A stretch of DNA of 38,047 nucleotides from a virus. Below are positions 1 through 38,047 of the stretch, one piece after another; position 1 is the stretch's first letter; each line of letters begins with the position of its first letter. Below the pieces are notes generated by a model that searched no databases, was not told the origin of the DNA, and saw only the letters and a program-made list of their open reading frames with translations. The stretch covers positions 1 to 38,047 of the IMG/VR virus record IMGVR_UViG_3300047554_000323, one strand, 5' to 3'. The position numbers were made by a program, and so were the translations under genes.

Positions 1-2333
1 GTAGTTACTACAACGTGCCAACTACTCTAACTAACATCAACTTTGATACCTCAGCTGGTAACATTACGCTTGAGTTAGACCTTCCAGCCAACACTTACTC
101 AATCACTAGTGGTTCAACTATTACTGGTGCTAACACTATTCTTGTGTTGGCAGTTGGTGCTGGCACTCGCACTATCTCTACTAACATTGCCGCTAACCGC
201 TTTGCTCTAGCAGGTGGTTCTACTGGCACATACACAGTTGCTACTATTACTGCTCCACTTGTCTTCACTGGCTTACCAACAGGCGCTCGTGTGACGGTCT
301 TCAATGCCGGTACAGTAACAGATACTGCTGTATCTACTGGCTCTACACTCAACATGACTGTTCGCTATGACCTAGCAACAGCTCTGACATATCGTGTTCA
401 CGCTAGTGGTTATCAATCCGTTAGCGGTAGCATCACCGTTGCTGAAGGCACAAACACTATTCCAGTATCCCTACCACAATCATTTGGTTATGGTGTAGGT
501 GATTGCGCTGTCCGTCAACTAAACGGCACTACAATCAACGCTGGTGGTGATATTGACGTAAACACAACTAACAAGACCGTTACGTTCGCCAGTGCTTGTT
601 CCCTACGTGAAACATTCTCTGTGCTACAAGACCTATGGGTTCGTGCCGATGTAGGTGGCACTCTCAATACTCGTCCTCCAGTTCAGTTGGATAGTGTTAA
701 GGGTCTAGAATTGCTAGATGGTTGGACGATTACTAACCATGAACTTTCAACTGGTGAAGGCTATATCACAAAGAACACTAGTGATGTGACCACTAACCTT
801 TACTATCGTCTACGTGTAAATAACAACACACACCCAGTTATTGTTAGTTTGATTTATAATGATGTTCAACAGGCAAGTAACACCTATACTGGCCAACAAG
901 AGCGCCTAATCTCTGTTGACCTAACTCAAGCAAAAGTTCAAATCCGAACACAGATCAAGTCACAACAAATCGTGTTCATTGATCGCACTGAATTGGTCCG
1001 TCTAAATGCTCAAACAAGTTATCAGCGTAACTATCAAAACGAGAATACCGAGTATAGTGAAACTGCTGATAGTTCAGTCAATGCTGACCTAGCACAGAAT
1101 GATGCCTTATACCGTCACATTCACACCCCTATCAACCGCACTGACGTTAACGGCTTACAACACTCATTCACGCACATTGTTCAGGTAGACCCACAAACCC
1201 TTACTCGTCAATATCTATTGAACCAGTTTGCGGCAGTGGCTACATTTGATACTGAGTTCGCCTCTAAGTTCTATGCTCTACAACCAGACGGCACTATCAC
1301 ACTAACACAAGGTCTATGGGTTCAGAACCGTGATGGCACCAACTTGGCTGGTAGTATGTTAGCATTGCTAAACTTGAGTAGTGCCGCTGGTGTCTATGTT
1401 AAGCCACAAAGTCGTGTTATCTCTATCTCTAAAACTGCTCAAACACAGGCACTAAGTTACATTGTTATTGATGCTGGCACTGAAAACATTATCACTGATG
1501 CTAGTGGTATTGCTGTTCAGGGTACACTAGCACTCAACCAAACAACTGCTGATATCTGGACTATCCTACAGAACACAGATCGCAACCTAACTATTCGTTG
1601 GATTGGCGCTGGTATCACTTATGGTGAAGTTGATCAAACTCTTGCCTCTACTGGTATTACCTATGTTATCCAGCCAAGTGGCGAAGAAGTGTTGATGCCA
1701 GCAACTAACCAATCAACAGACAATACTACAACTGGTGTAGTCGCTTGGCGTGATACTATCACACTTACTACATTCAACACCACCACAAAGGATATCATTG
1801 TTCCAACAGAAACACTCAACGGTGAAGTTGTTCGTTCTTACAACGCTATCTACTTCTTCCTAGCATGGCGTAACTGGGTCTTAGCAGATACTACTCGCTT
1901 ACGTTTTGGTCAGGCAGTGTATGGCGAACACCAACTACGTCCTGCTGGCGCTGTTGATAATAGTTATATGCTACGTCCGGGCGTCTACTTCAATGATACA
2001 TGGGCACTAAATGTGCCAGCTAACCGTGGCACTAACGATATTGTTCGCTTAGAAGCATCTAACTTAGGTCGCTTAGACCCAACATCTAACAGTGGACTTA
2101 TCTATCGCTCACCAATGTTGAACGGTGCTTCGTCAATGGCTGAAGTTGTTATTCAGGGTGCTTCTACTACTGCTATTACCAATACCTATAACACTGCTCT
2201 CAACAACAGTCGCTCACTTGAGAACGTCAAGAACGCACTAGGTTGGTTAGCATCAAACGGTAAGTTGCTAGGCTTGAAGCCAATGCCAGATGCGTTTGAT
2301 AAGACTAACGATTACAAAGGCAACGTTGAGTAA
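1..2333 (+). CDS. Fibre-like or other structural protein, 5' end missing
   Basis: The frame is already open at base 3 and a GTG at base 15 is the first start-like codon, so the true start probably lies upstream of the window. About 775 residues are visible. The sequence is rich in Thr, Asn, Ser, Val and Ala, poor in Cys, and has beta-strand-like stretches from about 20 to 160 (for example AGTRTISTNIAANRFALAG) that resemble Ig-like or fibre shaft modules. No enzyme motif, signal peptide or membrane segment is seen. Composition and its position after the J/fibre genes (if the genome is circular or permuted) suggest a tail fibre or virion surface protein. This rests on composition and context, not on a recognised domain. 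It ends TAA, overlapping the next ATG by one base. Confidence 0.6.
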   Translation, partial: SYYNVPTTLTNINFDTSAGNITLELDLPANTYSITSGSTITGANTILVLAVGAGTRTISTNIAANRFALAGGSTGTYTVATITAPLVFTGLPTGARVTVFNAGTVTDTAVSTGSTLNMTVRYDLATALTYRVHASGYQSVSGSITVAEGTNTIPVSLPQSFGYGVGDCAVRQLNGTTINAGGDIDVNTTNKTVTFASACSLRETFSVLQDLWVRADVGGTLNTRPPVQLDSVKGLELLDGWTITNHELSTGEGYITKNTSDVTTNLYYRLRVNNNTHPVIVSLIYNDVQQASNTYTGQQERLISVDLTQAKVQIRTQIKSQQIVFIDRTELVRLNAQTSYQRNYQNENTEYSETADSSVNADLAQNDALYRHIHTPINRTDVNGLQHSFTHIVQVDPQTLTRQYLLNQFAAVATFDTEFASKFYALQPDGTITLTQGLWVQNRDGTNLAGSMLALLNLSSAAGVYVKPQSRVISISKTAQTQALSYIVIDAGTENIITDASGIAVQGTLALNQTTADIWTILQNTDRNLTIRWIGAGITYGEVDQTLASTGITYVIQPSGEEVLMPATNQSTDNTTTGVVAWRDTITLTTFNTTTKDIIVPTETLNGEVVRSYNAIYFFLAWRNWVLADTTRLRFGQAVYGEHQLRPAGAVDNSYMLRPGVYFNDTWALNVPANRGTNDIVRLEASNLGRLDPTSNSGLIYRSPMLNGASSMAEVVIQGASTTAITNTYNTALNNSRSLENVKNALGWLASNGKLLGLKPMPDAFDKTNDYKGNVE

Positions 2334-2494
2334 TGACCCAGCAAGAACTTATCCATAAAATGACTACTGGTGAAATTGATATGAAGGAAATACTGGACGA
2401 TCTTCAGATGACCTACGAAGAATATTTGACTAAACGTCATGAATTGCTAGAACGGTGCTGGCAAATACAACGAGAAAAGAGACAACAATGTTAG
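2333..2494 (+). CDS. Small hypothetical protein, 53 aa
   Basis: The ATG shares its first base with the TAA of the upstream gene (TAATG), the sign of translational coupling. The product is short, charged and probably alpha-helical, with a Glu-rich middle (GEIDMKEILDDLQMTYEEY) and a basic end (QIQREKRQQC). It has no membrane segment. Its stop overlaps the ATGTTAG that begins the truncated reading frame at 2488. The tight overlaps on both sides support a real gene in the late operon. I do not recognise the family. Confidence 0.55.
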   Translation: MTQQELIHKMTTGEIDMKEILDDLQMTYEEYLTKRHELLERCWQIQREKRQQC

Positions 2495-2571
2495 AAACCC
2501 TAGTTACATTCGTTAAATCACTACCACTATGTTGTAATAAAACAACAACATGGTGGGTGACTTATAGGTAA
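2488..2571 (+). pseudogene. Possible 5' remnant of the membrane-protein gene, interrupted by the HNH element
   Basis: A 27-codon frame begins ATGTTAGA. Its first 14 residues (MLETLVTFVKSLPL) closely resemble the start of the intact gene at 3118 (MLDVIITFIKGLPL): about 8 of the first 15 residues are identical and most others are conservative, but only about 60% of the bases match. After LPL the frame turns into unrelated sequence and stops at TAA 2569-2571, just before the HNH gene's -10 box. The best reading (inference) is that this was the original start of the 70-residue gene, cut off by the HNH insertion. It could instead be a short diverged paralogue. Confidence 0.45.
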
Positions 2572-2585
2572 GTATGTGTTATAAT
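2557..2585 (+). promoter_or_regulatory. Sigma-70 promoter with extended -10 for the HNH gene
   Basis: TATAAT at 2580-2585 is preceded by TGT (extended -10, TGn) and by GTGACT at 2557-2562 with a 17-base spacer. The -35 box matches the consensus at only four of six bases, which the extended -10 could offset. Transcription would start near 2592, giving a leader of about 14 bases that still holds the AAGGA before the ATG at 2606. The HNH gene therefore seems able to be expressed apart from the late operon. Confidence 0.65.
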
Positions 2586-2605
2586 AAGTATTTTCAAGGA
2601 ATTGT

Positions 2606-3118
2606 ATGGTAACTCAAGATGAACTAAAACAATGGCTAAACTACGATAAAAATACTGGTATTTTTACTTGGAAGGCTGAAAGAACAGGTGTAGGACATGG
2701 TCCAAAAAAAGTTATTGGGGCAGAGGCTGGCTGGGCCCAAGAGAGCGGCAGAAGACAAATTAGAATAAACAAGAAAGATTACTATGCTCATAGATTAGCA
2801 TGGTTATATGAGTACGGTTACATGCCTAGTGAGTTCTTGGACCACATTGATGGCGATCCATCCAATAATAGAATTAGTAATTTACGGGAGGCAACAGCCA
2901 GCCAAAACGCTCAAAATACAAAATTATCGTCGATCAACACTTCTGGATATCGGGGTGTTTCTTGGCGAAAAAATAGAAATAAATGGACATCTGGGATTTA
3001 TATCAAAAAGAAATATAAGTATCTTGGTTCCTATAATACTCCAGAAGAAGCATATCAAAGATATCTTGAAGAAAGAAATAGATTAATGCCATTTCAGCCA
3101 ATACCTAGAGATCAATAA
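2606..3118 (+). CDS. HNH homing endonuclease with AP2 DNA-binding domain
   Basis: This 170-residue protein has the classic two-part form of a free-standing phage homing endonuclease. The HNH core lies around residues 60-105: a YYAHRLAWLYEYG start, then FLDHIDGDPSNNRISNLREAT with the DH pair and the N..N..NL metal and fold residues. A C-terminal AP2-type domain spans about 112-155 (GYRGVSWRKNRNKWTSGIY, then YLGSYNTPEEAYQRY). AAGGA precedes the ATG, and there is a private sigma-70-like promoter. The stop overlaps the next gene's start (TAATG). Such enzymes cut alleles lacking the gene and copy themselves in. The duplicated membrane-protein start on either side suggests the target was that gene. 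Confidence 0.9.
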   Translation: MVTQDELKQWLNYDKNTGIFTWKAERTGVGHGPKKVIGAEAGWAQESGRRQIRINKKDYYAHRLAWLYEYGYMPSEFLDHIDGDPSNNRISNLREATASQNAQNTKLSSINTSGYRGVSWRKNRNKWTSGIYIKKKYKYLGSYNTPEEAYQRYLEERNRLMPFQPIPRDQ

Positions 3119-3330
3119 TGTTAGACGTAATCATAACATTTATTAAGGGATTGCCTTTATATCTTTTTCATATCGTAGAGATTATGGTTGTTGGTGTCCT
3201 GTTTACTGCGGCTTGCTTATTCTTGTTTGGGCTCTATGTTGGTATTCGTATCATCGGTCGCAGAGCAAACAAGATTGAGGAAATTTCATTCTTTCCACCA
3301 AAGATTACATTTAAGGTAGATGATGAGTGA
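3118..3330 (+). CDS. Small membrane protein, 70 aa
   Basis: A long hydrophobic stretch from about residue 11 to 48 (including IVEIMVVGVLFTAACLFLFG) would form one long or two short membrane spans. A basic IGRRANK follows, then a short C-terminal tail with an acidic end (KVDDE), which suggests a cytoplasmic tail. Size and position behind fibre genes would fit a holin or other lysis accessory protein, but no endolysin is visible nearby and I do not assign that role. The first 15 residues are near-duplicates of the remnant at 2488. The start overlaps the HNH stop by one base. Confidence 0.7.
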   Translation: MLDVIITFIKGLPLYLFHIVEIMVVGVLFTAACLFLFGLYVGIRIIGRRANKIEEISFFPPKITFKVDDE

Positions 3331-3529
3331 ATCTAAAGAACCACGTTATAAGGTTCCTAAAACGTGGTCTAAGAAGAAACCAGAAGATTTAGTTTACGCT
3401 CCATCACGTAAACCATTGGAACCTGAGTTGAAAGACAAGTTAGATTTAGCTACATACAGATTGAAGGCAGATAAGCCTAGGGTTCTGTATCGGCTAAAAA
3501 AAGGCAAGTTTGTTCAGCAATCAAAATAG
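3320..3529 (+). CDS. Small basic hypothetical protein, 69 aa
   Basis: The gene overlaps the end of the membrane-protein gene and starts at tandem ATGs (3320 or 3323) after AAGGT. The protein is very rich in Lys, Pro and Arg (KVPKTWSKKKPEDLVYAPSRKPLEPELKDK) and lacks Cys and membrane segments, so it may be disordered and bind nucleic acid or an acidic partner. It is the last gene before the terminator at 3561, which marks the operon end. Family not recognised. Confidence 0.65.
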   Translation: MMSESKEPRYKVPKTWSKKKPEDLVYAPSRKPLEPELKDKLDLATYRLKADKPRVLYRLKKGKFVQQSK

Positions 3530-3560
3530 GTTTGATGGAGTCCTCGTAAGAAGGAACTTA

Positions 3561-3592
3561 GGGAGTGGGCGCAATGTCTGCTCCCTTTTTTT
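3561..3592 (+). terminator. Intrinsic terminator after the late operon
   Basis: GGGAGTGGGC pairs with GTCTGCTCCC (a 10-bp stem including three G-U pairs, loop GCAAT) and is followed by a run of seven T. It lies about 30 bases past the stop of the gene at 3320, where an operon end is expected. Confidence 0.75.
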
Positions 3593-3636
3593 GGTATTAG
3601 GGACTACTCCAATGCTAAAGAGAGTCCCACATACCA
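3592..3636 (+). ncRNA. Structured hairpin directly after the terminator
   Basis: TGGTAT (3592-3597) pairs with ATACCA (3631-3636), and GGGACT (3600-3605) pairs with AGTCCC (3623-3628). The two stems are separated by a symmetrical 2x2 internal loop and capped by a 17-base loop. The arrangement is well formed but its job is unknown. It could be an RNA processing site, part of a small RNA, or the leader of the polymerase transcript if a promoter overlaps the terminator. Confidence 0.35.
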
Positions 3637-3732
3637 GCGAATAACCCCATGTCATCCGCACTCCCAAACCGCGCCATGAGCAGCACCATTTGCGATTACG
3701 GAGCGAAAATATTTATTTACAAATCACAAAGG

Positions 3733-3762
3733 GATAAATAACAATAGAGATTTGCTTCTCTA
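3733..3762 (+). promoter_or_regulatory. GATAAATAA promoter-like site with hairpin, upstream of the polymerase
   Basis: GATAAATAA at 3733-3741 is followed four bases after the T-A core by TAGAGA-TTTGCT-TCTCTA (3745-3762), a perfect 6-bp hairpin that would sit at the 5' end of an RNA starting about 6 bases downstream. It is one of six intergenic copies. The core resembles the T4 late promoter TATAAATA. Promoter activity is inferred. Confidence 0.5.
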
Positions 3763-3777
3763 ATCCTATGTCGAACT

Positions 3778-3809
3778 GATAGCAGAGTGAGTGGTGTCAC
3801 TCTGCTATC
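3778..3809 (+). repeat. Perfect 13-bp inverted repeat in the polymerase leader
   Basis: GATAGCAGAGTGA (3778-3790), a GTGGTG loop, then TCACTCTGCTATC (3797-3809). No T-run follows, so it is not an intrinsic terminator. It lies about 50 bases ahead of the ATG at 3861 and could act as an RNA element that controls or protects the message, or as a protein-binding dyad in DNA. Confidence 0.6.
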
Positions 3810-3860
3810 CTCTCAACACCACTCTGAGATTCGGCAATACACAACAAAGGATAGACATAC

Positions 3861-5183
3861 ATGGATTACAAACCAAACTTATCGCATAAACAAACAAGAA
3901 CCAAAGTTCGACGAGCACTGGCAGTAGTCAAACTTTTTTACAAAAGCAGACCAACCGCAGTTGGTTTATCAAAAACACTCCTAGACAAACATTTTGGCAG
4001 AACTAACGACAAGTTAGGCAAATATCTACGCTCTAACTTATTAGTATGCGTAGATGACACATGGAGTTGGGGCGCAACAACTCATACTAAAACTTATATC
4101 AAGAATATCCCAGGTATTACAAAACTAATGAGTGACTTAGTTGCTTGGGAACAGCAAACTCGCCCACATATTACAGAAGATATGATCTCACACGAGATTG
4201 TTAATGAGTATATCAAGCGAGAACTACCAATCGACCAACTAGAGACCGGCAACTTCATTTATGAAGCCAAATCAGGGCGTCTACATAATCCATTCCAAAA
4301 TATTGCTAAAACAGAGCGTTCTAAGTTATTAGTAGAATATGGTTATGAACATGACTATGATATTGACGCTGCCGCTCCCACACTATTATTACAACTAGCA
4401 CAACAACTTGGCTTCACTAAGCAAACGCCCCACTTAGATCGACTACTAACAGATAAGAACTGGGTTCGCTCACATGTCCAATCCATTTTAGATATAGACG
4501 CAAAAACAGCAAAAATATTAATCAACTCATTAGTAAATGGAGCAAAAGTTGGTGTTGATAACCAGTTTCAGAAGTTCGCCATTTATGAACTACTACAACG
4601 AGATGAAGCACGAGTTCGTGTTATCTCTGGCTTAGATGACATCAAAGCGGACCCATTTATCAAGGGACTTCGTAGTGATATCTCTGCTATGTGGTCTTTT
4701 ATCTCTAAGACAAATCGCTTTGGCTACAGAACAAGCAAGTCGGGCAGACGTCTACCTATGAGTTGTAAGCAAAAAGCAGCCATCTACAGAGATATCGAGA
4801 CCCAAGTAATGAATCAAGTAAGTGAGTATCTATCAGACAAGTGGTTAGATATCAAGCACCTACGTATCCATGATGGCTTTGTAGCAGCCACCGAGATAGA
4901 TGAAGAAGAGATCAGCGATTGGGTCTTTATGAAGACTGGATATCGCATCAATCTCACACATAAATCCCTCAAAGAAGAGACCGTCTTAGCAGACGGATCT
5001 AATGAAGTCGTTACCACTCCTTCATTAGTTTTATTAGAACAAGAGGTCGGTGGTCATCTCTCTCATATTACATACAACAGTTTTAGTAATAACCAAGAAC
5101 AAGAAGTTGGTAGTCATCTCTCTCATATTACATACAACAGTTTTAGTAAGAAACAACAGCATAACCAGCATAAAATAGAGTAA
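3861..5183 (+). CDS. Short polymerase, family A / T7 RNA polymerase-type palm
   Basis: This 440-residue protein has three motifs in the order and spacing of family A DNA polymerases and T7-type RNA polymerases. Motif A is DYDIDAAAPTLLLQLA with D167/D169. Motif B is K218-ILINSLV-N226-G227, where K+8 is Asn in place of the usual Tyr and K+9 is Gly. Motif C is LRIHDGFVAA with H337-D338-G339. A to B is about 50 residues and B to C about 120. There is no 3'-5' exonuclease domain. The 160 residues before the palm are unassigned but basic at the start. The C-terminus carries two 20-residue repeats. It may be a replicative or priming polymerase or a transcriptase; the sequence does not decide. There is no strong Shine-Dalgarno (AAAGGATAG is the nearest). 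Confidence 0.65.
   Translation: MDYKPNLSHKQTRTKVRRALAVVKLFYKSRPTAVGLSKTLLDKHFGRTNDKLGKYLRSNLLVCVDDTWSWGATTHTKTYIKNIPGITKLMSDLVAWEQQTRPHITEDMISHEIVNEYIKRELPIDQLETGNFIYEAKSGRLHNPFQNIAKTERSKLLVEYGYEHDYDIDAAAPTLLLQLAQQLGFTKQTPHLDRLLTDKNWVRSHVQSILDIDAKTAKILINSLVNGAKVGVDNQFQKFAIYELLQRDEARVRVISGLDDIKADPFIKGLRSDISAMWSFISKTNRFGYRTSKSGRRLPMSCKQKAAIYRDIETQVMNQVSEYLSDKWLDIKHLRIHDGFVAATEIDEEEISDWVFMKTGYRINLTHKSLKEETVLADGSNEVVTTPSLVLLEQEVGGHLSHITYNSFSNNQEQEVGSHLSHITYNSFSKKQQHNQHKIE
5037..5149 (+). repeat. 60-bp tandem duplication in the polymerase C-terminus
   Basis: The block beginning at 5041 repeats exactly 60 bases later, from 5101. The first 49 bases of each copy differ at only three positions, two of them silent. 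It encodes two copies of a 20-residue unit, EQEVGGHLSHITYNSFS plus a short polar spacer. The near identity indicates a recent duplication or strong conservation. A repeated peptide after a catalytic domain could be a partner-binding tail, for instance to a clamp or SSB (inference). Confidence 0.8.
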
Positions 5184-5186
5184 AAA

Positions 5187-5195
5187 GATAAATAA
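5187..5195 (+). promoter_or_regulatory. GATAAATAA promoter-like site
   Basis: Part of the 15-base word TAAAAAGATAAATAA, which recurs identically at 5821 and 18242. It lies right after the polymerase stop and about 23 bases before the start at 5218. No hairpin follows this copy; the gene's AAGGAG comes instead. Confidence 0.5.
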
Positions 5196-5217
5196 TAAAA
5201 GAACAAGGAGAATGGCT

Positions 5218-5553
5218 ATGCCTCATACTATTATTTTAGAATCAAAACATCAAGAAATCATTGTGGAAGCTCTATTAATGAGCATAATTGACAAAGAACA
5301 GAATGTAATAAAGAGCGACGAAAAACTAGAACTAGCTCGTAAACAATACATTGATGCCTCACAGAAGATAATGAAGCCGGTCAAATGCGGAATGATCTCA
5401 AATAATCTGTTCACTTGGATTATTGATCAGATCAATCACTCTCCAAATATTAAATATATGGAAACTGCCATGTATGCTAAGGTAATCTGCGAAATGGCTG
5501 CCACAAACAAATACGATATTTTTACAGAAAAATCGCCAGTATCCTACAACTAA
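5218..5553 (+). CDS. Hypothetical protein, 111 aa
   Basis: Two in-frame ATGs exist. The second (5218) is chosen because AAGGAG at 5205-5210 lies seven bases upstream, while the first (5212) would be only one base away. The product (MPHTIILESKHQEIIVEALLMSIIDKEQ...) is predicted mostly helical and mixed in charge, with two Cys and no membrane segment. It follows the polymerase under its own GATAAATAA site, so it may belong to the same stage. Family not recognised. Confidence 0.65.
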   Translation: MPHTIILESKHQEIIVEALLMSIIDKEQNVIKSDEKLELARKQYIDASQKIMKPVKCGMISNNLFTWIIDQINHSPNIKYMETAMYAKVICEMAATNKYDIFTEKSPVSYN

Positions 5554-5775
5554 GATAAATAAAGATGTATGAGATTTTGCCATTTCATATATGTCTATAA
5601 CCTGTCTAGCATGACTTAAACTGCTAACTTAAAATACAGTTCTTACCTGTTTGATGAAACACTAAAATCATACATTTACTAGGCATAGTAATAGATTCTG
5701 ACATTGCGTATTTTAAGTTTATGGCTGGATGTTCCTGTAGGTTGATGTTCATAATAACCCAGCCATGTAAAAAGC

Positions 5776-5809
5776 TAAAACCCACTGCCTAAAAACAGTG
5801 GGTTTTTTA
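5776..5809 (+). terminator. Intrinsic terminator
   Basis: AAACCCACTG pairs with CAGTGGGTTT around the loop CCTAAAAA and is followed by a T-run (TTTTTT then ATTTG). It is a strong textbook terminator, placed before the GATAAATAA site of the next gene. Confidence 0.85.
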
Positions 5810-5826
5810 TTTGTTTATCGTAAAAA

Positions 5827-5835
5827 GATAAATAA
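5827..5835 (+). promoter_or_regulatory. GATAAATAA promoter-like site
   Basis: Third member of the family, inside the identical 15-base word TAAAAAGATAAATAA. It sits between the terminator and the ATG at 5855, so it would start a new transcript with a short leader holding GAGGTGA. Confidence 0.5.
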
Positions 5836-5854
5836 CCATACAAGAGGTGAACAA

Positions 5855-6199
5855 ATGAAACTTAAATTAGACGACAAGACATTATTAGATATCATACTAA
5901 AGGATACCAAAACAAACAGACAGCGAATGACAGCTGGCATTCTGCGTAAACTGGGCAAATTAGTATCCCAAGAAAACAAAAGAAAAGAATTTAGTAAGAT
6001 AAATCCAGCAACTGGTGAGCAAATGTATGCTGACTATATCGTAATGGATTATGAGAATGCCATAGTGACAACAACTCAATACGGAAAGATCGTCAAGTTA
6101 GTTTTTAAAAAGCAGCAAACAAGAACTGCTAAAGCAACAGTAGTTACTAAGCCAACTATCATTATTAAAAAGAAAAGAGTGTTTAATAAAAATGAGTGA
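5855..6199 (+). CDS. Basic hypothetical protein, 114 aa
   Basis: The start at 5855 is set by GAGGTGAA seven to ten bases upstream. The 19 codons open ahead of it run through the terminator T-run and are not used. The protein is Lys/Arg-rich with a very basic tail (FKKQQTRTAKATVV then IIIKKKRVFNKNE), which suggests nucleic-acid binding. No family is recognised. It overlaps the next gene by eight bases. Confidence 0.65.
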   Translation: MKLKLDDKTLLDIILKDTKTNRQRMTAGILRKLGKLVSQENKRKEFSKINPATGEQMYADYIVMDYENAIVTTTQYGKIVKLVFKKQQTRTAKATVVTKPTIIIKKKRVFNKNE

Positions 6200-6596
6200 A
6201 GAACAGCGAATCAAGAGAGGTATAAAGCCTGGCTCTCATCGCTGGTGGAGAAAGTGGCCAGACGGCACAATTCAACGAATATCTAGAAGAAGTGATCGTC
6301 CGCCACCAGTCGCCAGACATGGTGAACCAGTGTGGTCAAGAGGACTAGGAAGATTCCCTACAGAAGAGCAAAAACGTGCTCTTGGTGATGCTCTAAGAGG
6401 AGTTCCAAAGACTGAAGAACACAAACAAAAACTCAGAGATGCTAAGTTAGGTAAGCCAAAGACTGACACGCATCGCAAAAACATGAGTGAAGCGCACAAG
6501 CAAAGAGTAGCAAAACTACATAAAATCATGGCAGAACACTCAGTTAAATGGAGTGAAGCCTGTAAAATTTTGAAAGAAAGTAAAAATGCGGGATGA
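6192..6596 (+). CDS. NUMOD3-type DNA-binding protein, homing-endonuclease related
   Basis: This 134-residue, strongly basic protein has two NUMOD3-like units near residues 75-105 (RGVPKTEEHKQKLRDAK and LGKPKTDTHRKNMSEAHKQR). NUMOD3 modules normally read target DNA for GIY-YIG or HNH homing enzymes. No GIY-YIG or HNH catalytic core is visible, so it is either a nuclease remnant that kept its binding domain or a free DNA-binding protein. The N-terminus (GIKPGSHRWWRKWPDGTIQRISRRSDRPPP) is Trp/Arg-rich. It ends TGA inside GGATGAAC, overlapping downstream starts. Confidence 0.6.
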   Translation: MSEEQRIKRGIKPGSHRWWRKWPDGTIQRISRRSDRPPPVARHGEPVWSRGLGRFPTEEQKRALGDALRGVPKTEEHKQKLRDAKLGKPKTDTHRKNMSEAHKQRVAKLHKIMAEHSVKWSEACKILKESKNAG

Positions 6597-6733
6597 ACTA
6601 CCCCTATTATCTCCACGTGGTCGGGATTTTTAGAGTGGTTAAAACAACAAGATCATCCTACCCACAAAGAACTTAACAAAAAGATGAGACAGATACACGA
6701 ACATTACAACCGTTTAGAAAAGAAAGAAAACAA
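6586..6733 (+). pseudogene. Small gene split by a frameshift at TTTTTAG (or using a programmed one)
   Basis: ATG at 6586 opens MRDELPLLSPRGRDF and reaches a TAG right after a run of five T. Slipping back one base on the T-run continues as LEWLKQQDHPTHKELNKKMR and on to a Glu/Lys-rich end at TGA, just before the methyltransferase start. The downstream part has no good start of its own yet reads like a coding sequence. Together they would give a helical protein of about 52 residues. It may be a sequencing error, a decayed gene, or a stop-linked -1 frameshift (T TTT TAG). Confidence 0.4.
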
Positions 6734-8482
6734 ATGACCCTTACCTATAAACTAATCAATGGCAATAGTGCCGAAGAACTCAAACAATTTCCAGACAACC
6801 ACTTTGATAGTGTAGTCACAGACCCACCCTACGGTATCAACTTTCTTGGTAAAGATTGGGATACTAATACTGGCGAAGAAGAAGTGTATCGCCAATGCCT
6901 TCGTGTCTTAAAACCCGGTGGTCACTTATTGGCATTTAGTGCGGCACGAACCTATCATCACTTAGCGATGGCTGTTGAGCGTAGTGGGTTTGAGATTAGA
7001 GATCAAATTATGTGGGTGTATGGTAGTGGCTTCCCTAAAAGTCAAGATGTAGGTAGAGCGATAGATAAGCAATTAGGTAAAAAGGGCATCAAGGGTCCTC
7101 TAAAAAGAGGTGCCGAGCGTATGATAAATGCCACTGATGAAGACGGCAACAGAAATAACTCTGATGGTGTATGGGCGAATGAAGTCAACAGAGAGCCTCA
7201 TATTATACTACCAGAAAGCGATGAAGCCAAACAATGGAGCGGCTGGGGCACCAATCTAAAGCCAGCACACGAACCAATTGTTATGGCACAAAAGCCATTC
7301 AAGGACGCTATCTATAAGAATGTTCAGAAATGGGGCACAGGTGCTATCAATGTGGATGGGTGTAGGGTTGAAATACCACAAGAAGACAGAGAGAACTACA
7401 TCTACAATATGAATGGTGTAAATCGCTCTACTCAACAACAAGATGAAAAGTTAGAAATGTGGAATGGTAAGACAGGCTTCTCTATTCAAAAGGGTGAGAG
7501 AACTGACGAGAACCTACCACAAGGCAGATTCCCAGCAAACTTTATTCACGATGGCAGTGACGAGGTTGTGGCTATGTTCCCTGGTGAAGATGATAACTCA
7601 GCCGCCAGATTCTTTAAACAATGCGAACTAACAAAGGAAGAAATATGTCTAAACACGGAACAAAGCAATGCCCACAATGCGGCTGCGAATTTATACTCAA
7701 GCGACCTCATAACATTTATTGCTCAAAGCGATGTAGTAACATTGGCTCAAAACGAGGGTTTGCTACTAAAACTAAACTCGGAACATCATTCTATGAGCGT
7801 AACTCAGAACGAGTTAAAAACGATAGAAATCAGCGTTATGCTAATGATCCAGAATATCGTAAAAAGGTCCTCGCTAGGGCTGCCGCAAGAAAATATCACA
7901 ATGTTAAACAACCGTGTGAAAACTGTGGCAACTCAAAAGCAGACAGGCACCACGATGATTACGATAAGCCACTGGAGATCAGATGGTTCTGCCGAGCCTG
8001 TCACATTCAGCATCACATCAAACTTGAAGGAGGCTGGGCAAGCTGGAAGACGATTCCTGTATAGTGCTAAAGTTAGTCGTGCGGAGCGTCACGTAGGTCA
8101 CGAAGATCCAGGCCCTATTATGCCACGTCCACGTAATGAGGATGGCTCTATTAGTATTGGTGGTAACATTAGCTCAATCACAGTTCAAAAAGAACAAAGC
8201 GATGAAGTAGGCGCAAGCAACAACCACCCAACAGTCAAGCCTGTAGCCCTAATGAAGTATCTAATCAAACTAATCACACCACCCGGCGGCAAGGTGCTTG
8301 ACCCATTCAACGGTTCGGGTTCAACAGGTATGGCGTGTGCTGAATTAGGTATGGACTACACTGGTATAGAACTTGACCCACACTACATAGAAATCAGTCG
8401 TCGTCGTATTGAAGCGTGGTATAACAAGACACATCCACAAACACCTAACCCATTCGGCAATGAGTTATTCATTGAAGAATAA
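6734..8482 (+). CDS. DNA methyltransferase (amino group) with a 148-residue insertion
   Basis: A SAM-dependent DNA amino-methyltransferase of the order IV ... X-I. The catalytic motif is DPPY at residues 30-33 (VVTDPPYGINFLGKDWD); near the C-terminus come NNHPTVKP, then motif I VLDPFNGSGSTG at 521-532 and ELDPHYIEISRRRIE. The likely target is adenine or N4-cytosine. It would modify phage DNA against restriction or alter host gene control. Residues 294-441 do not look like methyltransferase: this stretch contains the HNH gene in another frame. Without it the sequence reads AARF-LYSAKVSRAER and the protein is 434 residues. Whether the long form is active is open. Confidence 0.85.
   Translation: MTLTYKLINGNSAEELKQFPDNHFDSVVTDPPYGINFLGKDWDTNTGEEEVYRQCLRVLKPGGHLLAFSAARTYHHLAMAVERSGFEIRDQIMWVYGSGFPKSQDVGRAIDKQLGKKGIKGPLKRGAERMINATDEDGNRNNSDGVWANEVNREPHIILPESDEAKQWSGWGTNLKPAHEPIVMAQKPFKDAIYKNVQKWGTGAINVDGCRVEIPQEDRENYIYNMNGVNRSTQQQDEKLEMWNGKTGFSIQKGERTDENLPQGRFPANFIHDGSDEVVAMFPGEDDNSAARFFKQCELTKEEICLNTEQSNAHNAAANLYSSDLITFIAQSDVVTLAQNEGLLLKLNSEHHSMSVTQNELKTIEISVMLMIQNIVKRSSLGLPQENITMLNNRVKTVATQKQTGTTMITISHWRSDGSAEPVTFSITSNLKEAGQAGRRFLYSAKVSRAERHVGHEDPGPIMPRPRNEDGSISIGGNISSITVQKEQSDEVGASNNHPTVKPVALMKYLIKLITPPGGKVLDPFNGSGSTGMACAELGMDYTGIELDPHYIEISRRRIEAWYNKTHPQTPNPFGNELFIEE
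7613..8056 (+). mobile_element. 444-bp in-frame HNH insertion in the methyltransferase gene
   Basis: Bounded by GATTC at 7608-7612 and again at 8052-8056, exactly 444 bases (148 codons) apart. Deleting one unit restores a smooth AARFLYSAK in the methyltransferase. The insert has no stop in the methyltransferase frame and is filled by the HNH gene in the next frame. The third frame has stops at once. The left edge is uncertain: a few residues after AARF (FKQCELT) could be original. Confidence 0.55.
7645..8064 (+). CDS. HNH-type endonuclease nested inside the methyltransferase gene
   Basis: A 139-residue protein in a frame shifted from the methyltransferase. The start at 7645 is preferred over 7621 because AAGGAAG lies 4-5 bases before it. 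It has an N-terminal zinc ribbon (CPQCGCEF ... IYCSKRCS) and a C-terminal Cys/His-rich HNH core (CENCGNSKADRHHDDYDKPLE then WFCRACHIQHH). These are hallmark Cys/His pairs of small phage HNH nucleases, so this is the translated frame with biological content. Its TAG stop is made from bases that encode LYS in the downstream methyltransferase segment. It probably spreads by homing into methyltransferase genes (inference). Confidence 0.8.
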   Translation: MSKHGTKQCPQCGCEFILKRPHNIYCSKRCSNIGSKRGFATKTKLGTSFYERNSERVKNDRNQRYANDPEYRKKVLARAAARKYHNVKQPCENCGNSKADRHHDDYDKPLEIRWFCRACHIQHHIKLEGGWASWKTIPV

Positions 8483-8506
8483 TAAAAATACTATGAAAGA
8501 AAACAA

Positions 8507-8731
8507 ATGAACAACACTGAACACAGATACAAACTAGTAACCGCACCAGATGGCATCGTATGGCTCAGCCTACAACCATGTATTGAAGACTTAAAAGAAC
8601 GCTTTGACAAGACTCAAGAGCCGCATATCCGTGAAGCCATTTACGCCGCAAGAACCTTGTTAGAAGCGTTTGTGTTAGAAGCCAAACAAGTTCCAGCCTT
8701 ACTAAAGAAACAAGATGAAAACCCTAATTGA
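8507..8731 (+). CDS. Hypothetical protein, 74 aa
   Basis: A small acidic-to-neutral helical protein (IEDLKERFDKTQEPHIREAIYAARTLLEAFVLEAK) that follows the methyltransferase by 24 bases and overlaps the next gene by 17. Its ribosome site is weak (GAAAG). There is no membrane segment and no known motif. The operon position suggests co-expression with the methyltransferase and the genes up to terminase. Confidence 0.6.
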   Translation: MNNTEHRYKLVTAPDGIVWLSLQPCIEDLKERFDKTQEPHIREAIYAARTLLEAFVLEAKQVPALLKKQDENPN

Positions 8732-9068
8732 TAGACCAGATACCACACTAATCAAGAACTTTGATAAAATGGTGGCAGAACTAAGCAAGTATATGAACGA
8801 GTGGGAGATTGACCGTTGTGTTGATTTCATGGACAGTATCTCTGATTCTCGTTGGGACATTAACCCTACCGTTGACGAGTGTGCCAGTCAGCTAAAAATC
8901 ATTCTAGGTGCCGAGCGTTACCAACAGATTAAAATAGAATGGTCTAAAGCTAATCAGCATCTTATCAACGATGGTCGGACAAAGTTCATTCATAAGCAAA
9001 CAGGCATTGCTTATGATGGCTTAGATCCCGAAGACAATCCAGATGACTATCAAGCCATACAAGCGTAA
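8715..9068 (+). CDS. Hypothetical protein, 117 aa
   Basis: An acidic, helical protein (DKMVAELSKYMNEWEIDRCVDFMDSISDS ... DGLDPEDNPDDYQAIQA) with an Asp-rich C-terminus. The start lies inside the previous gene and the end overlaps the HNH gene at 9043, so the whole set is translationally packed. Not recognised. Its position directly before an HNH gene and the terminase genes would fit a packaging or head accessory role, but nothing in the sequence proves that. Confidence 0.6.
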   Translation: MKTLIDRPDTTLIKNFDKMVAELSKYMNEWEIDRCVDFMDSISDSRWDINPTVDECASQLKIILGAERYQQIKIEWSKANQHLINDGRTKFIHKQTGIAYDGLDPEDNPDDYQAIQA

Positions 9069-9339
9069 ATCTATACCAAAGAAGCTCCGAGAGCAAGTGA
9101 TCAAAGAGCAAGGTATTAGGTGCCACTACTGTGGCGCTAAGACCACGCCACGCCAGCGCCAACTGGATCACATTCTACCAGTAGCAAAAGGCGGCCTAAA
9201 CTCCGCAGATAACCTACTGGTATCATGTAAGCGCTGTAATGGTAGAAAACTCAATCAGGACTATCACAAGTTTATCACTAAGCGCATAGTAGAGGTAGAG
9301 TTAGAACTAAAAACGCTAAAAGCAATAAATAAAGTATGA
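9043..9339 (+). CDS. HNH endonuclease near the terminase genes
   Basis: A compact 98-residue HNH nuclease: zinc Cys pairs at C27/C30 and C62/C65, the core QLDHILPVAKGGLNSADNLL with D42-H43 and N57, and a basic N-terminus (KPYKRKSIPKKLREQ). The full motif set predicts an active metal-dependent nuclease. Many tailed phages carry an HNH protein beside the terminase that takes part in DNA packaging (established for several siphoviruses). This one is placed just upstream of the terminase subunits, so it could be a packaging cofactor rather than a homing enzyme. Confidence 0.85.
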   Translation: MTIKPYKRKSIPKKLREQVIKEQGIRCHYCGAKTTPRQRQLDHILPVAKGGLNSADNLLVSCKRCNGRKLNQDYHKFITKRIVEVELELKTLKAINKV

Positions 9340-9524
9340 CCAAAAACATTTCACTAGAAGAATACAAAGCGATAGAAGGATACTTCTATGCTAATAACCC
9401 TTCTGCCACAGCACAAGAGCGTTACGAGTATATGACTACCTACATGCGAGGCTTAGAAGACAAGTATTATAAGGATCTATATGACAAAGAAACACCTAGT
9501 AGTCAAGAAGCCGAGGAAGAGTGA
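9336..9524 (+). CDS. Hypothetical protein, 62 aa
   Basis: Starts within the stop of the HNH gene (ATGA overlap) and overlaps the next gene by 44 bases. The product is small, helical and acidic (SLEEYKAIEGYFYANNPSATAQERYEYM, then YKDLYDKETPSSQEAEEE). An ATAAATAA word lies just before the start, but so close that it could not serve this gene as a promoter. Family not recognised. Confidence 0.55.
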   Translation: MTKNISLEEYKAIEGYFYANNPSATAQERYEYMTTYMRGLEDKYYKDLYDKETPSSQEAEEE

Positions 9525-9735
9525 AGCTGCTATGGCAGCAGTCATTATTAGTGTAAATGAACAAATTGAAACTGAAGATCATTTCTACAGTTATTTGCCG
9601 CACCATAAGTTAGCAAGAACTATGGAACTAATTCATTTAGGTCTATTAGATAGATTTGGTGAATATACCCAACAAGACGAAGATATCGTCTTTACAACAA
9701 TATTAAGATTAAGACTTGGAGAAATCGATGAGTGA
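9481..9735 (+). CDS. Hypothetical protein, 84 aa
   Basis: Begins inside the preceding gene (AAGGATCTAT before the ATG) with a basic N-terminus (TKKHLVVKKPRKSE), followed by a mixed helical region (HHKLARTMELIHLGLLDRFGEYTQQDEDIVF). It ends overlapping the small terminase start at 9728. Its location directly upstream of the terminase could mark a DNA-binding packaging helper, but this is only context. Not recognised. Confidence 0.55.
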   Translation: MTKKHLVVKKPRKSEAAMAAVIISVNEQIETEDHFYSYLPHHKLARTMELIHLGLLDRFGEYTQQDEDIVFTTILRLRLGEIDE

Positions 9736-10180
9736 AGAACTAGAACAACCAAAACCAGAAAAAAACTGGGCGCCACCAAATAAGTTCAGAGGTGGAGCAA
9801 GACCAGGTGCCGGCAGACCAAAAGGCACTACTAACAAGATTACCGCAAAGGAGTTCCTAGAGCGCTTTAAAGTGGCTCGCGGTCATGACTACATTGAAGA
9901 ACTAATCATTGACTTTAAAGCATCCCAAGACATGATCGATGCTTTCCAAGCAATGGGCGAAAAGCGCGGTGTAGTAGAAGCACTAGGCATCAAAAACCGT
10001 TATCATGGCATGGTAGCTAAGTATGTTTGGCACGATGTAAAAGAACTGGATGTTACCTCTAATGGTGAATCTCTAGTAGGTCAATTCGTGTTTACTTCTA
10101 AAGAACTACCAGAGTGGAAAGCCGAAGAAGGCGAATACCAAGTAGATCCAGACAAAGACCAAGACGAAACTGATGAATAA
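9728..10180 (+). CDS. terS: Terminase small subunit
   Basis: About 150 residues, directly upstream of and overlapping the large terminase. The start is the ATG at 9728, with GGAG 6-9 bases upstream; a TTG 12 bases earlier is less likely. Residues about 20-37 contain the GGARPGAGRPKGTTNK motif, common at the N-terminus of small terminases, which binds DNA much like an AT-hook. The middle is helical and the C-terminus acidic (EEGEYQVDPDKDQDETDE). The small subunit recognises the packaging start site and loads the motor. Identity rests on this motif, size and position. Confidence 0.8.
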   Translation: MSEELEQPKPEKNWAPPNKFRGGARPGAGRPKGTTNKITAKEFLERFKVARGHDYIEELIIDFKASQDMIDAFQAMGEKRGVVEALGIKNRYHGMVAKYVWHDVKELDVTSNGESLVGQFVFTSKELPEWKAEEGEYQVDPDKDQDETDE

Positions 10181-11594
10181 CATCAAACTGTATGGAGAGC
10201 AAACAACCATCCTAAAAGACTGGTTGGAAACAGATAAGCACTGTATGGATATTGTGCCAGTAGGTTCAGGAAAAACATTCCTAGCCGCCTTAGCACTGCC
10301 TATCTTTGCGTCAGACCCTAAGTATCATAAGGGCAAAGACATTATCTACTCAGCTCCTACCCGTGAAATGATTAAAACTCTTATTTGGGAGCCACTAAAG
10401 GAGTCATGTAAGACTCACTTTAGCCTCAAAGAGGAGCATATCAACAACACAGAACTTATGATCAAGTTCCCTAATGGAGTATTCATTCGTTGTAAATCAG
10501 CAGAAGCCAAAGAAAACCTACGCGGTATCAACGCAGGCATTTGGATCGCCGACGAAGCAGCCCTATATTCAGAAGAATCCCTCCTAGAAATCACTAACCG
10601 CCTTCGTCCACGTGTAGGTGACCCAGATTCAGAGGGTCGTATGATTGTAATCTCCACACCAAACGGCGCCAACGCACTTTACACACTCTACAACAATGCC
10701 AAAACAATGCCACACAAGTGGATCGTCAGACACATGACTTACGATCAAATGCGTTCAGGCAACAAGGATTACATTGAGAACCAAAAGCGTATTCTATCAC
10801 CACTAAAGTTTGCCAAAGACTATCTATGTGTATGGGAATCAGTAGAAGACAAGTTCTTCCTCTCATGGAACCAAGCAATGGCCAAAGAGGAACCAAAAGA
10901 CCTAGGCGGCGACTTATACTCATTCCACGACTTTAACTCTAAGCGTATGTGTGCTATTGTCGCCCAAGTCAAAAACCCATACCAAGACGACGGCACTATT
11001 GAAATCCTAAAGACCTATGCTATCCCTAACTGCTCAACTCAGGAGATGGCAATCCAAATCCGCAAAGACTTCCCTGTCCGTAACATCTCTGCCATTATTG
11101 ATGCCACAGGAGCCCACAACAACCGCTCCACCACATCCACTTTCGGCGTCACAGACAGAACTATCCTAGAGCAATTTGGTTTCAACGTAATCACCCAAAA
11201 CCGTGCTAACCCACCAATCCGTGATACAGACAACTCATCTAATGCTTTTATCGCTCAAGGCAGATTGCTAGTAGGAACCTCTCAAACCACACTACTAGAG
11301 GCCCTAGATAACTTTCACTATGAAGACGCCTCCCGTAAGAACTTAGTAAAGTATAAAGAACAGCAATTTGCTCATATAGATGCCTTAGGTGACGCCCTCA
11401 GATATGGTATTCACCACCTATTCCCACTCAGACACCGCCAGCAAATCTCTCCAGAGTATATTACTAACGATAACACCAGATATCTACCACCAGGCTTCCA
11501 ATACAGAAAACTAGGTATCCTAGGTTATGGCACACCCACCATAGAAGAACTTATAGAACAAGAAGAAGATGATAATCATCAGTCTTGGCAATAA
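10173..11594 (+). CDS. terL: Terminase large subunit (packaging ATPase and nuclease)
   Basis: This 473-residue two-domain packaging motor has a Walker A-like VPVGSGKT at 28-35, Walker B IWIADEAA with D127-E128, coupling motif ISTPNG at 160-165, and an RNase H-like nuclease domain with acidic residues at D253 (FHDFNS), D310 (AIIDATGAH) and D407 (DALGDALRYG). It drives DNA into the prohead and cuts the concatemer. It overlaps the small subunit by eight bases. Length and motif set are typical, and no residue appears missing. Confidence 0.95.
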   Translation: MNNIKLYGEQTTILKDWLETDKHCMDIVPVGSGKTFLAALALPIFASDPKYHKGKDIIYSAPTREMIKTLIWEPLKESCKTHFSLKEEHINNTELMIKFPNGVFIRCKSAEAKENLRGINAGIWIADEAALYSEESLLEITNRLRPRVGDPDSEGRMIVISTPNGANALYTLYNNAKTMPHKWIVRHMTYDQMRSGNKDYIENQKRILSPLKFAKDYLCVWESVEDKFFLSWNQAMAKEEPKDLGGDLYSFHDFNSKRMCAIVAQVKNPYQDDGTIEILKTYAIPNCSTQEMAIQIRKDFPVRNISAIIDATGAHNNRSTTSTFGVTDRTILEQFGFNVITQNRANPPIRDTDNSSNAFIAQGRLLVGTSQTTLLEALDNFHYEDASRKNLVKYKEQQFAHIDALGDALRYGIHHLFPLRHRQQISPEYITNDNTRYLPPGFQYRKLGILGYGTPTIEELIEQEEDDNHQSWQ

Positions 11595-11601
11595 ATAAGA
11601 A
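11588..11601 (+). promoter_or_regulatory. ATAAATAA site upstream of portal (late-promoter-like)
   Basis: GGCAATAAATAAGA lies at the end of the large terminase gene, about 30 bases before the portal ATG. It shares ATAAATAA with the GATAAATAA family and with T4-type late promoters. It has no -35-like partner. Weak evidence on its own. Confidence 0.3.
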
Positions 11602-11628
11602 TAATAAACATAAAAGGTAAAACGACCC

Positions 11629-13230
11629 ATGAAGATCAAACATCTGCTCCACAAGAATCCAATCTATACTAACACGTATGAGACAATGATGGCTTATCAA
11701 CAAGCATATCTAGCAAATGGAGTGTTTAAGCAATCAGTAAGAAAGAAACGCCCATCAGAGGACTCCTTACTATACACTGATATGATCCAAAACACAGCAG
11801 TCCAACCAATTGCCAGATATGTAATTGATACTATCAACGATGTAGTGTTTGAACCAGGTATTGATAGAACTATCCAGTTTATGAGTGAAGTAGGAACCCA
11901 ACTACCGTATGAGCGTGGAGACTGGGCAGAACTATTCCAACTAGACGCTGACCTTACTAATACATCCTTACTAGGCGTTATGGAGAATATTGGCGATCTA
12001 ACCTCTATCTACGGTCACTGCTGGGTATTTGTTGATATGCCAGAAGCAGAGCTAAACAACTCTAATAGCAAAAAACAACCCCGACCTTATGTGATTCCAG
12101 TTAGTCCACTAAATGTTTGGGATTGGGACTTCAGGACAGTGCGCGGAGTTCAACTTCCAGAGTATGTAAAAGTCGTCGAAAAAGAAACTATTGACGAAAT
12201 CTATTTCAAAATCTACTATTTGGGCAATAGTCAGCAGGCATCATACTGGGAAGCGTATGAAATTGACAAGGCAGATGATCCAAGCACGGATGTTCAACCA
12301 TATGCCACTGGTCAATTCCCTATGGGCATGAGTATCCCTGGCTTTATCGCATATACCAAGCGTGATCCACGATGCTTTGAACTAGGTATCTCGGATATTG
12401 ACCTAGCGGCAGACGCTCAGCGTGAAATCTATAAGTTAGAGTGTGAAGCATACTCATCTATTCAGTTTGCCCGCACTATCCTCAGAGCAGACCAAGGTAT
12501 CAAGATTGGCGCACTGTCAGGCAGCATTGTTAGAGCCCAGCAAGGACAAGTAGAAGCAATCTCAATCTCTCAACAGGACGTGGTTGCCATTATTGAGAAG
12601 CAGGACAGTATCCTCAGAAACTTCTTAGAGATGAGTGGCTTCGGTGGCATGATCAAAGGCTCTAAGCAGATTCAGAGTGGTGTCTCCATCGTAGAGGAAC
12701 GTCGTCAGTTACACCGCATTGCTAAAGCTAAGGCTAGACTAATGGAAGTAACAGAGGAGCAAATCTGGACATTCGCGGCTCGTTTCATGGGCATTCGCTG
12801 GGCAGGTGAAGTAAAATACTCTATGGACTTTGAGGCTTACGATACCACCTACCGTATGGCACTAATTGAGAAGGCTAAGGCACTCCTACCAGAGAATCCA
12901 CTAATAAATGGCTTGATCTTCAAAGAGTTGGTGGCCATGTTGGCAACACCACAGGAACAGCAGGAGTATATGGACGCTGCCGTAACGCTGGCTGATCCTA
13001 CTATGAGGATGTTAGAGCGTGAAGAACAGCGTGAAGCATACTCTCGTGATATCTATGACACTCTACCAGCAGGTGATTATGGGGGAGAAGATGAAGATCC
13101 AAAGTCTGATATGATGGGTGAAGCTGAGGGCACGGAAGCCTCTACTATGATCCGTAATACTGGTGTGAGTATGAATACCAGTGATGCTATTGCTACTCAA
13201 ATCTTAGCAGGTATGGTCAACGGTAGATAA
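11629..13230 (+). CDS. Portal protein
   Basis: A 533-residue protein directly after the large terminase, the usual place and size for a siphovirus portal. The sequence has the expected helix-rich body (ISQQDVVAIIEKQDSILRNFLEMSG, then a long basic and acidic helix GVSIVEERRQLHRIAKAKARLMEVTEEQIW) and an acidic, flexible C-terminus. It would form the dodecameric ring at one capsid vertex for DNA entry and exit. The ATG at 11629 follows AAAAGG by 12 bases. An ATAAATAA word at 11592 lies upstream and could be a late promoter. The next gene is not a protease or scaffold, because the accessory island intervenes. Confidence 0.85.
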   Translation: MKIKHLLHKNPIYTNTYETMMAYQQAYLANGVFKQSVRKKRPSEDSLLYTDMIQNTAVQPIARYVIDTINDVVFEPGIDRTIQFMSEVGTQLPYERGDWAELFQLDADLTNTSLLGVMENIGDLTSIYGHCWVFVDMPEAELNNSNSKKQPRPYVIPVSPLNVWDWDFRTVRGVQLPEYVKVVEKETIDEIYFKIYYLGNSQQASYWEAYEIDKADDPSTDVQPYATGQFPMGMSIPGFIAYTKRDPRCFELGISDIDLAADAQREIYKLECEAYSSIQFARTILRADQGIKIGALSGSIVRAQQGQVEAISISQQDVVAIIEKQDSILRNFLEMSGFGGMIKGSKQIQSGVSIVEERRQLHRIAKAKARLMEVTEEQIWTFAARFMGIRWAGEVKYSMDFEAYDTTYRMALIEKAKALLPENPLINGLIFKELVAMLATPQEQQEYMDAAVTLADPTMRMLEREEQREAYSRDIYDTLPAGDYGGEDEDPKSDMMGEAEGTEASTMIRNTGVSMNTSDAIATQILAGMVNGR

Positions 13231-13265
13231 CGGTCAGAGAACCGTGCCGCACCGTGCCATATACT

Positions 13266-13297
13266 AAAGGCTCCTATTATTGGAGCCTTTTTTCTTT
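13266..13297 (+). terminator. Intrinsic terminator after portal
   Basis: AAAGGCTCC pairs with GGAGCCTTT around a short TATTATT loop, and the right arm runs into TTTCTTTT. It is a strong terminator 36 bases after the portal stop and ends the packaging operon before the island. Confidence 0.9.
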
Positions 13298-13307
13298 TGG
13301 AATTTTT

Positions 13308-13474
13308 CCTTTAGACGAAGGAGTAGAAGAAAGTATTACTTTTTTCAACCTTTAGACGAAGGGTAATACTAAAGTATTCATTTTACGGTTTCAATTTTCA
13401 ACCTTTAGACGAAGGGTAATACTAAAGTATTACTTTTTTTAGCCTTTAGACGAAGGGTAATACGAAAGTATTAC
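13308..13474 (+). repeat. Four CCTTTAGACGAAGG repeats with hairpins
   Basis: CCTTTAGACGAAGG (itself a CCTT/AAGG mini-dyad) occurs at 13308, 13349, 13402 and 13443. Each copy is followed by a related AT-rich hairpin with a T-run. The third (13416-13433) is GTAATAC-TAAA-GTATTAC and the fourth (13457-13474) GTAATAC-GAAA-GTATTAC, so the stem is kept while the loop changes. The arrangement looks like repeated terminator-like or protein-binding units. Confidence 0.85.
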
Positions 13475-13660
13475 TTTTGCTGTGAAACTGAATACGAAAG
13501 TATTACAGCATCGTCATCAGCAATACTTATGCGGACGAGCAATAGTCAAAAAGTTTTATCTCGGTCAAAGTAATGAAAAAGTATTCATTTTGCTTATACA
13601 TTTTTGTAATGATGAACCGTTTCTTTATTACGGAACTATCTTATCAAAATGATAAATGTT

Positions 13661-13701
13661 AGTTAGCACTTACACACTTAGGCGGCGAAGTTAGCACTTA
13701 C
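13661..13701 (+). repeat. Direct repeat AGTTAGCACTTAC, two copies
   Basis: Two perfect 13-base copies at 13661-13673 and 13689-13701, 28 bases apart (start to start). They could be a protein-binding pair (origin iteron or operator). No function is shown by the sequence. Confidence 0.6.
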
Positions 13702-13820
13702 TTACAAAGTGAAAAAGTGTTGCGCAGGGCTACCGTCCATCCCGAGAGCGCTCTTCGAATCGTTATCGCTATTGTAGCATAGGTCGCACTAAAAGTCAAG
13801 CGTTTTGCGATTGATTTTTG

Positions 13821-13884
13821 CTATCGTGATCCATTTTGCGATAGAAATATTTGTATTGACTACAAGTGTCGGCCGTGCTATACT
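13821..13884 (+). promoter_or_regulatory. Sigma-70 promoter with upstream dyad for the first island gene
   Basis: TTGACT (13856-13861), a 17-base spacer and TATACT (13879-13884). Just upstream is the dyad CTATCG (13821-13826) / CGATAG (13839-13844), a possible operator or activator site. Transcription would begin near 13891, before the ATG at 13911. Confidence 0.75.
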
Positions 13885-13910
13885 ACTCTTATCTAAACAG
13901 AAAGACAAAA

Positions 13911-14207
13911 ATGGCAAAACTAAACTGGGAAAACGCTGGCCGTTATCGCTCAGCAGATAAGCGTCAGCAACGACACAAAACTCAAACAACAAAAAACTAC
14001 GACTTAGTAGCAGATGGAATCATGCCATTCGGCAAATACAAATACTACGCAGTCGTTGGCTTACCCCAACCTTACTTGGAATGGGCTTGCGCAAATAACG
14101 CCTTCGCAGATCATCCAATCCAAAAGAAGTTAGACGACGAGTTCGTTCGTCGCTACTATGGCCGACCCCACCAATACAACAGACGACAGAAGAAACAGCG
14201 GAGGTAA
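13911..14207 (+). CDS. DUF3820-like small basic protein, 98 aa
   Basis: The start at 13911 is used because the in-frame ATG at 13866 lies inside the promoter spacer. Residues about 38-58 read IMPFGKYKYYAVVGLPQPYLEW, which matches the FGKYKG...LP..YLEW signature of DUF3820-type proteins, a small family found in phages and bacteria, sometimes fused to exonucleases. The C-terminus is very basic (RRYYGRPHQYNRRQKKQRR), suggesting DNA or RNA binding. It is the first gene of the island and has its own promoter. Biochemical role unknown. Confidence 0.75.
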   Translation: MAKLNWENAGRYRSADKRQQRHKTQTTKNYDLVADGIMPFGKYKYYAVVGLPQPYLEWACANNAFADHPIQKKLDDEFVRRYYGRPHQYNRRQKKQRR

Positions 14208-14218
14208 TCCAAAAACTC

Positions 14219-14247
14219 TTGACCTCAACTACAACTCCATATACAAT
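14219..14247 (+). promoter_or_regulatory. Sigma-70 promoter for the gene at 14277
   Basis: TTGACC (14219-14224), a 17-base spacer and TACAAT (14242-14247). Upstream, TAATCCAAAAACTC resembles the TTATCYAAAACCGC block before the promoters at 15319 and 16410, so it belongs to the same promoter cassette family. The ATG is 30 bases past the -10. Confidence 0.65.
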
Positions 14248-14276
14248 AGAGCCATCAACAACATAAAGGAACCACA

Positions 14277-14600
14277 ATGAACATCAACAAAGAAGCCATC
14301 CATGGCCTCGCCATCATCACCGCCCTGTGGCACTCCAACTGGATACCACCAGGCACACAGCACGAACGCTGGGAAATACTGGACCACTACCTCAGCGACC
14401 CACAAGCATGGCAAGAACTCCAAGAAAATATAGAGGGATACCATCTGTGGGTCACAACAGACCTATCACCGCCAACAACTACCATTTACGACTTGGCCGA
14501 AGCAATGGGCGGCACAGAAGACGAGATAGACGAAGCACTCCAACAAATGGACGACTTAGACAACTTGGAAATATACGGAATCACTAAGGAGAACATCTAA
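14277..14600 (+). CDS. Small acidic protein, 107 aa
   Basis: An acidic, Trp-rich protein (MNINKEAIHGLAIITALWHS ... DEIDEALQQMDDLDNLEIYG) with AAGGA six bases before the ATG and a private promoter. It has no Cys and no membrane span. Codons favour C in the third position (ATC, CTC, CAC, ACC) more than in the head and tail genes, so the gene may have a different origin. Small acidic early phage proteins are often host-takeover or anti-defence factors, but there is no specific evidence here. Not recognised. Confidence 0.7.
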   Translation: MNINKEAIHGLAIITALWHSNWIPPGTQHERWEILDHYLSDPQAWQELQENIEGYHLWVTTDLSPPTTTIYDLAEAMGGTEDEIDEALQQMDDLDNLEIYGITKENI

Positions 14601-14945
14601 ATGACCCACACAACAGATATAGCCACACTGGCCACCACTGGCACCTACTGGGGTTGGTATAACTACCAGACCAAATACCAACACCGTAATGGCAGAATAG
14701 GCTACTACACCTACGAAGCCAAAGGAGAACTCACCATACTCCCAAATGGTGAAGCAATAATGGGAGACGCCACTCACGGCTACGACCACTGGGACTTCGG
14801 CCAACGCTTATCCAACATCTTAGAGACAGCACACGAAGGAGACGGACCAGACGCCTACGAAATCTTGGAGCAACGAGGCTGGACACTCACCGAGACCCGA
14901 TACCTACTTATCCACGACGAACCTCAACCAATCATCAACACATAA
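14601..14945 (+). CDS. Hypothetical protein, 114 aa
   Basis: Starts directly after the previous stop, with AAGGAG inside that gene's end, so the two are translated together. It is rich in Thr, Tyr, Trp and Gly (TGTYWGWYNYQTKYQHRNGRIGYYTYEAKGELTILPNG), which suggests a small beta-rich domain, followed by an acidic segment (ILETAHEGDGPDAYEILEQRG). The same C-ending codon bias as its neighbours. No known family or membrane segment. Confidence 0.7.
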   Translation: MTHTTDIATLATTGTYWGWYNYQTKYQHRNGRIGYYTYEAKGELTILPNGEAIMGDATHGYDHWDFGQRLSNILETAHEGDGPDAYEILEQRGWTLTETRYLLIHDEPQPIINT

Positions 14946-14955
14946 AGGAATAATC

Positions 14956-15270
14956 ATGAACCAAGATACCAACTACATTCTGGCCAACTACACCATCCAG
15001 TCCATCTGGAACATCAAAGACCTCTACAACCATCCCAGATGGCCAAAGGACCAAGACGATAATGAACCATACCATTTAGACGAACTGGACTACTACGAAA
15101 TCACCAACAATCAACTCCTCATCCAATGGACCGACGACCAAGATATGGAGCACGAAGAGACATTTAGCCCCAACCACAAGGACGCGGCGAACCAGCAGCC
15201 AGACCTGGAAGACGCAGACACAACCTTATGGACAGAGGACTGGCGTGAAATCATCACACAATGGTCGTAA
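14956..15270 (+). CDS. Strongly acidic hypothetical protein, 104 aa
   Basis: About a quarter of the residues are Asp or Glu with few Lys or Arg (PKDQDDNEPYHLDELDYY, WTDDQDMEHEETF, DLEDADTTLWTEDWRE). AAGGA precedes the ATG. It is third in a three-gene unit driven from 14219. The charge pattern would fit a DNA-mimic protein, such as phage anti-restriction or nucleoid-binding inhibitors, but charge alone is weak evidence. Not recognised. Confidence 0.7.
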   Translation: MNQDTNYILANYTIQSIWNIKDLYNHPRWPKDQDDNEPYHLDELDYYEITNNQLLIQWTDDQDMEHEETFSPNHKDAANQQPDLEDADTTLWTEDWREIITQWS

Positions 15271-15298
15271 TAGGAGAGTAATATGGAGGAGTTGGCCG

Positions 15299-15347
15299 CC
15301 TAAGTTATCCAAAACCGCTTGACTGAAAGGTCAGGCGGTGTTATAAT
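15299..15347 (+). promoter_or_regulatory. Sigma-70 promoter cassette with overlapping dyad
   Basis: TTGACT (15319-15324), a 17-base spacer and TATAAT (15342-15347). ACCGCTTGAC (15314-15323) and GTCAGGCGGT (15330-15339) form a 10-bp dyad with one mismatch around TGAAAG, covering the -35 box like an operator. The block before it, GCCTAAGTTATCC then AAAACCGC, recurs with one change upstream of the promoter at 16410. Confidence 0.8.
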
Positions 15348-15407
15348 ACTCGTATGGTGAATAAAGACAGGTTGTCTGGAAGACCATACTCAACCAAAGG
15401 AAAATAT

Positions 15408-16355
15408 ATGACAGTAATCGTGGCAACTCGTAACTTAGACAGCGTTACAACCATCTTAAATCGTGACGTTGGTAAACTCCCATCATCTGGCGGTCTGGCC
15501 AACACGCTTCGTGACGTGGCCCTGGCCTTCGGAATAAAGAAGACCCAGAAGATAAATGGTCGTGCCAAATCATTGGAGTTTACTAAGGTAACTGACGAAG
15601 AGTTGGAAATCCTACTCACACCAGGACAGGAAGTTATCTCCCATCTTAAGGGAGGCGGTGACCTACTCCTATCCTTTTATATGGACCTGGGTAAACTTAA
15701 TAAGGTTCTGGCTGACAGTAATAAGGTAGCTAAGGAGACTTACGATAAGGTATACCCAGGTTATCTGGCCAAAAATAAGAAGGAGTCGGAAGAGAAGTTG
15801 GCTAAATGGACACCTGGTGATTCTTGGTTGGACCAGAACCATCTTCGTTATCTAAACTCCTACGCTACTCGTGCTAATAATACGGCAGTCCATGACGCCA
15901 AACGTGCTGGTGAGCGGTTTATCGCTAAGGAAGCAGTTAAGATCGCAACCAAAATCATGGACGATCAGAAGACTGTGCGTGAGACTAAGAAGACTACTTC
16001 TGGTAATATCCATGGTGTGAAGGTAGGTGACCACCTCGTCTTGGGTTACAGACTGTCACAGCACGTCCGTGTTACTAAGGTAACAGATAAATCATTCTGG
16101 TGGCAGGAGGTTCTCCCAGATGGTCAGTATATCTCTAACCATGAATACGCCAAAGCCAACTTCGCTAACGTGGAGATCGGTAGTCGTGGTGACTACGGTG
16201 ACTACGGGTTTACGATCCCATTCGCTGGTAACGAAGGTCGGTTTATCCCACCTACTGGTCATCAGGTCGTAACACGAGAATATACTGGTATGGCTCGTTG
16301 GAAGAATCATAAGCCAGTAACTGGCTGGACCCACCGACCAAGCTACGCTGACTAA
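15408..16355 (+). CDS. Island protein A, 315 aa, with a shorter paralogue at 17424
   Basis: The start is placed at 15408 because AAAGGA lies just upstream; the in-frame ATG at 15354 falls at the expected transcription start. The N-terminal half (VIVATRNLDSVTTILNRD ... LTPGQEVISHLKGGGDLLLSFYMD) is clearly homologous to the 150-residue protein at 17424. The C-terminal half (GVKVGDHLVLGYRLSQHVRVTKVTDKSFWWQEV) looks like a small beta-barrel domain. I do not recognise a named family. It carries its own operator-covered promoter and is followed by a strong GGCC-rich hairpin, so it is an independent expression unit. Role unknown; island context suggests early host interaction. Confidence 0.75.
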   Translation: MTVIVATRNLDSVTTILNRDVGKLPSSGGLANTLRDVALAFGIKKTQKINGRAKSLEFTKVTDEELEILLTPGQEVISHLKGGGDLLLSFYMDLGKLNKVLADSNKVAKETYDKVYPGYLAKNKKESEEKLAKWTPGDSWLDQNHLRYLNSYATRANNTAVHDAKRAGERFIAKEAVKIATKIMDDQKTVRETKKTTSGNIHGVKVGDHLVLGYRLSQHVRVTKVTDKSFWWQEVLPDGQYISNHEYAKANFANVEIGSRGDYGDYGFTIPFAGNEGRFIPPTGHQVVTREYTGMARWKNHKPVTGWTHRPSYAD

Positions 16356-16361
16356 GACAGG

Positions 16362-16392
16362 AGGCCTATGGCCATGGCCATGGCCATGGCCT
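16362..16392 (+). repeat. GGCCAT microsatellite forming a near-perfect palindrome
   Basis: AGGCC, then T, then ATGGCCAT pairs with ATGGCCATGGCCT through a GGCC loop: a 13-bp stem with one bulged T. It contains overlapping TGGCCA and CCATGG sites. It follows the gene at 15408 by seven bases and precedes the next promoter. It could insulate the two units as a hairpin, although no T-run follows. Confidence 0.75.
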
Positions 16393-16438
16393 AAGTTATC
16401 TAAAACCGCTTGACAAAAACCCTCACTTGTGCTATACT
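16389..16438 (+). promoter_or_regulatory. Sigma-70 promoter cassette for the gene at 16473
   Basis: TTGACA (16410-16415), a 17-base spacer and TATACT (16433-16438), a near-perfect promoter. The 5' block GCCTAAGTTATCT then AAAACCGC is almost identical to the one before 15319, so the promoter region was duplicated or kept by selection. Confidence 0.85.
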
Positions 16439-16472
16439 ATACACTCATCAACTACTAAACGAGGTAACTCAA

Positions 16473-16682
16473 ATGAAATACATTGTAACATCAGTAGGAC
16501 TTGAATACTTTAGTAACAAACTTACAGCACGAAATGAAGTAATTGATACTAATAATAATAGCCTATTCGCAGATTGTAATACTAAAGAAGACGTTATTGA
16601 AGTATATGAATACTTTTGGAATACACCCGCTTATGCTCAAGCGATTGTAAAAGTGTTCGAGATCGCTGAGATCGCTGAGTAA
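16473..16682 (+). CDS. Hypothetical protein, 69 aa
   Basis: The ATG at 16473 follows GAGGT by seven bases and lies 35 bases past the -10; the in-frame ATG at 16410 overlaps the -35 box and is not used. The protein (MKYIVTSVGLEYFSNKLTAR ... VIEVYEYFWNTPAYAQAIVKVFEIAEIAE) is acidic, probably mixed alpha/beta, and ends in a short repeat (EIAEIAE, from GAGATCGCT twice). Family unknown. A perfect 13-bp hairpin follows the stop. Confidence 0.7.
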   Translation: MKYIVTSVGLEYFSNKLTARNEVIDTNNNSLFADCNTKEDVIEVYEYFWNTPAYAQAIVKVFEIAEIAE

Positions 16683-16692
16683 TACTAAAGTA

Positions 16693-16723
16693 GTAACTAT
16701 CAGTCACGGGGACTGATAGTTAC
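16693..16723 (+). repeat. Perfect 13-bp inverted repeat after the gene at 16473
   Basis: GTAACTATCAGTC (16693-16705), loop ACGGG, GACTGATAGTTAC (16711-16723). It has no T-run. It separates the gene from the next promoter and could halt or protect the upstream RNA's 3' end. Confidence 0.75.
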
Positions 16724-16730
16724 AATCAAT

Positions 16731-16769
16731 CAACAACCGCTTGACATAAACCGGTTGTTGTGCTATACT
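16731..16769 (+). promoter_or_regulatory. Sigma-70 promoter inside a perfect 9-bp dyad
   Basis: TTGACA (16741-16746), a 17-base spacer and TATACT (16764-16769). CAACAACCG (16731-16739) and CGGTTGTTG (16752-16760) flank the -35 box as a perfect inverted repeat. A protein bound there would block or modulate RNA polymerase. Confidence 0.85.
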
Positions 16770-16819
16770 ATCAATACTGAGAAATCACTCTCAGCATCAA
16801 CTTACAGAGGTAATACTTT

Positions 16820-17197
16820 ATGACTAAGCAAATAGAAGAGCAACTGACTTTAGCACGACTGCGTGACGCTAAAAATGTAATACAAATCACTTACGATGAG
16901 AAGCGATATGTAACACAAAAGCGTCAAGTTACGCTTCATGTGCCTGAAACTTTACTACTACAAGCAGTAGCAGAACTAAAACTAAATCGTAAATGGGTCC
17001 ATAGTGCTGACTATCTGTTAGAGTATCTTGAGAATACTAAAGTATTCATTCCCCTAGATTACGAAGATTGGGAGAACGATCATGAAGACGAAGTAGAGTT
17101 ATACTACGGAAGTGATACAGAATACGAGATCGAAGACGAAGAAAGTATTACTTCTGAAGGTCAGATGCTGTTAGACTTGTGTTACGCTGAAGAGTAA
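16820..17197 (+). CDS. Hypothetical protein with acidic C-terminus, 125 aa
   Basis: GAGGTAAT precedes the ATG and the promoter is 50 bases upstream. The N-terminal part is basic to neutral and helical (EEQLTLARLRDAKN, VPETLLLQAVAELKLNRKWV). The last 45 residues are almost all Asp, Glu and Tyr (DYEDWENDHEDEVELYYGS). The split charge could bind a basic host protein, but this is inference. An AATACTAAAGTATT dyad like those at 13.4 kb lies inside the gene near 17032. Family unknown. Confidence 0.7.
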   Translation: MTKQIEEQLTLARLRDAKNVIQITYDEKRYVTQKRQVTLHVPETLLLQAVAELKLNRKWVHSADYLLEYLENTKVFIPLDYEDWENDHEDEVELYYGSDTEYEIEDEESITSEGQMLLDLCYAEE

Positions 17198-17206
17198 CAC
17201 TAAAGT

Positions 17207-17231
17207 AGTAGTCTGTTTTTTTCAGACTACT
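17207..17231 (+). terminator. Hairpin after the gene at 16820
   Basis: AGTAGTCTG pairs with CAGACTACT around a loop of seven T. The stem is 9 bp and perfect and lies ten bases past the stop. The T-run is in the loop rather than after the stem, so on the + strand it is an atypical terminator or a 3'-end hairpin. Confidence 0.5.
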
Positions 17232-17274
17232 GCCGCCATATAGTCTCCCAAATAGTTTATGGCATTTCTACAGC

Positions 17275-17307
17275 CTTTTTACAATCTTTTTACAATCTTT
17301 TTACAAT
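17275..17307 (+). repeat. Three tandem copies of CTTTTTACAAT (iteron-like)
   Basis: Perfect 11-base units at 17275-17285, 17286-17296 and 17297-17307, within AT-rich DNA that continues to 17370. An 11-base period puts each copy on the same face of the helix, as in iterons or cooperative repressor sites. The 226-bp gap holds no gene. Confidence 0.8.
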
Positions 17308-17371
17308 ATTACACTAGTCAAATTTTTTCGGCGGATTTTTGGCAACTTTTTTTCTACACTGAACCAATTTA

Positions 17372-17401
17372 GATAAATAATAATAGAACAATGAGTTCTA
17401 T
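17372..17401 (+). promoter_or_regulatory. GATAAATAA site with 7-bp hairpin
   Basis: GATAAATAA (17372-17380), then ATAGAAC-AATGA-GTTCTAT (17383-17401), a perfect 7-bp stem right where an RNA would start. It lies upstream of the gene at 17424. Confidence 0.5.
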
Positions 17402-17423
17402 CAACTACAGAAAGACATAAAAC

Positions 17424-17876
17424 ATGAAAGAAACAAAAGTAATCGTTGCTACAAGCAACATCAACGCTTATACAACACTGTTAAAGCGTCGAACATACCG
17501 TAAAGTATCGCCTTGGCGCATGACTCGCTCTACACTACAAAAATGGTGTGCTAAAAACATTGATATTGACTGTGATAGACGGTCTATTGAGTTTGTTGTA
17601 ATGCGTCATAGCGAGTTTGAGCAGTTTATAACACCTGGAAATGACTTAATCAGCATTTTATGTGGCGGCGGTGACGTAAAATACTACTTTCACATTGATG
17701 AAACTAGTTACAACGCTATGATCAGTGAGAGTCAGCGTATCTACTACAGTATTTTGCCTAAAAATGCTCAACTATCTATTAGTGAATACTCAAAATTACT
17801 GTCTAGAGCAACTACTGCTAAAAATAAGTATATCACTGACACACTTGGTAGTATCGTTAAGATTTCGGGAGTATAA
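17424..17876 (+). CDS. Island protein A paralogue, 150 aa
   Basis: Homologous to the N-terminal half of the protein at 15408: KVIVATSNINAYTTLLKR matches TVIVATRNLDSVTTILNR, the SIEF / SLEF element is shared, TPGNDLISILCGGGDVKYYFHID matches TPGQEVISHLKGGGDLLLSFYMD, and the following S-rich helix also aligns. It lacks the C-terminal beta-barrel half. It differs in codon use, being AT-richer, and uses a GATAAATAA site instead of a sigma-70 promoter. The pair may therefore be old paralogues expressed at different times. Function unknown. Confidence 0.75.
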   Translation: MKETKVIVATSNINAYTTLLKRRTYRKVSPWRMTRSTLQKWCAKNIDIDCDRRSIEFVVMRHSEFEQFITPGNDLISILCGGGDVKYYFHIDETSYNAMISESQRIYYSILPKNAQLSISEYSKLLSRATTAKNKYITDTLGSIVKISGV

Positions 17877-17877
17877 T

Positions 17878-18054
17878 ATGACACTAGAAGATAAAGAACT
17901 ACTGTATGTTTTACAAAATAGCAGTGATGATGTTATAAACTCTATTATTAGTAACATACAACCAGTTTATGATTACTTTTACTTACATACTGAGGGCATG
18001 CCTACTGAACATGATGCCGAGGTAACATTTTTAATGTGGAACATTCACAGATAA
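17878..18054 (+). CDS. Small acidic hypothetical protein, 58 aa
   Basis: ATG at 17878, two bases after the preceding stop, with GGGAG 8-12 bases upstream; a longer in-frame start lies inside the previous gene and has no ribosome site. The product is helical and acidic (MTLEDKELLYVLQNSSDDVINSII) with a short hydrophobic end. It ends eight bases before the next ATG. Not recognised. Confidence 0.6.
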   Translation: MTLEDKELLYVLQNSSDDVINSIISNIQPVYDYFYLHTEGMPTEHDAEVTFLMWNIHR

Positions 18055-18062
18055 GGACTAAT

Positions 18063-18218
18063 ATGAAACAACTAACACCAATTGAGGCGGCTGTAGAAGC
18101 ACTATGCCTATTATTAGAAGAAAGCGATGGCTTGACTTATAGCGAAACTCGCTATCTTATTGAACTTAAAGACGAGATTGTTGCTCGTGACTTAGAACGT
18201 GGATTGGATTATCTATAA
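18063..18218 (+). CDS. Small acidic hypothetical protein, 51 aa
   Basis: ATG at 18063 follows AAGGA by about five bases. The product (MKQLTPIEAAVEALCLLLEE ... LIELKDEIVARDLERGLDYL) is predicted almost entirely alpha-helical and acidic, like a small coiled coil or helical hairpin. It is the last gene of the island before the scaffold leader. Not recognised. Confidence 0.6.
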   Translation: MKQLTPIEAAVEALCLLLEESDGLTYSETRYLIELKDEIVARDLERGLDYL

Positions 18219-18247
18219 CACTGAAAAATTATCATAAGCAATAAAAA

Positions 18248-18290
18248 GATAAATAAGTTATCGTTGGTATTCTGCTGACGATAACTTATT
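18248..18290 (+). promoter_or_regulatory. GATAAATAA site with perfect 13-bp hairpin, scaffold leader
   Basis: GATAAATAA (18248-18256) overlaps a perfect inverted repeat, AATAAGTTATCGT (18252-18264) and ACGATAACTTATT (18278-18290), with a 13-base loop. It is the only candidate promoter for the scaffold-capsid unit and again pairs the box with a hairpin. The leader continues to the ATG at 18322. Confidence 0.6.
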
Positions 18291-18321
18291 CGGTAGCACC
18301 GTTACAGCAAAGGAAAATAAA

Positions 18322-19107
18322 ATGGAAAATTCTGAAAATACAGAAGTAGTTGATAGTGGCGATACAGGCGCTACTGAAACTAAACAAGTGAACCCTGGTC
18401 AGATCAGGAAATCTACAACTACAGGCATTCTAAAAGCGGCAGAAAACGCTAGCGGTATGTCATTCGGTAGTGTAGAAGAAATGATGGGAGCCCTAGCGCA
18501 ACTATCACAGTTACAGTCTCAAATGGCTGAACTACAACAAAAAACTGGAACTCAAACTAAGACCGTGGAGCAAACACCAGACGACGGTGGACGCAAGCGT
18601 GTTAGTGGCAATGATCTTCAAGAACAAATCTTGGCTATGAAGCAGGAGATGGAACTAAAAGAACAGCGTCTACGTGAGCGTGAGTTAGAAGGTGGCATTC
18701 GCAATGCTATGGGTGATCGTTTTGATACCGATATGCTAGATTACACTATGAACAAGATCAAAGCTCAACTAACTGAGGTTGATGGTGAGTGGATTGTAGT
18801 TAATAGCAAGAATCAACAACGCTATACATCGGATGGTCGTCCTATGGCGGTAGCAGACCTTATTGAGGAGATTGCTAAGACTAATCCTAAGTTACTACGT
18901 CAACAACCACAAATGGGTGGTAGTGGCTTACGTCCTGGCGTTACTGGTGGTGATTTCCCTAGTGATAGTGAGTTCGTTCCAGATTACACAACTGATCCTG
19001 CGGCATTTGCGGCATGGGCTAGTAAGCGTGGATTAGGTAAGGGAACTGGTTTGAAGTCAGTCACAGCAACTGTGTATAACTCAACAAACATCTCTAAGAA
19101 GTTCTAA
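18322..19107 (+). CDS. Capsid scaffold protein
   Basis: A 261-residue protein just upstream of the capsid gene with scaffold character: an acidic, low-complexity N-terminus, a Gln/Glu/Lys coiled-coil region around 53-77 and 94-125 (GALAQLSQLQSQMAELQQK, ILAMKQEMELKEQRLRERE), and a Gly/Pro-rich flexible middle. No Ser or Cys protease triad is seen. It would shape the prohead and then leave or be degraded. AAAGGA precedes the ATG. Identity is based on composition and position, not on a named domain. Confidence 0.75.
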   Translation: MENSENTEVVDSGDTGATETKQVNPGQIRKSTTTGILKAAENASGMSFGSVEEMMGALAQLSQLQSQMAELQQKTGTQTKTVEQTPDDGGRKRVSGNDLQEQILAMKQEMELKEQRLRERELEGGIRNAMGDRFDTDMLDYTMNKIKAQLTEVDGEWIVVNSKNQQRYTSDGRPMAVADLIEEIAKTNPKLLRQQPQMGGSGLRPGVTGGDFPSDSEFVPDYTTDPAAFAAWASKRGLGKGTGLKSVTATVYNSTNISKKF

Positions 19108-19117
19108 AGCACTTATT

Positions 19118-19143
19118 GTAGGGGATTATTCGTAGTCTCCTAT
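19118..19143 (+). repeat. Hairpin upstream of the GIY-YIG gene
   Basis: TAGGGGAT pairs with GTCTCCTA (with G-U pairs) around a short TATTCGTA loop. It is directly before the GIY-YIG start, after the scaffold stop. There is no T-run. It could be part of the homing target, an RNA processing site, or a P1-like helix if an intron is present. Confidence 0.4.
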
Positions 19144-19148
19144 GATGA

Positions 19149-19748
19149 ATGTTTTACACATACGCTCATTATACAGTAGATAGTAACCAAATCTTTTACA
19201 TTGGTAAAGGTAGTGGTGATCGTCATTTAAGCAAAGCCTCAAGAGGTAAAGATTGGTGGCGGGTTGTTAACGAGCATGATTATTACTCCGTAATTCTAGC
19301 ATATTGGTATAATGAGGATGATTCCTATACTCATGAAGAGTTATTAGTTGATATTTTCAAGCATCAACTCGTCAACAAAAGACCTGGTGGTAGATGGACC
19401 AACACAATAAGCGATTTTAGAACTAATCAGTTCGGCTTAGCAAATTGTATGAAACGTCCAGAGATTGCTAAGAAGGTAAGCATCGCTAAAACAGGTAGAG
19501 CGAGACCTGATATGCGAAGTGAGAATAATCCGCCACAGCAGTCATTAAGTGCCAGACTTAGTAGAAGTAAAAAACTTACTGGAATCACTCGTTCTGAACA
19601 ACATAAGATAAATAACAGTATAGCACAGAAGAATTTACCACTGTTACAGTGTCAATTCTGTGAAAAAAAGATTAAAAACCCTGGTAATCTTACACAGCAT
19701 ATCAGGGCTAATCATTCGGTGGCACCGCATAGCCAACTACTTCGATGA
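19149..19748 (+). CDS. GIY-YIG homing endonuclease with C2H2 zinc finger
   Basis: The N-terminal GIY-YIG domain has TYAHY (the GIY strand), IFYIGKGSGDRH (the YIG strand and catalytic Arg at about 25) and the metal-binding Glu in HEELLVDIF (about 58). The C-terminus ends with LLQCQFCEKKIKNPGNLTQH plus IRANH, a C-x2-C-x12-H-x4-H zinc finger (C168, C171, H184, H189) that probably reads the DNA target. No good ribosome site precedes the ATG. It lies between scaffold and capsid, so the homing site is probably at that junction. It may be free-standing or intron-borne; no intron core is recognised. Confidence 0.85.
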   Translation: MFYTYAHYTVDSNQIFYIGKGSGDRHLSKASRGKDWWRVVNEHDYYSVILAYWYNEDDSYTHEELLVDIFKHQLVNKRPGGRWTNTISDFRTNQFGLANCMKRPEIAKKVSIAKTGRARPDMRSENNPPQQSLSARLSRSKKLTGITRSEQHKINNSIAQKNLPLLQCQFCEKKIKNPGNLTQHIRANHSVAPHSQLLR

Positions 19749-19880
19749 CCACGTAAAGTCAACCCAGTGTGTCGAATGGCGCGGTGCTACATAGACACAT
19801 ATTGTATGTTTGACATGGGGTTGAGCATACACATTTTTTAACATGGCATCAGTTTGTCTAATAAACACTGGTGAATTAAT
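19749..19880. other. 132-bp gap before the capsid gene
   Basis: No gene. CCAGTGT near 19764 pairs with ACACTGG at 19865-19871, and TGTATG with CATACA followed by ATTTTTTA forms a weak terminator-like hairpin near 19804-19840. The segment ends in GGTGA, the only ribosome-binding match for the capsid start. No tRNA or intron core is seen. Confidence 0.45.
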
Positions 19881-20870
19881 TTGGCTTATATTTTAGGCGG
19901 TTCTTCTGGCGAATCAAATGGCTTTGAGAAAGCTATTGCTGGTTTCGCTCTTCGTGCAGTTCACGAATCACAAGGTTTGGTCAATATGACTTCAGTTGTT
20001 ACTCCACAACAAGGTAACACATTTGAAATCCCAACATTTGGTCCAATCACATATCAAGACTACAACCCTGCTGGTAGTGGTGGTAACGTTGCTGGCGATG
20101 CTAGTGAACAACAACCATCAATTGGTCAAAACTCTATCACAGCTACACCAACTGTTGCTGCTACAGCGTTTGACATTTTCTACGGCTGGACTACATCATT
20201 CCAACTAGCTGCTACTCTAGGTAGTGAACTAGGTGAAAGTTATGCTGAGAAGGTTGACCAGCGTGTTGCTGCCGCTTTCGCTTCTTTCAAAGCAACTCCA
20301 GGCAATACAAACTATTCGGCTTCAGTTGACGGCTTCACACGTGCTAGTGCTCTAGGCGCTATGGAACTACGTGCTAGTGGCGCTACTGGCGGCACAGCTA
20401 CTGCTGGCTTCACATCAGCAACAGTTATGGAACTAATCCGTAACGTTAAGCAAAACTGGAAACGTGCTCGTCTACCAGGCGCTCCAGTTGTTGTTCTAGA
20501 TGGTGACTTCTCATATGCTCGTCTACTAGGCGAACTAACTGGTGGTGCTGTTAGCAACAACCTATCTGACATGGGTAACGAGTTGCTATCTACTGGCGCT
20601 ATTCAAAACATCTATGGCGTAACAGTAATGTTCACAACATTCCTACCAACAGCTTCTCGTGCTGTTGCTGGCGGTAGTGCTGAGAACGTTCTTGTTGGTG
20701 CTTACTTCGACAGTACCGCTATCTACACTGTTCTAAAGAATGGTCTAGAGATCAAGATGGGTGAGAAGCCTGGTGGTCTACAACAATGGCTAACTGGCGT
20801 TGCTTACTTCGGTGCTGGCGTTGGTGACGGTCGTCGTGGCGGTGCTATTAATATTGAGTTGGTTGCGTAA
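19881..20870 (+). CDS. Major capsid protein
   Basis: A 329-residue, highly codon-biased protein downstream of scaffold, with an HK97-type capsid character: an N-terminal segment (GFEKAIAGFALRAVHESQGL), a long helix (SELGESYAEKVDQRVAAAFASFKATPG), a spine-helix-like region (TSATVMELIRNVKQNWKRARLPGAPVVVLDG) and a Gly/Ala-rich end. It forms the head shell. The start appears to be TTG at 19881: an in-frame TGA lies just upstream and no ATG is available. GGTGA is six bases before. The unusual start of the most abundant protein may be a by-product of the upstream homing gene. Confidence 0.85.
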   Translation: MAYILGGSSGESNGFEKAIAGFALRAVHESQGLVNMTSVVTPQQGNTFEIPTFGPITYQDYNPAGSGGNVAGDASEQQPSIGQNSITATPTVAATAFDIFYGWTTSFQLAATLGSELGESYAEKVDQRVAAAFASFKATPGNTNYSASVDGFTRASALGAMELRASGATGGTATAGFTSATVMELIRNVKQNWKRARLPGAPVVVLDGDFSYARLLGELTGGAVSNNLSDMGNELLSTGAIQNIYGVTVMFTTFLPTASRAVAGGSAENVLVGAYFDSTAIYTVLKNGLEIKMGEKPGGLQQWLTGVAYFGAGVGDGRRGGAINIELVA

Positions 20871-20873
20871 GGA

Positions 20874-20902
20874 TTGACACCAATCGTCTAATCTGATATA
20901 AT
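20874..20902 (+). promoter_or_regulatory. Perfect consensus sigma-70 promoter for the second GIY-YIG gene
   Basis: TTGACA (20874-20879), a 17-base spacer and TATAAT (20897-20902): both boxes are perfect. It lies between the capsid stop and the GIY-YIG gene. Transcription should start about 20909-20911, at the ATG itself. Confidence 0.9.
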
Positions 20903-20909
20903 GACTACT

Positions 20910-21521
20910 ATGAATACTTGTTACGTTTATAAATGGACACACTTACCAACTATGAAATGGTATGTAGGTTCAAGAACTGCCAAGAATAGCCACCCAAACG
21001 ATGGTTATATTTGTAGTAGTCGTTTAGTCAAACCGCTTATCTTAGCTAATCAACAAGATTGGTTAAGAGAAGTCGTTGATGTAGGCACAGCAGATGAGAT
21101 GTATGCTCTGGAAACAGAAATCTTACAACTATTTGATGCTAAGAATGACTCACGTTCATTTAATGCTCACAACAATGATGGTCTTCCTAGAAACAAACAC
21201 TTAGCTGGAAAGCCAAGTAATGCTAAGGGAGCAAAGTGGAGCGACGAAGCCAAAGCCAAAAAAGCAGAACAAAATCGTGGTGTAAATAACCCTAGATATG
21301 GTGCTGTTATATCAACTGAGCAAAAAGAAAAGCAATCTAAATCAATGACTGGAAAGCCTAGTCATTGGAAAGGTAAAAGCAATCCTCAAGCCGCCAAAAA
21401 TGGCAAGAAGAGCGCCGCTAAACTATCAGCTACAGTCACTGGCAGAAAAATGGCAACCAGAGAAGACGGCACTCGTTATTGGATTTATCCACAACGAGAG
21501 TCAACCAACACAACTCAATAA
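20910..21521 (+). CDS. GIY-YIG homing endonuclease with NUMOD3 repeats, leaderless
   Basis: ATG at 20910 is preferred over 20901, which overlaps the -10 box. The N-terminal GIY-YIG domain has CYVYKWT and KWYVGSRTAKN, with a later catalytic-type Glu in ALETEILQLF. NUMOD3-like DNA-reading repeats follow (NKHLAGKPSNAKGAKWSDEAKA, then MTGKPSHWKGKSNPQAA), ending in a basic tail. It would target DNA at the capsid / head-completion junction. With the perfect promoter, its mRNA would have essentially no leader. No Shine-Dalgarno precedes either ATG. Confidence 0.85.
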   Translation: MNTCYVYKWTHLPTMKWYVGSRTAKNSHPNDGYICSSRLVKPLILANQQDWLREVVDVGTADEMYALETEILQLFDAKNDSRSFNAHNNDGLPRNKHLAGKPSNAKGAKWSDEAKAKKAEQNRGVNNPRYGAVISTEQKEKQSKSMTGKPSHWKGKSNPQAAKNGKKSAAKLSATVTGRKMATREDGTRYWIYPQRESTNTTQ

Positions 21522-21553
21522 AGTTAAATCGTATATTCTAAACAAGGAACCCT

Positions 21554-22072
21554 ATGAGTGTAGCATTCACAAGAGTATCAACAGCAAGCGTAGACGACAT
21601 TATCTTTTATGATCCTGCCGCTGAGCGCCGTGCTGACTCACTCGATGTAAACTGGGACACTTATTTCCAAATTGCGTCGCAAGAAATTCTCTATAACTTA
21701 GAGTTTGGCTGGTGGCCAAAGTATGTTCAAAATACTCTTGGTGCGTGGTATCACAAAACTGACAGCACAGGTCGACTTGTCACTGCTTTTGACACTGGTA
21801 AGTTGATGAAAGATAGTCAAATTCTCAAGCGTCTTGAAACATTCAAAGCCCTAGAGATTTTCTACCAAGCATTGGTAACAGATATTTCCAATATCAACGA
21901 AGTTGATGAGAGAAATTACAAACATGCTAAGGAGAGATTCCTAGAAGAATGGGACAAGGCAGCGCAACTATCTAACTTTTATGATCTTCGTAAAGACGGA
22001 GTGATCGACAAGTTAGAAGAAAATCGCAATGCTGATGTTGACTACTTTATGGGCGACAGGAGATACTTCTGA
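21554..22072 (+). CDS. Head completion / head-tail connector protein
   Basis: A 172-residue protein following the capsid gene (with the GIY-YIG gene in between). AAGGA precedes the ATG. It is mostly helical with an aromatic core (NWDTYFQIASQEILYNLEFGWWPKYVQN) and a charged helical end (DERNYKHAKERFLEEWDKAAQ). Size and position match the adaptor that binds under the portal and closes the head in siphoviruses. The assignment is by gene order and shape, not a named motif. Confidence 0.65.
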   Translation: MSVAFTRVSTASVDDIIFYDPAAERRADSLDVNWDTYFQIASQEILYNLEFGWWPKYVQNTLGAWYHKTDSTGRLVTAFDTGKLMKDSQILKRLETFKALEIFYQALVTDISNINEVDERNYKHAKERFLEEWDKAAQLSNFYDLRKDGVIDKLEENRNADVDYFMGDRRYF

Positions 22073-22470
22073 TGGCTGGACCATTAGTTACAAGTGCTGA
22101 AGTCACTGCTTGGCTAAAAGCCAAGAAAACTGGCTTTGAAGTCTTTGACGATTTCCCAACTGACATGAAGAATGTCCGTCATGGAATTTATGTTAATGAC
22201 CCAGCTGTTGGAGCAAGAACTCTTCATAAGATTGCTGCTCAAAACGGTAACAACTTGTATTACACGGTCGATGCTATGAGAATCATCTTGGTTACATTCC
22301 AAGGTGACAACAAGCGTGATCTGGCAGTTGATGCTATCACTGGTATTGTCTTAGACGATGAGTTCTTGGATGGATATCATGAGCGAGACTATCAAATGAA
22401 ACAAGCATATTTGAACAGAGCGGAATACCGCACATACGATTTCGAACTAACTAGACTAGAAATTCAATAA
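22072..22470 (+). CDS. Tail terminator / tail completion protein
   Basis: A 132-residue protein whose ATG overlaps the preceding stop (TGATG). The sequence has alpha/beta character (VTAWLKAKKTGFEVFDDFPT, ITGIVLDDEFLDGYHERDYQ). It lies between the head-completion protein and the tail tube protein, the usual spot for the terminator that caps the tail and joins it to the head. Assignment by position and size. Confidence 0.55.
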   Translation: MAGPLVTSAEVTAWLKAKKTGFEVFDDFPTDMKNVRHGIYVNDPAVGARTLHKIAAQNGNNLYYTVDAMRIILVTFQGDNKRDLAVDAITGIVLDDEFLDGYHERDYQMKQAYLNRAEYRTYDFELTRLEIQ

Positions 22471-22494
22471 TAGCCACTAACAAGGAGAACACTC

Positions 22495-23001
22495 ATGGCA
22501 AAAATTACTACTAACACAGCAGGCACACAACCATCATTGTGGATTACTACAACATTCACAAACGGCGTTGCTGATTTCTCAGATGATGCTGGTATCCTAG
22601 CTGTTACTTGTTTACAAGACATCACCATTACTAACTCTACTGGTGTTTACTCTTACACAAGTTTCTGCGATACTTCAACTCGCAAACTAACTACACCTGC
22701 TGATAACAGTTTGTCAACTAACATTGTTGTTGATGACGCTGTATTCTTCGGTGATTCAACCAAAACTGCTGCTAGTGCTGCTCACAGCGGTCTAAGCAAG
22801 CTAAGTAACGATGGCACAAAGATTGGCTTCCGTGTATACTGGAATGACAATACTGGTGCTACTGCTACTTCTAAGTATCGTCAAGGGCAAGGTTTCATTA
22901 CTAACCTAGCTCCAACAGTTGGTGTTGACGCACCAGTATGGGTTTCACCAGTTGAAATCGCTGTTGACGGTGGTTACACTGACGGCGTAGGCGCAATCTA
23001 A
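22495..23001 (+). CDS. Major tail (tube) protein
   Basis: A 168-residue, Thr/Ser/Asn-rich, beta-rich protein (ITTNTAGTQPSLWITTTF, VTCLQDITITNSTGVYSYTS) with strong codon bias, as expected for an abundant virion protein. It lies before the two overlapping tail-chaperone frames and the tape measure, the fixed order in siphoviruses. AAGGAG precedes the ATG and a strong terminator follows, which allows high separate expression of the tube subunit. Confidence 0.75.
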   Translation: MAKITTNTAGTQPSLWITTTFTNGVADFSDDAGILAVTCLQDITITNSTGVYSYTSFCDTSTRKLTTPADNSLSTNIVVDDAVFFGDSTKTAASAAHSGLSKLSNDGTKIGFRVYWNDNTGATATSKYRQGQGFITNLAPTVGVDAPVWVSPVEIAVDGGYTDGVGAI

Positions 23002-23022
23002 TCTCAATAGGGATGGGAAGTA

Positions 23023-23052
23023 GGGGCTAGTCTTAGGCTAAGCCCCTTTTTT
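23023..23052 (+). terminator. Intrinsic terminator after the tail tube gene
   Basis: GGGGCT pairs with AGCCCC around a short AT-rich loop and is followed by TTTTTT. Partial termination here would leave the tube protein made in excess over the tail assembly genes downstream. Confidence 0.85.
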
Positions 23053-23070
23053 AGTAAGTGAATAAATATT

Positions 23071-23265
23071 ATGAATAAAGATAGTAAACACTGGTTAGAA
23101 GATGAGAGTGAAATCATTCAAAGTCTTATAGCCGATGAAGCAAAAGCCAAGGCAATGCTTGTTGATATGGAAAATACTCTACGTCAACTAAAAGCAAAAA
23201 GTTCTTTCAGATTAGCCTTGCTGAATTCACTGAGAGAACAACAATTTAAATCAAAGGATGAATAA
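23071..23265 (+). CDS. Small coiled-coil hypothetical protein, 64 aa
   Basis: A helical, charged protein (SLIADEAKAKAMLVDMENTL, then LKAKSSFRLALLNSLREQQF), probably a short coiled coil. There is no clear ribosome site, and an ATAAATA word lies directly at the start. It sits between the tube protein and the tail chaperones, where small tail-assembly accessory proteins occur. Family not recognised. Confidence 0.6.
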   Translation: MNKDSKHWLEDESEIIQSLIADEAKAKAMLVDMENTLRQLKAKSSFRLALLNSLREQQFKSKDE

Positions 23266-23607
23266 ATGAGCTTAGTTAAATCAAAAAAAGAAGTAGTAAA
23301 AATCGAACTCACCGATAAAGATGTTATCGAGTCGTGTGGAGTTACGCATTTCTACATGACAAAATACCCATCTCTAGCACTTTACACGCAATTTTTGGAT
23401 GCTGGCATGAAAAATGACCCAGAAAAGATTGATAGTATTGCTAGAGAGTTGTTACGAGATGAGAATGGCGAGAAATTGCTTAAAGAAGAAGATGATGTGA
23501 TTGACCACGAGATTTATGAGCACATTTTAGTTCTAGTGACGCAATATCTTTTAAAGCTAAAGACCAAGAAGTTGACCCAGACAAGCCAAGCGGGGACATC
23601 CAACTAA
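23266..23607 (+). CDS. Tail assembly chaperone, G-like
   Basis: A 113-residue protein before the tape measure, with a helical core (GVTHFYMTKYPSLALYTQFLD, PEKIDSIARELLRDENGEKLL, DHEIYEHILVLVTQYLLKL). In lambda-type tails gpG and its frameshifted form gpGT bind the tape measure during assembly. The slippery heptamer T TTA AAG at 23550-23556 sits in this frame near its end. Most ribosomes finish this frame (G form) and some shift by -1. Confidence 0.8.
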   Translation: MSLVKSKKEVVKIELTDKDVIESCGVTHFYMTKYPSLALYTQFLDAGMKNDPEKIDSIARELLRDENGEKLLKEEDDVIDHEIYEHILVLVTQYLLKLKTKKLTQTSQAGTSN

Positions 23608-23819
23608 TGTTATTATACGCAAGTTTAGGAGAAAAGTATGGAATGCTACCTAGTCAGGTGGCAAAGTCTGCCAATCTCTTAGACTTGATGTGTTATGATG
23701 TTATGTCTTCTTGGTCAAGATATCACTCGTTGGATGATAAGGGAAAGATGGAGTATAAGGCAAAATCATTGTCTCAAGAACAACTATCTGACCTACTTAA
23801 TAGAACAAAAAGAAAATAA
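23266..23819 (+). CDS. Tail assembly chaperone, G-T frameshift product
   Basis: Joining codons 1-97 of the G frame (ending ...TQYLLK at AAG 23554-23556) to the -1 frame from base 23556 gives a continuous 184-residue protein: AKDQEVDPDKPSGDIQL, then MLLYASLGEKYGMLPSQVAK and an end in LLNRTKRK. The T part (SANLLDLMCYDVMSSWSRY) has the look of lambda gpT-like segments. The T frame is open well upstream of its first ATG (23607), as expected if it is reached by frameshifting. A weak stem may follow (AGTTG 23570-23574 with CAACT 23601-23605). Confidence 0.8.
23550..23556 (+). promoter_or_regulatory. Slippery heptamer TTTAAAG, programmed -1 frameshift
   Basis: In the G frame it reads T TTA AAG, a canonical X XXY YYZ site. 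Slipping back one base moves ribosomes into the T frame, which is open from before this point to the stop at 23819. Confidence 0.85.
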
Positions 23820-23820
23820 T

Positions 23821-24120
23821 ATGACTGTAACAGTAGATACAAGTGGATTATCCAGAAAAATACTAAAATCTCAACTTGCTATGCGTCAGGCAAAGCAGGA
23901 TACCTTAGATTTTGCTCGTAGCATCACACCAATCAAAACTGGTTATGCTCGTGCTAACACAGATTTAGTTGGAGATAAGATTGTATCTCACTATCCTTAT
24001 GCTGAGGATATTATGTTACATGGTAAAAGTGATAAGTTGCCAGCGAATACCTATATTCCTAGAGTAAAGGCATTTTTTGCTAAAGCTATTGAGCGTAACT
24101 TAAAGAATAGAGGTGTATAA
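23821..24120 (+). CDS. HK97 gp10-like neck or tail protein, 99 aa
   Basis: ATG at 23821, directly after the T-frame stop; a longer in-frame start lies inside the previous gene. The sequence TLDFARSITPIKTGYARANTDLVGDKIVSHYPYAEDIM has the pattern of HK97 gp10-like head-tail joining proteins (helix, then P.KTG..R, then beta strands and a ...YA..I). These normally sit near the connector genes, so a place after the tail chaperones is slightly unusual. It overlaps the tape measure start (TAATG). Confidence in the family is moderate. Confidence 0.55.
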   Translation: MTVTVDTSGLSRKILKSQLAMRQAKQDTLDFARSITPIKTGYARANTDLVGDKIVSHYPYAEDIMLHGKSDKLPANTYIPRVKAFFAKAIERNLKNRGV

Positions 24121-26897
24121 TGGCAGATATTGACGTAAGCGCTAATCTTGATAGTAGTGGTTTTGAGCGAGGCGTAGATAATATTCAGGCTAGTGCCTTA
24201 AAAGCATCAAAATCACTAAAAGACTTCAAACAAGCAAACGATGAAGCTGCTGAGTCGCAAGGTAAAGTTGCTCGTGCTGCTAGTGCTGCTACTCAACAAG
24301 TTAACGACTTTATTACACAAGTTATTGGTGGCCAAAACCCACTAATTGCCGCGTTCCAACAGGGTCAACAATTACAGGGTATGTTTGGCTCATTGAGTAA
24401 TGGTATTAACGAAATAAACAGTGTTCTTAAAAACTTCACTAGCATTACTGCTACTATTCAGTATTTGTCACCTGCTATCAGCGCTCTTGCCAGCGTATTT
24501 GGAACACTGATTAGTGTAATCTTTAGTTCTACAGGCGCAATTATTGGTCTAGTTGCTGGTATTGGATACTTGGCATATAAAGTCTATGATGGCATCAGAG
24601 CATTTGATGATCTTAATACATCATTGATTCTAACTGGTCAGTCTGCCATAAAAACAAAAGCTGAATACGATAATCTAACAGATGGTCTAACTAAGTGGAT
24701 GGGCATGTCTGATAAGGGTAGAACCGTTTTTGACCAAATGGTTAGCGGAGGTGTTCTTGCTACTAGTATGCTTCGTGAACAAGCTAAAGCTATTAAGTTA
24801 TTAGCTGATACTGAAGAGCAAGAAAAGGCTATTGCTGAGAATAGAATTAAAGCAAATCAGGATGCTGTTGGCTTCTTAAACTCCGTGGGCAAAGCAACTG
24901 GATATGTTACTGCCGAAACAGTAAAAAATGTGTCTGAGCTTCAGCAACAAGGTAAGTTCATTGAAGCAGGCGCAATGGCGTTTAATGCGTATGAGTTGTC
25001 ATTACTTCAATCTAGAAAAGCATTGTTAGAGCATCAAGTTGCTCAAGAGAAGGCATTTAGACGTTCTGATGTAATTGACTTTAGTAGTTCGTCTAGAGAT
25101 GAGCTTAAAAAAGTAGAAGCGGCCATCAAAAACCTAGAAAAAAGCACAGAAAGTTTAACTGATAAAGAAAAAGCAGCAATAGATCAACGTAATGCTGCCA
25201 TTCAATCTTTATTTGCTTATAAGAACGCTATTCTAGAAACTACTACTGCCATTCAAACTCGTCAACTTGGTGTAGAAGCATCTATTGCTGTTGCTGCCTC
25301 TAAGGGCGATGAAGTTGCTAGATCAAAACTACAAACTCAAAAGAATATCTTAGATATCGAGAAGCAGATTGCTGAAGTCAAGGGCAGAACTGACGGCAAC
25401 ATTGCTGGCAATCAGATGGAACTTGACTTCTTAGAAGATAAGAAGAGAATGGTTCAATCAGTTGGTGACTTAGAAGCGTCAGTAGCTGGTAGAAACTTAT
25501 CAGTTCAGTTCTTAGCAATGAGACAGCAAACTAATGCTCTTGGCTTCCAACTAAAAATGGCAGAGGATTTGAAACGAATTCAGATCGAAACTATGGGCGC
25601 TGATAAGTCCTATGCTGACGAAAAATTACAGCGAACAAAACTAGAAGTAGATTACCTAATGCGAATGGCTGAACTGGACAATAAGATTCAGCAGGAAAAA
25701 GCAAAAGGAACTATTGCTAGTGCTGAGCAGGCAAAGCAATATGAAAAGCAACAAGAAATTCTAAAAGCAAATCACGAAGAAACAAGAAAATTGTTAACTG
25801 CTGAACTAGAACGTACCAGAATATTAGAAATGGAATCATTACTAATGCGTTCTCACACTGAAGCATGGAAAACTCTTGGCGGCGCGGTATTTGAAGGCGC
25901 AAAATTAGATTTGCTATCTAAAGCTCAAACTCAAAATATGGGTTATGCTATGAAGGCCGTAGATATTCAGAAACAATTTACTGATGAAGTTGCTACTAGT
26001 GCTGCTAGATTACAAAGTTTAGCTAAGATTAATGGTGGCGATTCTGGTTACAATGAAGTCGGTGGATTATTAAGAAATCTAATTGAAGCAAGAGCAGAGA
26101 TGGCTATGCTAGACACTTCATCAAAAGAAGGTATTTCTCAATCAATAACTAAGTTAAATGAAGTTGAAGAAATTCAAACTAAGATTGCCGCCATCATTGG
26201 TGAGAAGAATAAAGTAGAAGTAGATGGTATCTTAGTATCTATGAACTTAGAAGCCGAAAAAGCCAAGAAGAAAATCGAGTATCTATCTAGAGAACAAGAT
26301 GCCATCAAAGCTCGTAATGCCTCTGCCGCCGAAGGTGCGAAGTCAGCATTTGATAATATTACAAACTCAATCACCCCATTCAGTGTTGCTAGTGATGCTG
26401 TTACAAAAACATGGAACAACATCGGTAATGCGTTTGATAACATGGTTGATAAGGGAAAACTAGACTTTTCATCATTAGCTGATAGTATTATCAGGGACTT
26501 GTTAAAGATTGAAATGCGAGCCGCAGCAATGGACTTGTGGAGAGCAATAAAAACTGGTAGCAGTGGACAGAGTAGCGGTAGTGCCATATCAACTATTTTT
26601 AGTGGTCTAGGATTTGCTGACGGTGGTCAACCTCCAGTAGGCAAAGCATCTATCGTAGGCGAGAATGGGCCAGAACTATTCGTGCCACGTAGTGCTGGCA
26701 CTATTATTCCAAATAATCAACTAGGTGGCAGATCGCAACCTACGCAACAAATTATTAGCAATACATATGTAACAAACAACATCTCTGCTGTAGATGCGGC
26801 TGGGGTTGCCAAACTATTCATTGATAATCGTAGACAACTGCTAGGAGCAGTCAATCAGGCTGATAAAGAAATGCCTACTCCAACAAGAACAAGATAA
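24120..26897 (+). CDS. Tail tape measure protein
   Basis: A 925-residue protein with long coiled-coil helices (ELQQQGKFIEAGAMAFNAYEL, LLEHQVAQEKAFRRSDVIDF, MAELDNKIQQEKAKGTIAS) and hydrophobic, membrane-inserting segments around 115-160 (ISALASVFGTLISVIFSSTG, IIGLVAGIGYLAYKVYDGI). The C-terminal IVGENGPELFVPRSAGTIIP is a motif repeatedly seen at tape measure ends. Its length sets the tail at about 140 nm using the known rough rule of 0.15 nm per residue. It fills the tail tube and aids DNA entry. Confidence 0.9.
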   Translation: MADIDVSANLDSSGFERGVDNIQASALKASKSLKDFKQANDEAAESQGKVARAASAATQQVNDFITQVIGGQNPLIAAFQQGQQLQGMFGSLSNGINEINSVLKNFTSITATIQYLSPAISALASVFGTLISVIFSSTGAIIGLVAGIGYLAYKVYDGIRAFDDLNTSLILTGQSAIKTKAEYDNLTDGLTKWMGMSDKGRTVFDQMVSGGVLATSMLREQAKAIKLLADTEEQEKAIAENRIKANQDAVGFLNSVGKATGYVTAETVKNVSELQQQGKFIEAGAMAFNAYELSLLQSRKALLEHQVAQEKAFRRSDVIDFSSSSRDELKKVEAAIKNLEKSTESLTDKEKAAIDQRNAAIQSLFAYKNAILETTTAIQTRQLGVEASIAVAASKGDEVARSKLQTQKNILDIEKQIAEVKGRTDGNIAGNQMELDFLEDKKRMVQSVGDLEASVAGRNLSVQFLAMRQQTNALGFQLKMAEDLKRIQIETMGADKSYADEKLQRTKLEVDYLMRMAELDNKIQQEKAKGTIASAEQAKQYEKQQEILKANHEETRKLLTAELERTRILEMESLLMRSHTEAWKTLGGAVFEGAKLDLLSKAQTQNMGYAMKAVDIQKQFTDEVATSAARLQSLAKINGGDSGYNEVGGLLRNLIEARAEMAMLDTSSKEGISQSITKLNEVEEIQTKIAAIIGEKNKVEVDGILVSMNLEAEKAKKKIEYLSREQDAIKARNASAAEGAKSAFDNITNSITPFSVASDAVTKTWNNIGNAFDNMVDKGKLDFSSLADSIIRDLLKIEMRAAAMDLWRAIKTGSSGQSSGSAISTIFSGLGFADGGQPPVGKASIVGENGPELFVPRSAGTIIPNNQLGGRSQPTQQIISNTYVTNNISAVDAAGVAKLFIDNRRQLLGAVNQADKEMPTPTRTR

Positions 26898-26899
26898 TT

Positions 26900-27580
26900 A
26901 TGTCATTACAAAAAATAATCAATATGAGTTCAAACATTGAAGTCAACCGTAGAAAAATGGTTGGTGTTCAATATACAAGAAGTCAGTTACCTAGAACTGA
27001 TATGACGGTTACTAAAAACCCTTGGAAGTTCAGAATTACTGTGCCTAATCAGCCTTGGAATGAGATGAGATCAATCATAGAAAATCTAGACTACCATGAC
27101 AGATATAGCCCAACCGTAGTGTCGTTCAATGATAATCCTAACTTAGCATGGCTATTCCGATATCAAGGCGACTATGCTGTAACGCCATTTGGCATTTCGA
27201 TAAATTCGTTTGTTGGTAATCAGATGATACTAAGTAATTTACCAGACTTAGATCCAGCACTATATTTGTTCAGAAGCGGAGATATTATTCAAGTATCAGG
27301 TATGCCTTATCCATTTACAGTTGTCAATGATGTAGTAAGAGGCACAGATACAACAGTAACTATTACTACGCATCGTCCTAACATATTAACAAACTCAGTA
27401 GCTGGGCTTACTCTGTTGGTAGGAAACAATGTAAACTTTAACTTATTTGTTGCTGAAATGCCAACCTATAAGTTATCTACTGGTGCTATCAAATACGACA
27501 GTAATGGAACTCTAATAAATAATGGTATAGTTGAATGGAGTGGAACATTCGATTTATATGAATGGGTATCAGGTGCCTAA
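26900..27580 (+). CDS. Distal tail / minor tail protein, 226 aa
   Basis: Directly follows the tape measure. It is a beta-rich protein with Trp/Asn-rich segments (KNPWKFRITVPNQPWNEMRS, NPNLAWLFRYQGDYAVTPFG, NGIVEWSGTFDLYEWVSG) consistent with a distal-tail ring or a lambda gpM-like protein. It would form the hub between tube end and tip proteins. Assignment by position and composition. The ATG follows the previous stop by two bases. Confidence 0.65.
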   Translation: MSLQKIINMSSNIEVNRRKMVGVQYTRSQLPRTDMTVTKNPWKFRITVPNQPWNEMRSIIENLDYHDRYSPTVVSFNDNPNLAWLFRYQGDYAVTPFGISINSFVGNQMILSNLPDLDPALYLFRSGDIIQVSGMPYPFTVVNDVVRGTDTTVTITTHRPNILTNSVAGLTLLVGNNVNFNLFVAEMPTYKLSTGAIKYDSNGTLINNGIVEWSGTFDLYEWVSGA

Positions 27581-27598
27581 ATTAACAAGTGAATTATA

Positions 27599-28321
27599 AT
27601 GCCAATATCAAACATCGTATCATCAATCATAAACTCAGTTTCTGAACTTACTAGCACACAAATAGGTGCGGTAAGAGAATATCTATCAAGAAGTAAAATC
27701 ATCGATTGTGAGTTTGTAAAGATGACAGTTGTTTTCTCTAATGATGTAAATCATATTACTAGAGATTTCTTCATGTCAACAAGTTACAATTCTCATACAA
27801 TCAATGGCGATACTTACACAGAATTAGGAGCATTACTAAATGTTACCGGGACTCAGCGAGATATTACTAGTAGTGGTTACGATACTGGTATTACACTAAC
27901 TGGTCTTGACCCATATTGGATTTATGTAGTTGCTGGTGGTCCAGCAAGCAGTCCAGTCCCAGTAAAGAATCAATCTGATATTCCAGTAGGATATTATCCT
28001 ATTATCAAGGGTAGTAGAGTAAAAATCTATCGTGGATTCTTTAATGACAATTATGAACTCGTAACAAGTGCGCTTAGATATACTGGCATCGTAACTAGTT
28101 ATTCTATTCAAGAAAACCGCGAAACCGGTTATGATGCTCTAAACGATACTTACACAATCAGTATTCAGTGTAGCGCATACAAGCAAGTTTTACAGAATAG
28201 AATGTCTGGAAGAAAAACAAATACCACAAGCTGGAAGAATGTTTATTCTACAGACACATCTATGGACAGAGTTAGTGGACTTGAAGGTAAAAAATTCGAC
28301 TTTGGTAAGAAGCCAAAATGA
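27599..28321 (+). CDS. Tail tip protein, lambda gpL-like, 240 aa
   Basis: A minor tail protein between the distal tail protein and the J-like protein. Its C-terminal segment (TTSWKNVYSTDTSMDRVSGL then EGKKFDFGKKPK) resembles the ends of gpL/DUF2163-type tip proteins in lambdoid phages, where a W-x-x-x-Y-x-x-D-T-S-x-D-R-V block is common. In lambda gpL binds an iron-sulphur cluster through four Cys; only two Cys are visible here, so that cofactor is unlikely. The stop overlaps the next ATG. Confidence 0.6.
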   Translation: MPISNIVSSIINSVSELTSTQIGAVREYLSRSKIIDCEFVKMTVVFSNDVNHITRDFFMSTSYNSHTINGDTYTELGALLNVTGTQRDITSSGYDTGITLTGLDPYWIYVVAGGPASSPVPVKNQSDIPVGYYPIIKGSRVKIYRGFFNDNYELVTSALRYTGIVTSYSIQENRETGYDALNDTYTISIQCSAYKQVLQNRMSGRKTNTTSWKNVYSTDTSMDRVSGLEGKKFDFGKKPK

Positions 28322-28773
28322 TAGTCAAGGCTCGCAGAACAGATATCAATATTATTATTGATATGATGAAAAAATATAGTTCTTATAGTCCAATATTTGA
28401 ACTTAGAACTACTCACAATGAACAACACGTTAGAAATGTTGTTGATGCTATTATTGTTGGGCAGGGATTTGTTCTGTTAGCATTTAAAGATGAAACACCT
28501 GTAGGTATGTTCATCGCAATTAGACATGGCAATACTTGGAATCCAGACGTTAAGATTTTAACTGAGTTGGCTTTTTGGGTTGAACCAGAACACAGGCACT
28601 CATCTGTAGGCTATCGTCTTCTAAAAGAATACGAGAAGTGCGCGGAAGAGATGCTAATAAATAAATCAATAACTGCTTATACAGTAAGCAGACTAGAGAG
28701 TAGTGAGTTTGACCCTGCCAAAAGAGGATTCAAGCCATTAGACTTTACATATTTTAAACAATTAGAGGAATAA
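28318..28773 (+). CDS. GNAT-type acetyltransferase in the tail module
   Basis: A 151-residue protein with GNAT topology: an N-terminal helix pair (ARRTDINIIIDMMKKYSSY), strands VLLAFKDETPVGMFIAI and LTELAFWVEPEHRHSSVGYR with the R/Q-x-x-G-x-G/A-like EHRHSSVGYRL acetyl-CoA loop (degenerate), then a strand TAYTVSR. It starts inside the gpL-like stop (ATGA). GNAT genes are known in tail modules of several phages and may modify a virion or host component. The weak acetyl-CoA loop makes activity uncertain. Confidence 0.6.
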   Translation: MIVKARRTDINIIIDMMKKYSSYSPIFELRTTHNEQHVRNVVDAIIVGQGFVLLAFKDETPVGMFIAIRHGNTWNPDVKILTELAFWVEPEHRHSSVGYRLLKEYEKCAEEMLINKSITAYTVSRLESSEFDPAKRGFKPLDFTYFKQLEE

Positions 28774-28774
28774 T

Positions 28775-31700
28775 ATGCCATCATCGGTAATCGCAGCGGT
28801 AGTAGTAGAAGCATTAGGTTTAGCAGTTGGTGGCATCGCTGCGGCAGCAGTAACGTTTGGTGTCCGTTTACTTACTACGTATGTCATTAGTAATCTATTC
28901 TTAAAGCAAAACAATCAGGCTGCTGGGTCAAATCCAAATGATCAGGGTAGTAGAGTTCAACTGCCTCCAGCAACTAACAATAAGTTACCTGTAATTTACG
29001 GCACAACATGGTTGAAGCCCATTATTACTGATGCTAAACTAAGTATTGATCAAAAAACAATGTGGTATGTTTGCTCATTGTGTGAGGCACCTGAAAACAA
29101 TACAAGTGTATATGGTGGTGGTGAAATCTCTTTTGGTGATATCTATTGGGGCGACAAGAAACTAAACTTTGATGCTACCGATAAGACAAAAGTAATTAGC
29201 TGGACAACAACTGATACTGATGGCACTACTACTACAGATACTGCTGTAAATGGATTGATAAACTTCTATCTATACAGAAAAGGTTCACATAGTCAAACTA
29301 ACACTGGAAACAGTGCTATCTCTATTTTACAAGATAGTAATATTGAATCTGGAGAGCGTTGGAAGTCAACAGACCTAATGACAAATACTGCGTTCATGAT
29401 TGTAAAAGTTCAATACAATCAGGACTTGGGTTTGACTGGACTAGAAACTCTAACAGTAAAAGTTCAGAACACAATTACTAAGCCGGGCGAAGCATTATAC
29501 AACTATCTAACAAACTCATACTATGGCTGTGGCATTTTAGCTTCTGAAATCAATCAGCAAAGTCTACAAAACTTAGATGATTACTCTCAACAACAAATAT
29601 CATATACAAAAACAGATGGAACAACTGGTTATCAACATCGCTATATGTTGAACGGCGTTATTGACCACTCAAAGAGTTGCTTTGATAGTATTCAAGATAT
29701 AATGGATGCTTGTGATAGTTGGCTACAATGGAATGAAAGTGTAGGTAAGTGGTCTGTTATTATCAATAAATCTTATACACAATATGCTGGAACTCAGTCT
29801 AGCACCTCAGTTACAGACTTGTTCAATATTACGGATGATAATGTCATTGGTTCTATTCAGTTGAACCCAGTTGACATGAACGCATCACTAAACAACTTTG
29901 AAGTTACATATCCAGATACAAACATTTATGACCAAGCTGGCTTTGCGTATGGAGCACTAACTGGTATTCAACGTAACCCTAATGAACCAGATAACAAGTT
30001 GAGCATGAGATTGCCTATGGTCAATAACTCTGTTCAAGCACAATATCTAGCTAAACGTAAACTATTACAGAGTCGAGAAGACCTTATTGTTCAGTGTTCA
30101 TTAGACTACAGTGGTATTCTAGTTAACGCTGGCGATTTGGTGCGCTTTAACAGCGACAAGTTCCAATGGGTAAATAAAGTATTTCGTGTTACTCAAGTTC
30201 AAGAACGTAAGGACGATCAGGGTTCTTTAGGAGCAATGCTGACACTATCAGAGTTCAATGACAGTGTATATCAAGACATTGCTATTCAGGATTTTAAGCC
30301 AAGCCCTAATACTGGCATCAAAGACCCTACTGTTGCTTATACTCCATTAGCACCAGAATGGTATAACTTAGTAAGTGTAAATAACGTTCCTTATTTTAGT
30401 TTGAAGTTTTCTCTACCTACAAATGGCGCTTATAAAACTGTTGAGTTCTATTATAGTAGCACAGGAACTAATGATGATGACTTCAAACTACTAAAAACAG
30501 ATAAGAGCACAGGAGCAGCATACTCAAATGCTCAAGAGATCAACATAGATGTTAGTGGTTTATCTGATGGCAGTTATTATTTCAAAGTCCGTATTCAAAC
30601 AACAACTGGCAAATGGTCTGCGCTAAGTCCAGCGAGTTCAGTATTAAACTGGACAACTACAGTTAGTGTGCCTAGCGCATTAGGCACTTCTATTCAATGG
30701 AGTCCATCAACTATTGTATGTCCTAGTGATTCACAAGGTAATAATGTAACTGTTGGTCAAACTGCCAAGATTTTCTTATACATTGGCACAGCAATAATTG
30801 ATTTATGGAATCAAGTTGGCACTCAACCTAACAATACATGGTATTGTAATACAGTAGTTCCAGGTAGTGGCATTAGTGTAAGTCCAATCGTAACAAACTA
30901 TTCTGAAGATAGTGTAGCAGTTACTATTCAGGCACTGACTGCCAACTCTACTACTATTGCCTTTACTGATATCATGTATAAAGACAGTAGTGGCAATATT
31001 GTCAATTTGGGTTCAAGTTCAATCGGCGTAACTAAACTAAACGCAGGGGCTGCTGGTAGCGATGGCACTAATGGTTCTTTTGTTGCTACAGCAACATTAT
31101 ACAAATGGGCATTGAACACACCAGCTGCGCCAACTGGCTCATCATCATTCGTATGGGCATCACTAACTAATACATCATATACTGGCACTGACGGGTGGTT
31201 TACTACTATTCAGGCTAACCCACTAACTGCCAATTATAATTTGTGGGAAGCAAAGAAAACAATTTCTGCTCCAATCACTCAAACGCTTACAACTGTAGAT
31301 TGGACTACTGGAGCTAGTATCGGCTCTATCGGCAAAAACGGCAGTGATGGCATTTCTGGAACTAGTGGATATACAGTAGCGCACTCAACAAACTTTGTTG
31401 ACTTTAAACAAGGTATTGACGGGACATGGAGTCCATCTTATGTTGATGTTGCTGTCAACTATATTGGTCCAAATTTATATTCTAAAACTCAGCGAGTTTC
31501 TGTAATCGCAAATAATATTTCATACGGCACTATTAGTGGCTCCGCTGATATCACGGTAGCAACTACTGGCTCTGGAACAAAGCAAGGTAATATTACATTC
31601 TCTTCTTCTGTAACTGGGGCATCTACTAGTAGTAACGTCCCTGTTAATTTGACATCTGCGGCTGTTACATACGTTGCTAATCCTTCTTCTATTATCATGT

Positions 31701-34700
31701 ATCAGACGATGGATGGAACATATACTCCATCATCTGTAAATTCTGTTATTACATATGCTAATACTAGTGCGTCAATAACTAGAACAGTGCCAGTCACTGT
31801 TTCGTCTAATGCGATTTCTTTTGGCACTTATAGTGGCAACACACTAATCAACGTTGTCGCTACTGGCGCTGGAACAAGAAGTGGTAATATTACATTCACT
31901 TTGCCTTATGGAACTATCAGTAATCCAGTTATGGTTCCAATCTCAGTTATTGGTCTAACTGTAGAAGCCAGTGTAGATAAGAGTTATATTAGTTTCCCTC
32001 AGTTATCTAACGGAGCTTACACTAGTCCAAATACTCAAACCATTACTGCCACATTTAAAGATACCAGAACTGGCACAATAAACACAGTTACTGCTAGTGC
32101 TAGTATTTCTACTACTGGTCTTATTACTATTTCTGGCGCTAATGCTAATAACATTACAATGATTTTTAGCAGTAACAATACTTCTATTGCCGGTGTAAAC
32201 TTTACACATACAGCGTCTGGAGCAACCGTTGGTGCTACTACATATGCGCAATTATACCCAGTTGTTAACACTACTCCGTATGGCGGCTCGGTTATTGCTG
32301 TAGGCGGAGCAAACGTAAGCAACACCATTTCTAGTGGATTGACTGTTAGCTCATCTTATAGTGCTGGACAGACATTTAATAGAGCAGTTAATGATGGCGC
32401 CTGGACACCTACTCCTAATGCTACAAACATTATGACTACTGTTGCCAGCATCAATGTTCGCCGTGGGAACACGGTTGTAGGTACTGCTGGATATAACATA
32501 TTCTATAATATAAACAATAGCTCATTTACTGGTGCCGCAAACAATACAGGCGCTGTGAACTTCTCTCGTTTCACATACGGAACAATGTCTTCTACTGATA
32601 CTAGATTGCTTATTCCAGTAACTTACACTGACCCAGAAGGCACAATTTCTACTGATGTTGAAGTAAACGTTCTTCGCAGTGGCTCTCGTGGCTCAAGCGG
32701 TCCAGTAAACGTTGTTCGTTATGGTAGATTTAGTTCTCGTGAAGAGGCACAATTAGCTGGTGCCCCTATTTCTACTACTGGTTTAAATTCTAACTGGGTT
32801 CGTTCTCCTGACTCGTTCTCAGCCAGTGACCCATATACTCATACTACTTCACAATGGATATCTAACGTAACGGTTGGTGCTCCAGCGCAATGGAAATTAG
32901 TTCTTGGTGGCACTGGTAGTGGTAGTTATGTTGCTGGTCGTAAAGAAGAATACTCATTATCTATTAGTGGATATCATACTACAAGTGCTTACAATAATGA
33001 AGAGTTTGCTTTTGACTTTGGTGGACAAACAGGTGGATATGTGCTAAACGCTCCAGCAAATGATTCAATAGACTACATGCTAAAAGTTGGCACTGCTAGA
33101 TATATCAGTTTTTCTTCAGGCTCTATTTACTATGCCGCTGACGGCATCAACTTTGTAGATATAACAAGTTTTGTTAATGTAGAAAATTATAGTAAATTTG
33201 TTTCTGTTGGTTCGTATCTAATTGGTTGTCTCCGTGTTATAGAAGGTTATGATTGGGCAACATATATGCTTATTGGCACAGACCCATATAACTTAGCTAG
33301 ATATAGTGGTTTTGATCGTATTGCTAATTTTGATTATCTTACAGAAGTATCTAATTCTAAATATACAAAAACAGATTTGATTACCGTTAGAGAAAACTCA
33401 AATAATGAACTTTACATTACCGTATGTCGTTCTAATTCAGACCCACGACTACCAGCGTCTTGGACTACAGTTCCTATGTTTAGTGGTATATTTTTTCCAA
33501 ATACTTCTACACTTAACTTTAAGTTCTACAAAATCAGCAACAAACTATATGCTGTTTCTGAAAGTGCTATTTTCTCGGCAGATGATTGGAACACTGGTTG
33601 GGTTATTGTATATACTGGTTATGTTCGTCATTTTCAAACTAATGGCACCAGCGCAGTTTTTATTGATACTAGTTCTATTGATGCTACAGTTCGTGTTCTA
33701 AACACAGACGTAAACTCTACTGCTGTTGTCCTTACAGTATCTACGGCTCATTATAGACAAATAGTGTTTTATAATGGAACATACTACTTTTTAGATTTAT
33801 TTCATAATGTAAAATATACATCAACTGATGGTACTACATGGTCGTCTTCTTCATCGATGCCTATTTTATCTTCTACTGCTACTGTTTACGTCAATGATAG
33901 TGGGTTCTATTATAATAAGACATCAAGTAACTATGATTGGTATTACTCAAGTAATTTAGTTACTGAGACAGCTACATCTTGGGCTAATAAAACGTATACA
34001 AGTTATCTTAAAAACTCAAATAATTTTTATTTTTGGCAGCTTGCTACTAGCAATGATGGTCAACAACACGCAGATTTATCTATAGTTGGCACAGGTAATA
34101 GTAGAACTAGACTAAATGGTGTTGGTAGTATTGTTTCTGTAACATTACAATACTATACTGATTTATTAGGCACTGCTTCTCAAACATTTACTGCGACAAT
34201 TAAATTGGCTGGCAATTTAACAACACCCGGTCAAATTGCTGCTGATTTTGTTGCTAAGTTAAATCTAGCAAAAGGAAACAGACCATTTACTGCTACTGCT
34301 TACAATGCCAGAGTGGAAATTATATTCACTTACAATGGTAATAACTCTTCATCGGCAGGGTCATTTACAGTTACTCAAAGTAGTGGTTCACCAGCATCTA
34401 CAATTACTATTACTCCGGCTACTGCCACTGATGGTAGAAGTCCATCATTTATTGAGTTTGGTAATGTAGAAATCGCAACTAATCGTGTAGCATTAGAACT
34501 TACTTCTGCTCCATCTGTTTCCGGTAACGTTGTTACATGGACCTGTGACACCCTATCTTCTAATGGCACATTAAGTGACGGCATGGAGATCGTAGTAGAT
34601 ACTCAGCAAAGTCCAGTCGCATGGGTTGATGAATTTGATGCGACAATTGGTAATGCTACTCCTACGGCGGCAGTTAGATTCAATACAGGAAACTCTACAA

Positions 34701-35446
34701 TTAGTATTAATACTACTAATTTAAGCACATGGCTACAAACATTTGTCCCTGTTCTATCGCAAGGAAGTTATATCTTCTTACAGGGCAAGGCAGCTACCAG
34801 TTCTACTACTACAATGATGTTCTCGACTGTTGGTAATTCGTATGCGCAAGCAACTGATATTGCTACCATGTTCAATACTCAGGAAGTAGCGTATACTGCT
34901 ACAACATCTGGTAATGTAGTTACTATTACTAGTAGCGCATATGTTAATAAGAGCGATCTTACTATCAACAGAGTTGATGCTGGAACTAACGGCACTATTG
35001 TTGCTAGTGACTTTACACTGACGAAAGTTCAAGATGGTTTGGCACCATATACATCTACCATAGGTAATAAGTCATTTATTACGTTTACTGGCACATCTGG
35101 TGGCGGAAGATTTACTGCTCCTGTAGTTATTGATATTGACTATGGACAAAATACTACTGCTTCCAGCAATCCAAGTGGTTATGCTACTACAATCAGTAGA
35201 CTAAAAACTGCTTTGACTGCTAGAGGTTATTATGTATTCCAAATTGGCACTACTAATGAGCTAAGAGTAGTAGATATTGAGCCTCACGCTGGCGGCACGT
35301 TTGTTGCTACTGTTACCAATGGCTCAAACCCAACAGGCACTGTTACCGCAGTTGTTACACCATTAGACAACGGAGTAGCAGAAATAGTAACTGGAGATCA
35401 GTATAGATGGACTTATCCTGTTAATACAGGTCGCCAAATCAACTAA
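28775..35446 (+). CDS. Tip attachment / host-specificity protein (lambda J-like), 2223 aa
   Basis: The largest gene. The N-terminus has a hydrophobic stretch (15-50), then the J-type core (ATNNKLPVIYGTTWLKPIITD, KSCFDSIQDIMDACDSWLQW). A fibronectin III-like domain lies around 522-640 (YYFKVRIQTTTGKWSALSPA). Two collagen-like segments (GAAGSDGTNG at about 757, GKNGSDGISG at about 853) flank a Trp-rich module. Then come Ig-like repeats (IIMYQTMDGTYTPSSV, SISTTGLITISG) and long beta-rich C-terminal domains. It forms the tail tip that binds the host. The modular C-terminus is where host range would vary. Confidence 0.9.
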   Translation: MPSSVIAAVVVEALGLAVGGIAAAAVTFGVRLLTTYVISNLFLKQNNQAAGSNPNDQGSRVQLPPATNNKLPVIYGTTWLKPIITDAKLSIDQKTMWYVCSLCEAPENNTSVYGGGEISFGDIYWGDKKLNFDATDKTKVISWTTTDTDGTTTTDTAVNGLINFYLYRKGSHSQTNTGNSAISILQDSNIESGERWKSTDLMTNTAFMIVKVQYNQDLGLTGLETLTVKVQNTITKPGEALYNYLTNSYYGCGILASEINQQSLQNLDDYSQQQISYTKTDGTTGYQHRYMLNGVIDHSKSCFDSIQDIMDACDSWLQWNESVGKWSVIINKSYTQYAGTQSSTSVTDLFNITDDNVIGSIQLNPVDMNASLNNFEVTYPDTNIYDQAGFAYGALTGIQRNPNEPDNKLSMRLPMVNNSVQAQYLAKRKLLQSREDLIVQCSLDYSGILVNAGDLVRFNSDKFQWVNKVFRVTQVQERKDDQGSLGAMLTLSEFNDSVYQDIAIQDFKPSPNTGIKDPTVAYTPLAPEWYNLVSVNNVPYFSLKFSLPTNGAYKTVEFYYSSTGTNDDDFKLLKTDKSTGAAYSNAQEINIDVSGLSDGSYYFKVRIQTTTGKWSALSPASSVLNWTTTVSVPSALGTSIQWSPSTIVCPSDSQGNNVTVGQTAKIFLYIGTAIIDLWNQVGTQPNNTWYCNTVVPGSGISVSPIVTNYSEDSVAVTIQALTANSTTIAFTDIMYKDSSGNIVNLGSSSIGVTKLNAGAAGSDGTNGSFVATATLYKWALNTPAAPTGSSSFVWASLTNTSYTGTDGWFTTIQANPLTANYNLWEAKKTISAPITQTLTTVDWTTGASIGSIGKNGSDGISGTSGYTVAHSTNFVDFKQGIDGTWSPSYVDVAVNYIGPNLYSKTQRVSVIANNISYGTISGSADITVATTGSGTKQGNITFSSSVTGASTSSNVPVNLTSAAVTYVANPSSIIMYQTMDGTYTPSSVNSVITYANTSASITRTVPVTVSSNAISFGTYSGNTLINVVATGAGTRSGNITFTLPYGTISNPVMVPISVIGLTVEASVDKSYISFPQLSNGAYTSPNTQTITATFKDTRTGTINTVTASASISTTGLITISGANANNITMIFSSNNTSIAGVNFTHTASGATVGATTYAQLYPVVNTTPYGGSVIAVGGANVSNTISSGLTVSSSYSAGQTFNRAVNDGAWTPTPNATNIMTTVASINVRRGNTVVGTAGYNIFYNINNSSFTGAANNTGAVNFSRFTYGTMSSTDTRLLIPVTYTDPEGTISTDVEVNVLRSGSRGSSGPVNVVRYGRFSSREEAQLAGAPISTTGLNSNWVRSPDSFSASDPYTHTTSQWISNVTVGAPAQWKLVLGGTGSGSYVAGRKEEYSLSISGYHTTSAYNNEEFAFDFGGQTGGYVLNAPANDSIDYMLKVGTARYISFSSGSIYYAADGINFVDITSFVNVENYSKFVSVGSYLIGCLRVIEGYDWATYMLIGTDPYNLARYSGFDRIANFDYLTEVSNSKYTKTDLITVRENSNNELYITVCRSNSDPRLPASWTTVPMFSGIFFPNTSTLNFKFYKISNKLYAVSESAIFSADDWNTGWVIVYTGYVRHFQTNGTSAVFIDTSSIDATVRVLNTDVNSTAVVLTVSTAHYRQIVFYNGTYYFLDLFHNVKYTSTDGTTWSSSSSMPILSSTATVYVNDSGFYYNKTSSNYDWYYSSNLVTETATSWANKTYTSYLKNSNNFYFWQLATSNDGQQHADLSIVGTGNSRTRLNGVGSIVSVTLQYYTDLLGTASQTFTATIKLAGNLTTPGQIAADFVAKLNLAKGNRPFTATAYNARVEIIFTYNGNNSSSAGSFTVTQSSGSPASTITITPATATDGRSPSFIEFGNVEIATNRVALELTSAPSVSGNVVTWTCDTLSSNGTLSDGMEIVVDTQQSPVAWVDEFDATIGNATPTAAVRFNTGNSTISINTTNLSTWLQTFVPVLSQGSYIFLQGKAATSSTTTMMFSTVGNSYAQATDIATMFNTQEVAYTATTSGNVVTITSSAYVNKSDLTINRVDAGTNGTIVASDFTLTKVQDGLAPYTSTIGNKSFITFTGTSGGGRFTAPVVIDIDYGQNTTASSNPSGYATTISRLKTALTARGYYVFQIGTTNELRVVDIEPHAGGTFVATVTNGSNPTGTVTAVVTPLDNGVAEIVTGDQYRWTYPVNTGRQIN

Positions 35447-35453
35447 TTTCATA

Positions 35454-35469
35454 AAACAATAAATATAAG
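35454..35469 (+). promoter_or_regulatory. ATAAATA site upstream of the fibre genes (weak)
   Basis: AACAATAAATATAAGA just after the J stop, about 20 bases before the ATG at 35484. It is related to the ATAAATAA words elsewhere. Low weight on its own. Confidence 0.25.
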
Positions 35470-35483
35470 ATAAGGAAATAAAT

Positions 35484-35972
35484 ATGTCCCTAAAACTAAG
35501 CGATTTTAGCAAATGGATTCAAGTAGGCGATAAAATCGACTATATTGAAGTTCGCCATGGCGAACAACTTGTAATCCCATTCACAATGCGAGACAGTTCT
35601 GACGGTATCGTTGACCTATCTGGCTGGACTCTAACCGTCAACAGTGAGATTATGTCCGCTACTTTTACATACTCTACTGCCGGAGAACTTACTGGCGTTG
35701 CTGATCTAACTAAACAGAGAAATGCTAGTGGCAACACTGGTTCTACTGCGGTTGCTGGCTTAGAAGTGGTCAATATTGTAGCGGCTGCTGGCACAGGCGT
35801 GTTAAAGATTCCAGCATCTGCTACTCCTAACCCATCTACCTTAATCACACCAGATGATAACAATACACTCTTGAATATCATCACAATCACAGCAACTTAC
35901 CCATCATCGGTTACAGGTTTCTCTAACATTCGTAAATTGATGATGGGTCTAATCGTTCGTTACAGTAACTAA
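35484..35972 (+). CDS. Baseplate / fibre-base protein, BppU-like N-terminus, 162 aa
   Basis: AAGGA precedes the ATG. Residues about 20-55 (YIEVRHGEQLVIPFTMRDSS, then DGIVDLSGWTLTVNS) match the beta-sandwich pattern seen at the N-terminus of upper baseplate and fibre-base proteins (F.+RD..G...DLSGWT). The rest is Thr/Ala-rich and beta-like. It may anchor the following fibre to the tail tip. Assignment by motif and position. Confidence 0.6.
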   Translation: MSLKLSDFSKWIQVGDKIDYIEVRHGEQLVIPFTMRDSSDGIVDLSGWTLTVNSEIMSATFTYSTAGELTGVADLTKQRNASGNTGSTAVAGLEVVNIVAAAGTGVLKIPASATPNPSTLITPDDNNTLLNIITITATYPSSVTGFSNIRKLMMGLIVRYSN

Positions 35973-35981
35973 GGATAATCA

Positions 35982-37931
35982 ATGAGCACAGTAAGTTTAA
36001 ATCTGGTAAATGATAGCGTCACAGCAAACTTCTATATTGAAGGAACAACTGCTGGACCAACAGTAGGTAATGTCGCACTATTGAACCTTGACGGTAATTC
36101 TTCAAATGTTCTACGAGGCGATGGTAGTTGGGGCGTAGGTGGCGGGGGCGGCACTGCTACTGTTGCTGGTGCGGATACCCAACTACAATACAACAATGCT
36201 GGCGCACTAGGCGCTATTACAGGTGTAACAAGTAATGGTGTTGCGATTACCGCCGCTATTGCTAATGTTAAGTTGACTGGTGGGGTAGCAAGTCAGTTTA
36301 TTTCTACTGACGGCACTGGCAACTTATCATTCTCAACTATTCCCGGTTATGTTCAAACACCTCGTGTAGAGTTGATTGCTCCTGCGGTTTCTACACAAAA
36401 CTATACTTGGACACATCCTTCATTCGCATACTATGATGACGATGCTTCACTAATGAACATCTTCTCTATGGGTGTTCTAACAGACAAAGATAAATGGTCG
36501 TTGAGTGGCACTACCTTAACTTATAATGCTTGGACTTTGCCAAACGGTCAGTATGATGTCTTACCGGGCGTTGTTGCTACTGGCGCTGCTAGTGGTTCAG
36601 TGACTAGTGTAGATACTATTAACGCTAATATTATTACTGCTAACTCTGTAACTAGTGTTCGCTTAGCAGGTGAAGGTGGCAATATTAGTAATATTCAAAC
36701 ACCGGTCATCTCAAATTCAACTACATATGCCCGCACTTATAGTGATGGTCACTTCCGTGTTGCTATTAACAACGGTTTGAAGATGATGATTGATAGTGAT
36801 GGCGTAGAAATTACTGGTGCCTTAGTTCCAGCGGCTAACATCACTTATGATTTAGGCACTGCTACTCGTCGCTGGAAAGACCTGTACCTAAGTAACAATA
36901 CTATCTACCTAAACGATGTGTCGCTAAGTGCTGATGCTAATGGATTAAATGTTGGTGGCTCTACAATGGCTACCGAAGATTTTGTAGGCAATTCAATCAA
37001 CGCCCTAGGCAATATTCGCACCGTGAATTTAGACGGTAATGTGTCTAATGTGTTAAGTGGTAATGGTAGTTGGGTTCAAAACAAGACGGCTGGTGGCAAT
37101 ACTCGTGAAGTTCAGTTCAACAGTGGTGGCACTTTAAGTGGTAGTCCAAAACTAACATATGATGGAAATACACTTTCATCGTGGAGTGAGGCTGATTCTA
37201 CCACTAGTGCTGCCGCTGCTATAATTTCATTAGCTTCCAGTAATGTGCTAGGCGCGGCTTTTGCTACGGCCAGAACTCGCGGAACAAAAACCGATCCTCT
37301 ACCATTAGCCGTAAATGATACTATTGGTGCTATTACTTTTAATACATACACTGGTAATGGTAATTATACAGTTAATGGTTTGAGTGGATTCTCACCAACT
37401 AGAACATCTATTATTAGCCGAGTAGAAGGGTTGCCATCCGCAGATAACCTACCACCATCAAGCTCACTACAATTTATTGTTACTTCAAATACATCTGCCA
37501 GTATAAGAACACCACTGATTATTAATTATAATGCGGTTACAATCGCCGTCAACTCCGCTAATAGTAACGTCTACATCGTCGGTAACTCCGCTAATAGTAA
37601 CGTCTACATCGTCGGTAGCTCCGCTAATAGCAACGTCTCCATCGCCGGTAACTCCGCTAATAGTAACGTCTCCATCGCCGGTAACTCCGCTAATAGTAAC
37701 GTCTACATCGCCCCTATTTCCGCTAATAGTAACGTCTCCATCGCCCCTGCTGATAATGCTACTATTCGCATTGGCGGTGGTGCTAATACAAAAATCATTA
37801 TGCATACTCAAAACGTTCCCGCCACCTCAACATCCACAGGCACAGTCGGACAAGTAGCGTTTGACCAAAACTATATCTACTACTGTTGGGCAACAGACCA
37901 GTGGAAACGCTCACCACTATCAACATGGTAA
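35982..37931 (+). CDS. Tail fibre protein with hendecad repeats, 649 aa
   Basis: Typical fibre modules: LDGNSSNVLRGDGSWGVGGG and, again near 350, LDGNVSNVLSGNGSW, each followed by a TQLQYNNAGALG / REVQFNSGGTLSG strand-turn unit. Residues 525-590 are six 11-residue units (SANSNVYIVGN and variants) that would form a beta-solenoid or trimeric shaft. The C-terminal TSTGTVGQVAFDQNYIYYCW then ATDQWKR resembles fibre tips (the YYC.ATD.WKR pattern is common). It probably recognises host surface sugars or proteins. It starts after AAGGA. Confidence 0.85.
   Translation: MSTVSLNLVNDSVTANFYIEGTTAGPTVGNVALLNLDGNSSNVLRGDGSWGVGGGGGTATVAGADTQLQYNNAGALGAITGVTSNGVAITAAIANVKLTGGVASQFISTDGTGNLSFSTIPGYVQTPRVELIAPAVSTQNYTWTHPSFAYYDDDASLMNIFSMGVLTDKDKWSLSGTTLTYNAWTLPNGQYDVLPGVVATGAASGSVTSVDTINANIITANSVTSVRLAGEGGNISNIQTPVISNSTTYARTYSDGHFRVAINNGLKMMIDSDGVEITGALVPAANITYDLGTATRRWKDLYLSNNTIYLNDVSLSADANGLNVGGSTMATEDFVGNSINALGNIRTVNLDGNVSNVLSGNGSWVQNKTAGGNTREVQFNSGGTLSGSPKLTYDGNTLSSWSEADSTTSAAAAIISLASSNVLGAAFATARTRGTKTDPLPLAVNDTIGAITFNTYTGNGNYTVNGLSGFSPTRTSIISRVEGLPSADNLPPSSSLQFIVTSNTSASIRTPLIINYNAVTIAVNSANSNVYIVGNSANSNVYIVGSSANSNVSIAGNSANSNVSIAGNSANSNVYIAPISANSNVSIAPADNATIRIGGGANTKIIMHTQNVPATSTSTGTVGQVAFDQNYIYYCWATDQWKRSPLSTW
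37554..37751 (+). repeat. Six 33-bp tandem repeats in the fibre gene
   Basis: Units of TCCGCTAATAGTAACGTC plus a variable 15-base half begin every 33 bases from 37554 (37554, 37587, 37620, 37653, 37686, 37719). They differ mainly at TAC/TCC and GTCGGT/GCCGGT/GCCCCT. Being a multiple of three they keep the frame, so unit gain or loss would change fibre length without breaking it. Confidence 0.9.
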
Positions 37932-37945
37932 TCAAAGGAAAATAA

Positions 37946-38047
37946 ATGGCTTCATTACAATCAAACCCACTGTTCTATCAAATCGCAGTTACAAATGCGG
38001 ACGAATCACAAATCACTGGTATTACAGTAGGTAATATTACTGCTACT
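37946..38047 (+). CDS. Fibre-like gene, 3' end beyond the window
   Basis: ATG at 37946 after AAGGA; the frame is open for 34 codons to the end of the window (MASLQSNPLFYQIAVTNADE then SQITGITVGNITAT). Thr/Asn-rich like its neighbours. It may be the next fibre gene. It does not continue in frame into base 1, so it is not simply joined to the gene that starts the window unless bases are missing. Confidence 0.55.
   Translation, partial: MASLQSNPLFYQIAVTNADESQITGITVGNITAT

Follow-up and report, generated by a model that had tools for sequence, protein, structure and literature searches.

In an environmental virus, the gene for a DNA methyltransferase (MTase) has an insert that is probably a selfish HNH element in a permissive loop; ribosomes would read through it in the host frame and make the HNH protein from an internal start. 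The window, i.e. the whole stretch of DNA analysed, is the 38,047-base IMG/VR virus record IMGVR_UViG_3300047554_000323. We refer to the HNH family of the window, at the AARFF/YCAK insertion site, as class A. The general arrangement is already published (PMC11855218); new here are the HNH family, the site, the selection statistics for the second frame and the breadth of the distribution.

The host gene, its insert and the nested HNH gene

The main features of the locus are:

6734..8482, + strand: host gene, phage DNA N6/N4 methyltransferase (PHROG 67; Pfam N6_N4_Mtase), 582 aa including 148 inserted residues
7601..7615, + strand: left host flank AARFF, the insertion site; empty homologues run on as AARFF-YCAK, nested class-A relatives are broken here
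7616..8059, + strand: insert of 444 nt, or 148 codons in the MTase frame, absent from empty homologues
7634..7640, + strand: Shine-Dalgarno-like AAGGAAG, 4 nt before the HNH ATG; a similar motif precedes 27/38 class-A HNH starts
7645..8064, + strand: nested HNH gene, 139 aa, with an N-terminal CxxC zinc module, a helical linker and a C-terminal bba-metal (HNH) module
8051..8056, + strand: second RF codon pair (CGATTC) before YSAK, repeating the host RF at 7607-7612
8060..8071, + strand: right host flank YSAK, aligned to YCAK of empty homologues

The host protein matches PF01555 (E 1.8e-33, residues 25-555) and phrog_67 (E 1.9e-69). Its DPPY, HPTVKP and DPFxGSGST motifs are intact, with MTase motifs preserved on either side of the insert, and its frame is open over the whole of 6734-8482, as a first, sequence-only reading of this DNA had described for the 444-base stretch. 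That reading had proposed a search for an uninserted allele. Many homologues have one, in the form of an unbroken AARFF-YCAK; the window and its relatives have 140 to 171 codons between the two halves of this motif. Since the empty homologues read straight through the site, the 148 residues are not an MTase domain, and no homologue was found that has these residues but lacks the HNH frame. In 32 relatives, the insert is always in frame, and every complete case has a conserved C-terminal MTase part that stays in frame. In a structure model of the MTase, the insert (residues 295-442) was predicted with low confidence (pLDDT about 33-64) compared to the core blocks (80-96), which would fit an added loop.

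GATTC occurs at 7608-7612 and again exactly 444 bases further on, at 8052-8056. The spacing reported in the sequence-only reading was thus correct, but the junction it drew from it (AARF-L) was not retained; judged by the empty AARFF-YCAK homologues, the insert is better placed after AARFF, at 7616-8059. An RF-like pair occurs three codons before YCAK in nearly all of the 32 relatives (z about 25 vs. the remainder of the insert). In a few relatives, L281 (as YCVQ), L310, L309 and L325, the left end clearly shows a degraded copy of YCAK. This likeness is weak on average and we therefore do not claim a full target-site duplication.

The HNH ORF nearly fills the insert, beginning 29 nt past the left junction and ending just beyond the right one. 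Its TAG stop (8062-8064) spans the host codons TAT AGT and is indeed borrowed from the host, as had been noted. The ORF can begin at 7645 behind AAGGAAG, the start named in that reading, or at an in-frame ATG further upstream (7621). The MTase codon starts at HNH codon position 2, such that HNH position 3 is MTase position 2.

In a comparison with PHROGs, the HNH protein matched the endonuclease family phrog_2340 (E 1.1e-10), as did 14/14 aligned members of the family, while a Pfam search with the 139-aa protein gave no match. The family alignment has 30 invariant columns, with an invariant HH..D.Y...W.C...H...H pattern. An AlphaFold2 model reached a pLDDT of 83.8, rising above 90 in the C-terminal strand-strand-helix module. 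Comparison of this model with solved chains (VIA) returned HNH and bba-Me nucleases at low Z, the best being the Gme HNH nicking endonuclease with a modest Z of 4.7. Foldseek found nothing in the PDB at E under 0.001, and a PDB sequence search yielded only Cas5-HNH (E 0.3). These data point to a predicted HNH (bba-Me) endonuclease with a bba-metal fold and catalytic His, the structural match being modest.

Around the MTase, the window has three more homing-type genes, one for an HNH_3 protein with an AP2 domain (2606-3118), one for a NUMOD3-motif protein just upstream of the MTase (6192-6596) and an HNH gene downstream of it (9043-9339); free-standing HNH genes are thus found near the nested one. 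A 440-aa ORF at 3861-5183 had no Pfam or PHROG match.

Recurrence in relatives and selection on the open host frame

In a first scan of viral contigs, 18/18 of the closest HNH relatives were nested at this MTase site, with an identical relative frame. A profile search found 45/52 viral loci nested likewise, plus one in Paraburkholderia phenazinium LMG 2247 (L281, NZ_FNCJ01000007.1). This last copy of the class-A element probably sits in a prophage and, its bacterium being in culture, is convenient for laboratory tests. All 38 distinct class-A relatives share the site (AARFF/insert/YCAK) and the relative frame. Identical junctions recur in dozens of separately assembled contigs and an assembly error, a danger raised by the sequence-only reading, was rejected on these grounds. 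In one locus (L012:965-3964), the MTase frame resembles an in-frame intein by eye (ACLSND...VTGN/SGF; no detection by Pfam) and also contains a class-A hidden HNH.

Occupied alleles are patchily distributed among related MTases, with empty alleles present. On an MTase tree whose empty rows were chosen for similarity to the window MTase, the inserted MTases do not form one group (4 label changes); the AU p value of 0.0455 is borderline and the window MTase is a long branch. HNH distance correlates weakly with host distance (r2 0.22). The identity of the HNH protein, the scattered occupied alleles and this weak correlation suggest that the element moves to empty alleles by cleavage and repair.

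Over the HNH gene, the third frame has 19 stops, consistent with its earlier description as full of stops, and the MTase frame has none. For the window gene alone, this openness was not significant by within-gene codon permutation (P(no stop) 0.12-0.20). With a single gene this weak, the case rests on the family. The same permutation predicted 37.8 stops in the MTase frame of the 38 class-A genes, and 0 were seen in 38/38. The product of P over these genes, about 1e-23, assumes independent lineages; as this holds only in part, the value is an overstatement. A codon-swap version with 13 genes gave a mean of 13.2 stops and a minimum of 9. Among 55 more distant HNH relatives outside MTases, the equivalent frame has a mean of 5.8 stops; two have none, one of these being a spurious 6-aa reading. 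Judged from the sequences of the family, chance openness of the MTase frame is excluded, and this explanation was rejected. The earlier impression that the open frame is selected thus holds at the level of the family and is weak for the window gene on its own.

Synonymous codon identity in the HNH frame was 1.34-fold the permuted value, compared to 1.11-1.18 in the MTase flanks at matched divergence, and host-frame identity was 0.361 vs. 0.263 expected. As HNH codon position 3 falls on MTase codon position 2, a synonymous change in the HNH gene is at the same time a residue change in the MTase frame. At the sequence level, these values are moderate evidence for conservation of host-frame residues over and above what the HNH protein needs; common descent, recent transfer or RNA signals could contribute.

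A proposed mechanism and its alternatives

We propose that the 444-nt insert sits in a permissive loop of the middle (target-recognition) region of the MTase and stays unspliced. Its length, a multiple of three, and the lack of a host-frame stop imply that ribosomes starting at the MTase ATG would read through it, to give a full-length MTase with about 148 additional residues. A second start within the insert, behind its own Shine-Dalgarno-like site, would yield the 139-aa HNH protein. In co-infecting phages with an empty site, this protein would presumably cut or nick that site, whereupon repair would copy the element over. The architecture is as the sequence-only reading had it, although the kind of strategy it called unusual is already published (PMC11855218); cleavage, homing, the making of both proteins and the activity of the enlarged MTase are inferred.

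The open MTase frame might be a mere by-product of HNH codon usage in an MTase broken by the insertion. Stops in this frame would require xTR-Rxx codons, which are rare in genes for proteins rich in Cys, His, Lys and Arg, and the window gene taken singly could be open by chance (P 0.12-0.20). Against this, all 38 genes are open, with the very low product of P given above, HNH relatives outside MTases accumulate stops, and the C-terminal MTase part remains in frame and conserved behind inserts of 140-171 codons. With stops lacking throughout the family, this explanation is already refuted for the most part and we consider it to be very improbable. We give just as little credit to the idea that the 148 residues are a genuine target-recognition domain of the MTase and the HNH frame a chance ORF. 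The insert does lie in the middle region, where target recognition is expected, and host-frame residues do seem to be conserved beyond the needs of the HNH protein. However, empty homologues align without the 148 residues, and were the grounds for rejecting this candidate. Moreover, it is the HNH frame that is conserved as a protein, matches an endonuclease family throughout and yields a confident model, while the host-frame reading does not; nor was an MTase seen with the 148 residues and a destroyed HNH frame.

Removal of the insert after all, by an undescribed form of RNA or protein splicing or by ribosomal bypassing, is unlikely. A repeated RF, with one copy at each end of the insert, could be of use in hopping or splicing, but an Rfam search at E up to 10 found no intron (just a single meaningless lncRNA match) and Pfam no intein/Hint splicing domain in the window MTase, the same library detecting Intein_splicing in two other loci of our survey (L211 and L221). 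Just 24 nt of the insert fall outside the HNH ORF plus its start region, and the insert junctions (K...L/Y) lack intein end residues. A group I intron was rejected for want of a catalytic core and of space outside the ORF, and an intein for want of a splicing domain, in agreement with the first reading of the sequence. Furthermore, if the insert were taken out before translation or in the course of it, there would be no reason for the host frame to stay open; the simplest mechanism is production of the MTase with an added loop. A functional pair of HNH and MTase, with for example a restriction-like or nicking function, in place of a selfish element and its host, is similarly improbable. Class-A HNH genes rarely occur anywhere but at this MTase site, and host-frame residues appear constrained. 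Many close MTases nevertheless have no HNH, other sites in this MTase family have HNH families that differ in sequence, and the inserted MTases are scattered on the tree. The selfish element read through by its host thus remains our preferred reading.

Known systems and other nested HNH types

The closest described system is the ShiLan domain, an out-of-frame HNH in mycobacteriophage DNA methylases, first reported by Gosselin et al. 2023 (PMC9957025) and studied by Arsenault, Gosselin and Gogarten 2025 (PMC11855218), where homing (cleavage and transfer) was likewise inferred. Published cases amount to a handful of actinobacteriophages. As in the window, the ShiLan insert is in frame and stop-free within the MTase of a phage, conceals an HNH gene in a second frame with the same relative phase, has no intron or intein signature, is patchily distributed, has a repeat of host residues at its end and is a predicted loop. 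The HNH family differs, with BLASTP aligning the window HNH to that of ShiLan over 29 aa of the zinc finger only, as do the site (AARFF/YCAK vs. the KPxxEPIxxARKPL strand), the insert (148 vs. 202 aa) and the HNH start (ATG with a Shine-Dalgarno-like site vs. GTG without one). Class A is also not confined to mycobacteriophages. With both its HNH family and its site being different, the window element is a new family of the kind described for ShiLan, and not the ShiLan domain proper. The second published case (PMC11855218), Pacc40 gp60, is likewise a phage methylase whose open frame contains an HNH-like ORF in another frame, but is set apart by its description as a divergent methylase with another HNH-like protein.

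Free-standing phage HNH homing endonucleases (PHROG 2340 and relatives) belong to the same protein family as the window HNH. They lie outside MTases, however, where no open second frame is needed, and stops abound in their MTase-equivalent frame. Inteins and group I introns similarly place an endonuclease gene in a conserved host gene that stays functional, whereas the window insert has no splicing domain or Rfam intron and nothing removes it.

A wider survey, with more than a hundred loci (counts not deduplicated), found other HNH types inside open MTase genes of this family:

Class B (ShiLan type): L006, Cr-LKS3, ShiLan
Class C: between the RNxGL motif and HPTVKP; L018, L125; 58/74 loci flagged nested, ten of these in inteins
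Class D: L112; other relative frame
Class E: L008; other relative frame
Class F: Escherichia phage BUCT618; 12/12 loci nested
Intein-borne HNH_3 loci (the ten of class C, in another MTase family): L211:2483-2920, L221:2468-2914, L219, L225-L228, L231, L232, L238

The class B HNH aligns with that of ShiLan over 168 aa at 48% identity, at the same site. Its members in Cylindrospermopsis phage Cr-LKS3 (L162, OM373202.1) and L006:2062-2550 are 93% identical to each other and come from a cyanophage and a metagenomic virus, far outside mycobacteriophages. A class D search gave no further close members. An annotated site-specific DNA methyltransferase of the cultured Escherichia phage BUCT618 (OM735461.1) conceals a 201-aa HNH gene (L161:993-1598), whose viral relatives are all nested alike, between SKQID and SKAID copies. 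Two nested genes occur in one MTase in L006, L008, L018 and L352. L247 and L303, flagged as nested by script, have hosts without MTase motifs and were counted as spurious.

In ten class-C loci, an HNH_3 gene lies out of frame inside the intein of a ParB-domain phage MTase, another MTase type. Pfam Intein_splicing spans the HNH in L211 (E 2e-10) and L221 (E 3e-10) and is weak in L225. An intein with its endonuclease in another frame would be unusual, and no description of an out-of-frame HNH inside an intein was found in the literature searched, one relevant 2025 preprint lying outside it. On overlapping-frame HNH genes, later searching added only PMC12613952 to PMC11855218. Out-of-frame nesting could be a general lifestyle of phage HNH elements, with the host-frame reading as a second selected product each time; this we regard as an even call, given at least six HNH types and at least five sites in one MTase family, mostly the same relative frame, and one type also in inteins.

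For annotation, these loci are a warning that records labelled 'DNA methyltransferase' hide endonuclease genes, as in Escherichia phage BUCT618 and Cylindrospermopsis phage Cr-LKS3. For homing genes in conserved genes, they illustrate a third way beside introns and inteins, in which the second reading frame is made harmless. Class A occurs in many environmental viruses as well as in a cultured Paraburkholderia; together with the many loci of the survey, this makes the cost, translation and mobility of such elements testable.
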